Part shown: positions 1 through 64,000 of the stretch, in pieces | How the letters are laid out: every line of letters begins with the position of its first letter | How positions within the stretch are numbered: position 1 is the stretch's first letter | NCBI RefSeq assembly: GCF_000013045.1 | Contig: NC_007677.1 | Location: forward strand, 2,108,001-2,172,000 | Direction of reading: 5' to 3' | Source: Salinibacter ruber DSM 13855 | GTDB taxonomy: Bacteria > Bacteroidota > Rhodothermia > Rhodothermales > Salinibacteraceae | Length of the DNA: 64,000 nt | Made by a program: the position numbers and the translations under genes | The notes under the pieces: model-generated | The model's input: the letters and a program-made list of their open reading frames with translations, nothing else | Told to the model about the DNA's origin: nothing | Database searches by the model: none

Positions 1-269
1 TGGAGCGCTGCCCTTCCTGCGGTGCCCGCCGTGAGCCGTCGGACGACTACTGCCCCGTCTGTGGGGAGACGCTCACGCAGGTTCACCTCTCCGAGGCCAC
101 GGGCCCGCCGTGGCACGAGAAGACCGGGTGGCTCGGCCTCCTTGTCCTCGTATGCTGGCCCGCGGCCCTCTACGGGGTGTACAAACGGGAGACGTGGACC
201 CGCCCCGGAGACCTCCTGCTCCTCGGGGGCTGCGCAGGGATGGCCGTCGCGTGGGGGCTGCTGCTCTGA
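1..269 (+). CDS. Partial zinc-ribbon membrane protein (C-terminal part)
   Basis: The reading frame enters from before the window (first full codon at position 3) and stops with TGA at 267-269. It opens with two CxxC pairs (CPSCG and CPVCG), a double zinc ribbon near the N-terminus of the visible part. Two hydrophobic segments follow, the first around GLLVLVCWPAALYGV and the second ending WGLLL at the stop. This fits a small zinc-ribbon protein anchored by two membrane helices. No enzymatic motif is visible and the function is unknown. The real start lies outside the window. Confidence 0.65.
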   Translation, partial: ERCPSCGARREPSDDYCPVCGETLTQVHLSEATGPPWHEKTGWLGLLVLVCWPAALYGVYKRETWTRPGDLLLLGGCAGMAVAWGLLL

Positions 270-314
270 CGCCGACGGCCCGTCGACCGCGTTGGGGCGG
301 ATCATGTCCGTGCG

Positions 315-2621
315 TCATTTCGGGCCGGGCCCCGGCTTCGTCGCAATCGGGGCGCCCAGCAGGGCGTCCGGGATGCCGAACGCATTGACGAGGGCCTCCG
401 CCTGGGGACGCACCTCATCGCAGAGGTCGTTCACGGCCCCCCGGATGGCCTTCGCCTTCGACCCGCTCACGTAGCCGGCCTCCAGAAACCAGTCCAGGTC
501 GGCCTCGATGCGGGACAGCGCAAACAGGCGGCGGAGCGTCGTGAGCGTCTCGCGGAGGTCCGCGTCCTCGACGCCCTCAACCGCATCCGCAAAGCGCTCT
601 AGGATCACCCGTTCGGCGTCCGCCCGGGCGCACTGCACGAGGTGATCCTGCACGTCCACGAACGCATCGAACGGCTCCATCCCGTCGTCAATGCGGCGTT
701 GGAGGCGCCGGCCGACGTTTTGGAGCTGTTTCTCGGCCCGGTACGTAAGCGCGCTCTGCTGAAAGGGGAGGGCCCGCAGGTGGTCGGGGTCGGTGGTGCG
801 CGTGACGACCGGATTGAGCTCCTGCACCTGCGTGGCCACCTCGTCGGCCACGAGGCGCGCCATCCCCCACAGGTTCATGTCCCGAAATTCCCGCTGGAAG
901 TCCGAGAGCAGCCCCTTCGCCACCTGCAGCATGAGCACGGTATTGTCGCCCTCGAATGTCGTGAAGACATCCGTGTCGGCCCGGAGGCGCCCGATTCGGG
1001 TGTCGGCCCGGTAGCCCTGGCCGCCGCACGCCTCGCGCGCTTCCTGGAGGGTGGCGCTGGTGTGCCACGTGGCGTACGCCTTCAGCGCGTTGGCCTCCGC
1101 CTCGATGGCCTCCAGCGACTCGCCGCGCCCCTTCCGCGCAAACCGCGCCGTGAGGTCGTCGAGCGCAAAGTGGAGGGCGTAGGTCGTGGCCAGGCGCGGG
1201 AGGAGCCGCCGCTTGTGGGTGCGGTAGTCGAGGAGGGGCACCTCCGGTTCGTCCTTAGGCCCGAACTGGCGGCGCCGATTTCCGTAGCGCACGGCAATCG
1301 TAAGGCCCGACTTCGTCGCGCTCAGCCCCGCCCGCGCCACGCTGATGCGCCCCCCGATCAGGGTGCTCAGCATGGTGAAGAAGCGCTTCCCGGAACTGGG
1401 GATCGGACTGTCGTAGGTGCCGTCCGGGGCCACCTGTGCGTACCGGTCGAGCAGGTTCGCCCGCGGGATGCGCACCTGGTCGAACCAGAGGCGCCCGTTG
1501 TCGACGCCGTTGAGGCCGACCTTTTCGCCACAGTCCTCGATCCGGACGCGCGGCTTCGGGGTCCCGTCGTCGGCCCGAATGGGGACGAGGAAGGCGTGGA
1601 CCCCGTGCTCCTCTCCGTCGGTCCGGAGCTGCGCGAAGACGGTCGCCACCTGCCCGTGCGCCGCGGCATTGCCGATCCACTCCTTCCGGGCGCCGTCGTG
1701 CGGCGTGTTGATCACAAACTCTTCGGTCGTGGGGTCGTAGCGGGCCGTCGTCTCCAGCTCCCGCACGTTCGAGCCGTGCCCCCACTCCGTCATGGCGAAG
1801 CAGCCGGGCAGGTCGAGGGTGCCCACCCGGTCCAGGTACTCCTCGTGATGCCGCTCCGTGCCGAGGTGATGAATGCTGCCCCCGAACAGGCCAAACTGCA
1901 CGCCAAACTTGACGACCAGGCTCAGGTCGTGGTAGGCGAGCGTCTCGAAGGCGACGATGAACTTTTCCATGTCGCCGCCCCCGCCGTACGCGTCGGGATA
2001 GGCCAGCGCCCCGAGCCCCTGGTCGGCCAGGTGCTCGCACCAACGAAGGACCTGCTCCCGGTAGGCCTCGGTGCCCAGGCCGTCCTGGTACTCGAACACC
2101 GGATCCTGAAGCAGGGTGCGGATGTCCTCGCGCAGCTCCGCGTGGGGGCCGTCGAGGAGGCGCCGCATGGCGTCCGTGTCGAAGGGCGCCTCCGGCTCCA
2201 CGGGCGACGGCTCGGGCCGCTCCCCGAGGAGATCGCGCACGACCTCCTCCCCGTCAATGTTGAGGGCCGCCTCGATGTCTTCCAGCGCCCGACGGGAGGC
2301 CTCCGGCAGCGCCGTGCCGTCGCCGCCCACGTTCGCGAGGGCCATTCCGAGTTCCGCGAGGGAGGACCGGGTCGTCACTGCCGCGTCTCCGGCCCCGTCC
2401 CGCAGCGTGCGAATCCACCGGAAGTACTGTGTGGGCGTGGGGGGCGACTGGGGATCGAGGTGGTCGCAAATCGCCTCACGGGTGGAGGCATCGAGCCACT
2501 CCTGCGTGCGAAGGTGGCCCCGGATCGTCTCCGCCTCCGACGGCGTGAGCACCCCGTCGGCCCAGGCCACGTACAGCAGTGGAAGGACGGCGCGGACCCG
2601 TGGCGAGTCGGTATCGAGCAT
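315..2621 (-). CDS. Acyl-CoA dehydrogenase/oxidase-like protein with TerB-like N-terminal domain
   Basis: Predicted 768 aa flavoenzyme that would oxidise an acyl-CoA to the 2-enoyl-CoA. Residues 1 to about 125 are helical and carry a TerB-like signature (LLYVAWADGVLTPSEAE). The rest is the acyl-CoA oxidase branch: CFAMTEWGHGSNV in the middle domain, ACGGQGYRADTRIGR, then TTFEGDNTVLML, whose Glu is at the catalytic-base position, and a C-terminal ACOX-type helical domain. I chose ATG at 2621, just before the conserved domain; an upstream extension is open but looks non-coding. It lies 65 bp downstream of hemE on the same strand. Oxidase versus dehydrogenase activity cannot be settled from sequence, and the TerB-like assignment is from pattern only. 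Confidence 0.85.
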   Translation of the reverse strand: MLDTDSPRVRAVLPLLYVAWADGVLTPSEAETIRGHLRTQEWLDASTREAICDHLDPQSPPTPTQYFRWIRTLRDGAGDAAVTTRSSLAELGMALANVGGDGTALPEASRRALEDIEAALNIDGEEVVRDLLGERPEPSPVEPEAPFDTDAMRRLLDGPHAELREDIRTLLQDPVFEYQDGLGTEAYREQVLRWCEHLADQGLGALAYPDAYGGGGDMEKFIVAFETLAYHDLSLVVKFGVQFGLFGGSIHHLGTERHHEEYLDRVGTLDLPGCFAMTEWGHGSNVRELETTARYDPTTEEFVINTPHDGARKEWIGNAAAHGQVATVFAQLRTDGEEHGVHAFLVPIRADDGTPKPRVRIEDCGEKVGLNGVDNGRLWFDQVRIPRANLLDRYAQVAPDGTYDSPIPSSGKRFFTMLSTLIGGRISVARAGLSATKSGLTIAVRYGNRRRQFGPKDEPEVPLLDYRTHKRRLLPRLATTYALHFALDDLTARFARKGRGESLEAIEAEANALKAYATWHTSATLQEAREACGGQGYRADTRIGRLRADTDVFTTFEGDNTVLMLQVAKGLLSDFQREFRDMNLWGMARLVADEVATQVQELNPVVTRTTDPDHLRALPFQQSALTYRAEKQLQNVGRRLQRRIDDGMEPFDAFVDVQDHLVQCARADAERVILERFADAVEGVEDADLRETLTTLRRLFALSRIEADLDWFLEAGYVSGSKAKAIRGAVNDLCDEVRPQAEALVNAFGIPDALLGAPIATKPGPGPK

Positions 2622-2686
2622 GGAAGCAGAGTGGATGCGTGAAACGAAAAGTGGACGGCGCGATCCCGACCTCACCCCGCCCTTTG

Positions 2687-3751
2687 TCAAACGGTCCGCA
2701 TGTGCCGGGAGTGTTCGTGGACGGCATCGACGAAGACGCGGGCGTGCTCGGGGTCGTGGTCCGGCAGCATGCCGTGCCCCAGATTGCCAATGTGATGGTG
2801 CGGCCCGAAGCCCGCCAGCATGTGCTGCACCTCGCGCCGCAGAACGTCGGGCGGGGCGTACAGCGCGCAGGGGTCGAGGTTGCCCTGCAGGACGGCCCGG
2901 TCCCCGACCGTATCGCGGGCGGCGTCCGGGTCCATCGTGGAGTCCAGGCTGATCACGTCGTAGTCCGTATCCGCCAGCGCGTCGAGGGCGTAGTGGGCCC
3001 CCTTCGCAAAGATGACGAGCGGCACGTCGGGATGCGCCGCCTTCACCCGCGTGGCGATCTCGGCGAGGTACGGCAGGCAGAACGTGCGGAAATTCTCGGG
3101 GGTGTGGAGGCCCGCCCAGGAGTCAAACACCTGAAGCATCTGCGCCCCGGCGTCCACCTGCCGAATCAGGTACTCGACGATCACGTCCGTCGTGCGCTGG
3201 AGCAGGGCCTTGCTGGCGTCGGGGTGGCGGTAGAGCCAGCGCCGGGCGGCCCGGTAGGACTTGCTGCCGCCCCCCTCCACCATGTACGCCATGAGGGTCC
3301 ACGGCGCCCCCGAGAAGCCAATCAGCGGCACCCGCCCGGCCAACTCGTGCCGCGTCACCGTCAAGGCCTCGAACACGTGCCCGAGGGCCGACTCCACGTC
3401 CGGCTCCACGAGGCGCTCCATCTCGTCGGGCGTCGTGAGGGGCTTGGGGAAGGTCGGCCCTTGTCCCGACACCATCTTGACCGTGAGCCCCATCGCCTCC
3501 GGCACCACCATGATGTCGCAGAAGAGAATCGCCGCGTCGAGGGAAAAGCGCTCCACCGGCTGGATGGTCACCTCCGCCGCGAGTTCGGGCGTCTCCACCA
3601 CCTCAAAAAAACTGTGCTCCTTCCGGATCGCCTGGTACTCGGGCAGGTACCGGCCGGCCTGCCGCATCATCCAGACGGGCGTGCAGTCGGTGGGCTCCCC
3701 GCGGGCGGTGCGGAGAAGGCGGTCGTTGTCGAGGGACGGAAAGGAGGCCAT
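2687..3751 (-). CDS. hemE: Uroporphyrinogen III decarboxylase
   Basis: Predicted 354 aa cytoplasmic enzyme that decarboxylates the four acetate side chains of uroporphyrinogen III to give coproporphyrinogen III in heme synthesis. The family hallmarks are present: PVWMMRQAGRYLPEY near the N-terminus (the conserved RQAGR substrate-binding loop), FCDIMVVPEAMG, GFSGAPWTLMAYMVEG, and the C-terminal GNLGHGMLP. The length is typical. ATG at 3751 has GGAGG a few bases upstream of it on the coding side's complement, but the N-terminal match decides the start. The other heme genes of the window (hemL, hemH, hemF) are 40 kb away, so the pathway is split. Confidence 0.97.
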   Translation of the reverse strand: MASFPSLDNDRLLRTARGEPTDCTPVWMMRQAGRYLPEYQAIRKEHSFFEVVETPELAAEVTIQPVERFSLDAAILFCDIMVVPEAMGLTVKMVSGQGPTFPKPLTTPDEMERLVEPDVESALGHVFEALTVTRHELAGRVPLIGFSGAPWTLMAYMVEGGGSKSYRAARRWLYRHPDASKALLQRTTDVIVEYLIRQVDAGAQMLQVFDSWAGLHTPENFRTFCLPYLAEIATRVKAAHPDVPLVIFAKGAHYALDALADTDYDVISLDSTMDPDAARDTVGDRAVLQGNLDPCALYAPPDVLRREVQHMLAGFGPHHHIGNLGHGMLPDHDPEHARVFVDAVHEHSRHMRTV

Positions 3752-3841
3752 ATGCGCGACTGGAGGTCCAACGGAATGAACAGGTATTGAGCAGATCGGC
3801 TCGGTGCCGCTCCCGACGTGCTCGCCGGGCCCCGAGAACGC

Positions 3842-4711
3842 CTACCGGGTGAGGTGCGTCTGGAGAAAGTCGGTCGTGCGCGTCCAGGCCTGCTCGGCGG
3901 CCGCCGGCTCGTAGCTCTCCCCCGACGGGTTCGCGAAGGCGTGGCCGGCGTCGTACTCGTGGTACGCGAGCGATGTCCCGGCGTCTTCCATCCGGTCCCG
4001 AAACTTCCGGGCCGCGTCGATCGGGACGGCCTGGTCCTGCGTCCCGAAGTGGGCGAGGATCGGCGTCTCCAGCGCCTGCAGGGCCTCCCCCGCGAGGGGA
4101 TCCGGCGTGCCGTAGTAGGCCACGGCCGCGTCGAAGGCGGACGCCTCCTCCGCCAGGGTTCGGTACGTCATGCCCCCGCCGAAGCACCACCCCAGCAGGG
4201 CGGTCCGGGGCGCGTCGGCCTCCGAGGACAGGTAGGCCCGCCCGTCCCGTACGTTCTCGACGAGCCGTGACGGCTCCCTCATCGCCTGGCCCATGAGTGC
4301 CTGTGCGGAGTCCGGCGTTTCGGCCACGGCACCGCCGTACAGGTCCACGGCCAGGGCGCGGTACCCCTCACCGGCAAGGCGCCGGGTGGCCGCCCGGACA
4401 TTGTCGTTGAGGCCCCACCACTCGTGAATCACCACGATGCCGGGGAGGGCGTCGCCCCCGCGCGCCGACCGCACCGAGTCCACATCGGCGGGCGCGGCCA
4501 GGTACCCGGTCCGGGCCGTCCCGTTCTGTTGCCCGTAGGTGACCGTGCGCCCCTCCACCGGAATCTTGGGCGCCTGGGCGGCCTCGGTGGCCGTGGGCGT
4601 GTCACCCTCGTGCTCCTCCGCCATGCGCTCAGCCTCGGAGCCGCTGTCGGAGCCACAGCCGGTGAGCAGGGGGAGCGCACACAGGATGAGGACGGAACCA
4701 GCGACGCGCAT
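3842..4711 (-). CDS. Dienelactone hydrolase family lipoprotein
   Basis: Predicted 289 aa alpha/beta hydrolase. The N-terminus is a lipoprotein signal peptide ending in the lipobox LLTGC, so the protein should be exported and lipid-anchored. The catalytic Cys is in GWCFGGGM, the dienelactone hydrolase version of the nucleophile elbow, and the His is in YDAGHAF near the C-terminus. VVIHEWWGLND is the typical early strand-loop. DLH proteins hydrolyse lactones or esters; the substrate here is unknown. Start ATG 4711 gives the complete signal peptide; the open frame upstream lacks any such feature. The gene diverges from the lipid-kinase-like gene at 4914. Confidence 0.9.
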   Translation of the reverse strand: MRVAGSVLILCALPLLTGCGSDSGSEAERMAEEHEGDTPTATEAAQAPKIPVEGRTVTYGQQNGTARTGYLAAPADVDSVRSARGGDALPGIVVIHEWWGLNDNVRAATRRLAGEGYRALAVDLYGGAVAETPDSAQALMGQAMREPSRLVENVRDGRAYLSSEADAPRTALLGWCFGGGMTYRTLAEEASAFDAAVAYYGTPDPLAGEALQALETPILAHFGTQDQAVPIDAARKFRDRMEDAGTSLAYHEYDAGHAFANPSGESYEPAAAEQAWTRTTDFLQTHLTR

Positions 4712-4913
4712 GGGCACAGGGGCGTTTTGGAGAAGTGGGTGAGGGCGGGCGGAGGCCCGCGGCCAATCCAGGAGGTGCGTCGGCTTCGGGGCAGGCCCCC
4801 CACCGCCACTGCGGGTCGTCTGCAAGGGTCCAAAACCAAGTAGTGCCCGAACCATTGCCGAGCCGGAAGGTTCGGGGGATGAACGGATTCTCACGCCCTA
4901 CTTTCGTGGTCTC

Positions 4914-5567
4914 GTGTCCGCCTCCTCCCTCTCGTACGCCGGCGAAGTGGGCCGGAAGGCCCTCCACCTTCTCGCCCTCTCCATTCCGTTTGGGGCGTGG
5001 GCGGTCGGAATGCCCACGGCACTATATCTTCTGGCCCCGGCCGCGCTCGTGGCCGGGGCCGCCGACGTGACCCGGGCCTATTCGGAGTCCGTCAACGCGG
5101 TCATCCGGGGAATTTTCGGGGCCCTGATGCGGGCGGAGGAGCTGCCGGCACCGAGGACGGGGGTCCAATTCAACGGGGCCACGTGCGTGCTGGTGGGCGC
5201 CGCCGTGATGGTGGCGCTGTTCCCCCTCCGGATCGCGGTGCCGGTGCTCGTGATGGCCATGCTGGCGGACGCCGCCGCCGCATTGGTGGGGCGCCGGTGG
5301 GGCCGCCACACGTGGGGGGCCCTCTCGGCAACCGTGGAGGGCACCACCGCGTTCATCGTCACGGGCCTGGGCGTGATGGCCTTCTTCTCCTCCGTCGCCC
5401 TCGGCCCGGCCGCCGGCGGCGTGCTGGTGGGGGCCGGCATTGAAGCCCTCCCGCTGCCCGTCAACGACAACATCCGCGTGCCCGTGGCGGCGGCGGCGAC
5501 GGTGGTCGTTGGCGAGGCGCTCGTCCTGGGCCGTTCCGTTTCGCTCCTCCCCGTGCTCTCGCTCTAG
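4914..5567 (+). CDS. DGK1/SEC59/VTE5-like CTP-dependent lipid kinase, membrane protein
   Basis: Predicted 217 aa protein with about six hydrophobic segments. It matches the family of membrane kinases that use CTP to phosphorylate dolichol, diacylglycerol or phytol: an early RKALHLLAL segment, then the conserved MLADAAAALVGRRWGRH motif followed by TVEGTTAF. The start is GTG at 4914, since the upstream ATG at 4879 is in another frame. The substrate cannot be told from sequence. A second protein with the same kind of domain, fused to DUF92, is encoded at 59392-60879. The downstream lipase may be co-transcribed (79 bp gap). Confidence 0.78.
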   Translation: MSASSLSYAGEVGRKALHLLALSIPFGAWAVGMPTALYLLAPAALVAGAADVTRAYSESVNAVIRGIFGALMRAEELPAPRTGVQFNGATCVLVGAAVMVALFPLRIAVPVLVMAMLADAAAALVGRRWGRHTWGALSATVEGTTAFIVTGLGVMAFFSSVALGPAAGGVLVGAGIEALPLPVNDNIRVPVAAAATVVVGEALVLGRSVSLLPVLSL

Positions 5568-5646
5568 GCCCGTCGGGCCCATGAACCCGCCCGGCTCGGT
5601 TCGGGTATCACCCAGGCAGCGGCTTCTCCGAGCATCGCCCTCCCCC

Positions 5647-6519
5647 ATGCCCGACGACTCGGACCCCACGATTCCGGCCTCCGCCCTGCGGCGCCTTACC
5701 GGCCTGGAGCCCTTTCCGCAGCCCGAGCTGATTCCGATCCGAACCCCGGTCGTGCTCATGCACGGCTTCGGCGTGGGGGCTTCCTTCCGGCGGGGCGGGC
5801 ACCTGCACAAGGAGGCCCTCCACCTGCGGTCGCGGGGCGTGCGGGCGGTGGCGCCCAACGTCTCCCCCTACAACACCGTCCGCGCCCGGACCGCCACCTG
5901 GAACGACCGCCTGCGGCGCGTCCTCGACGAGACCGACGCCGACCGCCTGCTGCTGATCGCCCACTCAATGGGCGGCCTGGACGCCCGCTACCTGATCTCC
6001 GCCCTGGGCTGGCACGAGGTGGTCGACGTCCTCGTGACGATTGCGACCCCCCACCGCGGCTCCTCCGTCGCCTCCCTCGTGCTCGACCAGCCCGAGCTGG
6101 TGCGCGACTGGCTCGCGGACATGGCCGACTGGGTGGGGACCCACATTCTGGAGGACGGGTCGGCGAACCTCCGACAGGCCCTCACGGAGCTGACGCCCGA
6201 ACACATGGAAAACACGTTCAACCCCGAGGTCCCCAATCATCCGGACGTCGACTACTGGTCCTACGGCTGCCGGGCGGGCAAAGGGACCGCCATTCCCATT
6301 GCCCCCATCTTCCGCTACCTCAACCGCTACCTGTACGAGGAAGAAGGCGAAAACGACGGCATCGTGAGCGTCGAGAGCGCCCGCTGGGGCGACTACCAAG
6401 GCACCGTCGACGCCGATCACGCCCGGCAGGTGGGCCTCTCGTCAGGCCTCGCCGCCGACTTCGACTCGAACGCCTTCTACACCTCCATCGTCCAGAATTT
6501 AGCCGACGACGGGTGGTAG
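5647..6519 (+). CDS. Alpha/beta-hydrolase fold lipase
   Basis: Predicted 290 aa triacylglycerol-lipase-type hydrolase. The oxyanion region is VVLMHGFGVG, the nucleophile elbow is AHSMGGLDARYL (Ser in GxSxG), and a late DADHARQVG segment supplies the likely catalytic His. ENDGIVSVESARWG is a C-terminal motif seen in Burkholderia/Pseudomonas-type and related lipases. No signal peptide is evident from ATG 5647; an in-frame ATG at 5581 would add 22 residues that do not look like a signal either. It probably hydrolyses long-chain esters; the cellular location is unclear. Confidence 0.85.
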   Translation: MPDDSDPTIPASALRRLTGLEPFPQPELIPIRTPVVLMHGFGVGASFRRGGHLHKEALHLRSRGVRAVAPNVSPYNTVRARTATWNDRLRRVLDETDADRLLLIAHSMGGLDARYLISALGWHEVVDVLVTIATPHRGSSVASLVLDQPELVRDWLADMADWVGTHILEDGSANLRQALTELTPEHMENTFNPEVPNHPDVDYWSYGCRAGKGTAIPIAPIFRYLNRYLYEEEGENDGIVSVESARWGDYQGTVDADHARQVGLSSGLAADFDSNAFYTSIVQNLADDGW

Positions 6520-6593
6520 GAAAAACGTACCGCTCTGCCCCCTGCGGTCCATCCTTTTTGTGACGCTCTTCCGCACCTGTTCGTCCTTTCCTC

Positions 6594-7907
6594 GTGTCGT
6601 CCAACCAGCGCTTTAAGCTCTTCTCGGACCCGGTGCACGGGTTCATCTCTGTGCCGAAGAACGTGATCATGGACCTCGTCCAGACGCCGGAGGTCCAGCG
6701 GCTGCGCCGGATCCGTCAGCTCGGCGTCGGGCACCTCGTCTTTCCGGGCGCCGAGCACACCCGCTTCAACCATGCACTGGGGGCGATGGCCCTCATGCAG
6801 GACGCCCTCGCCAACCTGACCGAGAAGGGCACGCCCGTGCGCCCGGAGGAGCAGACCGCCGCCCTGGCCGTGGCCCTGCTGCACGACGTGGGGCACGGCG
6901 CCTTCTCCCACACCCTCGAACACGAGCTCATCGAGGACTTTTCGCACGAGGACATGAGCCGGGTCCTCCTGACCGACCTCAACGAGCGCATGGACGGTGC
7001 GCTCGACCTGGCCCTCGCCATGTTCGACGACACGTACGACCGCCCCTTCTTCCACCAGCTGGTCTCGAGCCAGCTCGACATGGATCGGCTCGACTACCTC
7101 CGGCGCGACTCCTTCTACACCGGCGTGGCGGAGGGGGAGGTGGGGGTCCAGCGCCTGCTCAAGACCATGCGCGTGCATCCCCTCTCGGGCGGGGCCGACG
7201 CGGAGGTCATGATCGAGGCGAAGGGCATCTACGCCGTCGAGAACTTCCTCATCTCCCGCCGGCTCATGTACTGGCAGGCCTACCTCCACAAGACCGTGCT
7301 GGCCGGCGACGAGCTGCTCCGGGGCATCCTGCGCCGCGCACAGACCCACCTCGACGCCGGGCCCGCCCCCGACTGGCTACAACGGGGATCGCGCGCACTG
7401 CTTTTCTTTCTCGACCACGACGTACACGCCGACGCGATCGAGACCCCCGAGGTCCGCGATCACTACCTGCAGCTCGACGACACCGACGTCCTCTTCAGCC
7501 TCAAGCAGTGGATGCGAGGCCCCGACCCGGTGCTGGCCGACCTGTGCCACCGCTTCGTCAATCGCGTCTTCCTCCGCGTCCGCTTTCTCTCTGAGCGTCC
7601 AGACGAGGCGCAGATCGACGCCTGGCGCGCCGACGTGGCGGACTGGCTCGTGGCCGAAGGCCTCGTGCCCCGCTCCGAGGCCGCGGCGGCCGCCCGGCAC
7701 TACCTCACCCTCAACGTGTCGCGCCACACCGCCTACGACAGCGACGAGGAGCTAATCGGCATCCTGGGGCGGGACGGCACCGCCCGCGAGCTCTCCGAGA
7801 TGGCCGACACCACCACCATCTCGGACCTCACAGGGTTCGTGGAGAAGCCCTACGTGTGCTTCCCGAAGCCGGTCGACCTGGAGCTGGGCGCAGTCTCTGA
7901 GGGGTAA
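6594..7907 (+). CDS. HD-domain phosphohydrolase (dNTPase/SAMHD1-like)
   Basis: Predicted 437 aa metal-dependent phosphohydrolase. The N-terminal section has the family pattern KLFSDPVHGFI, RLRRIRQLG and FNHALGAM (first metal His). The HD pair follows in ALLHDVGHGAFSH, and SQLDMDRLDYLRRDS carries the later conserved Asp. This is the COG1078 group, whose studied members resemble dGTPases or SAMHD1. The nucleotide substrate here is unproven. Translation appears to start with GTG at 6594, immediately before the conserved N-terminus. It lies 74 bp after the lipase on the same strand. Confidence 0.9.
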   Translation: MSSNQRFKLFSDPVHGFISVPKNVIMDLVQTPEVQRLRRIRQLGVGHLVFPGAEHTRFNHALGAMALMQDALANLTEKGTPVRPEEQTAALAVALLHDVGHGAFSHTLEHELIEDFSHEDMSRVLLTDLNERMDGALDLALAMFDDTYDRPFFHQLVSSQLDMDRLDYLRRDSFYTGVAEGEVGVQRLLKTMRVHPLSGGADAEVMIEAKGIYAVENFLISRRLMYWQAYLHKTVLAGDELLRGILRRAQTHLDAGPAPDWLQRGSRALLFFLDHDVHADAIETPEVRDHYLQLDDTDVLFSLKQWMRGPDPVLADLCHRFVNRVFLRVRFLSERPDEAQIDAWRADVADWLVAEGLVPRSEAAAAARHYLTLNVSRHTAYDSDEELIGILGRDGTARELSEMADTTTISDLTGFVEKPYVCFPKPVDLELGAVSEG

Positions 7908-8193
7908 CCGGGGCTTCCGCGTCGGCGGACGGGAGGATCGTCTCTCCCGCACGGGCCTGAAGACCGGCCTGGGGGCTTCTCGTGAGGGACCCGCACTTTA
8001 TGGATGGCCCAGAGAAGCACGTCCGGGCGATTGATCGCACGAATCCTCCCACTCATCGCGCACCCGGCATCTCGGACCCGAACTGCGCCGTAAAGCCCCC
8101 CGCAACCAAGGATGGACACGGCCTGTCCACCGCGGTTGTGCGACGGCCCATCGCCGCGCTCACTTGGTTCGTTCCATTCAGGGTTCCATCGCG

Positions 8194-8718
8194 ATGAATA
8201 CATTTCCCGCCTTCGAACGTCAGGTGTCTGCCCACGAGGACCAGGTCTACCGGTTCGCCCGCTCGATGCTCAACGACGACGCCACCGCCCAGGACGTGAC
8301 GCAGGAGGTGCTGGTGACGCTCTGGGAGCATCAGGACGAGCTCGACGAGGAGGGGGTCATCGCCTGGCTCATGCGCGTGACCCGAAACGCCTGCATCGAC
8401 CGGCTTCGGGCCCGGCAGCGGCGGCGCAAGACCGTCCGGCACGACCCCGACGGCGTGGACCGGGCCCCGAGCCCGGACCGGACGCCCGACCGCCACGCCG
8501 AGGCGGCCGACCTCCACGACCACGTGCTCGACGCCCTGGACCGGGTCGATGATCCGTACCGGCGGGTGGTGGCCCTCCGTGAACTGCAGGGCCTCAAGTA
8601 CAAGGAGATTGCCGAGGCCCTCGACATGCCGCTCAATACGGTCAAGGTCTACCTCCACCGGGGCCACAAAAAGCTGCGTGCTGAGCTCGACCGCGCCCTC
8701 GATCCGGTGCCCGCCTAG
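8194..8718 (+). CDS. ECF-type RNA polymerase sigma factor
   Basis: Predicted 174 aa sigma-70 family regulator of the extracytoplasmic-function group. Region 2 runs from about residue 15 to 80 (YRFARSMLNDD, DVTQEVLVTLWEH, MRVTRNACIDRLRARQRR). Region 4 is near the C-terminus (LRELQGLKYKEIAEAL, then LNTVKVYLHRGHKKLR, a helix-turn-helix for the -35 element). They are joined by a charged linker rich in Asp and Arg. ATG 8194 is chosen over an in-frame alternative 30 bp upstream because it fits the family N-terminus. No anti-sigma gene is adjacent, so its control is not evident. Confidence 0.93.
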   Translation: MNTFPAFERQVSAHEDQVYRFARSMLNDDATAQDVTQEVLVTLWEHQDELDEEGVIAWLMRVTRNACIDRLRARQRRRKTVRHDPDGVDRAPSPDRTPDRHAEAADLHDHVLDALDRVDDPYRRVVALRELQGLKYKEIAEALDMPLNTVKVYLHRGHKKLRAELDRALDPVPA

Positions 8719-8746
8719 CGATCGCCTCCTCGGTGTGCGTCCCGCA

Positions 8747-8773
8747 TTGTCCTTGGGCGGCTGAGTTGATAAT
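8747..8773 (+). promoter_or_regulatory. Possible sigma-70-like promoter of tnaA
   Basis: TTGTCC at 8747-8752 and GATAAT at 8768-8773 resemble -35 and -10 boxes but are separated by only 15 bp. They sit about 40 bp before the tryptophanase start. The match is imperfect, so this is a tentative call. Confidence 0.25.
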
Positions 8774-8812
8774 TTACGAGTCCGTTTCAACTCCAGAATT
8801 TCTCAGCTCGCC

Positions 8813-10234
8813 ATGGAGATGGACACAATCATCGAGCCGTTCCGCATCAAGTCGGTCGAGCCCATTCAGCTCACCTCTCGGGCCGAGCGGGAGCGAATGA
8901 TTCGGGACGCGCACTACAACCTCTTCAACCTGCACGCCGACGACGTCATTATCGACCTGCTGACCGACTCGGGCACCTCCGCGATGAGTGCGGCGCAGTG
9001 GGCCGGCCTGATGCAGGGCGACGAGAGCTACGCGGGGTCGCCCTCCTACTTCCGGTTCGAGGAGGCGGTGAAGGACCTGATGCCGTTCGAACACGTGATC
9101 CCGACCCACCAAGGTCGGGCCGCCGAGCGCATTCTGATGGGCATCGTGGCGGGCCCCGACGCCAAAATTCCCAGCAATACGCACTTCGACACCACCCGCG
9201 CCAACATCGAGGCCACGGGCGCCGAGGCGGTCGACCTCGTCATCGACGCGGGGCACGTCCCGGACGCGGAGCACCCGTTCAAGGGCAACATCAATCTCGA
9301 CCGGCTGGAGGCGCTGCTGGACGCGGAAGGAGACCGGGTGCCCATCGTCATGCTCACGGTCACCAACAACACCGGCGGCGGCCAGCCGGTCTCGCTCGCC
9401 AACATCCGCGGCGCGAAGGCCCTGTGCGACACGTACGATGTGCCGCTCGTCCTCGACGCCTGTCGCTTCGCGGAAAACGCCTACTTCATCAAACAGCGCG
9501 AGGACGGGTACGGCGACCGTTCGGTCAAGGAGATCGTCCGGGAGATGTTTTCGCACGCGGACGGCATGACGATGAGCGCCAAGAAGGACGCGCTGGTCAA
9601 CATTGGCGGCTGGCTGGCCCTCGATGACGACGCGTGGGCCCGAAAGGCCCGCAATCAACTAATCCTCACGGAGGGCTTTCCGACCTACGGGGGATTGGCG
9701 GGACGCGACCTGGAGGCCATCGCCGTGGGGCTGCAGGAGATCGTCGACGAGGACTACCTGGAGTACCGCATGGCCTCGACCCGCTACCTCGGCGAGGCCC
9801 TCACCGAGCTGGGCGTGCCGATCGTGAAGCCGGTCGGCGGGCACGCCGTCTACATCGACGCGAAGTCGCTTCTCCCCCACATCCCGCCGCTGGACTACCC
9901 GGCCCAGTCGCTGGCCGTGGCGCTGTACGTGACGGGCGGGATCCGCGGGGTCGAGATCGGATCGGTCATGTTCGGCCGGCAGCCCGACGGCAGCGAAGAG
10001 CCGGCGGACCAGGAGCTTTTGCGCCTCGCCATCCCCCGCCGCGTCTACACCCAAAGCCACGTCGACTACGTAATCGAGTGCTTCGAGGCACTGGTGGGGC
10101 GCAAAGGCGCCCTCTGCGGCTACGAGATCACCGAAGAGCCCCCTCAGCTCCGGCACTTCACGGCCCACCTCCGCCCGAAGGCGCCCGAAGCGGTCCACCA
10201 CGAGACGGACGGGCCCGTGGAGGCATCGTCGTAG
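8813..10234 (+). CDS. tnaA: Tryptophanase (beta-eliminating PLP lyase)
   Basis: Predicted 473 aa PLP enzyme of the tryptophanase/tyrosine phenol-lyase family, which cleaves an aromatic amino acid to the free ring compound, pyruvate and ammonia. The PLP lysine is in MTMSAKKDALVNIGG, and FEEAVKDLMPFEHVIPTHQG gives the family N-terminal pattern. The choice of tryptophanase rests on GIRGVEIGS: from memory, tyrosine phenol-lyase has an Arg (Arg381) where this protein has Ile. There is no visible TnaC-type leader peptide and no tryptophan permease beside it. It is convergent with the asparaginase gene, only 7 bp apart. Confidence 0.88.
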   Translation: MEMDTIIEPFRIKSVEPIQLTSRAERERMIRDAHYNLFNLHADDVIIDLLTDSGTSAMSAAQWAGLMQGDESYAGSPSYFRFEEAVKDLMPFEHVIPTHQGRAAERILMGIVAGPDAKIPSNTHFDTTRANIEATGAEAVDLVIDAGHVPDAEHPFKGNINLDRLEALLDAEGDRVPIVMLTVTNNTGGGQPVSLANIRGAKALCDTYDVPLVLDACRFAENAYFIKQREDGYGDRSVKEIVREMFSHADGMTMSAKKDALVNIGGWLALDDDAWARKARNQLILTEGFPTYGGLAGRDLEAIAVGLQEIVDEDYLEYRMASTRYLGEALTELGVPIVKPVGGHAVYIDAKSLLPHIPPLDYPAQSLAVALYVTGGIRGVEIGSVMFGRQPDGSEEPADQELLRLAIPRRVYTQSHVDYVIECFEALVGRKGALCGYEITEEPPQLRHFTAHLRPKAPEAVHHETDGPVEASS

Positions 10235-10241
10235 CCCGCCG

Positions 10242-11330
10242 CTACCGGTACCCCGCCAGGCGGCGCCGCGTGCGGCCGAGGGCGGGCGGCACCTCCTCCG
10301 GCGGCGTCAACTCCCCCCGGAGGTTGTTCTGCACGAGGCGGCGCACCTCGTCGGGCGCGTGGTCCTGCTCGAAGAGGTAATACAGCTTGGCCAGCGCCGC
10401 CTCCGTCGTCATGTCGTAGCCGCTCACCACGCCCGCCTCCGCCAGGGCCTGGCCGGTGGCGTAGAGGTCGAGGTCCGCCGTGCCCCGGAGCGGCTGCGTC
10501 ACCGCCACGATGACGACGCCCCGCGCCGTCGCCTCGCGCAAGGCTTCCAGAAACGCGTCGTTCTGGGCCGGCGCATTGCCCGCCCCAAAGCACTCCAGCA
10601 CAACGCCCTGCACCGGCGGGGCCAGCACGTTTTCCAGGGAGGCCACCCCGAGGCCCGGAAAGAGCCGAAACGCCGAGACGGTCGCCGCCCCGAGTTCCGT
10701 CACGGCGGGGGGACGGGGCGGCCGGTGCGGGGCCGGCACCCGCTCCCACTCCACGTCCAGGTCGATGCCCGCCGTGCCCACGGCCGGGAAGTTCGGGGAG
10801 TCGAAGGCCGCAAACGAGTCCGCGTTCACCTTCGTCACGCGGGTGCCCCGGTAGAGGCGGTTGTGGAAGAACACGTGCACCCCGCCCAGCCGGTCGGGAT
10901 AGGTGCCCAGGAGCAAAAGGGACGTGAGCAGGTTGCCCTGCGCGTCGCTGCGTGTCTCGTCAAGGGGCAGTTGCGCGCCCGTGAGGAGCACCGGTTTGTC
11001 GAGCGGGTGCAGCATGAACGACAGCGCCGAGGCGGTGAACGCCATCGTGTCCGTGCCGTGGACGACCAGAAAACCGTCGTAGGCCTCAAAGCGATCCCGA
11101 ATGGCCTCCGCGATGCGGAGCCAGTCGGCCGGCTCCATGTTTGCGCTGTCGAGCAGCGGGTCGAACGCGTGCACGTCGTAGGCCGGGAGGTCTTCCGACT
11201 GAAACGAGAGGCGCTCCTCCATGAGGGCTTCGAGGGTGCCGGACCCCGGCACGTATCCCTCCTCGCTTTCCACCATGCCCAGGGTGCCCCCGGTGTACAC
11301 CACCAGAATGCGGGGCGAAGACGCGGCCAT
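10242..11330 (-). CDS. ansA: L-asparaginase, type I (cytoplasmic)
   Basis: Predicted 362 aa enzyme hydrolysing L-asparagine to aspartate and ammonia. Both signature threonine sites are seen: VVYTGGTLGM near the N-terminus and VVHGTDTMAFTASAL around residue 95. There is no signal peptide, consistent with the cytoplasmic type I enzyme. ATG 11330 is preferred over an upstream in-frame ATG that would add only seven residues. It is the last gene of a long minus-strand run and is separated from hpt by about 145 bp. Confidence 0.92.
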   Translation of the reverse strand: MAASSPRILVVYTGGTLGMVESEEGYVPGSGTLEALMEERLSFQSEDLPAYDVHAFDPLLDSANMEPADWLRIAEAIRDRFEAYDGFLVVHGTDTMAFTASALSFMLHPLDKPVLLTGAQLPLDETRSDAQGNLLTSLLLLGTYPDRLGGVHVFFHNRLYRGTRVTKVNADSFAAFDSPNFPAVGTAGIDLDVEWERVPAPHRPPRPPAVTELGAATVSAFRLFPGLGVASLENVLAPPVQGVVLECFGAGNAPAQNDAFLEALREATARGVVIVAVTQPLRGTADLDLYATGQALAEAGVVSGYDMTTEAALAKLYYLFEQDHAPDEVRRLVQNNLRGELTPPEEVPPALGRTRRRLAGYR

Positions 11331-11474
11331 CAAACCAATGTCGCAATTCAAGTAAAACGCTCGGGCGAAAGGCCTCCGCCAAGACGGCCCGACGGATCAG
11401 CCTCCTTCTTCTCAGGCACGGTCGAGCCGCCCACAGGCAGGCGTGTCGATCCGTGAACCGGAGCCGTGCCTCCA

Positions 11475-12074
11475 TCACCCCTCGTCGAGAATGTAAATGT
11501 CGGACAGGTTGCGCGCGAGTTGGCCGTAGTCGAGCCCGTAGCCGATGACGAAGAGGTCCGGAATGCGGAAGCCGACGTAGTCGAGCGTAAGGTCCGGCTC
11601 CGTCGCCGTGGGCTTGTGGAGCAGGGTCGACACGCGAAGGGAGGCCGGGTTGTACTCCGCGAGGCGGCGCTTCATGAACTCCATCGACAGCCCCGTGTCC
11701 ACGATGTCCTCCACCACGAGCACGTCGCGGCCCTCCAGCTCCGCGTCGACGCTTTTGAGCTCCCGCACCTCCCCGCTCGACACCTTCTCGTCCCCGTACG
11801 AGGAGAGCTTGATGAAGTCGATCTCGCAGTCGGTGTCGATGGCCCGCATCAGGTCCGCGGTGTACATGAACGCTCCGTTCAGGACGCTCACGAGGATGGG
11901 GGTGGTGGTGGCGTAGTCGCGGGCGATGGTTTTTCCCATCTCCGCAACCCGCTTTTTAATCCGCTCGGCCGACAGGTATCGGCGGAAGCGTTCTCCCTGT
12001 ACGGTCACGGCGGCGTCGGTGGGCTGGACGGGGGTCTCCAAGAGGTCGCGCGTAGCGGGCATGTTTGAGGCCAT
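11475..12074 (-). CDS. hpt: Hypoxanthine phosphoribosyltransferase
   Basis: Predicted 199 aa purine-salvage enzyme making IMP (and probably GMP) from the free base and PRPP. The PRPP-binding loop is VLVVEDIVDTGLSM, preceded by the acidic pair that binds PRPP. ILVSVLNGAFMYTADL and the KLSSYG segment are typical of bacterial Hpt. The length of about 180-200 aa is normal. It follows tilS by 62 bp; tilS-hpt is a widespread bacterial gene pair, which supports both calls. No ftsH follows here. Confidence 0.95.
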   Translation of the reverse strand: MASNMPATRDLLETPVQPTDAAVTVQGERFRRYLSAERIKKRVAEMGKTIARDYATTTPILVSVLNGAFMYTADLMRAIDTDCEIDFIKLSSYGDEKVSSGEVRELKSVDAELEGRDVLVVEDIVDTGLSMEFMKRRLAEYNPASLRVSTLLHKPTATEPDLTLDYVGFRIPDLFVIGYGLDYGQLARNLSDIYILDEG

Positions 12075-12136
12075 CGGTGGAAAGAAAGTGAGGCGCGAGA
12101 ACGACGGTTGAAGCTAGGCGGCGGCTCCGAAGAGTG

Positions 12137-13543
12137 TCAATTGTCCGAGGGTTTTTCACGTGGTCGTAGGACGAGCCGGGCTACGCGGTCGGTGTCGGGA
12201 CGCACGCGGACCCGATGATCGAGCCGGTGCCCCACCACCCAGGCAATGCGGTCGTCCCGGCACAGCACGGAGACGTGCGTTCGTCGGTGGGGCGGCACGC
12301 GGGCCTCGGTAAGCACGTCACTCACAAGTTTCGTGCCGTCCAGCCCCAGCGGCCGGAAGCGGTCGCCCTCCGCCCAGGGACGCACCGTGAGCGCCGTCCA
12401 CAGCCGGTCCGCATCCGCGTAGGCAAGGTGCGGCGGGCCGGAGGCCAGCGACGCGGGCCGCCCGTCACACAGCTCCACCCGGAGGCGGCCCTGCGGAATC
12501 GCCACGGGCGTCCCCCAGTCGATGGGCGTGGGCGAGAGCGGATCCGGCGTGGCGGCGTCGGGGACGAAGCGCAGCCGCCCGCGCTCCCGCCAGACGGTGC
12601 CCGTCCCCACCTCCATGCGCCGGCCCACCTGCGCCTCGACGAGGGCCTCCAGCTCCTCGGCCACCGCCCGGGAGTAAGGGGCTGTGGGCAGCGCGCGACG
12701 CAGCGCCTCCAAGAGGAGGCGACGGCGCCAGACGGGCGGGGCCTCGCGCAGGGCCTCCACGGACAGGGCCCCGCCCGCCTCGTGATCGGTGTACGCCCGG
12801 CCCATCCGCCGCTTTAGGGCGGGCCGGAGGGCCTGGTCGACGTACTCCTGCATGAGGTCCGCCGACCGGGCCAGGGCGTCGGTCGCGCCCTCGAAGTGCG
12901 CTTCCAGCCGGGGAAGGATCTCGGTCCGGATCACCCCCCGGTCGTAGTCGTGGCGCTGGTTGGTCGGATCGGTCCGCCACGGGAGCCCCATCGACTCGGC
13001 GTAGGCTTCGATCGCGTCCCGTCGGGCGTCCAGCAGGGGCCGAACGAGAGAAACGGACGGGTCGGCCTCCAGGGGACGGGCCGGCCGCATCCCGGCCACC
13101 CCCTCCGGCCCGCTGCCGCGGACGAGATTGAGGAGGAGCGTTTCGGCCTGGTCGTCGCGGTGGTGGCCGGTCGCCACGACGGGCGCCCCGATCTCCGCGG
13201 CGGCCGCCGCCAGGGCGTCGTAGCGCAGTCGGCGCGCGGCCGCCTGGAGCGACTCGTCCTCGGACGCGGCGCGGGCCTCCGCGTCGAGGGCCACCACGGA
13301 GAGCGGCACCGCCGGCGACTGCTCGTGGCACCACCGGCGCACCAGGGCCTCGTCCCCGTCGGCCCCCGCCCGCAGCCCGTAGTTGACGTGTAACGCGTGC
13401 ACGTCGACATCCAATCGGCGCAGGACGGAGAGGCACGTCATCGAGTCCACGCCGCCGCTTGCCGCCACCAGCACCGGGCCTTCGTCCAGCAGGGCGTGCC
13501 GATCACTGAACGCCGCGACCGTGTCGACGAGCGGGTGGGGCAT
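12137..13543 (-). CDS. tilS: tRNA(Ile)-lysidine synthase
   Basis: Predicted 468 aa ATP-dependent enzyme that converts C34 of the CAU-anticodon tRNA-Ile to lysidine so that it reads AUA. The PP-loop ATP pyrophosphatase motif VAASGGVDSM is at about residue 30. VATGHHRDDQAETLLLNLVRGSG is represented by its GHHRDDQAET core and has the usual position. The longer form, with a C-terminal domain after about residue 330 (WAEGDRFRPLG), is present. ATG 13543 precedes the motif by the usual distance. It lies 31 bp downstream of mutL. Confidence 0.94.
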   Translation of the reverse strand: MPHPLVDTVAAFSDRHALLDEGPVLVAASGGVDSMTCLSVLRRLDVDVHALHVNYGLRAGADGDEALVRRWCHEQSPAVPLSVVALDAEARAASEDESLQAAARRLRYDALAAAAAEIGAPVVATGHHRDDQAETLLLNLVRGSGPEGVAGMRPARPLEADPSVSLVRPLLDARRDAIEAYAESMGLPWRTDPTNQRHDYDRGVIRTEILPRLEAHFEGATDALARSADLMQEYVDQALRPALKRRMGRAYTDHEAGGALSVEALREAPPVWRRRLLLEALRRALPTAPYSRAVAEELEALVEAQVGRRMEVGTGTVWRERGRLRFVPDAATPDPLSPTPIDWGTPVAIPQGRLRVELCDGRPASLASGPPHLAYADADRLWTALTVRPWAEGDRFRPLGLDGTKLVSDVLTEARVPPHRRTHVSVLCRDDRIAWVVGHRLDHRVRVRPDTDRVARLVLRPREKPSDN

Positions 13544-13574
13544 CGGGGAAGCAGACGCGTGGGGGAGAAGCCGC

Positions 13575-15560
13575 CTAGCGCCCGAAGCGGTCGGCCAGCT
13601 CCTCCATCGAGAGCTTGACGATCGTGGGCGTGCCGGTGGGGTCGGCGTAGGGCATTTCGCAGTCGAACAAGTCGTCGAGGAGGGCCCGGCGCTCTTCTTC
13701 CGACAGCGGCTGTCCCCGGTCCACGGCGCTCCGCTGGGCCATCGTCTTCGCGAGGTGCTCGCGGCGCTCGTCCTCGACCGCGTCCTGGGCGGACCGGTAT
13801 TGCTCCAGGAGCTCCTCCAGGATCGTGTCCTCGTTGCCGTCCGGCACGTCGGCGGGCACCCCCCGCACCGAGACGGTACGCCCGCTGAGGCGCTCCAGCT
13901 CGAACCCGAGGGCGTCGAGGTCGTCTCGCAGCTCGTCCAGCAGCTCGACCTCGGCCGGGGACAGGTCGACGGTATGCGGAAAGAGCAGGCGCTGCGACGC
14001 CCCCTGCTGGTCGCGGAGGTGGGCCCGGGCCCGTTCGTAGAGCACGCGGAGGTGCGCCGCCCGCTGGTCGACGAGCATCATGCCGGTCTCGGTCGGCGTC
14101 ACGACGTAGGTGTCGTGTAGCCCCCACACCGGACGCCGGCCCGACCGCTCCGCTTCGTCGGCGGCAGACGTTGAAGACGACCCGCCTTCCCGATGGGGGG
14201 GCGATGCCGGGGCGTCCCCCGGTGAGGACTCGTCGCCCCCATCCGGCCGGCGGTAGAGGGCATCGGACTGGTCCCCGGGCGACACCGACGGATTTTCGGG
14301 CCTGGGCTTCGGAGACTGGGGCGACGGCCCGGACGACGAGCGTCCCGACGAGTCGGTCGCGTCCCCGGACGATCGTTGCGGCTGAAAGGAAGTCGGCGTG
14401 GGGCGCGGGGACGAGGTCCCGTCCCCCGACACGGCGTGTCCCCCGCTCCCCGTTCCGTCGGACTCAGGGCCGGGGCTGTCTTCTTCGTTGTCGGCCTCGT
14501 CGTCCCCGTCGTCCATCTGCGGCGACACGTGCACCCGGCCCAGCGCCCGCCGCACCGCGCTCCGCAGGAATCCGTAGATGCCGCTCTGGTCGTCGAACTT
14601 GACCTCTTCCTTCTGCGGGTGCACGTTGACGTCCACCCGCTCCGGGTTCATCGCCAGGAAGAGCGCAAAGAACGGAAACGCCCCGTCCGGGACCAGCTCG
14701 CCGTATGCCTTCTTGACCGCGTGGCTCAGATACCGGTCCGTCACCGCCCGGCCGTTCACGAACAGAAACTGCTCGCCCCGCGTCTTCCGGTGAAACGACG
14801 GCGCCCCGACGAACCCGCGCAGCCTGAGGTCGCTCGATTCGTCTTCGACCGCCACCAGCTCGTCCTCGTGGTCGCCGCCAAAGAGGCCGAGGATGCGGGC
14901 GCGGGTGGCGGCGTGCCAGTCGCTGTCCGGCGCCGCGGGCAGGTCGTAGTGCTCGTGCCCGTCGTGCTCCAACCGGACTGCCGTGTCGGGGTTGGCGAGG
15001 GCCAGCGACTGAACGGTCTGCGTGAGGTGCTTCAGCTCGGTGGCCGGGGTCTTCAGAAAATTGCGCCGGGCCGGCACGTTGAAGAAGAGGTTGCGGACCG
15101 CCACCGAGGTCCCGTTCGGGATCGCGCAGGGCCGTTTCTCCACCTGCTCTCCCCCCTCCACCCGAACTAAGGTCCCCGCGTCGTCCTCCACCCGCTTCGT
15201 CTTGAGCGTCACCTGCGCGACGGCGGCGATCGACGCAAGGGCCTCCCCCCGAAAGCCGAGCGTCCGGATGCGCTCCAGGTCGTCTACCGAGCGGAGCTTA
15301 CTGGTGGCGTGTCGCTCGAAGCAGCGCTCCGCGTCCCCCGGCCCCATGCCACACCCGTCGTCGATGACCTGCACGAGGGTGCTGCCCGCGTCTTTCAGGA
15401 GCACCTCGATCGACGACGCCCCCGCGTCGAGGGCGTTTTCGATCAGCTCCTTCGCCACCGAGGCGGGCCGCTGCACCACCTCGCCCGCCGCAATCTGGTT
15501 GGCGAGGCGGTCGGACATCACCTCAATGAGGCCCCCGGACGGGGAGGACTCGTCGGCCAC
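13575..15560 (-). CDS. mutL: DNA mismatch repair protein MutL
   Basis: Predicted 661 aa. The N-terminal GHKL ATPase is intact (LANQIAAGEVVQRP, ELIENALDAGA, DDGCGM, TSKLRSVDDLER, LGFRGEALASI). A long acidic Ser/Pro/Asp-rich linker follows, then the C-terminal dimerisation domain (VVTPTETGMMLVDQRAAH). The canonical endonuclease motif DQHAxxExxxxE reads DQRAAHLRVLYE here, and the usual late CPHGRP-type motif reads ADPTGTP, so nicking activity is doubtful. GTG 15560 is chosen because it gives the usual distance to LANQIAAGEV and lies just after the stop of the small upstream gene (15583). An alternative ATG at 15518 would trim the conserved N-terminus. Confidence 0.94.
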   Translation of the reverse strand: MADESSPSGGLIEVMSDRLANQIAAGEVVQRPASVAKELIENALDAGASSIEVLLKDAGSTLVQVIDDGCGMGPGDAERCFERHATSKLRSVDDLERIRTLGFRGEALASIAAVAQVTLKTKRVEDDAGTLVRVEGGEQVEKRPCAIPNGTSVAVRNLFFNVPARRNFLKTPATELKHLTQTVQSLALANPDTAVRLEHDGHEHYDLPAAPDSDWHAATRARILGLFGGDHEDELVAVEDESSDLRLRGFVGAPSFHRKTRGEQFLFVNGRAVTDRYLSHAVKKAYGELVPDGAFPFFALFLAMNPERVDVNVHPQKEEVKFDDQSGIYGFLRSAVRRALGRVHVSPQMDDGDDEADNEEDSPGPESDGTGSGGHAVSGDGTSSPRPTPTSFQPQRSSGDATDSSGRSSSGPSPQSPKPRPENPSVSPGDQSDALYRRPDGGDESSPGDAPASPPHREGGSSSTSAADEAERSGRRPVWGLHDTYVVTPTETGMMLVDQRAAHLRVLYERARAHLRDQQGASQRLLFPHTVDLSPAEVELLDELRDDLDALGFELERLSGRTVSVRGVPADVPDGNEDTILEELLEQYRSAQDAVEDERREHLAKTMAQRSAVDRGQPLSEEERRALLDDLFDCEMPYADPTGTPTIVKLSMEELADRFGR

Positions 15561-15582
15561 GGCACGGACGGACTGCGAAAAT

Positions 15583-15783
15583 TTACAGCGAGTAGTAGAG
15601 GAGCAGCGTGAGAAACAGGAGGGCCAGGAAGAACAGCAGGCTGAGCGGGCTGCGCTGTGCCTCCTGGGCACGGCGGGACTGCATCCGTCGTCGGATGTCG
15701 CGGTCGTCGTCCTCCTCGGGATTGTGGTGGCGGGGCTGGTAGTCGAACGACCGGGGCCCGCGCCCGGCACTGAACAGACCCAT
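15583..15783 (-). CDS. Small single-pass membrane protein
   Basis: Predicted 66 aa. The first 45 residues are polar and charged (FDYQPRHHNPEEDDD, then RRAQEAQR). The C-terminus is one hydrophobic helix, LSLLFFLALLFLTLLLYY. The frame ends with TAA at 15583, 23 bp before the GTG start of mutL, and lies between cdsA and mutL on the same strand. The clean charged-then-hydrophobic layout and its fit between two genes argue that it is real. The function is unknown. It may be co-transcribed with mutL. Confidence 0.65.
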   Translation of the reverse strand: MGLFSAGRGPRSFDYQPRHHNPEEDDDRDIRRRMQSRRAQEAQRSPLSLLFFLALLFLTLLLYYSL

Positions 15784-15938
15784 GGGCGCGTCGGCTGGGT
15801 ATCGAAAGCCTGTGCACCGGACCGAACAGGGCGGTCGGAGCCGTCGTTCCCAAAATGCGGTGTGCGGCGGCCCTCAGCGGCCCTCAGCCCTTCGTTTCCC
15901 TCGACGCATCTTCCTTGCCTCCGGTGCCCCCCTGCACG

Positions 15939-16757
15939 CTACACCAGGCCCGCGACCAGATGAAGGTAGAGCACGCTGAGCGGGGCCGCCACGGCCATCG
16001 CGTCGAACCGATCCAGCATGCCGCCGTGGCCCGGCAGGAGCTGGCTCGAATCATCGACCGCCACCGAGCGCTTGAGCTTGCTCTCCAGCAGGTCGCCGAG
16101 CTGGCTCACCCCGCCCCCGATCCCGATGAGCGCGGCCACGTGGCCCCACGCAAGGAGGTCCACGACGGTCAGCTTGAGCACGACGCCCACGACCAGGGCC
16201 GCCCCCAGGCCCCCAAGCGTGCCCTCCCACGTTTTGTTCGGGGAAATGGTGGGGGCGAGCGGACGCTGGCCGACGCTCTTGCCGACGTAGTAGGCCGCCA
16301 CGTCCGTCGCCCATACCACCAGCAGAACAAACAGGACCAGCCAGAACGCCTCCCCATCGCCGACGGCCGCACTCTGGGTCTCGCGGAGCCAGATCAAACT
16401 TCCGAGCAGGCCCGTCGGGTACACGGCGCCCGCAAGCGTCACCGCAAAGCTAAACAGGAACTGCTCCTGCGGCACCAGCAGCGGCGCGGCCACGACGAAG
16501 AGGAGCAGCACCGCCGTTCCGACGGGCCAGAGGGACGGCCGCAGGAACGTGGCCACGAGGAGGATGCCGACGAGAACCCCCCAGGCCTGTTGCGGCCACG
16601 CGCCGCCCTGCTGGGCCATCCGGTACAGTTCCCGCTGGCCCAGCACCCCGATGCCCGCGACGAGGCCCGCAAACCACCAGCCCCCCAGGTACGCCAGTCC
16701 CAGCACGACCGGTGCCGCCAGCAGGGCCGTGACGATCCGGCGAAGGTTATTGCTCAC
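15939..16757 (-). CDS. cdsA: Phosphatidate cytidylyltransferase (CDP-diglyceride synthase)
   Basis: Predicted 272 aa integral membrane enzyme making CDP-diacylglycerol from phosphatidate and CTP for phospholipid synthesis. About seven to eight hydrophobic segments are visible. The C-terminal signature is clear: TISPNKTWEGTLGG, QLGDLLESKLKR and LLPGHGGMLDRFDA, including the conserved Asp residues. The start is GTG at 16757. It sits 47 bp downstream of the DUF2007 gene and appears to belong to the same minus-strand unit. Confidence 0.96.
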   Translation of the reverse strand: MSNNLRRIVTALLAAPVVLGLAYLGGWWFAGLVAGIGVLGQRELYRMAQQGGAWPQQAWGVLVGILLVATFLRPSLWPVGTAVLLLFVVAAPLLVPQEQFLFSFAVTLAGAVYPTGLLGSLIWLRETQSAAVGDGEAFWLVLFVLLVVWATDVAAYYVGKSVGQRPLAPTISPNKTWEGTLGGLGAALVVGVVLKLTVVDLLAWGHVAALIGIGGGVSQLGDLLESKLKRSVAVDDSSQLLPGHGGMLDRFDAMAVAAPLSVLYLHLVAGLV

Positions 16758-16804
16758 GAAGACGCGGTCTGGTCAATCCACTCCATGGCGTCGGTGCCCC
16801 TCTC

Positions 16805-17200
16805 TTACGCAGACGCATCGTCGGCAGCGTCCTCCGCGTCGTCTTCGGGCGGGTCGTCTTCGGGCGGCCCCAGGTCCATGTGCTCGTGGCCGGAGTCGAG
16901 CTTCGAGTCCTGATCGGGGGTGTTGGCCGGCGGGGCGTCGGGGTCGGCCCCGAGCGCTGCCGCCTCCAACTCCTCGTCCGTGAGCTGCTCCTCCAGCAGC
17001 GACACCGCCTTGTCGGCCTGCTCCGGCGGCACCATCACGTGCACCGACGCGAGGTCGCCCACGGTGAGGTTGAAGGCGTGGTCGCGCTGGGTCAGCACGA
17101 CGGCGGGGATGCCGCTGTCGTCGAGCCGATCCCGAACGAGATCGGCCTCGTAGTCGGTGCTGGTCCGAAAAACACTCGCCCAGTCCTCGTGCGAACTCAT
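16805..17200 (-). CDS. DUF2007-type signal-transducing-like protein with acidic tail
   Basis: Predicted 131 aa. Residues 1 to about 75 match the small DUF2007 fold (VFRTSTDYEADLVRDRL, DSGIPAVVLTQ, VMVPPEQADKAVSLLEE). The last 50 residues are a low-complexity, strongly acidic Asp/Glu/Pro tail, as often seen in halophilic proteins. DUF2007 proteins have no firmly established biochemical role. The gene is only 15 bp downstream of the CPBP protease gene, so the two are probably transcribed and perhaps regulated together. Confidence 0.75.
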   Translation of the reverse strand: MSSHEDWASVFRTSTDYEADLVRDRLDDSGIPAVVLTQRDHAFNLTVGDLASVHVMVPPEQADKAVSLLEEQLTDEELEAAALGADPDAPPANTPDQDSKLDSGHEHMDLGPPEDDPPEDDAEDAADDASA

Positions 17201-17215
17201 GGGTGGTGGAACCGG

Positions 17216-18220
17216 TCAGTGAGAAGAGCGCTCCGTCCCGCCCTGGGCATCTCGAATGCGTGCAGCAAAGGGGTGCATAACATAGAGAACACTCCCCACA
17301 ATCACGAACCCAAGCCCCACCAGGGACCACGGCATGGAGGTCTGCTCAAGCGCGCGGACCGAGTAGTCGGGATGCGTCTCTGCGTACCGGGCCCCGACGA
17401 CGGCCATGCCGTTGTGGGCGATGTGCACCAGCACGGCCGGCACGAGGCTGCCCGTACGCCACACGAGGTAGGCCATATACAGCCCGAGCACCGTAAGCGG
17501 AAGGGCCTGGGATGGGCGAAGGTGGTACAGCCCAAAAAGCCCCCCCGCCAGAAGAATCCCCCCGGCCGGCCCGGCGGCCCGCTCGAACTGCCGCTGGGCG
17601 TAGCCCCGAAACAGCAGCTCCTCACACACCCCGGGGACGAGCGCCAGCATCGTGATGTTGAAGACAAGCCCCAGGTCGCTCTGCAGCACGCTCCGGATCA
17701 TCTCCAACTGCGACTGCTCCATCACCCGAACGGACTCCGGCAGCGGCAGCGCCCGGTTCACTTCGGCGAGCCACTGCGTCACGGGCTGCAGCCCCACGAT
17801 CCCGACCAGGGCCAGCGCCAGAAGCCGCCCGTCCACGCCCCGCAGGCGCAGGTACGCCGCCCACTCGGAGGAGTGCAGGCGCGCCGCCAGCAGCGCCGGC
17901 ACCGCCAGCCCCAGCGCCTGCCCGATGCTGTTGCTGACCAGCAGCTCCTGCGTGTAGGACGCCATCAGGCGATCCGGATTCTGGAACGCCTCCATCGACA
18001 GCCCGCCCTCCGCCATCGCGATCTGGGCGAGGAGCGCGATTGGGGTGAGGAGAAACTGAAACAGCAGAAACGCGGCCCCGAGGCCCAGCAGGCCCGTTAC
18101 GAAGCTCAGGGTAGGTCGCCCCACCGATGCCCGCTCCAGCGGGCCGTTCAGCGGAAGGCGCCCCCGTCGGGTCCACAGATCGATCAGGACACCGCCGGGA
18201 GCAGAGGAGGAAGACGCCAC
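17216..18220 (-). CDS. CPBP-family intramembrane metalloprotease (CAAX protease-like)
   Basis: Predicted 334 aa with about eight hydrophobic segments. The CPBP/Abi signature is intact: EELLFRGYAQRQFE (motif EExxxR), then GLFGLYHLRPSQAL (His), and VLVHIAHNGMAV (HxxxN-type). Such proteins are intramembrane endopeptidases involved in prenyl-protein processing, membrane-protein turnover or bacteriocin self-immunity; the substrate is unknown. GTG at 18220 is my chosen start; the open frame continues upstream but without a convincing start or membrane topology. It diverges from the tRNA-Arg gene. Confidence 0.85.
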   Translation of the reverse strand: MASSSSAPGGVLIDLWTRRGRLPLNGPLERASVGRPTLSFVTGLLGLGAAFLLFQFLLTPIALLAQIAMAEGGLSMEAFQNPDRLMASYTQELLVSNSIGQALGLAVPALLAARLHSSEWAAYLRLRGVDGRLLALALVGIVGLQPVTQWLAEVNRALPLPESVRVMEQSQLEMIRSVLQSDLGLVFNITMLALVPGVCEELLFRGYAQRQFERAAGPAGGILLAGGLFGLYHLRPSQALPLTVLGLYMAYLVWRTGSLVPAVLVHIAHNGMAVVGARYAETHPDYSVRALEQTSMPWSLVGLGFVIVGSVLYVMHPFAARIRDAQGGTERSSH

Positions 18221-18356
18221 AGCGTGAAAGACCCAAGACGAGAAATAGGCGGGGCGCCTTGAAAGTGCGGCCTCCCCTCCTGTTTGCCCCTTTGCCGTTT
18301 CTTCGTAGGAACACTTTGGGGCGTCTCGCGAACACTGTAGTGGCACTTTTACACTT

Positions 18357-18430
18357 GCGCTCGTAGCTCAGTCGGACAGAGCATCGGTTTCCGGTACCGA
18401 AGGCCGGGGGTTCGAATCCTCCCGAGCGCA
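18357..18430 (+). tRNA. tRNA-Arg (anticodon CCG)
   Basis: A 74 nt cloverleaf folds cleanly. The acceptor stem GCGCTCG pairs with CGAGCGC and the discriminator is A18430. The D stem is GCTC/GAGC with a 9 nt loop. The anticodon stem TCGGT/ACCGA encloses TTCCGGT, giving anticodon CCG, which reads Arg CGG. The T arm carries the TTCGAAT loop. No CCA is encoded. It diverges from the CPBP gene. Confidence 0.96.
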
Positions 18431-18454
18431 CATCGTCATAGACAGCTCCCCTCG

Positions 18455-18494
18455 CCGATTTTGGGCCCTGGCGCCCGAGATCGGTTTTCTGTTG
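18455..18494 (+). terminator. Rho-independent terminator of tRNA-Arg
   Basis: CCGAT (18455-18459) pairs with ATCGG (18480-18484), and an inner GGGC/GCCC helix lies inside it. The structure is followed by TTTTCTGTT. It begins 25 nt after the tRNA. Confidence 0.7.
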
Positions 18495-18849
18495 TAGATG
18501 CATTTCTGGCCCACGAAGCCCCAGGTCGGCGTCGCCCTTCGGTTTGGCAACAGTGAAGAGTAACGACTCGCCGTCTCCCGACTGAGGAGATTGGGGAGCG
18601 CATCCAACCCTGTGCCCCCGCGGAGGCGTCGATGGGGGGCGCACCACCACGCCGAGATCGGACGTCACGGCCCCCCCGGTCGTGAGCTCAACAAAATTGG
18701 GGGCTAGATCTGGAAACAAGCTTCGGAAGAAAGCTCAGATCGTTGTGAATTATAACCACCCTATTCGTCGGGTCAAGACTGGCGAATCAGCGGCCAGCGT
18801 CGTTTCCGGCAGGGTTTCTCTCGTCGGCTGCCCCATCAATCACGGTACG
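18495..18849. other. Gene-free stretch between the tRNA-Arg terminator and the accessory gene pair
   Basis: With the terminator, about 420 bp separate the tRNA from the next gene. I see no convincing gene, tandem repeat or copy of the tRNA 3' end in it. The stretch near 18740-18770 is relatively AT-rich for this window (TTGTGAATTATAACC) and could hold the promoter of the following pair. An open frame upstream of ATG 18850 runs in from 18682 but has no recognisable protein pattern. Confidence 0.5.
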
Positions 18850-19203
18850 ATGAGTTCTTGGACTCGCGTTTCATTCGATCCGGGGAAAACCGGGATTGAG
18901 GCGATCACCAACGACCTCCAGAAGGCACTGGAAGATCCGGATACATTCATCCATAACGACATGGTCGTGTGGAAGGCCTTCGACGAGGTCGACGCTCAGC
19001 GCCTGACTGATCTCGGGATTGAGGCGTCTCGGGCCCTCGTCATGCACGTGAGCGACACGTCGAATTCGGGGAGCGGTCGGCTTTACAAACGAATCGACTC
19101 GGAATTTATCCTTCTGGATGCCATGTCGGGCGGTGAGGGCTACTTCGGGCGGGACGTTCTTGCCTACATGCAACGCGAGCACGGGCTCGTGGGGGCGGCC
19201 TAA
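18850..19203 (+). CDS. Conserved-looking protein of unknown function, partner of HEAT-repeat gene
   Basis: Predicted 117 aa soluble protein; I do not recognise a family. It opens WTRVSFDPGKTG, has mixed alpha/beta character and a central segment rich in Asp (HNDMVVWKAFDEVDAQRL), and ends LAYMQREHGLVGAA. No signal peptide or membrane helix is seen. Its stop TAA overlaps the next gene's ATG (TAATG), which implies translational coupling with the HEAT-repeat protein. ATG 18850 is chosen because the 56 codons before it look non-coding. Its place next to a tRNA gene and its unusual content suggest accessory DNA. Confidence 0.72.
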   Translation: MSSWTRVSFDPGKTGIEAITNDLQKALEDPDTFIHNDMVVWKAFDEVDAQRLTDLGIEASRALVMHVSDTSNSGSGRLYKRIDSEFILLDAMSGGEGYFGRDVLAYMQREHGLVGAA

Positions 19204-20915
19204 TGAGCAGACCACTCGTTGACTTTGCCCGGCGACTCCAACCCGATGCCGACGCGACCACCGCCGACGCGGTCGTCGAAACCGCCGCAACGAATCGGCG
19301 GGCCGAGTTCGAATCGGCCCTGTACCGGCTCTTCGCGAACCTTACGGGGGCGTCGGCCCCCTCGGTTCGGCGGCGGAGTGCCCGCGCGGTGTACCAGCTT
19401 TCGGAGATCGTTCCCGGCGCACTCGTGACGTACGGGACGGAATTGATCCCTGCCCTCGACGACGACCCGGCGCGTCCCTACATCGCCGGGAGCCTGACCC
19501 ACATCGTTTACGAAGGCATGCGCGGAGAAACCTTCCGCAGCGACCGGGAGGCCCTCGTCCAGGACCTCGCCCGGCAGATCGGCACCGACACCACCGTTTC
19601 GGCGGTTCGCTATTTGTCGCGGATCGCGACGCGCTGGGACCGAATCGTCGCGACCGTGGAGCCCACCCTCGTCGACGGCCTATCGAGCGAGGACGAGGCC
19701 GTCCGGACCGCGGCCGTCCGGGCGTTCGCGACAATGTGGGCACACCACCTCGACGGAACCGACGCGATTCCGCCCCTGCTCGACTGTACCTGCGACTCGT
19801 CGCCGCTCGTGCGGGCACACGCCATCGCGGCGCTCGGCGACATTGCGTTTCAGGATCGGGGGGAAGAGGACGCCCCCGTCGCGGCCACCCCCGAGATTAT
19901 CGATGCGGGAACGAGGTTGCTCACGGACGACGACGAGCGCGCCCGGTACGACGCCGCTGCGTGTTTTGCCGAGGCGCACTACTGGGTGGAATATGAAGGC
20001 GATCGCTGTTGGATCGAGACCGTCGACCGCAACCGCATCGACGCGGCGGTTGACGCTCTCGTTGAGGCCCTCGACGATCCGTCCACCCCCGTCGTCCGGC
20101 AGGCGGCGGCCGCCCTACACATCTACGCTCGCTTCGAGACGCGGGCCCTCATCCCGCACGTCGACCGCCTCGTCGACTACGGATGGAGCGTGCAGCCCAA
20201 CAGCACGTTGATTCAGCGGGCGCTCAAATCCCTAGCCGCTGACCATCCCTCGGCCCTCAGCGATCACAGCTCCTTCCTCCTCGACCGACTGCGCAACCAT
20301 AAGGACGCAACCGCCGCGACGATTCTGGGGCGGCTTGCCCCCGCCGACGGCGAGGCCGCCCACTCGGCCGTCTCGTCCCTCACCGATCTGCTCGGCAGTC
20401 CCAAGCACACGGACCGTCGGACTGCCGCGAAGGCGCTCGCAGAGGTCCACCGTGTCGACTCGACGCTCGTTCCCGACTACGTCGAGGCCCTCACCGAGGC
20501 CGTCGACGGCACCGACGTGAACACCAAACCGGGAATGGGATGGGAGCCCCTTGCGACTCTGGCCCCGGATCACCCGGAGACCGCGACGGCTCTCGCCTGC
20601 CAGGCGGTTGACCGACTGACAGAGTGGCCCTCTCCGCCTGATTTGCGTCTCGTGTACAAACTCGGTGAAGCCAACCCGCACACGATTTCCCCCGTGGCCG
20701 ACCGACTCATCGATCTGCTCGACCACGACAACACCAGCGTCGTCGGTGCGGCAGCAAAGTCGCTGAGGGGGGCGCTCATGTTGGACGGCTCGGTTCAGAT
20801 CCCCCCGTCCGCCGCTGCCGCCCTCGCATCGCGGCTCGACGACCTCTCCAGATCCGCTCGGATGGACGCGGAGCGAATTATCGACGTGGTCCGGGAAGAA
20901 TCCACGGACGCCTGA
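19203..20915 (+). CDS. HEAT-repeat protein
   Basis: Predicted 570 aa, entirely alpha-helical in appearance, made of repeating units of about 35-40 residues. Examples are VRTAAVRAFATMWAHHL, VRAHAIAALGDIAF, RYDAAACFAEAHYW, VVRQAAAALHIYAR and DRRTAAKALAEVHR, all HEAT-like (Ala/Arg pairs and conserved Asp/Pro turns). No catalytic motif, signal peptide or membrane segment is seen. HEAT arrays usually act as protein- or nucleic-acid-binding scaffolds. It is coupled to the preceding 117 aa gene by a 1 bp overlap. Codon use, with more GTT, TCG and CGA, appears to differ slightly from the neighbours, though I have not counted it. Confidence 0.85.
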   Translation: MSRPLVDFARRLQPDADATTADAVVETAATNRRAEFESALYRLFANLTGASAPSVRRRSARAVYQLSEIVPGALVTYGTELIPALDDDPARPYIAGSLTHIVYEGMRGETFRSDREALVQDLARQIGTDTTVSAVRYLSRIATRWDRIVATVEPTLVDGLSSEDEAVRTAAVRAFATMWAHHLDGTDAIPPLLDCTCDSSPLVRAHAIAALGDIAFQDRGEEDAPVAATPEIIDAGTRLLTDDDERARYDAAACFAEAHYWVEYEGDRCWIETVDRNRIDAAVDALVEALDDPSTPVVRQAAAALHIYARFETRALIPHVDRLVDYGWSVQPNSTLIQRALKSLAADHPSALSDHSSFLLDRLRNHKDATAATILGRLAPADGEAAHSAVSSLTDLLGSPKHTDRRTAAKALAEVHRVDSTLVPDYVEALTEAVDGTDVNTKPGMGWEPLATLAPDHPETATALACQAVDRLTEWPSPPDLRLVYKLGEANPHTISPVADRLIDLLDHDNTSVVGAAAKSLRGALMLDGSVQIPPSAAAALASRLDDLSRSARMDAERIIDVVREESTDA

Positions 20916-20955
20916 GTCCTGGTCCTATTCCCTACAGGAGCGCGGCGGCGCTGGA

Positions 20956-21720
20956 CTACTTCTCGTCCGATGCCCCGATCGACTCCAGCGCCCGCAGGGC
21001 CTCGGTGGGCACCGCGAAGATCACGGTGTTCGAGTCGTCGCTGCTAAGGCTGTTGAGCGTTTGCAGGGTGCGAAGGTGGAGGGCGCCCTCTTCGTCGTTG
21101 AGCGTGCTCGCCGCGTCGGCCATGTTTTGGGCCGCCTCCAGCTCCCCCTCCGCCTGGATGGTGACGGCGCGGCGCTCGCGCTCGGCCTCGGCCTGCCGGG
21201 CAATCACCCGCTTCATGTTCTCCGCCAGGATGATGTCTTTGAGCTCAACCGACTGCACCTCAATGCCCCACGGGTCGGTGGCCTCGTCGATGATCTCGCG
21301 GATCTGCTGGGAGATGCGCTCCCGCTCGGCCAAGAGCGCATCGAGGTCCACCTCCCCGACGATGTTGCGCATGGTGGTCTGGGCCAATTGCTGCGTGGCG
21401 TACATGTACTCCTCCACCTCTAGGATCGCTTTCTCCGCATCCCGCACCTGGTAGTAGATGACGGCGTCGATCTCGACGGTCACGTTGTCGCGCGTGATGC
21501 TCTCCTGCCGCGGCACGTCGACCGCCTTCACGCGCATGTCGACCCGTTCCCACGACTGGATCAGCGGGATGACGGTCCCGAGGCCCGGCTCCATCACCTT
21601 GACGAACTGGCCGAGCATGAACTTGACGCCCCGCTCGTACTCCTTCACGACCTTGAAGGTGCGCACGACGAGGACGACCGCCACCAGAACGACGGCGGCC
21701 AGCAGATAAAACGAGAGCAT
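20956..21720 (-). CDS. SPFH/stomatin-family membrane protein (slipin-like)
   Basis: Predicted 254 aa. One N-terminal membrane helix (FYLLAAVVLVAVVLVV) is followed by the SPFH domain: KEYERGVKFMLGQF, PGLGTVIPLIQSWERVDMR, then RDNVTVEIDAVIYYQV. A coiled region rich in Ala/Glu/Arg follows (AEAERERRAVTIQAEGE). Such proteins oligomerise in membrane microdomains and often partner an NfeD protease-like protein, but no nfeD gene is adjacent here. ATG 21720 gives the anchor directly at the N-terminus. It diverges from the MATE gene across a region with inverted repeats. Confidence 0.92.
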   Translation of the reverse strand: MLSFYLLAAVVLVAVVLVVRTFKVVKEYERGVKFMLGQFVKVMEPGLGTVIPLIQSWERVDMRVKAVDVPRQESITRDNVTVEIDAVIYYQVRDAEKAILEVEEYMYATQQLAQTTMRNIVGEVDLDALLAERERISQQIREIIDEATDPWGIEVQSVELKDIILAENMKRVIARQAEAERERRAVTIQAEGELEAAQNMADAASTLNDEEGALHLRTLQTLNSLSSDDSNTVIFAVPTEALRALESIGASDEK

Positions 21721-22036
21721 GAAATTCGGGGCGCTGGGGAGAGGAGATTGGAATGTGGGTTGCCTACGCCCTCCTCCTCCGATTGATGACGGGAATTTCA
21801 TTCCCCTCACATTCTCAATCGGCGCCCTGAGGCGGAGCGGACCGGGACAGGTAGCGGCCCGCAGGTCAAGAGCACGTGAGGGGAATGGCAGAAATCAGTT
21901 ATTCCTGGGAATGCGTTCCTGCTCCAGCGGGCTCGCCCGAACAACCCCTCGGCTCCGTGAGTGCCTACGTTCACGACACTCTGAGAAAATGGGTGTCGGT
22001 CCCGTCCACGCTGTTGTTCCGCTCCGTTTCGCCTCT
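21721..22036. promoter_or_regulatory. Divergent intergenic region with nested inverted repeats
   Basis: This 316 bp gap lies between the SPFH gene (left, minus) and the MATE gene (right, plus). It contains GGGAAT-TTC-ATTCCC (21791-21805) and a 12 bp perfect inverted repeat: CATTCCCCTCAC at 21799-21810 against GTGAGGGGAATG at 21876-21887. A further GGGAATG lies near 21906. These could be operator sites or a long hairpin. No gene is convincing in the gap. Confidence 0.5.
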
Positions 22037-23467
22037 GTGCCAAATCCCATCCGCGCCACCGTCGAGGGCATCGGGCGCCTCCTCGTGTATCTGCGACTCA
22101 TCACGGCGTCGCGGGCGCAGCGGATTGCGGGCCTGGCCTGGCCCCGCATCCTGACGGGCCTGGCGCGCATGTCGAAGGCGACCGCCGACGTGGCGATGGT
22201 GGGCGTGGCCGTGGGGCCGGCCGCCATTGCGGGCGTCGGCTACGGGGTGCCGTACTGGACCATGACGTACATGCTCGGGGGCGGCATTGCCGGGGGCACA
22301 ATTAGCCTCGTTTCGCAGCGGTACGGGGGAGGGCGGTACGACGACATCGACCGGGCGGTGAAGGTGAGCGTGATGGCCGCGCTCCTGGTGACACTGCCCC
22401 TGGTCGTCGTGTTCTGGACGCTGCCGGAGCCGCTCATTCGCCTCATCGGGACGGGCGAGGCGGCCATCCAGTACGGCACGCGGTACCTGCGGGTCGCGAG
22501 CCTGGCGATGCCCTTCGCAGCCCTCAACCTGATCGGCAGCCGCACCCTCATCGGGGCCGACGACGCGTGGACGCCCATGATCGTGCGGGCCGGGGGTGCA
22601 GTGATCAACGTGGGGCTGAACGCCGTCTTTATCTTCGTCTTCGACCTGGGCGTGGTCGGGGCCGCGCTGGGGACGGTGCTCGGGAGCGTCGGCGGCGTGC
22701 TCGTTCTCGGGTGGGGGCTCACTGTGGGGCGCCTTCCGTTTGTGGGGCCCCTGCCCGTGCAGGTCGACTGGTCGGCCCCCTACTGGGACGCGGCGGACGC
22801 CCGGCACCTGGCCCGCATCTCGACGCCCCTGGCCCTGCGGAAGGTGGCCCAGAACGGCGGGCAGTTTCCCCTGCTCGCCATCGTGGGCCTCTACGGGCCC
22901 AACATGGTGGCCGCCTTCGTGGTTGCGCTCCGCGTGCGGGCCCTCATGAACACGCCCGGCTGGGGCTTCGGGCTGGCCTCCAGCAGCCTCGTCGGCCAGT
23001 CGCTCGGCGCGGGCAACGAACAGGACGCCGACGGCTACGCCCGCGACACCCTCCGCTTCACCGTTGCGACCTACGCCCTGGTGGGCGCCGCCGTGTTCGT
23101 GGTGGCCGACCCGGTCAGTGCCCTCTTCGTGGACGACGGCGCCGTGCGGGCCACCACGACGGCCCTCATCCGGGCGGCCTGCGTGAGCGTGCTGCTCTGG
23201 GGGGTCATGAACGGCGCCCTGGGGCCGCTCCGCGCCAGCGGCGACACCACGTGGCCCTTCTACGGCCAGCTGCTGGGGCTCTTCGTCTTCGCCCTCCCCC
23301 TGGCCTACCTCGGGGCCGTCACGTCGCTCGGCATCTGGGGGCTCTACGGCACCCTGTTCGCCGAGACGGCCGTGCCCGCGGCGGTCATTTACTACCGCTT
23401 CCGGACGCAGAAGTGGAAGCGCATCAGCCGGCAAAACCGGGAGGCCGCGATGGGACAGGCGTCGTAA
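22037..23467 (+). CDS. MATE-family efflux transporter
   Basis: Predicted 476 aa with about 12 hydrophobic segments in two related halves. The N-terminal half begins LAWPRILTGLARMSKATADVAMVG and continues with GGGIAGGTISLVSQRYGGGRYDD. The second half starts around ISTPLALRKVAQNGGQFPLL and contains LASSSLVGQSLGAGNEQDAD, the repeated MATE signature. MATE proteins export cationic drugs or metabolites using Na+ or H+ gradients; a sodium-coupled mode would suit a halophile but is inference. GTG 22037 is the chosen start, with an in-frame ATG at 21989 as alternative. Confidence 0.92.
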   Translation: MPNPIRATVEGIGRLLVYLRLITASRAQRIAGLAWPRILTGLARMSKATADVAMVGVAVGPAAIAGVGYGVPYWTMTYMLGGGIAGGTISLVSQRYGGGRYDDIDRAVKVSVMAALLVTLPLVVVFWTLPEPLIRLIGTGEAAIQYGTRYLRVASLAMPFAALNLIGSRTLIGADDAWTPMIVRAGGAVINVGLNAVFIFVFDLGVVGAALGTVLGSVGGVLVLGWGLTVGRLPFVGPLPVQVDWSAPYWDAADARHLARISTPLALRKVAQNGGQFPLLAIVGLYGPNMVAAFVVALRVRALMNTPGWGFGLASSSLVGQSLGAGNEQDADGYARDTLRFTVATYALVGAAVFVVADPVSALFVDDGAVRATTTALIRAACVSVLLWGVMNGALGPLRASGDTTWPFYGQLLGLFVFALPLAYLGAVTSLGIWGLYGTLFAETAVPAAVIYYRFRTQKWKRISRQNREAAMGQAS

Positions 23468-23561
23468 CGCGCCACGGGCCACCCTCCGCCCTTCTCAGAA
23501 GCGGAGCGTGAAGACGGACCCGTCGCTCTCCGTGGAACGACCGCCGGTCGCAACCTCCCCG

Positions 23562-23783
23562 ATGCGATGTCGTCTATTCAGGCCCGCGCCCCCAAGCATT
23601 ATCCACTGCCTGATCATTTCCGACCGTCAGATCTGGCTTATCGCCGCCGGCCTCATCGCCGTCGACCTGCTCGTGTTCATGATCCCCATCGTTCCCGTAC
23701 TGGCGGCGTACGTCCTCGTCGCACGCCCCGCCTGGTTCAAAGAATTTATCGACGACGTGTACGACCGCACAGGGCCGCACTAG
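23562..23783 (+). CDS. Small membrane protein of unknown function
   Basis: Predicted up to 73 aa. The convincing part is a hydrophobic hairpin, IWLIAAGLIAVDLLVF followed by IVPVLAAYVLVARPAW, then an acidic C-terminal tail (FKEFIDDVYDRTGPH). The N-terminal 20 residues before the membrane part look poor, so the true start may be a non-ATG codon near 23620. It lies between the MATE and PfpI genes on the same strand. The function is unknown. Confidence 0.5.
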   Translation: MRCRLFRPAPPSIIHCLIISDRQIWLIAAGLIAVDLLVFMIPIVPVLAAYVLVARPAWFKEFIDDVYDRTGPH

Positions 23784-23878
23784 TCCCCGCCAAGCGGTCG
23801 TCGGAACCCATATTGCCGAAGAGTTACTTGCAATAACAGAATCATCTCGCACAGTCTCACTCCAACCCTCGTTTGTTT

Positions 23879-24403
23879 ATGTCTCTGAGTCACTGCCGCG
23901 TTGCTGTTCTCGTCGACAAATCATTCGAGGATCTCGAGTTCTGGGTCCCGACCATGCGGCTCCGGGAGGAGGGCGCCGAGGTCGTGGTCGCCGGCCGGGA
24001 GGCCGACGCCACGTTCACCGGCAAGCACGGCCTCACGGCCACCACCGACGTGGCCGCCCGCACACTTGCCCCCGGCGATCTGGACGGCGTCGTCGTCCCG
24101 GGCGGCTGGGCCCCCGACAAGCTCCGCCGCGACGAGGGGGTCCAGGCCCTGGTGCGCGAGATGGACGCCCAGCAGAAGATCGTGGCTCAAATCTGTCACG
24201 CCGGCCTCGTGGGCATCTCCGCGGGCATCGTGGAGGGCCGCCAGGCCACCGGAAGTACGGGCATCAAGGACGACCTCGTGAACGCGGGCGCAACCTGGGT
24301 CGACGAGGCCGCCTTCCAGGAGGACCACCTCGTCTGGGGGCGCGTCGTGAAAGACATTCCGGCCTTCTGCCGGACCCTCGTGCAGGCCCTCCAAGACGCG
24401 TAG
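23879..24403 (+). CDS. PfpI/DJ-1-family protein (type 1 glutamine amidotransferase-like)
   Basis: Predicted 174 aa single-domain protein. The nucleophile elbow is VAQICHAGLVGISAG, with Cys followed by His, and an early acidic residue is in DKSFEDLEFWVP, as in PfpI/YhbO-type members. VVPGGWAPDKLR is the typical loop before the elbow. Members have been described as proteases, chaperones or deglycases that protect against stress; the activity is disputed in the family and unproven here. ATG 23879 matches the family N-terminus. It is followed by two strong hairpins that separate it from convergent sodA. Confidence 0.9.
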   Translation: MSLSHCRVAVLVDKSFEDLEFWVPTMRLREEGAEVVVAGREADATFTGKHGLTATTDVAARTLAPGDLDGVVVPGGWAPDKLRRDEGVQALVREMDAQQKIVAQICHAGLVGISAGIVEGRQATGSTGIKDDLVNAGATWVDEAAFQEDHLVWGRVVKDIPAFCRTLVQALQDA

Positions 24404-24405
24404 GC

Positions 24406-24430
24406 GGGCCGCTTCGGCGGCCCCCATCCC
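24406..24430 (+). terminator. Stem-loop after the PfpI gene
   Basis: GGGCCGC (24406-24412), a TTCG tetraloop and GCGGCCC (24417-24423) form a perfect 7 bp stem beginning 2 nt after the stop codon. No U-tract follows, so it may stabilise the mRNA end or act together with the next hairpin. Confidence 0.55.
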
Positions 24431-24457
24431 AGCGCCTCCCCCCTGCCCCCAACGACG

Positions 24458-24490
24458 AAAAGGGATGGCCGGGCAGCCGGCCATCCCTTC
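24458..24490. terminator. Bidirectional terminator between PfpI and sodA genes
   Basis: AAGGGATGGCCGG (24460-24472) pairs perfectly with CCGGCCATCCCTT (24477-24489) around a 4 nt loop. A-rich sequence on its left and T on its right suit termination of both convergent genes. Confidence 0.75.
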
Positions 24491-24545
24491 AGGGCATCTT
24501 TCAGGCAATGCGGATCGGCCTTCTCAGGCCCACCGGAAACCAGAA

Positions 24546-25163
24546 CTACGCCCCCACAATCTCGTCGTAGTTCTCGCCGACGGCGTCCCAGTCGACGACG
24601 TTCCACCACTCGTCGACGTAGGTGCCGCGCTCGTTCTGGTAGTTGAGGTAGTAGGAGTGCTCCCACACGTCAATCCCGAGAATGGGCGTGTGTCCCTCCA
24701 ACAAGGGATTGTCCTGGTTGGGCGTGCTGGTCACGGTCACGTCGCCGTTGGGCTGCGCGACGAGCCACCCCCAGCCGCTGCCAAACTGCCCGGTCGCCGC
24801 ATCGGCAAAGGCGTCCTTGAAGTCCTCGTAGGAGCCAAAGGCGTCGTGGATGGCGTCCGCAAGGTCTCCGTCGGGCGTGCCGCCGCCGTCCGGGGACATG
24901 ACGTTCCAGAAGAGGCGGTGGTTGTAAAAGCCGCCCCCGTTCTGGCGCACCGGCGTCTGAACGTCCGTCGGGAGCGTGTCGAGGCCAGCAAGAAGCTCTT
25001 CAATCGAGTGCTCCTGGAGGTCGTCGTGCCCCTCCAGCGCGTTGTTCAGCTTTCGCGTATAGCCGGCATGGTGCTTGTCGTGGTGGATCCGCATCGTCTG
25101 CTCGTCAATGTGCGGCTCCAGGGCGTCGTAGTCGTACGGCAGGTCAGGGAGATCAAAAGCCAT
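24546..25163 (-). CDS. sodA: Superoxide dismutase, Mn-type
   Basis: Predicted 205 aa enzyme dismutating superoxide to hydrogen peroxide and oxygen. The metal ligands are visible: His in [12 protein letters not shown], His in FYNHRLFW, and Asp and His in [15 protein letters not shown]. The [11 protein letters not shown] and NQDNP segments follow the manganese-type pattern (Gly, Gly, Phe, then Gln/Asp) rather than the iron-type. No signal peptide is present, so it is cytoplasmic. ATG 25163 directly precedes the conserved start ([15 protein letters not shown]). Confidence 0.96.
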
Positions 25164-25325
25164 AAGCCGTTGTCTAATTTGTTGGTGAATACGCCGAAGC
25201 TTTTCATTGTGCTACTGTTTGGATAAACGCCCCAATCTGGATCTTTGTTTTGGCTTCCCAGAGAGTTCGCCCACCTCAACGATCTGGTCTTTTTCCGGAA
25301 ATCTCCTGTTGTCTGGGGCCCTCTC

Positions 25326-25628
25326 CTAGCCAAGAAGGGCCCGCAGGAAAACCGTTCCGGCCCACAGGAAAAAGACGGCGTAGAGGACGCCGCTGGCCCG
25401 GTTCCACCACTTCGCGGCCCGTGCGCGGCCCTGCTGGGTCAGCACGCGGCCGTACGCCGTGCAGCCGCCGGCACACCCGAGCAGCCCCAGCCACGCGGCA
25501 TTGCGGTACTGCCCGGCCAGGAGCATGACGCCAATTCCGAAGACGAGCCCGGCGTACAGCGCCGTGATGGCCGTCCAGTTGAGATTCGATTCCGAGGCGG
25601 AGGACGAAGCAGACACAGAGAGCAGCAT
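25326..25628 (-). CDS. Small multi-pass membrane protein
   Basis: Predicted 100 aa with about three hydrophobic segments: WTAITALYAGLVFGIGVMLLAG, the Gly/Cys-containing AAWLGLLGCAGGCTAYG, and VLYAVFFLWAGTVFLRALLG at the C-terminus. The first 15 residues are Ser/Ala-rich and polar. I recognise no family; it could be a LysE-like or DMT-like fragment, but it is complete at this length. It is 46 bp downstream of the enoyl-reductase-like gene on the same strand. Confidence 0.68.
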   Translation of the reverse strand: MLLSVSASSSASESNLNWTAITALYAGLVFGIGVMLLAGQYRNAAWLGLLGCAGGCTAYGRVLTQQGRARAAKWWNRASGVLYAVFFLWAGTVFLRALLG

Positions 25629-25674
25629 GCTACGGGAAAGAACGTGAGGCGGGGCCAACCGGAGGAGAGGCGCC

Positions 25675-26739
25675 CTACGCCCTCGATGGCTCCTCAACGA
25701 TTTGTCGCGACGTTCCGTCCACGGCGAGTGCAAAGTCCGCCCCGAAGGCGGTGGCCGGCGTCTGGTACCCGGCGGGGGCGGTTCCATCGAGGACCCGCTG
25801 GAGGGCCTCCACCGCGGACCGTGCCGTGAAGGTGTAGGCCTCCGGCCCGTGGAGCCGGGCGGTCGTGACGCCTCCCTCCGAGCCCCGTGCCGAGGCCCAG
25901 ACCACGGTGCGGCCCTGCTGGCGCTCCTCGGCGGACGGGCCGGGACGGCCCTGCTCCACGAGCCGTTTTAGGAGTTGCTTCAGGGGGGGCCACGTCAAAA
26001 TCCCCTGCACGTGCCGGCTGGCCCGGAGCAGCGACTGGACGAGGAGCGGCACGGCAATGTAGGCGGTGACGTTGGGCACGTCGGTCGAGACCCCACTCGT
26101 CACAACGCTGCCCTCGGGGATGGACGTGACCCCGCGGCGCCGGTCCCCGAAGTCGACGTTCCGGCTCGTCCACCCCGGCGGCACGTCGTGGAGCCGCCCC
26201 TCCCGGCGCACCACCCCGCCCCGCCCCATCTGCTCGATGAGCGTCTTGAGGGTGCCCTGCGACACCGTGCCCTCGGCGTACAGCGCCACCTCAAGGATGT
26301 CGGCGTCCGGGGTATGTGCCGCCACGAAGCGTGACAGACAGTCGCTCGGCACCACGTCAAACCCAATGCCGGGAAGCACCATGCAGCCCGCAGCCTCGGC
26401 GTCCGCGCCGCGGTCGGCCAGCCGCCGAAACACGTCCACCTCCCCCGTCAGGTCCAGGTAGTGGGTCCCCGTCTCCAGGCACGCGGCAATCATCGGCGGG
26501 GCCGTGCGGACGAAGGGCCCCGCACAGTGGAGGGCCACGGAGATCCCGTCGAGGGCCGTCCGGAGCCGCTCCGGGTCCGATAGGGACACGGTTCGGGTCG
26601 GGAGATCCAGGGCCGCGCCCAGCTCCGCAAGTCGATCGGCGTTTCGGCCCGCCAGTACGGGCTGGAGCCCGCGTTCGACCGCCGCCCGGGCAATCAGTTG
26701 CCCCGTGTAGCCGTAGGCGCCGTAGATGAGTGCAGACAT
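25675..26739 (-). CDS. Saccharopine dehydrogenase-like / trans-acting enoyl reductase family protein
   Basis: Predicted 354 aa with an N-terminal Rossmann fold (ALIYGAYGYTGQLIARAAVERG, the GxxGxxG nucleotide-binding loop). It continues with HCAGPFVRTAPPMIAACLETGTHYLDLTGE, the conserved stretch of the family; its core is CLETGTHYLDLTGE. Relatives include mycobacterial trans-acting enoyl reductases in lipid synthesis and uncharacterised saccharopine-dehydrogenase-like proteins. The lysine-pathway function is unlikely at this length. ATG 26739 starts right at the Rossmann strand. The substrate is unknown; NAD(P)H use is inferred. Confidence 0.85.
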   Translation of the reverse strand: MSALIYGAYGYTGQLIARAAVERGLQPVLAGRNADRLAELGAALDLPTRTVSLSDPERLRTALDGISVALHCAGPFVRTAPPMIAACLETGTHYLDLTGEVDVFRRLADRGADAEAAGCMVLPGIGFDVVPSDCLSRFVAAHTPDADILEVALYAEGTVSQGTLKTLIEQMGRGGVVRREGRLHDVPPGWTSRNVDFGDRRRGVTSIPEGSVVTSGVSTDVPNVTAYIAVPLLVQSLLRASRHVQGILTWPPLKQLLKRLVEQGRPGPSAEERQQGRTVVWASARGSEGGVTTARLHGPEAYTFTARSAVEALQRVLDGTAPAGYQTPATAFGADFALAVDGTSRQIVEEPSRA

Positions 26740-26770
26740 TTGTGATTCTGGTCCGTGCTGAGAAGACAGT

Positions 26771-27829
26771 TCACGACGTATAGTCCGGCGCAACGGCCCG
26801 AAGCCCCAGCTCCAAGGCCCGAAACTGCAGGTGCATCGCCGTCTTGAGCGGGACGGGACGGACGTCAAACGGCGCGAGCAGCTCGTCCACGTCTTCGCCC
26901 CGATCGAGCCGCGCCTTGATGTCCGGCAGGCGCTCCCGAAGTTTGAGGTACCGTGTGGGCTGGTGTCCGTCGCCCTCCTCGCCGCGAATAAGAAATAGAG
27001 GGAGTTCCGTCACGAGCGAGAGCGGGTCGCCCCCCAGCGACGCGACAAACTCCATCGAGCTGTCGTGGAACCGCTCGGCCATCGCGGCATCGCTCCGGGC
27101 CCGGAAGTACGTCCGCATGGCATCGCCGCGCGGGGTGGTCTGGAAGCCCGGCTCGATCCAGAAGAATCCCTTCTCCCCCTTCCGGTTGTGGTCGTGCAGG
27201 GGCAGTCCTTTCGCCGCGGCGGCGCTCGCAAAGTCGTCCCGAAGCGACTGCGTGCGGAAGGTCCAGGGCCGGTTGATGAGCAGCATCGCGCCCTCTCCCG
27301 CCGACATGCCGTGCAGGCTGGCGTGAAGGTCGAACGGGCCGTGCTCCCGCAAGAAGGCCGAGACGTGCGTGTTCTCAGGGCGCATGTCCGGGAATCCGTA
27401 CTCCATGTCGCGCCCCGGGTTTTCCCGAACGGCCTCCATCAGGTACGCCTCCAGGTCCGGCCACGCCTCCATCCAGGCCCGGTTGCGCGCCTCCCCGTCC
27501 GGGTTCGTGTGCGGCACGACCACGAACTGGAAACGCCGAAGCAACGATTCCATGTCGTCCCGCCGCGCCAGCCCGTTGATGAGAAAGGACCGAAGGGTTT
27601 CCGGTCCCACGGGCTCGTCCGCGTGGTTTCCGGCAATGAGGCTTACCGTGATCGGCCCGGTGCCCACCACCGCCCCGTAGAGCATGGTCCCGTCTTCGCT
27701 TGAGCCCAACTCACGAAAGGTCGCAACATCGGGGTGCTGTGCACAGGCCGACTCAATCGGAGAGCGGACCGTGCCGTGCGCCCGGAAGGTGGGGGTTTCG
27801 TCGACGAGGCTCGTTAACGCAAACGACAT
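26771..27829 (-). CDS. M14-family zinc carboxypeptidase-like protein
   Basis: Predicted 352 aa. The zinc-binding HxxE is in IAGNHADEPVGPET, the third zinc His in DLHASLHGMS, and VVPHTNPDGEARNR supplies the substrate Arg/Asn region. This is the M14 succinylglutamate-desuccinylase/carboxypeptidase branch. No signal peptide is seen, so a cytoplasmic role in peptide or acylated amino-acid hydrolysis is plausible. Start ATG 27829 is clean. It lies 31 bp upstream of the enoyl-reductase-like gene in the same orientation, so an operon is likely. Confidence 0.88.
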   Translation of the reverse strand: MSFALTSLVDETPTFRAHGTVRSPIESACAQHPDVATFRELGSSEDGTMLYGAVVGTGPITVSLIAGNHADEPVGPETLRSFLINGLARRDDMESLLRRFQFVVVPHTNPDGEARNRAWMEAWPDLEAYLMEAVRENPGRDMEYGFPDMRPENTHVSAFLREHGPFDLHASLHGMSAGEGAMLLINRPWTFRTQSLRDDFASAAAAKGLPLHDHNRKGEKGFFWIEPGFQTTPRGDAMRTYFRARSDAAMAERFHDSSMEFVASLGGDPLSLVTELPLFLIRGEEGDGHQPTRYLKLRERLPDIKARLDRGEDVDELLAPFDVRPVPLKTAMHLQFRALELGLRAVAPDYTS

Positions 27830-27921
27830 GCTGACGCGAACAAATTTATGAACGGCGGGACGATTTTGAGACCGGGATGGGTTCTTGAACCAGCCGCCCT
27901 CACGTTCTTTTGCTGGAAAAA

Positions 27922-27950
27922 TTGACTTCGAGTTTTGAAAATTATATAAT
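27922..27950 (+). promoter_or_regulatory. Near-consensus sigma-70-like promoter of the cold-shock gene
   Basis: TTGACT (27922-27927) and TATAAT (27945-27950) are separated by exactly 17 bp in an AT-rich patch that stands out in this GC-rich window. Transcription would start near 27957, leaving a leader of about 110 nt before the cold-shock ATG, in line with the long regulatory leaders of cold-shock mRNAs. Confidence 0.75.
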
Positions 27951-28066
27951 GGATCTCAGATGGCAGACCATTCACATCTGGCGCCACGCCATCGTGGTGT
28001 GTGCATCGGACTGCGGATGCTCTGCCGCGCAGCATACGTTCTTTCGACTGACCTTTCAGCAGCACC

Positions 28067-28282
28067 ATGGCAGAGCGCGAAACGGGAACCGTCAAGTGGT
28101 TCAGCAACGAGAAGGGCTACGGGTTCATCGTCGCTGAGGACCGAGACGAGGATCTGTTTGTCCACTACAGCGAGATTGACACGGAGGGCTTCAAGAGTCT
28201 CGACGAGGACGATCGGGTCGAATTTACGGTCGGGCATACGGACAAGGGGCCCAACGCCCAGGACGTCGTGGTCATCGGATAA
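28067..28282 (+). CDS. Cold-shock domain protein
   Basis: Predicted 71 aa single OB-fold RNA/DNA-binding protein. RNP1 is KGYGFIVAED, RNP2 is LFVHYSEI, and the start GTVKWFSNEKGYG is canonical. Such proteins melt RNA secondary structure and act as RNA chaperones, in cold or in general growth. The protein is unusually acidic for the family (DRDEDLFVH, SLDEDDR), consistent with a salt-in halophile. It has its own strong promoter and a hairpin terminator just after it. Confidence 0.96.
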   Translation: MAERETGTVKWFSNEKGYGFIVAEDRDEDLFVHYSEIDTEGFKSLDEDDRVEFTVGHTDKGPNAQDVVVIG

Positions 28283-28315
28283 GGGCTGTCCCCGCTCGTC
28301 CCATCCCGGAACGTG

Positions 28316-28350
28316 CGCCCCATTCCATGCGGGATGGGGCGTCTCTCTTG
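28316..28350 (+). terminator. Terminator of the cold-shock gene
   Basis: CGCCCCATTCC (28316-28326) pairs with GGGATGGGGCG (28331-28341) around a 4 nt loop and is followed by TCTCTCTT. It lies 34 nt after the cold-shock stop codon. Confidence 0.7.
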
Positions 28351-28355
28351 TGGGG

Positions 28356-29660
28356 TTAGGGCCGAACCCCGCCCACGCGGAGCAGGCGATCGGTGTTGTA
28401 TTGGGCATCTCGGTAGTAGACAAACGCCGTGTAGGTACTGGCCCGTCGGGGTTGCGTTCGGCGCATCTCCTCCGCAAGGCTCGGGTCCGACGTCGAGTAG
28501 AAATACTGGTGGCGGCCCTGCTTGAGGAGGACGCGCCCCTCGTACCGCCCCTCCCGCGCGTTCCAGTCCATGGAGGTGCCCTGGGCCGGGTCCATCCCGC
28601 TGAAGCTTCCGGCCACCACCAGGGGGGCTCGGTAGGGCGCTTCGCCGGCGGGCACGAAGGCAAAGGTGGTCTCCACGTACTCGGCGGTAATGCCCGGGTC
28701 CGCCTGGGCCGAGAAGGCGCCCCGGACGACCGTCTGTCCGTTGAGGGCCGGCCCCCTCGACGCCTCCGTGAAGCGGGCGTAGTCGGGATCCAAGAACACC
28801 CGGATGGGCGACGGGGTGCGTTCCACCCGGGCAATCTGGGCGGTCGACCGGAGTGTGCTGAGGTCGACCTTGTACTCCGCCGTTGCGGGGGCGTAGGCCC
28901 GATCCCGCTCCAGTTCAAATTCCAGTTTGGGCTGGCGCACCAGTAGCGGACGGTCCTCGCACCGGGTGTCCGCGAGGCGGCCGTTCCGGACAAAGCACAC
29001 GGCGTGCCCGAACGGGTCGCCTCGAATCGCGGACGGCGGGGCAAAGCGGGCACGCGGACGGACGGAGGGCTGTTGCTGCCCCGGTACCGGAAGCCCCTCG
29101 GCGTCCAACTGGAGGCCCCCTTCCCCCTCCGTCACGAAGAACGGCTGTTCGAAAAGAACCGAGTCCCGGCGCCCCCGCTCAGTCACCCGCAGAACGTAGT
29201 TGCCACTGATCCGGAACCGAATGTCGTCGTTGGGGAAACGGTACCGGTAGTGCACGTACGGCACTTTCGTCCCCCGAGACGGGCGGTAGTCGACGAGGCG
29301 ATCGTCCTGGAACGATTCCAGGGTCTGTCCCGGCGAGAGGTCTCGGCGCCACGTCCGGTCGGCGTGCTGAAAATAGACGGAAAGCGGGCGCCCCTCCGCC
29401 GCCAAGAGATCGAACTCTAGGGTCAGGCCGTCTCCCCCCGTCATCGACGTGACCGGCAGGCTCTGCTCGTCGTCCCCCTGATACAACTGAACGGTACGGA
29501 CCGAGGCGGACGGCGGGGCCAATTCGGGCTGAACTGTTGCCGAAGCCGGAGCGGACGAGTCGGCCTGTTCCGCCTCCTCCGTCGACTTGCACCCCATCGT
29601 CAGAGCGACCGCCACGACACAAACGAGGAGCCCAAACGCCCAACGGGAGACGACGCGCAT
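28356..29660 (-). CDS. DUF5103 (type IX secretion plug-like) lipoprotein
   Basis: Predicted 434 aa. The N-terminus is a lipoprotein signal (WAFGLLVCVVAVALTMGC). The mature part resembles the DUF5103 'plug protein' family seen in Bacteroidota with type IX secretion: VQLYQGDDEQSLPVTSM, YQFEHADRTW-like strands, YVHYRYRFPND, then C-terminal FVPAGEAPYRAPL and EGRYEGRVLLKQGRHQYFY. In characterised type IX translocons the plug closes the SprA pore. ATG 29660 follows the upstream gene's stop by one base (TAATATG), so the two genes are translationally coupled. The family call is from recalled pattern. Confidence 0.75.
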   Translation of the reverse strand: MRVVSRWAFGLLVCVVAVALTMGCKSTEEAEQADSSAPASATVQPELAPPSASVRTVQLYQGDDEQSLPVTSMTGGDGLTLEFDLLAAEGRPLSVYFQHADRTWRRDLSPGQTLESFQDDRLVDYRPSRGTKVPYVHYRYRFPNDDIRFRISGNYVLRVTERGRRDSVLFEQPFFVTEGEGGLQLDAEGLPVPGQQQPSVRPRARFAPPSAIRGDPFGHAVCFVRNGRLADTRCEDRPLLVRQPKLEFELERDRAYAPATAEYKVDLSTLRSTAQIARVERTPSPIRVFLDPDYARFTEASRGPALNGQTVVRGAFSAQADPGITAEYVETTFAFVPAGEAPYRAPLVVAGSFSGMDPAQGTSMDWNAREGRYEGRVLLKQGRHQYFYSTSDPSLAEEMRRTQPRRASTYTAFVYYRDAQYNTDRLLRVGGVRP

Positions 29661-29661
29661 A

Positions 29662-31998
29662 TTACCGATTGCGTGGCTCATTGTGGTTGGCGAAAGGGGC
29701 ACTGTTACACCGAGAAGTCTCCGTTGGGGATTTGCTTGACCCAACCAGCAGTCGAGAGGCGTGGTTCGGGACCGGACGGCGAGGCCGACCGGCCCGGTTC
29801 GGGGTCCCCGAATCGACTGCCCGCCTCTCCCACCACGCAAAGACGGAGGCTCGTTCCTCGTCCCCGAGCGCCCGGGCCCGGCGTGCCCCCCCGGCGGCCC
29901 ATCGCCGCGCCGCCGCCGTCGAGTCCGCCCGCAGGGCCGCCTTGGCCCCCCACGCCGCACGCTGCAGTTCCCATGTCCGGTGCCAGGCCCGCGGCCGACC
30001 GGCACGTACCGGCACGCCCAGCCCCTCCCACAGGGGCAGTGCGCGGCGGTACCGCCGCGCGTCCATCCACCGGACCGCCCGCCAAGCCCGTACCTCGGCG
30101 TCCTGGGCCCCCGTGTCCGCCAGGCGGCGGGCCTGCGCGGCTGCGGAGCCTGCACTCGTGAGCACCCGAACGACGGAGGGACGGTCGGCGATCGCGTCCC
30201 GGAGGGCGAGGCGGGCCCGAAGGTCGTGGGCGTAGTCCGGCGCCTGTGCCCGGGCTTGGGCGTACAGCGCCCGGGCCGTGTCCGGGGCCCGTCGCAGCAC
30301 AGCCGCGTCGGCCCCTGCAACCTGGAGCGGAACCGTCCGGGCCGCCACCGAGAGCGTGTCGATCTGGCGCCACACGGCGTCCGGTCGTCCCTGGGCGAGC
30401 CGGTGGCGGGCCAACGCCGCGTGGGCCGCCGCGTACCGCGGCTGTGCGTCGAGGGCTCTTGCCAGGTGTTGCACCATCTCGGTGGTGTCGCGGCGCCGCG
30501 CGGCCCGCTGCGCTGTCTGGTAGTGCCGCCGCGCCGGGGGCACATAGTGAGGACAGTCGGTTTCGAAGAGGGACGGGCGCGTAAACTGCCGGGTGACCAC
30601 ATCGTGGGCCGCCCGCGACACGGCGGGCGCCCGACGAAGATGGGCCGCCCACTCGGTTGCGAGCGTGCCCAGCGACCGTCCGTACACGGTTTCAAAATTC
30701 CCCCACGCGTAGACGCGCCTGAGCCGGGCCGCGCCGTACTGGTCGAGCAGGTACCGGACGAACGATCCCATCGTGGCGTACGAGACGGGCCCCCGGCTCG
30801 TCCAGAAGCCCCAGGGCGACAGCCGCTGTGCCACCGCTCCCGCCTCGGCGGCGAGCGTGGTCGTCGTGTCGGACTGGGCCGCGGTGCGGACGAGGTCATC
30901 GGGGGGCGGCCCCGGCGACGGCGGCTCCAGGGCCACCGCCCATCCTTCGATGAGTCCCGGTGCCCAGGAGGCCTTTAGCCCGGGCAAGCCGTAAGGACGA
31001 CTGACGACGTGTGCCAGCTCGTGGCCCAGGCTCTGCGACACCCGATCGCGGAGCAGGTGCACCTGCGGGGTGTCGAGCCACACCGGCGTCACGCTCGTCG
31101 TGCGGGCGCCGGTGAGACGCCCTTTCGTGTCCGGATTCGGGTAGATGTAGCTCCGGATTCGAGGGCGTTCCGCGTCGGCTTCCAGGCCCAGCCGGCGCCG
31201 CACCCAGTCGTACTCTGCCTCGTGGGCGGCGGCGAGGTCCGCGGCGGCGGCCGCGTCGACCTGCGTCGAATCGTAGTAGAGGTCAAAGTGGGGCGTCCGC
31301 GTGTGCCCGCCGAGGCGCTCCTGCAGGGAGGCCGCCGTCGTGTTGATCCCGAGGGCAGCGGAGAACGCGTACCCTGTTCCAAGGACGAGGGCACACGCAA
31401 GAACGGCCCCCCAAGACCCGCGCCCCCGCACCCGGTGCCCGAGGAGCACAGCCAGCAGGGCCCAGAGCAGCGTCAGGCCCCGAAAGGCAAAGAGCCCCGG
31501 GCGAACGGCCAGTTGCTCGTCGTAAATGGGCCCCAGCACGCCCCCGAAGACATGATTGTAGGTGTAGAACTGCGGATGCAGGCCCAGGTCGTAGAGCGGC
31601 CCGGCCACGACGAGAAGCCCCCCGAGGCCGCTCAGCACCCACCCCGGTCGCGACACCGGCAGTCCCCGAAGCAGATACGCCACCGCCACCGCGAACACGA
31701 CCGTGATCCCCGGGAACAGGACGTAGAAGAGAAGTCCCTGTCCCAGGGTGCAATTCGGCGCCCAGGCCTGCGCAAGCAGGAGTACCGCGAGCGGGACGAG
31801 AAGGGCCGCCGCCTGGCGCCCCATCACCTGCCACACCGACATCGACGTGGCGTCGAACGCCCGAACGGCCGCCCCCCCGCTGATGAAATAGGCCGCCAGG
31901 GCCACCACCGCGGCGGACTCGGCCTGCAACACGTTGAGGAGAGGGATCGGGGCCAACAACAGGCCCAGCACAAGATACGCGGCGGCGGCGCGACGCAT
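29662..31998 (-). CDS. Membrane-anchored HELAH metallopeptidase-like protein with TPR-like C-terminus
   Basis: Predicted 778 aa. The first about 215 residues contain seven or so hydrophobic segments. A periplasmic or extracytoplasmic domain follows with SLGHELAHVVSRPYG, a HExxH zinc-binding site of the gluzincin type, and a downstream SWAPGLIEGWAVALE Glu-containing segment that suits the third ligand. After about residue 480 the sequence is TPR-like and Ala/Arg-rich (ALARALDAQPRYAAAHAALARHRL). The substrate is unknown. It is flanked in the same operon by a DUF3078 protein and the T9SS-plug-like lipoprotein. The last 40 or so residues look less structured. Confidence 0.75.
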   Translation of the reverse strand: MRRAAAAYLVLGLLLAPIPLLNVLQAESAAVVALAAYFISGGAAVRAFDATSMSVWQVMGRQAAALLVPLAVLLLAQAWAPNCTLGQGLLFYVLFPGITVVFAVAVAYLLRGLPVSRPGWVLSGLGGLLVVAGPLYDLGLHPQFYTYNHVFGGVLGPIYDEQLAVRPGLFAFRGLTLLWALLAVLLGHRVRGRGSWGAVLACALVLGTGYAFSAALGINTTAASLQERLGGHTRTPHFDLYYDSTQVDAAAAADLAAAHEAEYDWVRRRLGLEADAERPRIRSYIYPNPDTKGRLTGARTTSVTPVWLDTPQVHLLRDRVSQSLGHELAHVVSRPYGLPGLKASWAPGLIEGWAVALEPPSPGPPPDDLVRTAAQSDTTTTLAAEAGAVAQRLSPWGFWTSRGPVSYATMGSFVRYLLDQYGAARLRRVYAWGNFETVYGRSLGTLATEWAAHLRRAPAVSRAAHDVVTRQFTRPSLFETDCPHYVPPARRHYQTAQRAARRRDTTEMVQHLARALDAQPRYAAAHAALARHRLAQGRPDAVWRQIDTLSVAARTVPLQVAGADAAVLRRAPDTARALYAQARAQAPDYAHDLRARLALRDAIADRPSVVRVLTSAGSAAAQARRLADTGAQDAEVRAWRAVRWMDARRYRRALPLWEGLGVPVRAGRPRAWHRTWELQRAAWGAKAALRADSTAAARRWAAGGARRARALGDEERASVFAWWERRAVDSGTPNRAGRPRRPVPNHASRLLVGSSKSPTETSRCNSAPFANHNEPRNR

Positions 31999-32037
31999 TG
32001 ATGCATCAACGGCAGACGAAACGAAAACGCTGGGAAC

Positions 32038-32997
32038 CTACAGGAGCGTAAACGACACCCCGACCGATATGGCCTCCCTGATCTGGATTGCGCTGGAGGT
32101 GTCCTCGTCGAAGAGTGCCACGAACTCCAGGTCCGTGGTAATCCAGTCGTTCACCTGGAGGTTGATGACATTGTCCCAGACGGCATCGGGGGGATTGTCG
32201 AGCTGGTTCACGGCAAAGAAGACGTCGAGTTGCGACCGGTACCGGATGCTTTCGGAAAGCTGCTGGTCCAGGTTTGCAGAAAACTGTCCTCCGGCCTCCG
32301 ACCGCACCAGATTGTCCGGATCTACCCCGTAGAGGACCCGAAAGTCCGGTTCAGCCACGACCGTCTGCTTCGCGGCAACGCCCAACCGGAGCGAGAGCGG
32401 ATCGAGTGGATCGTAGGTAAGACCGATCGACTCCGTGACGGTCCCCGGGGCAAAAAACGAGGAGGTTCGAACGGGAGGGTCCTCGCCGATCCGCGGGTTG
32501 TTGGGGTCCACACCCGCTTCATCTTCATACGGGTTGTCGGAGTACGCAAACCCAGGCGCAAATTGCGTCCGAAGGTCCCCGGCCAGGGTGGGACTGAACG
32601 TGTTGAAAAAGCCGTCCCCCTGATACTGCAGGTTGGCCTGCAGGCGGATCCGGTCCTCCGCCTTCCGGACCTCTTGATCTTCCTGGTTGATGTAGCCGAG
32701 GGCGAACCGTGCGGTGTACGCCTGCGCCCAGCGGTCCCCCTTCCGCTCGGTGGCCCCGTCCAGCGAGGTCGTGAACGACAGCGAGTTGACTCCTCCCTCC
32801 TGCCAGTTGCGATACGCGGCCTGCGAGACGGAAATCTTGCCGGTCAGTTCTGAGTCCCACTCCGCGTCGGCCGTATCGGAGGTCGGGCTCTCTTGGGGAT
32901 TGGGGAGCGAGGGCAGTCCCGGCTGGGCCGAAACGGGGAGTCCCACCAGGAAAAGACAAAGGACTGCGAGGGCGCTAGAAATGGGGTGATAGGGCAT
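32038..32997 (-). CDS. DUF3078-type outer-membrane protein
   Basis: Predicted 319 aa with a cleavable signal peptide (ALAVLCLFLVGLPVSAQ). The body is alternating polar/hydrophobic beta strands typical of an outer-membrane barrel (GKISVSQAAYRNWQEGG, AFARFALGYINQ-like strands, SLRLGVAAKQTVV, ISVGVSFTLL at the C-terminus). The WQEGG region matches the DUF3078 family of Bacteroidota. The function is unknown. It is the first gene of the minus-strand envelope operon and lies 39 bp before the metallopeptidase gene. Confidence 0.8.
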   Translation of the reverse strand: MPYHPISSALAVLCLFLVGLPVSAQPGLPSLPNPQESPTSDTADAEWDSELTGKISVSQAAYRNWQEGGVNSLSFTTSLDGATERKGDRWAQAYTARFALGYINQEDQEVRKAEDRIRLQANLQYQGDGFFNTFSPTLAGDLRTQFAPGFAYSDNPYEDEAGVDPNNPRIGEDPPVRTSSFFAPGTVTESIGLTYDPLDPLSLRLGVAAKQTVVAEPDFRVLYGVDPDNLVRSEAGGQFSANLDQQLSESIRYRSQLDVFFAVNQLDNPPDAVWDNVINLQVNDWITTDLEFVALFDEDTSSAIQIREAISVGVSFTLL

Positions 32998-33084
32998 CGC
33001 GTCGGAAAGCTAGAGAAAAAATAAAACGAGACCAGCCGGCAACACTACGACCAGCCGTCAGCAGTCAAGGCCGCTCCTCAACGC

Positions 33085-33120
33085 AAAAAGCCCTTGCCGA
33101 CAAAAAGCAAGGGCTTCTTC
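33085..33120. terminator. Terminator hairpin between Hc1 and DUF3078 genes
   Basis: AAGCCCTTGC (33088-33097) pairs perfectly with GCAAGGGCTT (33107-33116) around a 9 nt loop, with A-runs on the left that read as a U-tract on the minus strand. It would end transcription of the Hc1 gene before the envelope operon. Confidence 0.75.
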
Positions 33121-33212
33121 CGCGACGTGAAACGTCGGATCGGTGACCAATTCGCCCCACCCGTGCGCTCCAGAAGTGTGGCGATCGGGGGGACGGATTG
33201 GCCCCTGAGAAG

Positions 33213-33404
33213 CTAAAGCTCTTCGTTCTTAATGTCCTGGATTTCTTGCCGGATTTCGTGGGACAACTTCTTCAGCTTCATGAGGCTCTTCCGGGCGCGT
33301 GTGCCGGCGGCCTTGTTGCCCTTCTCGTAAAACTTCATCAGGTCCTCTTCGGCACCCTCAAGGGTTTCGGACAGCTCGCTGTAGCGTTCCTCAAATGTAC
33401 TCAT
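33213..33404 (-). CDS. Histone H1-like protein Hc1
   Basis: Predicted 63 aa. The sequence matches the short Bacteroidota Hc1 family: FYEKGNKAAGTRARKSLMKL, then KKLSHEIRQEIQDIKNE. These Lys/Arg-rich helical proteins are thought to bind DNA and act in nucleoid organisation. The N-terminal third is acidic (ERYSELSETLEGAEED), the C-terminal two-thirds basic. It appears to be a single-gene unit, closed by the hairpin at 33088-33116. Confidence 0.88.
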   Translation of the reverse strand: MSTFEERYSELSETLEGAEEDLMKFYEKGNKAAGTRARKSLMKLKKLSHEIRQEIQDIKNEEL

Positions 33405-33553
33405 GCGATAACCTCAACAAATGTGAGCGTGAATGATTCGATTGTGCAGCAAGAACATAATGGCCCCCTCAGCCGCTGTCAAGCCGGATCTCGGCCGGAG
33501 TACGGTCCCGATTGCGTCCGCGTCTGATTTGTCAGAAGGTTCAATCGGTGGGC

Positions 33554-34297
33554 TCATTCGGGCGGCGGCTCCGGCCGGACCCGCGTCCCCGTGGGCGCAC
33601 TGCCGCTAAACAACCCTTGCAGGTTCGTGACCCGGACCGGCACCTCCGTCTCCACCAGGCGGCGCACGGCGGCCGGCTCCGGAACCGGGTGATCGCCCAG
33701 GGCCGTGCTCTCAATCTCCGACTGCACCCCGCCCGTCTCGTCGGGCACCCCTGCAACGTCGGCGGTCGTCAGCACGCAAATCTCCGGCTCAAACGCCTCC
33801 CCCAGCGCCCGCGCCAATGCCCGCACGGCCGCCTCCGTACCCACTTCGTGCACGGTTCCGGTGTCCGAGGCCTCGACGAGGGCGGACACGACCGGAACGA
33901 CGTGTTGCTTGAGAAGGGCCGATAGCCATCCCACGTTGGCCGCCTGCAGGGAGGCATCGTCGCCCAGCCGAAACAGACCGCGATCCACGCCCTGAATCCC
34001 CACGGTGGAGACGACCTCGTCGGTGAGTGCCGCCACAATGTCCTGGTTGACCTCCCGCACGGCCCGCTCCACCAGCCGCCGCTGGTCTTCGGTCTCCACG
34101 TCAATCACTCCGCCGCTGCGCTCCGGGAAATAGCCCTGCGCCTCCAGGGTGCGTTCGACCTTCTCGCCGCTTCCGTGCACCAGGACGCAGGTCGGCGCGT
34201 CCGTCCCCGCATTGGAGAAGTGCTGGGCCAACGATTTGAGGAAGAGCTCGTCCCCAAGGTGATGCCGATCAAGGTACACGAGATAGAGGGATTGCAT
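33554..34297 (-). CDS. Amino-acid-kinase-fold protein (acetylglutamate kinase-like, divergent)
   Basis: Predicted 247 aa. The order of weak motifs follows the amino-acid kinase fold: CVLVHGSGEKVERTLEAQG (cf. VHGGG), VNQDIVAALTDEVVSTVGIQG, VVPVVSALVEASDTGTVHEVG, and ICVLTTADVAGV (cf. LTDVPGV). Several catalytic residues of ArgB seem altered and the C-terminal about 40 residues are degenerate and Pro-rich. It could be a divergent ArgB or a relative with another substrate. No other arginine gene is nearby. ATG 34297 gives the natural start (MQSLYLVYLDRHHLGDE). Confidence 0.5.
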   Translation of the reverse strand: MQSLYLVYLDRHHLGDELFLKSLAQHFSNAGTDAPTCVLVHGSGEKVERTLEAQGYFPERSGGVIDVETEDQRRLVERAVREVNQDIVAALTDEVVSTVGIQGVDRGLFRLGDDASLQAANVGWLSALLKQHVVPVVSALVEASDTGTVHEVGTEAAVRALARALGEAFEPEICVLTTADVAGVPDETGGVQSEIESTALGDHPVPEPAAVRRLVETEVPVRVTNLQGLFSGSAPTGTRVRPEPPPE

Positions 34298-34465
34298 GGG
34301 GCGAAGGCCTGCAGTGGAGCGTCGAGAGAGGATGCGCGTCGGTACACTACCAATGCACGCGGCACCGGCACGATTCGTCCCCGCGGCGTCTGCCGGTCCG
34401 CGATGGGGGGAGGGGGATTGATGGGGGGAAGGCGCAGCCATTCCCCGTCGGGCCCTGCTACGCCC

Positions 34466-34506
34466 AAAACAAAAAAGCACAGTGCCGGGCCGTCCCCGAC
34501 ACTGCG
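34466..34506 (-). terminator. Terminator after the acyl-CoA dehydrogenase gene
   Basis: On the minus strand CAGTG, a mismatch and CGGG pair with CCCG, a mismatch and CACTG (plus coordinates 34480-34489 and 34495-34504). On that strand the hairpin is followed by CTTTTTTGTTTT. It lies 46 bp past the acyl-CoA dehydrogenase stop. Confidence 0.65.
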
Positions 34507-34549
34507 CAGTTTTGCTTCGTCCGTATGGCGACGCGCCGATGCCTGGCGG

Positions 34550-36661
34550 TTAGTTGTCCTCCGGGTTGGGGGCCGCAGTGGACTCTTCGGGCGCCCCGTC
34601 GCCCCGGTCCACCGGCTCGGTCATGTCGTCGACCATCTCGTCGAGGTCGAGGTCGTCGGTGTCGCCCGGTTCGCGGTCCACCGCGCGGGGGTCCTCGCCC
34701 TCCCCCTCAAACTGCGGGATGTGCTCCTGCGGGTGCTCTTTGCCCGCGTCGCGCCCCAGGGGACTGCCCTCGTGGATGTAGAAGTCGTCGTTGGGCAGGG
34801 TGTCGCTGTGCGCACGGGCGGCCTCCGCGGCGTCTCGCATGCTCTCGTCCGCATTGTCGCGCATCCTGCCGAAGTTGCGGTGGATTTTGCGCCTGAACCA
34901 CTCGAAGAGGTACTCAAACGCGGCACGGTCCCGCTCGAATTCCGGCCCGAACTCGCCGGAGCGAAGCTGGTCGTCCATCTTCGAGAGCGACGATGCGAGC
35001 GCGAAGAGGTAAATGGCATTGTCCGCCACACGGGCCTGCTGGGCCTGGTGCTTTACCACGTCCTCCCGTTCCCACTTGCTTACGAGCTTGAAGTAGTGGG
35101 AGTGCTTCTGGACGAGCGACGCGAGCGTGTCGGCCTGTTCCTGAAGGGCCGGGTGGACGCCGTTGATCTCGGGCGCACGCGGCTTCAGCCCGAGGAACAG
35201 TTGGGCCCCCATCGGCAGGGCCTTCTTAATCACCGCCGGCGTGGTTGCGGCCGTCAGAATGCGCGAGAGGTTGTCGCCGATCGACTCGTCCGAGTCCCAC
35301 AGCAGCGCCTCTTGGATCGACACCATCTTCTCGGCGAGCTGCTTTCCGCCGTACGCGAAGATGAAGGACTGCATGACCTCATTGGAGCCCTCCACGATGC
35401 CGTGGATGCGGTTGTCGCGCCACGCCCGCTCCAGCTCGTGTTCGGTCATGTAGCCCTCCCCGCCCATGACCTGCAGCGCCTCGTCAATGACGTTCCACCC
35501 GAAGTCGGAGCAAAACACCTTGGTGATGGCCGTCTCTACCATAATGTCGTCCTCCCCTTGGTCGAGGAGCCCCGTCATCATGTAGAGCATGGCGTCCATC
35601 GCGTAGGTCACCGCCGACATGCGGGCGATCTTCTGCTTCACGAGCTCAAAATCCGCCAGGGGCCGCTCGAACTGGTAGCGCGTCTGGGCCCACTTGATAC
35701 CCTGATCCCGCGCCGCCTTGGCGGCACCGGTCACGCCCGCACTGAGCGTGCACCGCCCGTAGTTGAGGCACGAGAGTGCGACCTTCAGGCCTGCCCCCTC
35801 CTCGTGGAGGACGTTCTCCTCCGGGACGCGGACGTCGTTGAAGCGGAAGCGGGCCTGCCACGTCCCGCGGATGCCGGTCTTCGCGCGGTTCTTCTCAAAC
35901 ACCTCCACCCCGTCCATGTCCGGCGTCACGATGAGCGCGTTCACGCCCTGCTGCTCCAGCTCGCCCGTCTCGGGGTTGGGCACCATGTTCTTGCACATAA
36001 CGGTGCACAGCCCGCTCATGGCGCCCGAGGTGGACCATTTCTTCTCGCCATTCAGGATGTAGTCGCCGTCGTCCGTCTTCACAGAGAAGGACTCCTGCGC
36101 CGCCGCGTCGGACCCCACGTTCGGCTCCGACAAGCAGAAGGCACTCAGCTCCTCCCGGGCGACAAGGGGCAGGTATTTTTCCTTCTGCTCCTCCGTTCCG
36201 AACATCACGATCGCCTTGCAGCCGATCGACTGGTGCGCCGACACCATGACGGCCGTGGACGCGCAGTAGCGACCGATCATCTCCAGCACCCGGTTGTAGC
36301 TCGTGACCCCGAGCCCAAGTCCCCCGTATTCTTCCGGGATGATCATCCCCATCACACCCATGTCGAACAGCCGGTCGATCACCCACTCCGGAATGTATTG
36401 CTCCTGGTCGATCTCGACCCGCGGGTGCTCGTTTTCCAGGTACGCTTCGAGCTCCTCCAGCAGGGCATCACACCGCTCTCGCTCCTCGTCTCCTTCCTGG
36501 GGGTAAGGAAACAAGAGGTCGTCGCGGAGGCGCCCCCAGAAGGCGTTCTTGATAAACCCCATGTCCTCCGGCTCGGGGCCCATCATCGTCTCGATGTTCT
36601 CAATCATTTTCTGGTCCTCTTCGGAGACCCCTTTGATGTCACTGAGTCCTTGGTCTGCCAT
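34550..36661 (-). CDS. Acyl-CoA dehydrogenase, very-long-chain/ACAD9-like
   Basis: Predicted 703 aa flavoprotein of fatty-acid beta-oxidation. The N-terminal domain has FDMGVMGMIIPEEYGGLGLG, the FAD site is FCLSEPNVGSDAAAQ, and the late VEGSNEVMQSFIF holds the catalytic Glu. A long C-terminal extension of about 180 residues is helical, as in the VLCAD/ACAD9 group, and ends in an acidic tail. ATG 36661 starts just before the acidic leader SDIKGVSEED. It should act on long-chain acyl-CoA; an acyl-CoA oxidase-like enzyme is encoded at 315-2621. Confidence 0.92.
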   Translation of the reverse strand: MADQGLSDIKGVSEEDQKMIENIETMMGPEPEDMGFIKNAFWGRLRDDLLFPYPQEGDEERERCDALLEELEAYLENEHPRVEIDQEQYIPEWVIDRLFDMGVMGMIIPEEYGGLGLGVTSYNRVLEMIGRYCASTAVMVSAHQSIGCKAIVMFGTEEQKEKYLPLVAREELSAFCLSEPNVGSDAAAQESFSVKTDDGDYILNGEKKWSTSGAMSGLCTVMCKNMVPNPETGELEQQGVNALIVTPDMDGVEVFEKNRAKTGIRGTWQARFRFNDVRVPEENVLHEEGAGLKVALSCLNYGRCTLSAGVTGAAKAARDQGIKWAQTRYQFERPLADFELVKQKIARMSAVTYAMDAMLYMMTGLLDQGEDDIMVETAITKVFCSDFGWNVIDEALQVMGGEGYMTEHELERAWRDNRIHGIVEGSNEVMQSFIFAYGGKQLAEKMVSIQEALLWDSDESIGDNLSRILTAATTPAVIKKALPMGAQLFLGLKPRAPEINGVHPALQEQADTLASLVQKHSHYFKLVSKWEREDVVKHQAQQARVADNAIYLFALASSLSKMDDQLRSGEFGPEFERDRAAFEYLFEWFRRKIHRNFGRMRDNADESMRDAAEAARAHSDTLPNDDFYIHEGSPLGRDAGKEHPQEHIPQFEGEGEDPRAVDREPGDTDDLDLDEMVDDMTEPVDRGDGAPEESTAAPNPEDN

Positions 36662-36967
36662 GGTTGGTCGGAGTGGTTTGTGTGCGAGACGTGAAGGGCG
36701 TCGGCGGGCGTCGGCGGGCGTCGGCCAACGATACCCAACGGGAGTCCGAAGCGACATTTCCCGAGCCCCCATCATGTCTGAGGGGCGCCTTGAAAGGGCT
36801 TCCATCAGGTTCCAAAACTGGTAATTGCCTGTTTGCATTCGGTTCCTTCCACAGGCTTTCCCCAATCGGAATTCTCAGGGCCTTTTTGGACCGGACGGGG
36901 GGTTGCGTGCGCCCGACCAAACCGCTACGTTTGGACGGCGCGTCCTTCCGATCAGTCTAGCAGACGC
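36662..36967. promoter_or_regulatory. Divergent region between acyl-CoA dehydrogenase and pyrF genes
   Basis: About 306 bp separate the two starts. It contains three exact tandem copies of GGGCGTCGGC at 36696-36705, 36706-36715 and 36716-36725, within the leader of the acyl-CoA dehydrogenase gene. No gene, hairpin or clear promoter box is seen in the rest, which reads as non-coding. Confidence 0.5.
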
Positions 36968-37828
36968 ATGTCGACTTCCTTCTCCCGCCGCCTCCGCCGT
37001 CTTCAGTCCCAGAAAGAGACGGCACTCTGCGTGGGGCTCGACCCCGTCCCCGCGCGGTTTCCGCCCTCTCTCCAGGACGGCCGGCTCCGCACGGACGCCG
37101 TACGCGCCTTCTGCACGACCATCGTGGAGGCGACCGCCCCCTACGCCTGCGCGTTCAAGCCCAACTTCGCGTTCTTCGAGGCCTTGGGCCCGGCGGGCCT
37201 GACCGTCCTGGACCAGGTGGTGACGACAATCCCCGACGACTGCTTGGTGCTGGGCGACGCCAAGCGCGGCGACATCGGCCACTCGGCCCGCCACTACGCC
37301 GCGTCGATCTACGAGGAGCTGGGGCTGGACGCCTGCACCGTCTCGCCGTACCTAGGCCGGGACAGTGTGATGCCCTTTCTGGAGCACGAGGGCACCTGCA
37401 CGTTCGTCCTCGCCCGCACGTCCAACGACGGGGCCGCCGACCTGCAGGAGGCCTGCACCTGCGACGGCACGCCCCTCTACCGGCACGTGGCGCGGCGGGT
37501 ACAGGCGTGGAATGCGGACGCCCCCGGGGGGGCCGGCCTCGTGGTCGGTGCAACGGCCCCCGCGGCGCTGCAGGACCTCCGGTCCCTGTGCCCGTCCCTT
37601 CCCTTTTTGGTGCCGGGCGTCGGGGCGCAGGGGGGCGATGCGGCGGCCGTCATGGACGCGGCGGCGACCGACGAGGGACCTGTACTCGTCAATTCGAGCC
37701 GCAGCATCCTCTACGCCTCCGAGGGGCCCAACTATGCCAACGCCGCCGCCGACGCCGCCCGAGCGCTCCGCGACGCCCTCAACGGCGGAGCGTCCTCTAG
37801 TCGAGGTGCTCCGTCGCCGCCTGCGTGA
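36968..37828 (+). CDS. pyrF: Orotidine 5'-phosphate decarboxylase, type 2
   Basis: Predicted 286 aa enzyme making UMP from OMP. The motif VLGDAKRGDIGHSARHYA carries the catalytic Asp-x-Lys-x-x-Asp, and CVGLDPVPARFP and VPGVGAQGGD are the phosphate-binding segments of the type 2 (longer) form. No other pyrimidine gene is adjacent. ATG 36968 is preferred; upstream frame is non-coding in appearance. The 3' end overlaps the convergent small gene at 37797 by 32 bp. Confidence 0.94.
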   Translation: MSTSFSRRLRRLQSQKETALCVGLDPVPARFPPSLQDGRLRTDAVRAFCTTIVEATAPYACAFKPNFAFFEALGPAGLTVLDQVVTTIPDDCLVLGDAKRGDIGHSARHYAASIYEELGLDACTVSPYLGRDSVMPFLEHEGTCTFVLARTSNDGAADLQEACTCDGTPLYRHVARRVQAWNADAPGGAGLVVGATAPAALQDLRSLCPSLPFLVPGVGAQGGDAAAVMDAAATDEGPVLVNSSRSILYASEGPNYANAAADAARALRDALNGGASSSRGAPSPPA

Positions 37829-38183
37829 CCAGCATGCCCTTCGCCCCCGTCAGATCGAGCGGAAACGGCTGGTCCGCCCCCTCCACGTCCGTTCCCGGAA
37901 TGCCGCAGCGCGCGTTGGAGGCATCGACCCCGTGATTCGTCTTAAGGAGCAGCGCCGTGGTGGCGGGGTCGGAGGCGTCGGCGGCGTCGACCGCGGCCAT
38001 GAACCGTGCCTGCGCGTCCCGCCAGTCGGCAAGCGCCTGGCCCACGGGCTCTAGGGCCGCCGAATCGGCCAACGCGTCGTCCGCCGCGTCGGCGTCGTCC
38101 AGGGCGTCTACCAGGGCCGCCCGGGCGTCGTCGCAGGCCTGGACGGCCGCTTTGATTTCGTCGATAGATTCGTCGGGAAGCAT
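37797..38183 (-). CDS. Small acidic protein of unknown function
   Basis: Predicted 128 aa, rich in Asp and Ala (ACDDARAALVDALDDADAADDALADS), helical in the first 80 residues, with two Cys later (one in SNARCGIPG). No family is recognised and no signal or membrane segment is seen. Start ATG 38183; the codon before is a TTG. It lies 28 bp downstream of the universal stress gene on the same strand and overlaps pyrF by 32 bp in antisense. It may be a real lineage-restricted protein but the evidence is limited. Confidence 0.55.
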   Translation of the reverse strand: MLPDESIDEIKAAVQACDDARAALVDALDDADAADDALADSAALEPVGQALADWRDAQARFMAAVDAADASDPATTALLLKTNHGVDASNARCGIPGTDVEGADQPFPLDLTGAKGMLVTQAATEHLD

Positions 38184-38211
38184 GTGCAAGGGGTGTTGGG
38201 AGCAGTGACGA

Positions 38212-39141
38212 TTAGTCGTTGGGGTCCCCGTCCACGGAGGCGGGGACGGTCAAAACCGGGCACGGGGCGGTGCGCAGAACACGTTCCGTATTGCTGCCCA
38301 GAACGAACCGGTCGATGCCAGTCAGCCCGCGCGTGGCCATCACGATCAGGTCTGCCTCGCGGGCGTCCGCAACGTCAACAATGGTTTGTGCGACATCGCC
38401 CTCCTCCACGTGACAGGTGGTGGGCACCCCCGGTCCGCCCACGGACGCGTTCAATTCATCGAGGGCCTCCTCCGCGTTGGCCACAATCTCCGGATCCATC
38501 TCCACGACGCTCACCCCCGGAATGCCCGTGTCACTGAAGGTGGGCTGAACGCGCGTCTCGGCGACGAACAGAAGCTGCTGTCTCGCCCCGTACCGCGAGG
38601 CCACCTCTTTGGACCGGCGCAGCGCCGTCTTCGAGTGATCCGAAAAGTCAATGGGCGCGAGGACGTTGTCGTACGCTACCGGCGGCGTCGCTCCGTCGTC
38701 CCCCCGACGGACCGTGAGGACCGGGGCCACCCCGCGCCGCACGAGCCGGTTGGCGACGCTGCCCAGCATGAGGCGGCCGAGCCCCCGGCGGCCGTGCGTG
38801 CCCATCACCACGAGGTCGATTTCGGAATCGAGCACGTATTCCTCGATCGCACCGACCACGCTTCCGTCCGGGTCCTGGGCGACGGCCGTATGCACCTCCT
38901 GCGCCGCCCTCTCGGGGGCGAGCTCCGCGAGTTGGGCTCGGGCACTCGCCTCCGCCTCTTCTCGCAGCCGATCGGTGTGCGCCTCCGCAGTGCCCAGTCC
39001 GTACAGGTCGGTGTTGGTCTGGTGCACGACGTGAAGCAGGTGAAGGGGCGCCCCGAACCGATCGGCCAGCGCCCCGGCGTGGGCCAGCGCGGCCTCAGCA
39101 CTGGGCGAAAAGTCTGTCGGAACCAAGATGCGATGGGGCAT
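38212..39141 (-). CDS. Tandem-domain universal stress protein (UspA family), first of a pair
   Basis: Predicted 309 aa made of two UspA domains. The first begins HRILVPTDFSPSAEAAL and has the ATP-binding loop MGTHGRRGLGRLMLGSVA; the second begins YDNVLAPIDFSDHSKTAL and has MATRGLTGIDRFVLGSNTE. Such proteins bind ATP and help survival under stress, by mechanisms not fully known. ATG 39141 is immediately preceded by GTG, a two-codon alternative start also seen in its neighbour. It lies 15 bp downstream of the second universal stress gene, so the two form an operon. Confidence 0.93.
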   Translation of the reverse strand: MPHRILVPTDFSPSAEAALAHAGALADRFGAPLHLLHVVHQTNTDLYGLGTAEAHTDRLREEAEASARAQLAELAPERAAQEVHTAVAQDPDGSVVGAIEEYVLDSEIDLVVMGTHGRRGLGRLMLGSVANRLVRRGVAPVLTVRRGDDGATPPVAYDNVLAPIDFSDHSKTALRRSKEVASRYGARQQLLFVAETRVQPTFSDTGIPGVSVVEMDPEIVANAEEALDELNASVGGPGVPTTCHVEEGDVAQTIVDVADAREADLIVMATRGLTGIDRFVLGSNTERVLRTAPCPVLTVPASVDGDPND

Positions 39142-39156
39142 CACAAAGCAAGGGGA

Positions 39157-40068
39157 TTAGGAGTCGTCGGACGCCGGGAGCAGTGATTTCCCGAAGGACG
39201 GGACGGTAAACACAGGAACGGGGGCGCGGCGCAGCACCCGCTCCGCCACACTTCCCAATAGCATCCGCTCGAAGCCCGTTCGGCCGTGGGTGGCAATGAC
39301 CACGAGGTCTACCTCGTTCATCTCGGCGTAATCGAGAATGGTGGACGGGGCGTATCCGACCTTGGCCTCAACGGTGGCGTGCTCGTGCCCAACCTCGGCC
39401 TGGACGAGTTCGGCGAGGCTTCCTTCTACCCGTTCGATGACCTGCGGCCCCGGCAGATTGGCGGGCTCCACCCCGTAGGCGGACGGGTAGATCACTTCCT
39501 CCACCGCGTGAAGCAGCGTGATCTGTGCCCCGTAGGTCAGGGCCAGCTCCTTCGCGTGCCGGAGCGCCTCCAGCGAGGCATCCGAGAAGTCCACGGGCAC
39601 GAGGATGTTGCGCACGGCCCAGGCCGGGGCCCTGTCCGCCGCCCCCCGCACCGTGAGAACCGGACAGGGGGCCGTGCGGAGCACCTCCTCGGCCACGCTG
39701 CCAATAAGCAGGCGTTGGAGGCCGCGGCGCCCGCGCGTCCCCGCCACGACGAGGTCAATCTCCTGCTCCTCGACGTATCCCACGATCGCCTCGGGCGGCG
39801 ACCGATGCTCCCGCTGCTCCTGCACGAGTGTGAGGGCGTCCAGGTCAACGTGCGGCGGAGGGTCCCCGTCCCCCGACAGAAGCGAGGACAGGGTGGACTT
39901 GGGAATCGGGATGTCGGCGTCCGGTGCGTTTCCCGATCGGCCCTCCGTCACGTGGAGCACGTGTAGCTCCGCTTCGTGCCAGGACGCGAGGGCCGCGGCA
40001 TGTGGGAACGCCCGGTCGGCCCCTTTCGAAAAGTCGGTGGGCCAGAGAATTCGGCGGATGGAGAGCAT
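39157..40068 (-). CDS. Tandem-domain universal stress protein (UspA family), second of a pair
   Basis: Predicted 303 aa, again two UspA domains. The first starts RRILWPTDFSKGADRAF and carries GTRGRRGLQRLLIGSVA; the second starts RNILVPVDFSDASLEAL and has IATHGRTGFERMLLGSVAE. Both loops fit the G-2x-G-9x-G(S/T) ATP-binding pattern. It is the promoter-proximal gene of the pair, preceded by a 212 bp gap that faces the small acidic gene at 40281. ATG 40068 follows a GTG codon, as in its neighbour. Confidence 0.93.
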   Translation of the reverse strand: MLSIRRILWPTDFSKGADRAFPHAAALASWHEAELHVLHVTEGRSGNAPDADIPIPKSTLSSLLSGDGDPPPHVDLDALTLVQEQREHRSPPEAIVGYVEEQEIDLVVAGTRGRRGLQRLLIGSVAEEVLRTAPCPVLTVRGAADRAPAWAVRNILVPVDFSDASLEALRHAKELALTYGAQITLLHAVEEVIYPSAYGVEPANLPGPQVIERVEGSLAELVQAEVGHEHATVEAKVGYAPSTILDYAEMNEVDLVVIATHGRTGFERMLLGSVAERVLRRAPVPVFTVPSFGKSLLPASDDS

Positions 40069-40280
40069 CACGGCCTGCTGTGTCTGGGAAGGGTGACTCT
40101 CCAGAATGTAAAGAAGCGCCCTCAGAATGTGAAGGCCACGTCTGGTAGCGGACCGCCATTAGCGGCGCACTCCGCACAGCCGGCCGATGCCCTGCCGAAA
40201 AGAGAAACTTTTTATCGGACAATCAATTGATCTCCAAAACAAACGGTTCACCATGACGACCACCAACCCAGACCGCCTTC

Positions 40281-40553
40281 ATGCGTGGAGTTAGCTTCAA
40301 GCCGCAGGACGCCGAAGACTTTTCGACGGGCGAGATCAAGTCGTACGGTGGCATTTACGCCGCCACGGCCGAGGACTTTGCCGGGGCCTTCGAAATGGAA
40401 CCCGAGGACTTCATTGAGGTGGTCCAGTCGTCGGACGTAGAGCCGCTCACCGAAGTGGGGGAGGACAAGGAGCCCGGGAAGTACAGCCTCTCGTTCGAAC
40501 GAGACGAGTTTGAGAAGCTGAAGAACCTTCTTCTGGAGCGGACGGAGGAGTGA
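40281..40553 (+). CDS. Small acidic protein of unknown function
   Basis: Predicted 90 aa, strongly acidic with aromatic residues spaced regularly (FKPQDAEDFSTGEIKSYGG, AEDFAGAFEMEPEDFIEVV), ending in a charged helix (ERDEFEKLKNLLLERTEE). No family, signal peptide or membrane segment is recognised. ATG 40281 and the stop at 40551-40553 are clean, and a hairpin follows. It faces away from the universal stress genes, so it has its own promoter. Function unknown. Confidence 0.68.
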   Translation: MRGVSFKPQDAEDFSTGEIKSYGGIYAATAEDFAGAFEMEPEDFIEVVQSSDVEPLTEVGEDKEPGKYSLSFERDEFEKLKNLLLERTEE

Positions 40554-40575
40554 CCCCTCCCCGCTTGCGCCTGAA

Positions 40576-40628
40576 TGGCCCCCGCTCGGAGCCGTCCCCT
40601 GGCTCGGGGCGGGCTTCTTTATTGGGTC
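40576..40628 (+). terminator. Terminator of the small acidic gene
   Basis: GAGCC and a GC-rich arm around 40584-40600 pair imperfectly with GGCTC and GGGCGGGC around 40611-40618, followed by TTCTTTATT. It lies about 25 nt after the stop codon at 40553. Confidence 0.55.
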
Positions 40629-40670
40629 TTATGGGGATGGCCCCACCGTGGCCCGCCCGAAACGCCCCGC

Positions 40671-41942
40671 TTACGCCGCGGACGGGGCCGGCTCGGCCTC
40701 GTCGACCTGTGTGCCCACCAACACCGCGGCGCCCACCGCGAGCAGGCTGCCAATCCCAAACGGCACGATGAACCCGAACGATACGAAGAAGCCCGCCATC
40801 AGCTGGCCGGATGAGATGCCGAGCCCAAACGCCACGGTCAGGACGGCCAGCTGCGCCCCCGACTGTCCCTGCTCGGTGTGATCACCCGCCAGGGCCAGCG
40901 CCGGGGCAAACACCAGTGCGCCCGCCCCGCCCTGTAGCATCCGCACCACGATCATCTGCCAGGGCGCCCCGACGACGCCCTGTAGCAGCGTGGTGGGGAC
41001 GAGCCCCATCAGCCCGAGCACGATGAACCACTTGCGCCCCATCCGGTCGCTGGCCCGTCCCACCACGGGCTGCAGGGCCGCAAGGGCCGCAATGAGGGCC
41101 ACGAACTCGACCGCAAAGAGGAACGGCCCCTGCCCCAGCCGGGCATTCACCTCCGGCTCGATGGCGGACAGCAGCGCCATGCAGCTCGCCATGATGAGGG
41201 TCGCGACCCCCAACGCGAAGATGGTGTCGAGCCGCCACCCCGATCCCGACCGGTCCCAGACCCGGAGGGCCAGGCGCCGCTCCGTGGGGGCCGTGCCCTC
41301 GGGATCCTGCACGAGCACCCCCACAAGGCCGGTTCCCAGAAAGGCCGTGGCCGCGGCCACGGCGAACGTCGCCTCGAACCCCGTCACCTCCGCCCCGCCC
41401 GGCATCGTGAACGGCCCCATCTCAAGGAGCACGCTCGCCAAGAGGGGACCGGCCCCGAAGCCGATGAGGCGGAAGGAATTGTACACGCCCATGTTGCCGC
41501 CCCGGCTGCCCGCGTCGCTCAGCTCGTTGACGATGGCCAGGCTCGCCGTGATCGTGAAGGCCGCCGCGAGGCCCTGGACCACCCGCAGCACGAAGAGGTG
41601 CCAGTAGGCCGTGGCCGCGGCGAACGCCAGGTTGATGGCCCCGAGGACCACGAGCCCCCCGATCACGAAGATCTTTCGGCGGCCGGCCCGATCGGACAGG
41701 CGCCCGGCCAGCGGCTGTGCGATGCTGCTCGCGATGCCAAACAGTGCGAGGACGACGCCCGCGACCATCGAGGCGGGAACGCCAAAGATGCGCCCCCCGA
41801 CCGCCTCGCTGGCCACATAGAGCGGCAGCACGATGATGAGAAACGAGTTGCCCACGGCGTCCGCCATGCGGGCGAGGGCGAGCGCAAGCACGCGCCGATC
41901 AACCCCGAAAAGCTGCCCCCCAGAAGACGTGCGGTCGTCCAT
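40671..41942 (-). CDS. MFS transporter
   Basis: Predicted 423 aa with about 12 membrane segments. The family signature between helices 2 and 3 is seen as AGRLSDRAGRRKIFVIGG, and a related version in the second half as VGRASDRMGRKWFIVLG. LRVVQGLAAAFTITASLA is the helix 4 motif. The substrate is unknown; the drug/H+ antiporter-like arrangement is a guess. ATG 41942 begins MDDRTSSGG; the upstream open frame is an antisense shadow of hemL. It is 41 bp downstream of hemL, perhaps co-transcribed. Confidence 0.88.
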   Translation of the reverse strand: MDDRTSSGGQLFGVDRRVLALALARMADAVGNSFLIIVLPLYVASEAVGGRIFGVPASMVAGVVLALFGIASSIAQPLAGRLSDRAGRRKIFVIGGLVVLGAINLAFAAATAYWHLFVLRVVQGLAAAFTITASLAIVNELSDAGSRGGNMGVYNSFRLIGFGAGPLLASVLLEMGPFTMPGGAEVTGFEATFAVAAATAFLGTGLVGVLVQDPEGTAPTERRLALRVWDRSGSGWRLDTIFALGVATLIMASCMALLSAIEPEVNARLGQGPFLFAVEFVALIAALAALQPVVGRASDRMGRKWFIVLGLMGLVPTTLLQGVVGAPWQMIVVRMLQGGAGALVFAPALALAGDHTEQGQSGAQLAVLTVAFGLGISSGQLMAGFFVSFGFIVPFGIGSLLAVGAAVLVGTQVDEAEPAPSAA

Positions 41943-41983
41943 GTTCGGCTCGAAGACGCGAGAGGAAGTAGCGGGGCGGCCTG

Positions 41984-43300
41984 CTACGAGTGGACCCGCT
42001 TGAGGGCGCGGCGCTGGGTTTCCAGGGTCGTCTCCAGCTCGTCCTCGCCGTGGCAGGTGCCGTAGAACACCGCCTCGAACTGGGACGGGGGAAGATAAAT
42101 CCCCTCCTCCAGCATGGCGTGGAAGTAGGCGGCGTAGGCCTCCGTGTCCGCGGTCTGGGCCGTGTCCTGGTCTACGACCTCCGCGTCCGTGAAGAAGAGG
42201 CTCCCCATCGCCCCCACCTGATGCGTCGTGTAGTCCAGCCCCAGCGCGTCGAGGTTGTGCTCCGTGCCCTTCTGCAGGGCCTCCGCGTAGTCCTCTAGCT
42301 GGTCGTAGATGCGATCCTTCTCCTCGGCAATTTTTGAGAGGATGGCGTGCCCGGCCCGCATGGCCAGGGGGTTGCCGCTCAGGGTGCCGGCCTGGTAGAC
42401 CGGGCCCGTCGGGGCCACGTAATCCATGATCTCTTGCTTGCCGCCGTACGCCCCGACCGGCAGTCCCCCGCCGATGATTTTGCCGAGGCAGGTCAGGTCC
42501 GGAATCACGCCGTAGCGCTCCTGGGCGCCGCCTGGCGCCACCCGGAAGCCCGTCATGACCTCGTCGAAGACGAGCACAATGTCGTGGGCATCGCACAGCT
42601 CCCGCAGCCCCTCCAGGAATCCGGGCTCCGGCGGGATGCAGCCCATGTTGCCGGCAATCGGCTCCACGATGATGCAGGCCACCTCCCCCTGATTGGCCTC
42701 CACGAGCCGCTGGACGTGACTCAGGTCGTTGTACTGGGCCAGCAGCGTGTCTTTTGCGTTGCCGTCGGTCACGCCGGGCGAGTCGGGCTTGCCGAGGGTC
42801 ATCGCCCCACTGCCGGCGGAAATCAGGAAGAAGTCGCCGTGGCCGTGGTAGTTGCCCTCAAACTTGATGATCTTATCGCGGCCCGTGTACCCTCGCGCCA
42901 ATCGGGCGGCACTCATGGTCGCCTCCGTGCCCGAGTTCACCATCCGCACCTTCTCGACGGACGGGACGAGGTCGCAGACCAGGTCGGCCACCTCGATCTC
43001 AATCTCGGTGGGGGCTCCGAAGGAGGTGGACGCCTCGGCCTGATCCTTAACCGCCTCCACTACGTCCGGGTGGGCGTGTCCAAAAATCATCGGGCCCCAG
43101 GAGCCGACGTAGTCGAGGTACTCGTTCGCGTCAGCGTCCTCCAGGTACGCCCCCTCGGCGCGTTCGATGAAAAGCGGGGTCCCCCCCACGCTGTCGAAGG
43201 CACGGGCGGGGGAGTTCACGCCGCCCGGGATGGAGTGCTGAGCACGCTCGTAGAACCGGCGGCTGGTCCGCAGGTCAACGTCGGAGGGAGCAACTTCCAT
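41984..43300 (-). CDS. hemL: Glutamate-1-semialdehyde 2,1-aminomutase
   Basis: Predicted 438 aa PLP enzyme making 5-aminolevulinate from glutamate-1-semialdehyde in the C5 route to heme. The PLP lysine is in TCLGKIIGGGLPVGAYGG, with VVEPIAGNMG-type and VLVFDEVMTGFR segments before it. GGVNSPAR and SWGPMIFGHAHP are classic for the family. ATG 43300 is preferred; TTG at 43324 would add eight residues. It belongs to the minus-strand cluster hemF-hemH-(methyltransferase)-hemL, whose other heme enzymes act later in the pathway. Confidence 0.96.
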   Translation of the reverse strand: MEVAPSDVDLRTSRRFYERAQHSIPGGVNSPARAFDSVGGTPLFIERAEGAYLEDADANEYLDYVGSWGPMIFGHAHPDVVEAVKDQAEASTSFGAPTEIEIEVADLVCDLVPSVEKVRMVNSGTEATMSAARLARGYTGRDKIIKFEGNYHGHGDFFLISAGSGAMTLGKPDSPGVTDGNAKDTLLAQYNDLSHVQRLVEANQGEVACIIVEPIAGNMGCIPPEPGFLEGLRELCDAHDIVLVFDEVMTGFRVAPGGAQERYGVIPDLTCLGKIIGGGLPVGAYGGKQEIMDYVAPTGPVYQAGTLSGNPLAMRAGHAILSKIAEEKDRIYDQLEDYAEALQKGTEHNLDALGLDYTTHQVGAMGSLFFTDAEVVDQDTAQTADTEAYAAYFHAMLEEGIYLPPSQFEAVFYGTCHGEDELETTLETQRRALKRVHS

Positions 43301-43381
43301 GGCATCAGTGGCGTGGTCGGTCAAACAGTGACGAGCAGGATGGAGCCGTCGTGGGCCCGCGGCGCAGCGTCTCGGCCGCGG

Positions 43382-43954
43382 TCATTTGGGGGTCGGCCGC
43401 TTTACGTGTCGGTAGAGGGCGTGAACCCGAACCTCTCCGTTCTCTTCGACGCGAGATGGGGCCTGGGACTCCACCAGTGCTATATCCAAAGCCTCGGTGT
43501 CGAGGTCCGCCGGTGCAAAACGAGTTACAGTGTCGTCGTGGGACGCCCCGTCGGGGCCCTCCGTCGTCGCCGGAACGGTGAGATACACCCATCCGCCGGG
43601 CGCTAGCACATTCTGGCTCTTGTTCAGGAGCGTTGCGAGGTCGGCCGGCGAGTCGACCAGGGCCTCGGTCCGGTCGGCAATGACCCAGTCGAAGGTCGCC
43701 TCCAGCTCGTCGAGCCCCTGTAGGGAGAGTTGCTGGACGCACGTCTCCGCGGTCTCCGCATCGACCAGATCGCGAACGACGGCCTGCGTGTCCTGCACCG
43801 CTTCCGGCCGGGGGTCGCAGGCGTGGACGGGAAACCCGAGGCGCAGAAGGGCCTCGGTGTGGTCTCCCGCCCCACATCCCAGGTCCAGAACGGGACTGGA
43901 GACGGGAACGGGCGCCAGGGTGCGCAACAATTCGTCGGACGGCGAAAGGCTCAT
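43382..43954 (-). CDS. SAM-dependent methyltransferase
   Basis: Predicted 190 aa class I methyltransferase. Motif I is VLDLGCGAGDHTEALLRLG, and VHACDPRPEAVQDTQ gives the acidic residue after strand 2. FDWVIADRTEAL is motif II-like, and VLAPGGWVYLTVPA is motif III. The substrate is unknown. Start ATG 43954 leaves a normal N-terminus; the longer open frame upstream is GC-rich noise. It sits between hemH and hemL on the same strand, with gaps of 55 and 81 bp, which may mean co-transcription but no heme role is implied by sequence. Confidence 0.85.
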   Translation of the reverse strand: MSLSPSDELLRTLAPVPVSSPVLDLGCGAGDHTEALLRLGFPVHACDPRPEAVQDTQAVVRDLVDAETAETCVQQLSLQGLDELEATFDWVIADRTEALVDSPADLATLLNKSQNVLAPGGWVYLTVPATTEGPDGASHDDTVTRFAPADLDTEALDIALVESQAPSRVEENGEVRVHALYRHVKRPTPK

Positions 43955-44009
43955 CGTCGGCGAGCAGGTGAATGCGGAAAATATGCTGGACCGCCCCCCG
44001 GACAAACCG

Positions 44010-45353
44010 CTACGGGTCTTCCTTCGACCGCGACTCTGCGAGGGGACTTGATCGTTCGTCGGGGGGCGAGGCGGGGCGGTCGGTGGCGGTTGCCGACTGG
44101 GTCGGGCGGTCGGGATGCGTCCATCGTCGTGCCCCCCACTGCCGTCCACAGGTCGGGCAGGCGCCGTCGCGGGTCACTTTGTGGCGCGGAAGCTGTTGAA
44201 GGGGCCGGAGCGGATAGGTCTGGGCGTGGCCGTCCCCTCCGTGGCGGCGTTGGTTCGTGTCGATGGGCACGTCGAGCTGCGCCATGGTGGCCTCCCCGAG
44301 TGCCTCAATGAACAGCGGATGGGTGTTTAGGCCGGCCGTCACTTCGAAGTAGTCAATTCCGTGTGCCGACGCCGTCTCGCGCACGTCCACGTCGAGGTCG
44401 TAGCGGACGTTGACGTGGTCGGTCACGAAGGCAATGGGAACGACCAGCACTGCGCGGTGGCCCTGCTCGGCGAGGGCGGCAATTGTGTCCGGGGTCGAGG
44501 GCGTGAGCCAGTGGTTCGGCCCCATTAGGCTTTGGAAGGCCGTGCGGAAGGGCCGGTCTCGCCCTCGGTGTTGCATCACCCGATCCACGGTCGAGTGCAC
44601 GTGGCAGCAGTACGGGGGCTTGCGCGGCCCCTGCGCGTCGAACACCGAACCGTGCGCACTGAAGACGAGTGCGACCTCCTCGCGCACATGTCGCGGGAAC
44701 CGCTGCAGGGCCTCGTCGATCCGTTCCGAAACGGCCTGCACGTACTTCGGATTGGCGGCGTATTCGGGCACGACGGTCGTGGGCCAGGACGGACGCTCCC
44801 CCCTCGCCCCCAGTGCCTTCCAGTACGCAAGCGCCGAGCCCGTCGTGCCGGCGGCGTACTGTGGGTACGAGGGCACCAGCACAACCTTGTCCACCCCATC
44901 GGCCTCCATGTCGGCCGCCACCTTTTCCGGGAACGGACGCCCGTACCGCATCGCCGAGTACACGCGAACCCCCACACCGGCCGGGCCTCCGTAGCGGGCG
45001 TCGAGGTGGTCCTGGAGCACCGTGGCCTGCTCCCGGGCCAGACGAGGCACGGGCGAGGCGCCCCCGATGAGCTCGTAGTGCTCACGGAGCGTTCCGGCCC
45101 GAAGGTAGGCGACCGACCTGGCCAGCCATCGACGCATCCGCCCCCCCACTGGAACATCGAGGAGAAGCGGGTCCATCAGCAGGCGGTACAGAAACGGCTC
45201 GACCTCCCCCAGGGTCGACGGCCCGCCTAGGTTGAACAGCACGACGCCTACGCGGTCGCCCTCGTCAATCGGGAGGGGGGTTCGGGAGGCACAATCCTCG
45301 GGACGCGTCCACTGACCGGGCTCATGGGCACGCAGAATGTCGAGCGGAGTCAT
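44010..45353 (-). CDS. hemH: Ferrochelatase (protoporphyrin/coproporphyrin), variant active site and C-terminal tail
   Basis: Predicted 447 aa, inserting Fe2+ into the porphyrin ring. VGVVLFNLGGPSTL, YPQYAAGTTGSAL and LVFSAHGSVFDAQG (catalytic His) are canonical. In FVTDHVNVRYDLD, the position of the conserved active-site Glu (human Glu343, SDHIETL) is Asn315 here. The last about 84 residues are an extra Pro/Arg-rich tail with ACPTCGRQWG (Cys near 399 and 402). ATG 45353 is clean. The chelatase fold is clear, but whether this is the active form and which porphyrin it takes is not determined. Confidence 0.92.
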   Translation of the reverse strand: MTPLDILRAHEPGQWTRPEDCASRTPLPIDEGDRVGVVLFNLGGPSTLGEVEPFLYRLLMDPLLLDVPVGGRMRRWLARSVAYLRAGTLREHYELIGGASPVPRLAREQATVLQDHLDARYGGPAGVGVRVYSAMRYGRPFPEKVAADMEADGVDKVVLVPSYPQYAAGTTGSALAYWKALGARGERPSWPTTVVPEYAANPKYVQAVSERIDEALQRFPRHVREEVALVFSAHGSVFDAQGPRKPPYCCHVHSTVDRVMQHRGRDRPFRTAFQSLMGPNHWLTPSTPDTIAALAEQGHRAVLVVPIAFVTDHVNVRYDLDVDVRETASAHGIDYFEVTAGLNTHPLFIEALGEATMAQLDVPIDTNQRRHGGDGHAQTYPLRPLQQLPRHKVTRDGACPTCGRQWGARRWTHPDRPTQSATATDRPASPPDERSSPLAESRSKEDP

Positions 45354-45459
45354 ACGGGCCGAGCGGAAACTCAGGGACCGAGATAGGGGGTAGAGTGACT
45401 GTGGTAAATTGAGCGCTGGCCCCTCCCTCCCGTTCCTGAGACGCGTTGAAATTCGCCCT

Positions 45460-45480
45460 AAAACACCCTCTCAGCAGGGT
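45460..45480 (-). terminator. Weak hairpin after hemF
   Basis: ACCCT (45465-45469) and AGGGT (45476-45480) form a 5 bp stem around a 6 nt loop, followed on the minus strand by GTTTTA. It starts 2 nt after the hemF stop and could partly terminate before hemH. Confidence 0.35.
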
Positions 45481-45482
45481 CT

Positions 45483-46466
45483 TCACGTGGTGCTGTCCGG
45501 GGCCTCGGCCTCCGTCACCGAAAGCCAATCCCGGGCCGTGAAGTACCACTGCGCGTCGGCCTCGGGCGTGCCCGGCTCCGGCGTATAATCGTACGGCCAC
45601 TGCACCTGCGGCGGCATGCTCATGAGAATGCTCTCCGTACGGCCGTCGGACTCCAGCCCGAACTTGGTCCCTCGGTCGTACACCAGGTTGAACTCCACGT
45701 ACCGCCCCCGACGGATGCGTTGGTACGCCTTTTCCTGTTGCCCGTAGGCCGTGTCCTTGCGTCGCTTCACGATGGGAAGATACGACTCCAGAAAGGCGCG
45801 GCCGGCCTCCCGCGTAAAGAAAAACAGCCCTTCCGGATCTTCGCGGAGGTAGTCGTAAAAGATGCCGCCCACGCCCCGCGCCTCGTCTCGATGGTCCAGA
45901 TAGAAGTAGTCGTCACACTTGTCCTTGAAGGCGGCGTAGTCGGCCCCCTCGTGCCGATCACACACCTCCTTCCACACCCGGTGAAAGTGTTGCGTGTCGT
46001 CGAGGCGGGGGTAGTACGGCGTAAGGTCGGCCCCGCCGCCGAACCACTGGTCCACCGGATTCATGAGGTCGTCGCCCAGCGCAAAATACCGGAAGTTGGC
46101 GTGGACGGTGGGGACGTACGGCGAGCGGGGGTGCATCACCAGGGAGAGGCCCGTGGCGTAGAACGGGGCCTCCTCGACGTCAAACTCGCGCGCCATCCGC
46201 TCCGGCAGCGGGCCGTGGACCGCGGAGGTATTCACGCCCCCTTTCTCAAATACGTCGCCCCCCTCGATCACCGCCGTGATGCCGCCGCCGCCCTCGTCCC
46301 GGGACCAGCGATCCACCTCGAACGAAGCCCCCGGGTCGAGGTCGTCGAAGGCCCGGGTCATTCGGAGCTGCAAGGCCTCCACGAACCGCTTCATGCGGTG
46401 TGCCATCGGAAGGTCGTCCCGCGGGTCCTCGCGGAGGGTCTCGAGACGGTCGAAATCATCGCCCAT
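45483..46466 (-). CDS. hemF: Oxygen-dependent coproporphyrinogen III oxidase
   Basis: Predicted 327 aa enzyme converting coproporphyrinogen III to protoporphyrinogen IX with O2. Characteristic segments are FEKGGVNTSAVHG, VPTVHANFRYFAL, WFGGGADLTPYY, and near the end GRYVEFNLVYDRGTKFGL. The length is normal for the aerobic enzyme. ATG 46466 is preferred because the frame upstream lacks family similarity. It is upstream of hemH in the same direction; hemE is 42 kb away. Use of O2 fits an aerobic halophile. Confidence 0.96.
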   Translation of the reverse strand: MGDDFDRLETLREDPRDDLPMAHRMKRFVEALQLRMTRAFDDLDPGASFEVDRWSRDEGGGGITAVIEGGDVFEKGGVNTSAVHGPLPERMAREFDVEEAPFYATGLSLVMHPRSPYVPTVHANFRYFALGDDLMNPVDQWFGGGADLTPYYPRLDDTQHFHRVWKEVCDRHEGADYAAFKDKCDDYFYLDHRDEARGVGGIFYDYLREDPEGLFFFTREAGRAFLESYLPIVKRRKDTAYGQQEKAYQRIRRGRYVEFNLVYDRGTKFGLESDGRTESILMSMPPQVQWPYDYTPEPGTPEADAQWYFTARDWLSVTEAEAPDSTT

Positions 46467-46563
46467 GATCGTAGACTGCAATTCGTTCGGAGAGATCGGA
46501 AGACGCGTGACGGACCGGGCCCCGGGACAGCCGACGCTTCTTGCCCCCTCTTGCCCCTGGCTG

Positions 46564-47262
46564 TCAGGACGGCTGCTCGCGGTCGAGCATTCGGTGGAGC
46601 ACCGTGTCCATGGCGTCGGTGAGCACCCCCGACCAGTGCGTCGGGGGCGGCGCCACGAAGGTCTCGCGGCGCGGGCGAGCAGGATGGTCGGCCCGCAGGA
46701 GAACGTGGTGCAGTGCAACGGCACGGTCCGGCAGCGAATCCGACGCGCCGTACCGGTCGTCCCCCACCACCGGGTGGCCCCGGCTTGCGGCCTGAAGGCG
46801 AATCTGATGCGAGCGCCCGGTCTGAAGCGTCACCTGGAGGAGCGTATGGGCACTGCTCGATTCGAGCACCTGCCAGTCGAGGGCGGCCCGCTTGCCCTCG
46901 GGATGATCGGGATCGACGAGCCGGGGCTGCCGGTCGGGCTTCGCGATGTAGTCCGTCCACGCCCCGATGCCCTGAAGTGTGCCCTCCACGGCCACCACGT
47001 ACCGCTTCTCGACCAGCCGCTCCCGAAACTGCCGGGACAGCTCTCGGGCGGCCTCCGGCGACCGTGCCAGGGCCATCACCCCCGAGGCGGGCCGGTCGAG
47101 CCGGTGCACCAGCCCAAGAAACGGCGCCCCTTCCGTCTCGTCGGACAGCATCTCTTTGCCGCGCGAGACGACGTCCGGATCGCCGGTCTGGTCGGGCTGG
47201 GCAAGCAGTCCGGGCGGCTTGCTGACGACCAAAAGGTGCTCATCGCGGTGCAGAATGGTCAC
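46564..47262 (-). CDS. RluA-family RNA pseudouridine synthase
   Basis: Predicted 232 aa. The catalytic Asp is in LGLVHRLDRPASGVMALAR, and VSKPPGLLAQP and TGRSHQIRLQAAS are the flanking family motifs. There is no S4 RNA-binding domain at the N-terminus, so the protein is a short RluA type, and the target RNA (23S or tRNA) is not predictable. The start is GTG at 47262. It lies 52 bp downstream of the dehydrogenase-like gene and 97 bp upstream of hemF in the same direction. Confidence 0.92.
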   Translation of the reverse strand: MTILHRDEHLLVVSKPPGLLAQPDQTGDPDVVSRGKEMLSDETEGAPFLGLVHRLDRPASGVMALARSPEAARELSRQFRERLVEKRYVVAVEGTLQGIGAWTDYIAKPDRQPRLVDPDHPEGKRAALDWQVLESSSAHTLLQVTLQTGRSHQIRLQAASRGHPVVGDDRYGASDSLPDRAVALHHVLLRADHPARPRRETFVAPPPTHWSGVLTDAMDTVLHRMLDREQPS

Positions 47263-47314
47263 GAGACCGACCGGGGATTTGAACGTAGCGGCTCATGCGG
47301 GCGCCTCTCGTTTC

Positions 47315-48343
47315 TCAGGCCTCCGCCGCAGGACTCGTCGCGAAGGCGCGGGGTACGGGCAGGTCGGCCATGGTATGCAGCCCGGGCGGGGCGGCGGCGA
47401 CCCGCGGGGCCATATTCACCAGCATACCCACCGTGGCGGTATCCCCAAAGATCCCCCCCTGGAACCGGAGGTTGATGGGCGGGTCCCCGTCCACCGTCAC
47501 GGCGTCGTAGGACGCGTCCGCGCCGACATACATCTTGAGGTCGAGGCTCAGCCGCGACTCACCACCAACCTGCCCCACGGCAGTGTGGTGAATGCCCGCC
47601 ACCTGCCCGGCCGCCACCTGCCGGACGCCCGTATCGACCGGCCCGTCGGCACGGACCGGCCGGAGCTTCTCTGTAATGTCCTCCACCGGCCACCCGAGTT
47701 CGTCCGCCACCAGTCGCAGGGACTCGCAGAGCCCGATGTGCCCGAAGCCTCCCCCCTCCTTCTTCTCGTCAAAGGCCTGCGGAGACAGCCCGGCCCCGAC
47801 CTTCGCCTGGAGCGGCTCGCGCCGCTCCCCCGCGTCGACGACTCGCTCGACGTGCACGGCCCGCACGTCGGTACACCCCGCCGTCGCCATGAGGGGCACG
47901 GTGTCCATGGCGTAGCCGGGATTCACGCCGGTGCCCACCAGCGCGACCCCTTCCGCCCGCGCAACCTGATCGAGCCGATCGGCCGTGTCGGGCGACCGGT
48001 GGTGGGGGAACGAGAGCTCCTCGGTGGAGGAGACGACATGGGCGCCGGCCCGGGCGCACTGAACCAGTTGGTCGGTCACGCCCTCCAGAAAAGAGGTGGT
48101 GGTGTGGAGCACCACGTCGGGCGCAGTGTCGGCCAGGGCTGATTCGGCGTCGTCGGATACGTGAACGCCGGTGGACGAGGCCTCACCGTCGACCAGATCG
48201 GCAACGTCGCGCCCCGCCTTGTCCGGATCGATGTCCACCGCCCCGACGAGGGTCAGAGGCTCCTTTTCGAGCACCGTCCGGGCGACCGCCTGCCCGATGG
48301 GGCCGAGGCCGTACTGGAGAACACGAAGGGAATCGGTCGGCAC
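47315..48343 (-). CDS. 2,4-diaminopentanoate dehydrogenase-like NAD(P) oxidoreductase
   Basis: Predicted 342 aa. The N-terminal Rossmann fold is VLQYGLGPIGQAVART, followed by ALVGTGVNPGYAMDTVPLM, the pattern of COG3804-type oxidoreductases that include 2,4-diaminopentanoate dehydrogenase; dihydrodipicolinate reductase is a more distant relative. Substrate: unknown, probably an amino acid or imine. GTG 48343 is chosen as the start before the Rossmann loop. It is 75 bp downstream of the aspartate kinase gene on the same strand, which suggests a joint pathway. Confidence 0.78.
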   Translation of the reverse strand: MPTDSLRVLQYGLGPIGQAVARTVLEKEPLTLVGAVDIDPDKAGRDVADLVDGEASSTGVHVSDDAESALADTAPDVVLHTTTSFLEGVTDQLVQCARAGAHVVSSTEELSFPHHRSPDTADRLDQVARAEGVALVGTGVNPGYAMDTVPLMATAGCTDVRAVHVERVVDAGERREPLQAKVGAGLSPQAFDEKKEGGGFGHIGLCESLRLVADELGWPVEDITEKLRPVRADGPVDTGVRQVAAGQVAGIHHTAVGQVGGESRLSLDLKMYVGADASYDAVTVDGDPPINLRFQGGIFGDTATVGMLVNMAPRVAAAPPGLHTMADLPVPRAFATSPAAEA

Positions 48344-48418
48344 GAGACGAATGGCAGTTTGGCAAAGGGAATGTACAGGGGGCACGCTCGATGCCCCACA
48401 GGACAGGGGCCCAGCGCC

Positions 48419-49399
48419 TTACGGCGCCGGCCAGAGCGCATCGGCGGTGCGTTCCGCCGGAACGATTGGGGTCCCCGGACACTCCGGTGCGACGATGGAC
48501 CGCACCTGCATGGGAATGCCTGCGTCGGCGAGCGGGCGTAGCGTTTTGGGGTGCATCCCGAGCCCGCCCGACGCACTGCGTGCGAGGGCCTCCTCCATCG
48601 ACAAGTGGTCGACCCGCTCGGCATCCTCGTTCGCGTCCGGATCGTCGGTGTAAATCCCATCGACGTCGGTGTACCGGGTAAGCCCCTGCGCCCCGAGCAG
48701 CTTTGCGAAGAGGGCCGCCGAGTAGTCGCTCCCCTCGAATCCGAGGGTCGTGGGCCTGCCGTCCTCCGTAGCCCCGATGAACCCGGCCACCACCGGCACG
48801 GCCGCCGGGTCCAGCGACCGGTACCAGGCACGCACCCGTTCGGACGTGTCGTCGTGCTGCACCTGGGCCGCCCCGAAGGTATCATCCGTCACGACCAGGT
48901 CGGTAGCGTCGCACCGCGGGGCGTGGAGGCCCGCGTCGCGGAGCGCAAGGGTGACCATCGGCACCGAGAGCTGCTCCCCCACGGCGAGCACCGCGTCCCG
49001 GGCCGCGGGGACATCTATGTCCTGCTCGACCCGTTCGAACGCACACCGGAGGGCTTCCAGCCGCTCGTCAAGGATCGCTTCGTAGGTGCGCTTCCGGTCG
49101 GCACACAACACCGCCTCCGCCTGCTCGGCGTGACGGGTCCGGAGCGTGTCGGTCAGGGTCTCCACCGCCGTCGCGCCGTCGGCCCGGGTCGATACCGCCT
49201 CAAGCGCACTCGCCAGCTGCCGCGACACCCCCGAGAGCGCCGACACGACGGCGACGACGCGCCCCTCGGCGGCTGCCTCCCGGATCAGTTGCACGACCGT
49301 CCGGAATCGGTCCGGCCGGCCCACCGACGTTCCCCCAAACTTGAACACCACGAGGGGCGATTCCGGGACGTCTGGCGGCGGGGACGACGAATCGGGCAC
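48419..49399 (-). CDS. Aspartate kinase, catalytic domain only (no ACT domain)
   Basis: Predicted 326 aa. The kinase fold is complete: VVFKFGGTSVGRPDRF at the N-terminus, GEQLSVPMVTLALR in the middle, the ATP/substrate loop GFEGSDYSAALFAKLL, and RYTDVDGIYTDDPDAN with LGMHPKTLRPLADAGIPMQVRS at the end. The protein stops where the regulatory ACT domains would begin, so feedback control by lysine or threonine is not expected. GTG 49399 is the chosen start. It is the first gene of the minus-strand run and divergent from spmA. Confidence 0.9.
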   Translation of the reverse strand: MPDSSSPPPDVPESPLVVFKFGGTSVGRPDRFRTVVQLIREAAAEGRVVAVVSALSGVSRQLASALEAVSTRADGATAVETLTDTLRTRHAEQAEAVLCADRKRTYEAILDERLEALRCAFERVEQDIDVPAARDAVLAVGEQLSVPMVTLALRDAGLHAPRCDATDLVVTDDTFGAAQVQHDDTSERVRAWYRSLDPAAVPVVAGFIGATEDGRPTTLGFEGSDYSAALFAKLLGAQGLTRYTDVDGIYTDDPDANEDAERVDHLSMEEALARSASGGLGMHPKTLRPLADAGIPMQVRSIVAPECPGTPIVPAERTADALWPAP

Positions 49400-49579
49400 A
49401 GATTCACGATGAGCTCCAGGCAACAAGACACCGCGCCCTGCAACCACCGATTTTCGGGCAGTGTTCCTGTGTTCTCGGCCGCACCTTGTCCCCACCCCGC
49501 CGCCTCGTTCATTTCTCTTCCGGCCGGCAGTCCGTATGATGAGAAGCGATTCGTGCCTGCCCCACGACGCCACGTGCCC

Positions 49580-50578
49580 ATGCTCAACTATATCTGGAGT
49601 GGGCTCATTATTGGGAGCCTGCTGTTCGCCCTGACCGTCGACACCCAGGAGCTGGTCGAGAACCGGTTCCGGAACGAGACCGCCCTTCCGGTCGCGCTCG
49701 ACTTCCCCGACGGCTACGCGCCGGACGCGCGTCGTCAGCCGGTCGAGATCCGGATCGACTCGGCCACGTACCGGGACGTGTACGGCGTGAATGCGGCGCC
49801 GGACCCGGTCTATGCCGGCACGCTCGTGCAGACCCAGGAGGGCCGAAAGGTTGAATTCGACCCGGACGCCGATCTTCCCGAGCCGCTCGCCACCATTCAG
49901 TCGTTCCACGCGACGGACGACAATCCAGCCCTCCGCGGCGCCCTCCAGGGAACGTCCCGGACGACCGCCGGGGTGGGCCGGACCGAGACGGCCCTTCAGT
50001 TCGAGCCGGTTCGCTTTCGCAAACTAAACGACATCGCGCAGGCGGCTCTCAACTTTGCGGAGACGGCCGCCTCCCTCGCCCTCAGCCTCATCGGCGTCCT
50101 CGGGCTCATGCTGGGCCTCGTAAAGATCGGCGAGGAGGCGGGGCTCATCGAATCCCTCACCGGCATCGTCCAGCCCATCCTGAGTCCCCTCTTCCCCAAC
50201 GTGCCGGACGATCACCCGGCCCTCGCCAACATCAGCCTCAACCTACTGGCAAACGTGTTCGGGCTGGGCAACGCGGCGACCCCGCTGGGGATCAAGGCCA
50301 TGGAGGACCTGCAGGAACTGAACCCGTCGGACGAGAAGGCGAGCGACGACATGGTGATGCTGCTGGCGCTCAACACCTCAAGCGTGCAGCTCGTCCCGCC
50401 CTCGCTCCTGGTGGCCATCATGGGCCTGCAGATCAACCAGCTCTTCTTCTCCATCACGCTGGCGACCCTCTGCTCGACCGTCGCCGGCATTCTCGGCACC
50501 CTAGCCCTCCACCGGCTTCCGTACTTCCGGGCGACGGCCCCGCACCGCACGGCCGACGCCGAGGACCCGGACGAGTAA
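49580..50578 (+). CDS. spmA: Spore maturation protein A-like (nucleoside recognition domain) membrane protein
   Basis: Predicted 332 aa. The N-terminal helix (NYIWSGLIIGSLLFALTV) is followed by a roughly 120-residue extracytoplasmic insertion with beta character (EIRIDSATYRDVYG). The SpmA core then follows: ALNFAETAASLALSLIGVLG, NISLNLLANVFGLGNAATPLGIKAMEDLQ, and QINQLFFSITLATLCST. This family is widespread in bacteria that do not sporulate; the role there is unclear. The insertion makes it much longer than the about 196 aa Bacillus SpmA. It forms an operon with spmB. Confidence 0.9.
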   Translation: MLNYIWSGLIIGSLLFALTVDTQELVENRFRNETALPVALDFPDGYAPDARRQPVEIRIDSATYRDVYGVNAAPDPVYAGTLVQTQEGRKVEFDPDADLPEPLATIQSFHATDDNPALRGALQGTSRTTAGVGRTETALQFEPVRFRKLNDIAQAALNFAETAASLALSLIGVLGLMLGLVKIGEEAGLIESLTGIVQPILSPLFPNVPDDHPALANISLNLLANVFGLGNAATPLGIKAMEDLQELNPSDEKASDDMVMLLALNTSSVQLVPPSLLVAIMGLQINQLFFSITLATLCSTVAGILGTLALHRLPYFRATAPHRTADAEDPDE

Positions 50579-50627
50579 TTCTCGACTCGCCCTTCTGCCC
50601 CCCATACACGCACTCCCCTCTACCGCC

Positions 50628-51173
50628 ATGCTTGAAACCATCCGCTCTGTCGTTGGCGTGCTGTCGGCCTTCGTGCTGCCGGCCCTGCTCGTCGGCTTTC
50701 CCCTGTACGGCCTCATCAAGGGCGTCCGGGTCTACGAGGTATTCGTCGAGGGCGCCAAGGAGGGCTTCGACGTCGCCGTGACCATCATTCCGTACCTGAT
50801 CGCCATCCTCTTCGCCATCGGGATGTTTCGGGCCTCGGGCGCCATGGACTACCTGGTGAACGTGCTCGACCCCGTGCTGGGCGTCATCGGGGTGCCCGCC
50901 GAGGTCCTTCCAATGGGCATCGTGCGCCCCCTCACGGGCTCCGGCTCCGCGGGCCTCGTGGCCGACATGATCAACCAGTACGGCGAGGACTCCCTCGTGG
51001 TGAAGATGGCCGCGACCATGTTCGGCTCCACCGAGACCACCTTCTACGTCATTGCGGTCTACTTTGGCGCCGTCAACATCCGGGATACGCGCCACGCCGT
51101 CCCCGCCGGCCTCTTCGCCGATTTCGTCGGCTTCCTCGCGTCGGTGTACATGGTGCAGTTGCTGTTCGGATAG
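50628..51173 (+). CDS. spmB: Spore maturation protein B-like membrane protein
   Basis: Predicted 181 aa, six or so hydrophobic segments. The SpmB core is evident: VYEVFVEGAKEGFDVAV, IIPYLIAILFAIGMFRASGAMDY, GIVRPLTGSGSAGLVADM, and MFGSTETTFYVIAVYFG. It lies 49 bp downstream of spmA. SpmA and SpmB are often fused in other bacteria but are separate here. In a non-sporulating organism the pair may act in envelope or metabolite transport; this is inference. Confidence 0.93.
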   Translation: MLETIRSVVGVLSAFVLPALLVGFPLYGLIKGVRVYEVFVEGAKEGFDVAVTIIPYLIAILFAIGMFRASGAMDYLVNVLDPVLGVIGVPAEVLPMGIVRPLTGSGSAGLVADMINQYGEDSLVVKMAATMFGSTETTFYVIAVYFGAVNIRDTRHAVPAGLFADFVGFLASVYMVQLLFG

Positions 51174-51219
51174 TGCAGGAATCCGGTCTGCGTCCCGCCC
51201 CAGAACGACTAGGGGGGTG

Positions 51220-52788
51220 TCACAGGGGCCGTTCGGCCAGCGCGTTCACGATGGCGTCCTGGGCGGCCCGCACGTCCTCCGCGTCGGCCAGGTGGTGATT
51301 GCAGAAGATCACGAAGGCGAGCGGCGTGCCGCGGGGGGTACGTACGTATCCACTGAGCGCACTGGCCCCGGTCAACGTGCCGGTTTTGGCGCGCACCTCG
51401 CCCCGGGCCGCGGCGCCTCGGGGGAACCGGTACTCAAGGGTGCCCTCCCGTCCCCCCATCGGCAGCGAGTCGTAGAACGCCGCACGGCGGTCGGACGGTG
51501 CCTCACTCCACATGTGCACGAGGAGCCGAGTCATGGCACGGGGCCGCACGTAGTTCTTGCGCGAGAGGCCCGAGCCGTCCACGACCCGCACCCGACTGGT
51601 GTCGATGCCCACCTCCGATAGCTCCGTGCGCACGGCCAGGGCACCCAGCGCCGCCGATCCCTCTGTGAGGTCGTCGGCAGTGGTGTCCGGCGGCCCCACC
51701 ACTGCGAGCGTGCGGAGGAGCTGCTCGGCGTAAAGGTTCTGGCTCTCGTGGTTCATCGTCTGCACGACCTCCCGCAGCGGGGGCGACCGGTACGTCCCGA
51801 CCCGCCGCACCGAGTCGGCCTCGTAGCGCGGCGTGAGGGGCGAATCGTCCACGTCCCGCCCCTGCCCCCCTACCGAAATGCCCTCCCGGAGCAGGACGGA
51901 CCGCAGCGTGTGGGTGAAGTATTTCGTCGGCTCCGTGATGGTGAGGGTCTCCTCCTGGACCTCGTTCGGATGGATTCGGGAACGGACCGTGAAGGTGTTT
52001 TCCGAGAATGGGCGCTCGTAGTCCTCGTCGGACGTCGAGTCCCGGGGCACCGTTCGGCTCTGATTGCGGACCCGAACGAAATCGGTCTCGAAGGGCGACC
52101 AGGTAACGCGGCCGGGCGCCCCCACCTGACGGCCCCGCACCTCCAGGTCAATCGTGTTGCCGTTGAAGACGAGCCCGTTGATCTCCGCGGCGTACGCGTA
52201 GGGCACGTCGTTCCAGCTCCACCCGTCCCCGAGCGGCACGTCGCTGAACGGGTTGTCGTCCCCCAGAATGTCGCCTTCGATGCGCGTGATGCCGGCCGCC
52301 CGCAGCGAATCCGCCCAGTCCCGAAAGACCGCCGTGGGGTCGTCCCGCTGCGCGTAGCCGCCCAGCGTCGGGTCCCCACTCCCCCGCACGATCAGGTTCC
52401 CGCGCAGGACGCCGTTCCGCACCGGCCCGTCCACGTAAAGCCTCGTGTTGTACCGGTACGAGGGGCCCAACCGGCGGAGGGCGGCGGCCGCGGTCAGAAG
52501 CTTGGCGTTGGATGCGGGCGTGAACAGGTGGTCCGGATTGTGTTGAAACAGGCGCTCGCCCGTCTCCAGGTTGGTCACCTCAATGCCCCAGAGTGCGCCC
52601 GTGTACGGCGCGGCCTCGATCGTGTCGGTGACGACGGACCGGATGTACGCCCGGGTCGACTGCGGCTCGGTGGCCGGTTGGGCGACGGCCGTTTTCCCCG
52701 CCCCCACGACGAGCATCAAGAGCCCCGCAAGGAGCCCCATACGTCCCCCAAGCTGACGATCGAAGCGCGACATGGAGGTGGCGTTCAT
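51220..52788 (-). CDS. dacB: D-alanyl-D-alanine carboxypeptidase/endopeptidase (PBP4, S13)
   Basis: Predicted 522 aa periplasmic enzyme that trims or cuts peptidoglycan cross-links. After a signal peptide (LLAGLLMLVVGAGKTAVAQ), the SxxK motif is in TPASNAKLLTAAAALR, the SxN motif in VVDGSGLSRKNYV, and the KTG motif in EVRAKTGTLTGASALSG. Its length includes the extra domain insertion of the S13 family between SxxK and SxN. ATG 52788 is used; an in-frame ATG at 52773 would also retain the signal. It lies 28 bp downstream of the M20 peptidase gene, so the two may be co-transcribed. Confidence 0.93.
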   Translation of the reverse strand: MNATSMSRFDRQLGGRMGLLAGLLMLVVGAGKTAVAQPATEPQSTRAYIRSVVTDTIEAAPYTGALWGIEVTNLETGERLFQHNPDHLFTPASNAKLLTAAAALRRLGPSYRYNTRLYVDGPVRNGVLRGNLIVRGSGDPTLGGYAQRDDPTAVFRDWADSLRAAGITRIEGDILGDDNPFSDVPLGDGWSWNDVPYAYAAEINGLVFNGNTIDLEVRGRQVGAPGRVTWSPFETDFVRVRNQSRTVPRDSTSDEDYERPFSENTFTVRSRIHPNEVQEETLTITEPTKYFTHTLRSVLLREGISVGGQGRDVDDSPLTPRYEADSVRRVGTYRSPPLREVVQTMNHESQNLYAEQLLRTLAVVGPPDTTADDLTEGSAALGALAVRTELSEVGIDTSRVRVVDGSGLSRKNYVRPRAMTRLLVHMWSEAPSDRRAAFYDSLPMGGREGTLEYRFPRGAAARGEVRAKTGTLTGASALSGYVRTPRGTPLAFVIFCNHHLADAEDVRAAQDAIVNALAERPL

Positions 52789-52816
52789 GGTTCAAGAGGA
52801 GATGGACCGGAGGCCG

Positions 52817-54334
52817 TCAGCCGTCCGGCTCGGCGCCGGACGTGTGCGCCACCGGGAGGCGATCAGCGTTGCGGATAAGCTGCGTGTAGAACTGGACGAC
52901 CGTCCGGTAGTCGTCGACCGCAATGCGCTCGTTGGCCCCGTGGATGCGGCTCCGGTCGTCCGGGCCGAGCTGATACGGCACGAACCGGTACACGGCGTCA
53001 CTGTCGTCGGCGTAGTAGCCGCTGTCCGTGCGCCCGGGGAGGAGGTAGGGGGCCACGACGACCGAGTCCGCCGTGACCTGCCCGATGGTTCGCTGCATCA
53101 TCCGGAACGCCGGCGTGTCGATTTTCGAAACCGACGGAGGGGGGGTCGACCGGATCGGCTCCACCTGGACGGACAGCCCGTCCAGGACACGCCGGACGTG
53201 GGCCACGACCTCGTCGACCGACTGGCTCGGCAGAATCCGGAAGTTGACGACGGCCCGGGCCTCTGTCGGAATGACGTTGTCCTTCACCCCGGCGTCGAGG
53301 CGCGTCGGCACGGTCGTCGTCCGGATTGCGGCCCGGGTCGCCGGGCGGCGGTTCAGTACAGCTCGCAGGATTGGGGTGGTGAGCCACCGATTTGCCAGTA
53401 TCGTCCGCATCGGAAGCGTCACCTCCGGCGCGAGGTAGTCGAACATGGTGCCCGCCACCCCCGTGAGGCGGGACGGCAGCGGGTTGGCCCGCAACCGGGT
53501 CAGCGCCTCGTTAAGCCCCTCGATGCTGGTCCGAGCCGGCGGCACGGACGAGTGCCCCCCCGGCCCGTCGGCCTTGAGCGCCACGCTCAAAAACCCTTTG
53601 CCCGCCACCCCTACGACTGCAAGGGGGTCCGTCAGGCCGGGGAGCGCGCCCCGCGTGATGGCGCCTCCTTCATCCACCACCAGTGCCGGGGAGACGTCTC
53701 CGGCCGTAATTCGCTCGGACAGGGCACGCCCGCCCCGCGTCCCGCCCACCTCTTCGTCGTGCCCCAGCGCCACGTGCACCGTCCGCCGCGGCGTTACGCC
53801 CCGATTCAGCAGGGCCTCGATGGCCTCCAGGATGCCGACGGCGCTCGCCTTGTCGTCCAGGGCCCCGCGCCCCCACACGTATCCGTCGGCGATCCGCCCC
53901 CCAAACGGCGGGTGCGTCCAGGCCGAGGCGTCTTCGATCGGCACCACGTCGACGTGCGCCATGAGTACAATCGGCGAGAGAGAGGGGGCGCTTCCCCTCC
54001 AGGTATAGAGGCGACTCAGCCCGTTGACGTGCGTCGTGTCGAGGGCGGTGTGGACGGTCGGGAAGGCCTGGGCCACGTGCCGATAGAAGTCTCGGAACGC
54101 CGCCGAGTCGAGCTTCGCAGGATCCCGCCGGGTAATGGTTCGGATCTTGAGGGCCTCGGCAAGCCGCCGGGGCGCATCGGCGGCGACCGCCGGGGCCACC
54201 GGCTCCGTCTCTGTCTGGCGCGACTCGACCTGGCTGGTCCGGACCGCGACGACGGCAAGCACAGCTCCGAGCGCCAGTCCGGTGCCGATCAGGAGATACG
54301 GTCCTGGAAGCCAGTCGGGGAGCATGCGGGGCAT
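52817..54334 (-). CDS. M20-family metallopeptidase (carboxypeptidase S/PM20D1-like)
   Basis: Predicted 505 aa. A single N-terminal membrane helix (YLLIGTGLALGAVLAVVAV) anchors a metallopeptidase: VLMAHVDVVPIEDAS and GYVWGRGALDDKASAVG (metal ligands), then LGHDEEVGGTRGG (catalytic Glu), and GPGGHSSVPP. The domain order and length resemble carboxypeptidase S and mammalian PM20D1, which act on N-acyl amino acids. The substrate here is unknown. ATG 54334 is the natural start; the protein would face the periplasm. Confidence 0.92.
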   Translation of the reverse strand: MPRMLPDWLPGPYLLIGTGLALGAVLAVVAVRTSQVESRQTETEPVAPAVAADAPRRLAEALKIRTITRRDPAKLDSAAFRDFYRHVAQAFPTVHTALDTTHVNGLSRLYTWRGSAPSLSPIVLMAHVDVVPIEDASAWTHPPFGGRIADGYVWGRGALDDKASAVGILEAIEALLNRGVTPRRTVHVALGHDEEVGGTRGGRALSERITAGDVSPALVVDEGGAITRGALPGLTDPLAVVGVAGKGFLSVALKADGPGGHSSVPPARTSIEGLNEALTRLRANPLPSRLTGVAGTMFDYLAPEVTLPMRTILANRWLTTPILRAVLNRRPATRAAIRTTTVPTRLDAGVKDNVIPTEARAVVNFRILPSQSVDEVVAHVRRVLDGLSVQVEPIRSTPPPSVSKIDTPAFRMMQRTIGQVTADSVVVAPYLLPGRTDSGYYADDSDAVYRFVPYQLGPDDRSRIHGANERIAVDDYRTVVQFYTQLIRNADRLPVAHTSGAEPDG

Positions 54335-54542
54335 GTCGGAACGACGGAGTCACAGTGCCGACGTTCGCCACGACCCGCCCGGGCACAAGTTCCGAACAGG
54401 ACGCCCCCGCGCTCAGATCTCTGCACTGCGGGGTTCTCTCCTCCGCATCCCGTTGCGCCGTCGGACACGCGGCCGTGCGCGGTCACGCCCCGCCCCCATC
54501 GTGTTCGGTCCGTTTGGGGGTCGCCTTTCCTCACCCCCGACG

Positions 54543-55055
54543 CTAGTTCAGACACAGCGACCCGTACCGGGTCACGTGGACGGGCATGAAGGGGGCGGGG
54601 GGCGGCGCGGTCCCGTCGGCTTCGGCGTCGGCCTCCGGGGCGGGATCGGGGGGCAGCGCCTCCCCACTCGGCTCAAAGAACGCCAGCGCCTCCGCAATCT
54701 CGTTCCCGTCCTCGCCAAATAGGGTTGCCCGGACGTGGTAGCGGGGCGGCTCCGCAAGCACCACCTCTGCGTTGGCCTGGACCGATCCCTGGTAATCGGG
54801 CTGACTGACACTCATGTTGAAGCGCTCCAATGAAAGTCGCCCCTCTTTCTCGACGGAGCCCGCTGCCAGGGACGCGACGTCAGCCAAGAGTTGCTGGTGG
54901 GGGACATGGGGGACCAAGGCGCGGTCCGTCTCTCCGTCAATCGCACCCACCACCTCGGCGTATCCGTAAGAGATGTCTACGGGGCCGGTGGCATGCTCCG
55001 AAGAGGCGGCCGAGTAGAGATGCTTCAGACGCTGGTAGTGCTGCTGGGCAACCAT
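54543..55055 (-). CDS. Hotdog-fold thioesterase-like protein (PaaI-type)
   Basis: Predicted 170 aa. The hotdog core is visible as GYAEVVGAIDGETDRAL, LADVASLAAGSVEKEGRL, and VSQPDYQGSVQANAEVVL with VRATLFGEDGNEIAEALAFF. Such proteins commonly hydrolyse acyl-CoA thioesters, but the catalytic residue is not obvious here. An acidic Pro/Ala-rich segment near the C-terminus (APEADAEADGTAPPPAP) is halophile-like. ATG 55055 starts at VAQQHYQRLKHLY. It diverges from the zinc-ribbon gene across 235 bp in which I see nothing further. Confidence 0.65.
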   Translation of the reverse strand: MVAQQHYQRLKHLYSAASSEHATGPVDISYGYAEVVGAIDGETDRALVPHVPHQQLLADVASLAAGSVEKEGRLSLERFNMSVSQPDYQGSVQANAEVVLAEPPRYHVRATLFGEDGNEIAEALAFFEPSGEALPPDPAPEADAEADGTAPPPAPFMPVHVTRYGSLCLN

Positions 55056-55290
55056 ACCGGACTGTGGGTTGTGAGAGCAAACGGGGCGAAAATGTTCAAA
55101 CATCTTCGGCGGCCGAGCAACGACCCGACGCACGCAGTGGTATTGCCTTCCAAAAGCAATGCCAGGCAGAGAACCCTGCCCGAATGGCAGGAGCCCGGCA
55201 AAGGGCCTGTGAACCGACTCGCGTTTCTTCGCCCACAGGCGCGTTCCTGAAAGCCTGTCACCTTTTCTCACCCCTCCTCCTTCCCTCGAT

Positions 55291-55524
55291 ATGCCTCTGA
55301 CCCTAGAACAGCAACGTGCAGTAGCCAGTCACCTCAAGTCCCGGGCCCAGCCGCCACAATGCCCCATCTGCGGCGCCGCCAACATGACGGTGCAGGAAGA
55401 GGTGACCCTCCTCTCGACAGATGGGGACAGTTCTTCGACGGTCCCCCGCATCAATGTGGTGTGTAAGTACTGCGGGTACGTGCTACACTTTTCCCCCTCC
55501 GCGCTCGGCCTGTCCCTTCAGTAG
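55291..55524 (+). CDS. Small zinc-ribbon protein
   Basis: Predicted 77 aa. Two CxxCG pairs, CPICGAAN and CKYCGYVLHF, separated by about 35 residues, form one zinc ribbon. The N-terminus is a short helix (LEQQRAVASHLKSR). It is probably nucleic-acid or protein binding; the function is unknown. ATG 55291 is clean. The next gene in the same direction starts at 55632. Confidence 0.82.
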   Translation: MPLTLEQQRAVASHLKSRAQPPQCPICGAANMTVQEEVTLLSTDGDSSSTVPRINVVCKYCGYVLHFSPSALGLSLQ

Positions 55525-55631
55525 ATCGGATCAGGGGGGCAGGCGCGTAACGGTGCGGGGCAGTCTTCACCAAAGGGGGTGGCGACGCCCGCTACACGCT
55601 CATCCTCGTGCTCACAGCCTGTCTCCTTTCT

Positions 55632-56120
55632 ATGAAGTGGCTCAAGTCGATTCTCGTCGGCGTCCTCGGAAGCCTCGTGATGTTTCTGCTCATGATGCTC
55701 GGCATTCACGGAACGGGCATCGCCCCCTTCAACCTTCCCCCGTCCGCTGCCTTCTTGGAGCAACTCGGGCTGAACACAGGCCCCCTCCCGCTTCTCGTTC
55801 ACTTCGGCTACGGGGCCACCTGGTCCCTGGTGCTGGTGGGCCTGTACGGATCTGACGCAAACGTTCGACGAGGCATCTATCTCGCCACGGGCCTCTGGGC
55901 CTTCATGATGCTCGTCTATTCCCCGCTCATCGGGTGGGGCGTCTTCGGAATTGGGGGCTCGGGCCACACGCTCGCCGCGAGCGATCCCCTCCATCTCGGC
56001 TCGACGGCCAAGTACGTCGTCGCGACGCTCCTGCTTCACCTCGTTTACGGCTCCATTATCGGCGGCCTCAATCCGGCCTGGATCCAGTCCGAGAAGTCGT
56101 CGACACGCTCCACGGCGTAG
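55632..56120 (+). CDS. Four-helix membrane protein of unknown function
   Basis: Predicted 162 aa with about four to five hydrophobic helices: ILVGVLGSLVMFLLMMLGIHG, LLVHFGYGATWSLVLVGLYG, GLWAFMMLVYSPLIGWGVFG, and YVVATLLLHLVYGSIIGGL. The short N-terminus (MKWLKS) is positively charged, as expected for an inside start. ATG 55632 is preferred over an in-frame GTG at 55608. No family is confidently recognised; similar proteins exist in several bacterial groups as DUF proteins. It converges with the small gene at 56143. Confidence 0.72.
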   Translation: MKWLKSILVGVLGSLVMFLLMMLGIHGTGIAPFNLPPSAAFLEQLGLNTGPLPLLVHFGYGATWSLVLVGLYGSDANVRRGIYLATGLWAFMMLVYSPLIGWGVFGIGGSGHTLAASDPLHLGSTAKYVVATLLLHLVYGSIIGGLNPAWIQSEKSSTRSTA

Positions 56121-56142
56121 ACGCGGCCGAGCGGGACCGGTC

Positions 56143-56364
56143 TTAGCTTGCCGAGTCTCCGTCCTGGAGCTCCAGGTGAAGCGCAAGGGCCATCACGGTG
56201 CTCGTCACCCCCAGAAAAGCAGGGATGACCCCAAGGACGAGGTACCAGTCGCCCGTCAGGCCCCGATCAGGGCCCACCCAGAGGGAAATGATTGCCCACG
56301 CGTAGAAGAAGACCGCACTGGCGTAGGTGATCGGAAAGAGGGTTTCCTTCGTGTCGTTGGTCAT
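56143..56364 (-). CDS. Small membrane protein
   Basis: Predicted 73 aa with two hydrophobic helices (ITYASAVFFYAWAIISLWVG and LVLGVIPAFLGVTSTVMALAL) flanked by polar ends. ATG 56364 and TAG-side end at 56143 are clean. No family is recognised. It is just downstream of the photolyase gene (17 bp), on the same strand, so it may be in that unit. Confidence 0.62.
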   Translation of the reverse strand: MTNDTKETLFPITYASAVFFYAWAIISLWVGPDRGLTGDWYLVLGVIPAFLGVTSTVMALALHLELQDGDSAS

Positions 56365-56381
56365 GACGGTTGCAGCGGTGG

Positions 56382-57770
56382 CTACGCAGATTGCGCGACC
56401 GTCGCAAGACGGTCTACCTTCTCAACATAGGCGTCCGGATCGGCCTTCCGATCCAGGCCGCCCTGGCTCATGTACCGCACCTTTCCGTACACGGGCCGTT
56501 CCTTCCAGCCGCGGTCGTGAAGCCCGAATACCCACGCCACGTTGGCGAAGGAGTTGGGATCACGTCCGTCGAGGAAGTACCGGTTGTTGAGCCGAAGCGT
56601 GCGGTCGTAGGCCGTCTTCGGGTCGGGGGACCATTCCAAAATCTTCTTGCCCCAGTACATGCGCATGTAGTTGTGCATGTAGCCGGTCTCCCGCATTTCT
56701 TTCATTGCCGCGTTCCAGTACGGGTCGTGGGTGGTCCCTCCTTCCAGCTCGTCCAGGCTGTAGACGTACTCACGCTCGTCGTCGGCGTGTTCGGCCAGGC
56801 TTTCGCGGGCCCACTCCGGCAGGCACGTGTACGAGTCGTAGGTGTCGGGCCGGAAGTGGACGTGGTTCATCGTCAGCTCGCGCCGAACCACGAGCTCTTC
56901 GATGTAGGATTCGATGTCCGACTCCGGGCCCTCGGCCCGGCGCACCTGCTGGGCCAGCCACACGGGCGAGATTTGCCCGTAGTGGAGGTACTTGCTCATG
57001 TGCGAGACCGCGTGGGAGTGGATTTGGTTGCGGTTCTCGTCGTACCCGTCCAGATGCTCCGCGAGGAAATCGTCCAGGATGGCCTCGGCCTCGGAAACGC
57101 CGCCCGGATACAGATCGGAAACCGCCCCCACGCCCCGGTCGAGATCCATCTGGTCCGTGACGGCCGCGATGTCGTCGAGCGAGCGTCCTGAATCGATGTC
57201 CAGGTCGAGGGAGGGGGTCTCCACGGGCACCGGCTCCGGCAGCTGTAGACACCGCTCCAGGTGCTCGTGGATCTTCGGCCGGATGGTCCGGGCGGCGTAC
57301 TCCGCCTTGTCGGTGACCGTCTCGACCGGCACCACCACGTCGCCCTCCACCTGCTCCACCCGACAGGGGGCCTCCTCCGCCACGCGGGCCCGCCACTGCT
57401 TTTGGTGACGGAGATACCCGCGGTCGGTAACCAGGACCGCGGCCGCCCCGGCGTGCGCGAGCGCCACGTCGTCCGGCGCCCCTTCACGCACGACCAGTTT
57501 GAGCCCGCGGTCGGCGAGGCGTTGTTTTGTTTCTTGGAGGCCCTCCAGCAGAAAGGTGTGGTGCCGAAGGGTCGCCTCCGGAAAATCGTCCGTGACGCCG
57601 CACACAACCAGCAGGGGCAGGCCCGTCTCGCTGGCATGGTGGAGGGCCCGTTCCAGGGCGGGATTGTGCTGGGCCCGCTGCGACTGCTCCATCCAGTACA
57701 GAACGTACCGGGCGCCCTCCTGAACACCCTTGTCGTTTAGCGGCTGGATGCGGTCAGGAAGAAGGCTCAT
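56382..57770 (-). CDS. phr: Class II deoxyribodipyrimidine photolyase
   Basis: Predicted 462 aa light-driven DNA repair flavoenzyme that splits cyclobutane pyrimidine dimers. The class II signature is at the C-terminus: YMHNYMRMYWGKKILEWS, LRLNNRYFLDGRDPNSFANV, and WVFGLHDRGWKERPVYGKVR. The N-terminal chromophore-binding fold starts VLYWMEQSQRAQHNPAL. Bacterial class II photolyases are less common than class I but known in several halophiles. ATG 57770 is clean. UV-repair suits a brine exposed to sun. Confidence 0.95.
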   Translation of the reverse strand: MSLLPDRIQPLNDKGVQEGARYVLYWMEQSQRAQHNPALERALHHASETGLPLLVVCGVTDDFPEATLRHHTFLLEGLQETKQRLADRGLKLVVREGAPDDVALAHAGAAAVLVTDRGYLRHQKQWRARVAEEAPCRVEQVEGDVVVPVETVTDKAEYAARTIRPKIHEHLERCLQLPEPVPVETPSLDLDIDSGRSLDDIAAVTDQMDLDRGVGAVSDLYPGGVSEAEAILDDFLAEHLDGYDENRNQIHSHAVSHMSKYLHYGQISPVWLAQQVRRAEGPESDIESYIEELVVRRELTMNHVHFRPDTYDSYTCLPEWARESLAEHADDEREYVYSLDELEGGTTHDPYWNAAMKEMRETGYMHNYMRMYWGKKILEWSPDPKTAYDRTLRLNNRYFLDGRDPNSFANVAWVFGLHDRGWKERPVYGKVRYMSQGGLDRKADPDAYVEKVDRLATVAQSA

Positions 57771-57879
57771 GTACGGGAGGGGTGGTGATCAACTTGTGCA
57801 TGGGCATGCAACGGGACGGGCGACGGCCGTTTCCTGGACGTGCGCCCCGCCCCCCGAACGTGACCCGATTGTTTCGTCC

Positions 57880-59232
57880 CTACCTCGCCGTTTCCTCGCG
57901 GACGCCGCCCTGCACGTCGGTCGTCGCAACGCTCACGCCGTTGGTAGGGAAGTTGAGCTGGTTTTCCGTGGCCGCCACGACGGACGCGACCATGGTATCG
58001 CCCGTGACGTTGTTGGTGGTTCGAAGCATGTCGAGCGGACGGTCGACGCCGAGAATGAGAGCAAGGCCGGCACTCGGCACCCCGATCGACTCCAGAATCA
58101 CAACGAGCATCACGATGCCCGCACTCGGCACCGCCGCGGTTCCGATGGAGGCCAGCACCGCGATCAGGACGATGTTGAGCTGCTGGGTGAAGGCCAGGCT
58201 GATGCCGAGCACCTGTGCGATGAAGACCGCCGAGACGGCCTGGTAGAGGGCCGTCCCGTCCATGTTGACCGTGGCCCCCAGGGGCAGCACGAACGAGGAG
58301 ACCTGCTCCGACACGCCGAGGTTCTTCTCCGACACCTCCATCGTCACCGGCAGCGTGCCCCCGCTCGACGACGTGGAAAAGGCGACCAGCTGTGCCGGGG
58401 CGATGGCCCGGAAGTAGTCCGCGATTGAGATGGACGTAAAGAGCCGCATAAAGATGGGGTAGACCACAAACACCATGATCGCGAGCCCGATCACCACCGT
58501 CAGGCAGTAAAACCCGAGGGCACCGAGGAGGCTGGCAAGGTCCGCGGGACTCTCGGCGGCAATCGAGGTAATCGCATCGGCCAGAAGCCCAAACACCCCC
58601 ACCGGCGCCGTGAGCATGATGATCTCCACCGCCTTGATGATCGCCTCGAATAAGCTGTCGAAAACCGCCAGCAAGGGCTCCGACTTCTCACCGGGAAGCA
58701 GGAGGAGCACGACCCCGAGGAACAGGGCCACGAAGACGACCTGGAGCATATTTCCGTTGTCCGAGGCCGACTCGAAGAAGTTCGACGGCACGATGTCGAC
58801 CAGCGGTTGCAGGGGGCCACGCCCTTCCGCCTGTTCGGCCACTTCCATGTTCTGCTCAATGTCGCCCTGATACTTCTGCTCCAGTTGTGTGCGCATCTCC
58901 TGCGGCACGGTTCGGCCCGGCTGAAGGGTATTGACCAGGACGAGCCCAATCACGAGCGCGATGGTGGTGGTCAAGATGTAAATCCCCAGCGTCTTTCCCC
59001 CAATCCGCGACAGCTGTTCGAGGTCGCCGAGCGACGCCACCCCCACAATCAACGACGCCAAAATAAGCGGCACCGCAATGAGTTGGAGGAGGTTCAGGAA
59101 AATCGTCCCGAACGGCGCGACCCAGTCGCTGGTGAATTGGCCCCATCCGGCGGACGCGGCGACGACCCCGTAGACGAGGCCGAGCACAAGCCCGATGATA
59201 ATTTGCCAGTGAAGCTTCTTGTACCAGGGCAT
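57880..59232 (-). CDS. Dicarboxylate/amino acid:cation symporter (DAACS)
   Basis: Predicted 450 aa with about eight to ten hydrophobic segments plus re-entrant loops. Hallmarks are AFSTSSSGGTLPVTMEV (Ser-rich HP1 loop), LPLGATVNMDGTALYQAV (NMDGT motif), and GVPSAGLALILGVDRPLDMLRTTNNVTGD. An acidic periplasmic insertion after the third helix (MRTQLEQKYQGDIEQNME) is unusual in size. The substrate is glutamate, aspartate or C4-dicarboxylate, coupled to Na+ or H+. ATG 59232 is used; a GTG six bases upstream is possible. It is 159 bp downstream of the DUF92 fusion gene. Confidence 0.93.
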   Translation of the reverse strand: MPWYKKLHWQIIIGLVLGLVYGVVAASAGWGQFTSDWVAPFGTIFLNLLQLIAVPLILASLIVGVASLGDLEQLSRIGGKTLGIYILTTTIALVIGLVLVNTLQPGRTVPQEMRTQLEQKYQGDIEQNMEVAEQAEGRGPLQPLVDIVPSNFFESASDNGNMLQVVFVALFLGVVLLLLPGEKSEPLLAVFDSLFEAIIKAVEIIMLTAPVGVFGLLADAITSIAAESPADLASLLGALGFYCLTVVIGLAIMVFVVYPIFMRLFTSISIADYFRAIAPAQLVAFSTSSSGGTLPVTMEVSEKNLGVSEQVSSFVLPLGATVNMDGTALYQAVSAVFIAQVLGISLAFTQQLNIVLIAVLASIGTAAVPSAGIVMLVVILESIGVPSAGLALILGVDRPLDMLRTTNNVTGDTMVASVVAATENQLNFPTNGVSVATTDVQGGVREETAR

Positions 59233-59391
59233 AAGCACACTCTACTTGACGCGGAGGAGACAGAAAGGGCGCTCTGCTTTTCTTGACACGCCTAAACTAA
59301 AGGCACATCGTCCTCCTCTACAACCCCGCCGGCTCGGGAGGAGTGCAGGTGCCTGCGTTCGAAACGGCCCCCACTCCCGGCCGCAACGCGG

Positions 59392-60879
59392 CTACCCCAC
59401 CAGCAGGACGCCTGCGAGCGCGATTCCGCCCCCTACGGTCGTGCCCACAAAATTGACGGCATTGTTTCCCATTGGCGCCCATCCCCGCACGGGCGCGGCC
59501 CCTTGGGCCGGCGGTGTTTCCCTCCACTCCCCCGAATCGGCCCGGTACTGCGCCTGGAGGAAGGCCCCCACGAGGCTGTCGGCGGCCATGCCCAGCAGCC
59601 CCGCCCCCACGAGCAGGGCAACGTCCCCCCGCACGTCCCCCGTCACAGGGCCGTTCGTGAGCACCGCCGCCCCCGCCACGCTCGCCGCGCCGAGCATCGC
59701 CGCGACTGTTCCCGTGACCGACACCGCCCCGGAGGTGCCGGCGGCGACTCGCCGCCCGGTGCGCAGCGACCACGGGGCCGTGGAGAAACGCGTGCCCACT
59801 TCCGTCGCCCACGTATCCGCCGCGGCCGCCGCCAGGGCCCCGACGAAGACGGCGTAGCCGCCCGCGAGCACCGCCCCCCCGGACGGCACGACCGCCGATC
59901 TGGCCAGCGCCGCCCACGCCACCCCTCCGTTCGCCAGAACCTGGGCCTCCGTTCGCCGGGGGGCGCCGGCCGCGGCTGCCGCGTGGCGGTCGTCCTGCAC
60001 GTAGGTCAGTGCGCTCGACAACCCGAAGAAAACCACCCCCGGAACGACCCAGGCCGTCCCGCCGAGCCCCACCAGCGACGCGGCAAACAGCCCCCCGACG
60101 GCGGCCCCTCGCAGGTCCAGCGCATCCGCCCCGTGGGCGAGCCCCCCGAACAAGATGCCCACGAGGAGCGCCCCGCCGAGAGCGCCGATGCGGAGGGTCT
60201 CCTCCTGCAACGGCACCCACACGAGAACCAGCGCGACCGGCACGAAAAAGTTGTCCCAGCCCCGTGCACTGACCGCCTCCACGGGCGTCGCGACCAGGGC
60301 CGCTCCGGTCGCCGCCCCAACCACCGCCCCCAGGCCCCACGAGGTGCCGCCACCGAGCACGAGCACCGACAGCCCAAAGGCGACGCCCGCAAACGTGAGG
60401 CTGCCCCGCACAGTGGCGTTCAGGGGAGCAGTCCCCGACCTCGTCGACCGTTCGCCCACCCACGACGCCGCCGGGTCCGCCAGGGCGAGCACGAGGTACG
60501 CCCCCTGGAACGCAAACAGACGGTCCGGAGCGATGGACCACGTCATGCCCAGCGCCGCAATCACGGACACCGGCAGCGCAACCGTGCCCCAGCTCCCCGG
60601 CCGGGCCGCATGAATGCCGGGCCACCAGTGCCGAGCCCGGGCGGTCGCGTTCGCCACCGTGAAGACGCCCGCCAGCAGATAGACCGGCAGCGGCCGCCCG
60701 AACAGAACAGGAGTGGCGGCCACGAACAGACCGACGCCCGTGTGGACGAGGCGGCGTGTGGTGGAGGCTCGGAGGCCCCAGGCACGGAGGCTCTCACCGA
60801 GCCCGACAAGCCCCCCGAGTCCGACCAATGCCCCTAGAACCATCAGGCTCTCCGTTCCAGAAAGGGGAAGACCAGGCAT
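59392..60879 (-). CDS. Fused VTE5-like kinase and DUF92/VTE6-like membrane protein
   Basis: Predicted 495 aa with about 13 hydrophobic segments. The first about 200 residues look like a DGK1/SEC59/VTE5-type CTP-dependent prenol kinase (HTGVGLFVAATPVL, then LALADPAASWVGERSTRSG with LNATVRGSLTFAG). The rest is DUF92 (GALAAAAADTWATEVGTRFS, then NFVGTTVGGGIALAG), the family of the plant phytyl-phosphate kinase VTE6. Together they would phosphorylate a free isoprenoid alcohol twice to the diphosphate. ATG 60879 is used; a second Met 12 codons later is possible. The isoprenoid substrate is inference. Confidence 0.85.
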   Translation of the reverse strand: MPGLPLSGTESLMVLGALVGLGGLVGLGESLRAWGLRASTTRRLVHTGVGLFVAATPVLFGRPLPVYLLAGVFTVANATARARHWWPGIHAARPGSWGTVALPVSVIAALGMTWSIAPDRLFAFQGAYLVLALADPAASWVGERSTRSGTAPLNATVRGSLTFAGVAFGLSVLVLGGGTSWGLGAVVGAATGAALVATPVEAVSARGWDNFFVPVALVLVWVPLQEETLRIGALGGALLVGILFGGLAHGADALDLRGAAVGGLFAASLVGLGGTAWVVPGVVFFGLSSALTYVQDDRHAAAAAGAPRRTEAQVLANGGVAWAALARSAVVPSGGAVLAGGYAVFVGALAAAAADTWATEVGTRFSTAPWSLRTGRRVAAGTSGAVSVTGTVAAMLGAASVAGAAVLTNGPVTGDVRGDVALLVGAGLLGMAADSLVGAFLQAQYRADSGEWRETPPAQGAAPVRGWAPMGNNAVNFVGTTVGGGIALAGVLLVG

Positions 60880-60920
60880 TCGAACAGAGGATTCGCTGTT
60901 GGACAACGACACCGCCCCAA

Positions 60921-60962
60921 AACAAAACCGCCCCGGCACGCTTGGCGGCGCGACCGGGGCGG
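60921..60962 (-). terminator. Terminator of rpoC
   Basis: CCGCCCCGG (60928-60936) and CCGGGGCGG (60954-60962) form a perfect 9 bp stem around a 17 nt loop. On the minus strand it is followed by TTTTGTTTTGG. It starts 27 nt after the rpoC stop. Confidence 0.82.
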
Positions 60963-60988
60963 AAAGACGCTATACAACGTGGTGGAGG

Positions 60989-63900
60989 CTAGTTTTCGGA
61001 GCCGGACGCCTCGATTTGCTCGACGTCCTCCTCGCTCGGCGCACCGTCGCCGGCCGCCCCGTCGCCGCTCGGGCTTTCGCCGTCGCCGCCGATGGCCGCC
61101 TGCAGCTCTTCGAGCTCGGACTTCGAGCCCACGACCAGGTCGCGGTACTCGCGCTGGCCCGTGCCCGCAGGGATGGAGTGGCCCGCGACGACGTTCTCCT
61201 TGAGCCCTTCCAAGGGGTCCGTCCGGGACCGAATGGCGGAGTTCGTGAGCACCTTCGTCGTCTCCTGGAACGAGGCCGCAGAGATCATCGAGTCGGTGGC
61301 GAGGGACGCCTTCGTGATGCCGAGGAGTAGCGGCTCACCAACCGCGGGTCGAGCCTCGCGGACCTCAATCTCCGGCTTGTCTTCGCGCTTCAGCTCCGAG
61401 TTGAGCTCGCGCAGGCGCCGGCGGCCGATGACTTCGCCAATCTCGACGTTCGCGTCGCTCGGGTCCTTGACGACGAATTTGTCGTACAGGTCGTCGTTGA
61501 TGCTCGCCATCTTCTGGCGATCCACCTGGTCCTCCTCGAGGAAGTTGGTGTCGCCCGGCTCGGTAATCTTCACCCGCTTCATCATCTGCCGGATCACGAC
61601 CTCGAAGTGCTTGTCGTCAATGTCGACGCCCTGGAGGCGGTAGACCTCCTGGACCTCGTTGAGGAGATGCTCCTGCACGGCCCGTGGCCCCTTAATGGAC
61701 AGGATGTCGTGCGGGGCAATCTGTCCGTCACAGAGCCGGTCGCCGGCCTCTACGTAGTCGCCCTCGTGCACCAGCATGTGCTTCGAGAGGGAGACCATGT
61801 AGCTCTTCTCCATGTCCCCGTCGCGGCTGGTCACGATGACCTCCTGCGAGCCACGCTTCTGATCGCCGAAGCTGACGATGCCGTCAATCTCACTGACGAC
61901 GGCCGGCTCGTCCGGCGTACGGGCCTCGAAGAGCTCCTCCACGCGCGGCAGACCACCGGTAATGTCGCTGGTCTGGGCGGCCTGACGCGGCATCTTCGCG
62001 AGGGTCTGGCCGGCCTGCACCTCGTCCCCTTCGTCGACCTGGATTCGGGCGTCGACGGGCATGTTGTACTCCCGCTGCTCCCCATCCTCGGTCTCGACGA
62101 TGACGGCGGGCGTGAGGGTGCGCTCGCGGCTTTCGACGATGACCTTCTCCTTGTGTCCGGTCTGCTCGTCGGTCTCCTCGCGGTAGGTGGTGTCCTCGAT
62201 AATGTCCTCGAACCGCACCGTGCCGTTGGCCTCCGTAAGGATCAGGCTGTTGTAGGGGTCCCAGCTCGCCAGCACGTCTCCGTCCTCGACGTCTTCGCCC
62301 TCGTCGACCAGCAACTCCGCGCCGTACGGCACGACGTAACTGGTCAGCTCGCGGCGGTCGCCGTCCGTGTCCATGATTCGGACTTCGCCCTGCCGGGAGA
62401 GCACGACCTCCTTCGGCCCGTCGGTGTCCTCGTACGTGACCGTACGGAGGTTCTCGAACTCGAGCGTGCCGGCAAACTTCGCCTGAATGGTCGACTCGCC
62501 AACCTCGCGCGTCGCGGTGCCGCCGGTGTGGAAGGTCCGGAGCGTAAGCTGCGTGCCCGGCTCCCCAATCGACTGGGCGGCGACCACGCCGACCGACTCG
62601 CCCACCTCGACCATGCGGCCGGTGGCGAGGTTCTGGCCGTAGCAGAGCGTGCACACGCCGCGCTCGGCCTCACAGGTAAGCACCGACCGGATCTCGATCT
62701 CCTCGATGGAGGTCTGCGCGATGTCGTCGGCAATCTCGTCGGTGATGAGCTCGTTCGCCTCCACGATGAGCTCGTCGGTGTGGGGATCGTACACGTCGCG
62801 GACCGACACCCGACCCGTAATCCGGTCGGAAAGCGGCGCGACGACCTCCTCGTTGTCCTTCAGCGCGCCGACGTTGATGCCGCGCAGGGTGCCACAGTCG
62901 TGCTCGGTCACCGTCACGCTCTGGGACACGTCGACGAGGCGGCGCGTGAGGTAGCCGGCGTCGGCGGTCTTGAGCGCCGTGTCGGCCAGTCCCTTCCGCG
63001 ACCCGTGGGTGCTGATGAAGTACTCCTGCACCGTCAGGCCCTCCTTGAAGTTGGAGAGGATCGGGTTCTCGAGAATCTCGCCGCCCCCGCCGCCTTCGCC
63101 GATGTTCTTCTGCGGCTTGGCCATCAGGCCTCGCATGCCGCCGAGCTGGCGAATCTGCTCCTGCGAGCCGCGAGCCCCGGAGTCGGCCATCGTAAAGATG
63201 GGGTTGAAGCCCTCCTTGTGCTCCTTCAGGGCGTCGAAGAGCACCTCGGAGACCTTGTTGTTCGTCTTCGTCCAGACGTCGATGACCTGGTTGTAGCGCT
63301 CGTTGTCGGTGATGAAGCCCATCGAGTAGTTCTGTTCGGCCTCCTCCACCGTCTCGTTGGCCTCTTCGATGAGCTCCTCCTTCTCGTCCGGAATGATGAT
63401 GTCGGAGAGGGAGAACGTCATGCCCGAGGTCGTGGAGCGGCGGAAGCCCATGTCCTTGATCGCGTCCAGGAAGTCCGCCGTCTCCTCAAAGCCGGTCTGC
63501 TTCAGGACGCGGGCAATGACCGGCCGCACGTTCTTCGTGCTCAGGACCTCGTTGACGTAGTCGAGCGTGTCGGGCAGCGTTTCGTTGAAGATGACGCGGC
63601 CCACGGTCGTGTCGATCATCTCTCCGGACCCGTCGGGGTCGCGGAGCTGGATCTTGGCGTGGAGGGCCACCTGATCCTGGTCGAAGGCCTGGCGCACCTC
63701 CTGCACGTTGGCGAAGCGCATGCCCTCGCCCTTCTGGTTGGACTTCGCCTTGGTGATGTAGTAGAGGCCCAGAATCATGTCCTGGCTCGGCACGGCGAGC
63801 GGGCCGCCGTCGGCCGGGCTGCGGACGTTGTGGCTCGACAGCATGAGCACCATGCTCTCGAGGCAGGCCTCGTGCGAGAGGGGCACGTGGACGGCCATCT

Positions 63901-64000
63901 GGTCCCCGTCGAAGTCGGCGTTGTACGCCGGGCAGACGAGCGGGTGAATCTCGATGGCCTTGTTCTCGGTGAGGACGGGCTGAAAGGCCTGAATGCCGAG
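60989..64000 (-). CDS. rpoC: RNA polymerase beta' subunit, C-terminal part (partial)
   Basis: Partial: 1003 residues visible, the 5' end lies beyond the window. The active-site motif [16 protein letters not shown], which holds the catalytic Mg2+ aspartates, is at 63885-63935 or so. Further recognisable segments are [14 protein letters not shown], the trigger-loop region [17 protein letters not shown]-like ([16 protein letters not shown]), CRTLCYGQN-like zinc-site cysteines ([19 protein letters not shown]), and [28 protein letters not shown] (its core [20 protein letters not shown]). The C-terminus is an acidic, Ser/Gly-rich tail typical of this lineage. rpoB should lie upstream, outside the window. 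Confidence 0.98.

Follow-up and report, generated by a model that had tools for sequence, protein, structure and literature searches.

A two-gene unit, encoding a 117 aa protein and a 570 aa HEAT-repeat protein, lies within an insert no longer than 2,447 bp, to the right of a tRNA-Arg(CCG) gene in Salinibacter ruber, and was very probably acquired horizontally. The window, that is, the whole stretch of 64,000 nucleotides analysed here, covers bases 2,108,001-2,172,000 of the 3,551,823 bp chromosome in a two-contig genome that totals 3,587,328 bp (chromosome plus plasmid). The size limit of the insert follows from alignments to the empty sites of three sister species. Alignment to the closest of these (G010, 92-97% identity) stops at position 18524 and restarts at 20972, while alignments to G003 and G006 stop at 18491 and 18494 and restart at 20973 and 20971, respectively. 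The insert thus extends at most over 18525..20971, with its right border falling within 20916-20971. At all three empty sites both flanking genes are adjacent, and in G010, 88 bp stand in the place of the insert. The conserved right neighbour of the empty site is a slipin/SPFH-type gene (20956..21810, minus strand), named from a reading of its translation.

Besides its two genes, the insert holds a leader of approximately 325 bp. An Rfam search of the insert returned no RNA. On the minus strand of the leader there is a sigma-70-type promoter-like site (18749..18776) that points toward the tRNA and has 11/12 matches, with 0.3 such sites expected by chance; no gene is evident downstream of it. 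At about 2126.5-2129.0 kb on the chromosome, the insert lies outside the published metagenomic islands of S. ruber, which are located at 249-358, 776-846 and 1360-1403 kb (PMC2800850).

Acquisition, as originally predicted, is well supported by three observations, namely that three sister species have an empty site, that the pair is absent from all congeners, and that the HEAT gene is atypical in its codon use. Absence by itself cannot separate gain from loss, and the two genes might in principle be ancestral and have been lost in all relatives. However, the genes would then have had to disappear from 12 congeners and another 28 relatives, and the codon use of the HEAT gene is atypical, which makes loss a very improbable account. 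Codon use was compared as a likelihood ratio over synonymous codons between 38 S. ruber genes of the window and a haloarchaeal set of 26 genes, all from one species of Halomontanus. The HEAT gene has a log-likelihood ratio of -0.019, as compared with 0.091 +/- 0.035 for the S. ruber genes (lowest of the 38, -0.014) and -0.102 +/- 0.050 for the Halomontanus genes, and hence falls between both distributions. Its share of CTC+GTC codons, set against CTG and GTG, is 0.74, as compared with 0.48 +/- 0.09, the highest of the 38 window genes (Fisher p 7e-6). The comparison thus set the HEAT gene apart but was uninformative for the small gene, whose 7 CTC/GTC versus 6 CTG/GTG codons are too few for a donor signal.

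A haloarchaeal source, also put forward in the original prediction, fared less clearly. The codon bias is consistent with it, and among plasmids the HEAT protein gave a single match, to a HEAT protein of haloarchaea (31% identity, E 0.09), but the searches found no close donor. In a pairwise comparison, which carries no database-size penalty, the E value of this Halomontanus match is 6e-7 and that of a Natrinema relative 3e-5, although such a match is no proof of descent because HEAT arrays resemble one another. A haloarchaeal donor is no more than plausible. We also observed HEAT proteins of haloarchaeal plasmids in conflict-type neighbourhoods (L086 4092-5882 and L087 2316-5792): the gene of one shares a single base with a VWA gene in a helicase/VWA cluster, and the other is situated near Piwi and tyrosyl-DNA phosphodiesterase genes.

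The tRNA-Arg(CCG) gene (18357..18431, plus strand; found by ARAGORN, Rfam tRNA 67.8 bits) is the left landmark of the insert and is kept in each of the 13 Salinibacter genomes. It had been suggested to be the integration site, and this suggestion found no support. The tRNA is followed by a terminator-like hairpin (18454..18485, plus strand), and the insert begins beyond this hairpin, 94 bp past the tRNA. Moreover, we found no integrase, recombinase or IS in the insert, which contains two coding genes only, and of the repeats in 18300-21100 none copies the tRNA 3' end at the far border; the closest tRNA-like repeat in this interval is a 14-nt, 86% match within the HEAT gene. Since the insert lies past the terminator and has neither integrase or IS nor a repeat of the tRNA end, attachment at the tRNA is not supported.

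The same flank carries varied loads across the genus. To the left of tRNA-Arg, CPBP and CdsA-type genes (names again from reading translations) are present in all genus genomes, whereas the right side differs among them. In G011 it spans 6.1 kb and includes genes for an IS110 transposase and an S9 peptidase. In G009 (L052 572-12718; G009:C4 530571-542717) it contains DarT, a 1400 aa Eco57I/DrmMI/type IIG-like methylase, an MkoA-like helicase-nuclease and a DrmD-like SNF2 helicase, a run that reads as a DISARM-like or composite defence cluster. In G012 (L053 8230-17949; G012:C49) and G001 (L054 8104-17825; G001:C27), an SbcC-like gene stands beside the tRNA together with a gene for a 1607-1608 aa DUF4011/MTES_1575/DUF3320 protein that matches PADLOC PDC-S37 (1972-1979 bits) and is a candidate defence protein; in L053, a 385 aa ORF between these two genes reads like SbcD. 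Other genes occupy the site in G007 and G008, and those of G007 include one for a type II secretion protein. Recognised defence genes are thus found on the tRNA-Arg flank of three congeners (G009, G001 and G012) and ordinary genes on that of other congeners, and because G001 and G012 nearly share their content, the three represent about two independent defence-type occupations.

The small gene (18850..19203, plus strand) runs from an ATG at 18850 to a TAA at 19201-19203, and by its codon statistics it is coding rather than a chance reading frame. Indeed, its codon score was reached by 0 of 5000 dinucleotide shuffles, only 364 of which were even stop-free, and its frame is the best of six for local codon usage. 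The gap between tRNA-Arg(CCG) and its ATG is 418 bp, and not 420 bp as given in the original prediction, which had otherwise placed the gene correctly after the tRNA. A longer reading from a GTG at 18682 would add 168 bp upstream, but GC by codon position is flat there (0.52/0.50/0.57), and the absence of a coding pattern makes the ATG at 18850 the likelier start.

The 117 aa protein is without known relatives. As had been noted from the sequence, it has no recognisable family, and we found none in Pfam, NCBIfam, PADLOC or PHROGs. There was no homologue in the 12 congeners and 28 further relatives, nor in viral contigs, phages, plasmids or a 394-genome sample of the phylum, and matches to plasmids at E 10 were chance matches only. 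A search of genome contigs, in which haloarchaeal chromosomes were scanned with exact 8-residue peptides only, returned nothing for either protein. FeoA-like matches in four genomes, all from a single genus within the order, were judged to be due to chance; these cover 39 residues inside a 76 aa gene, read as FeoA from its translation and followed by a second such gene. In the PDB, the N-terminus of the protein resembles designed alphaRep HEAT proteins (E 0.005) over a stretch too short to call, and its AlphaFold model (pLDDT 40) is unusable.

The HEAT gene (19203..20915, plus strand; ATG at 19203-19205) encodes an alpha-solenoid protein with a Pfam HEAT_2 match in five stretches (E 8.8e-21; 74.4 bits against a curated cut-off of 27.7). 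A single-sequence AlphaFold2 model is all helix with a mean pLDDT of 61.6 (moderate confidence), and Foldseek relates it generically to importin, transportin, AP and PP2A solenoids. None of the libraries searched revealed a catalytic domain, and the protein therefore most likely binds something; we infer that it is a non-catalytic binding scaffold. Paralogues in its own genome give local matches only, and there was no homologue in the 12 congeners, 28 further relatives, viral contigs or phages. The sole other match in the 394-genome phylum sample (G135) proved to be an unrelated protein of 532 aa. The two products of the unit are both acidic (pI 4.66 for the 117 aa and 4.82 for the 570 aa protein), as expected in an extreme halophile.

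The small ORF and the HEAT gene share one base, 19203, in a TAATG overlap; the coordinates and the HEAT_2 match both bear out the predicted 1-bp overlap with a 570 aa HEAT gene. Overlapping stop and start codons suggest translational coupling and thus, probably, linked function. The further claim that the pair acts together has this overlap as its sole basis, and it is set against a 117 aa protein that is without a homologue in the collections searched. The original prediction had named the lack of such a homologue as an outcome that would count against it, and our check for conserved pairing found no homologue of the small gene.

Taking these data together, we tentatively read the insert as a two-gene accessory cassette of approximately 2.4 kb that was gained after the split from the sister species. 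The cassette would have entered the lineage at the variable site just to the right of tRNA-Arg(CCG), probably from a haloarchaeon or some other organism whose codons are biased toward CTC/GTC. Its two genes would be co-translated, and the small protein would be the partner of the HEAT protein, as a ligand or an effector; the solenoid may sense or hold this partner, which would either carry an activity or be kept in check. By location and analogy, the most likely role would be that of a conflict- or defence-type accessory unit. Defence is the leading guess by location only, which is weak evidence, because three congeners carry defence genes on the tRNA flank. Going further, to a new defence unit of hypersaline microbes that is composed of a HEAT-solenoid sensor and an unrelated small effector, has travelled between haloarchaea and bacteria and resides in a Salinibacter defence-gene site, is unlikely to be right. 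Searches of Pfam, NCBIfam, PADLOC and PHROGs recovered no domain of a known toxin, nuclease or immunity type in the insert, and they recognised no core gene of any described anti-phage system apart from a weak, repeat-driven match to OloA.

An acquired cassette could also serve regulation or assembly, as a taxis, surface or enzyme-maturation scaffold, with no relation to conflict. HEAT arrays are generic binding scaffolds, and the solenoids found by Foldseek are equally generic. A HEAT_PBS protein is found within the Halobacterium taxis cluster, and cyanobacterial HEAT proteins act as phycobilin lyases. The insert has no taxis, surface or enzyme gene, however, and nothing ties it to a pathway, so that we consider such a role possible but rather unlikely. 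Adjacent, overlapping genes would also suit a toxin-immunity pair, in which the small protein is the toxin and the HEAT protein an immunity partner of the Imm-HEAT type, and HEAT-repeat immunity proteins have been described in polymorphic toxin systems (PMC3482391). Against this, the insert contains no toxin or trafficking domain and no secretion locus, and the 117 aa protein belongs to no family, which makes a toxin-immunity pair quite improbable. Alternatively, a chance integration may have brought the pair in as neutral cargo, in which case the small ORF could be a real gene whose product has no contact with the HEAT protein. That neither a homologue of the small protein nor a conserved partner was found in the collections searched would fit neutral cargo, but both frames are intact, their codon statistics are those of coding sequence, and their overlap suggests translational coupling; we therefore doubt it.

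The locus is a clean case in which an extreme halophile gained a two-gene cassette, and the three empty sites serve as its control. Because the tRNA-Arg(CCG) flank holds varied accessory loads across the genus, it could serve to harvest accessory systems of halophiles. If the pair were related to defence, it would represent a new kind of HEAT-based unit. Our literature search found no paper naming both Salinibacter ruber and HEAT repeat.

Among known arrangements, the insert resembles tRNA-adjacent genomic islands in that accessory genes stand beside a tRNA and vary among sister species, but it differs from them in having neither an integrase nor a duplicated tRNA end and in lying beyond the tRNA terminator. 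The array in the 570 aa protein is of the kind collected in the HEAT families PF13646 (HEAT_2) and PF02985. An acidic HEAT array is shared with WP_276256410 of Halomontanus rarus (~31% identity over 39% of length), although that protein is 385 aa long and is encoded alone beside ABC-transporter genes, with no small partner. As with the Imm-HEAT immunity proteins (PMC3482391), a HEAT protein is encoded beside a gene that could be its target, yet the insert has no toxin domain or export machinery. The HEAT protein resembles OloA of the Olokun defence system (PADLOC PDLC03925) weakly and locally (E 1.9e-5, 22 bits), but the match covers only 67/596 profile positions in the repeat region, and OloB has no match in the insert. 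On present evidence, an accessory insert that combines an orphan small gene with a HEAT gene is a new instance of a common situation and not a new kind of system.
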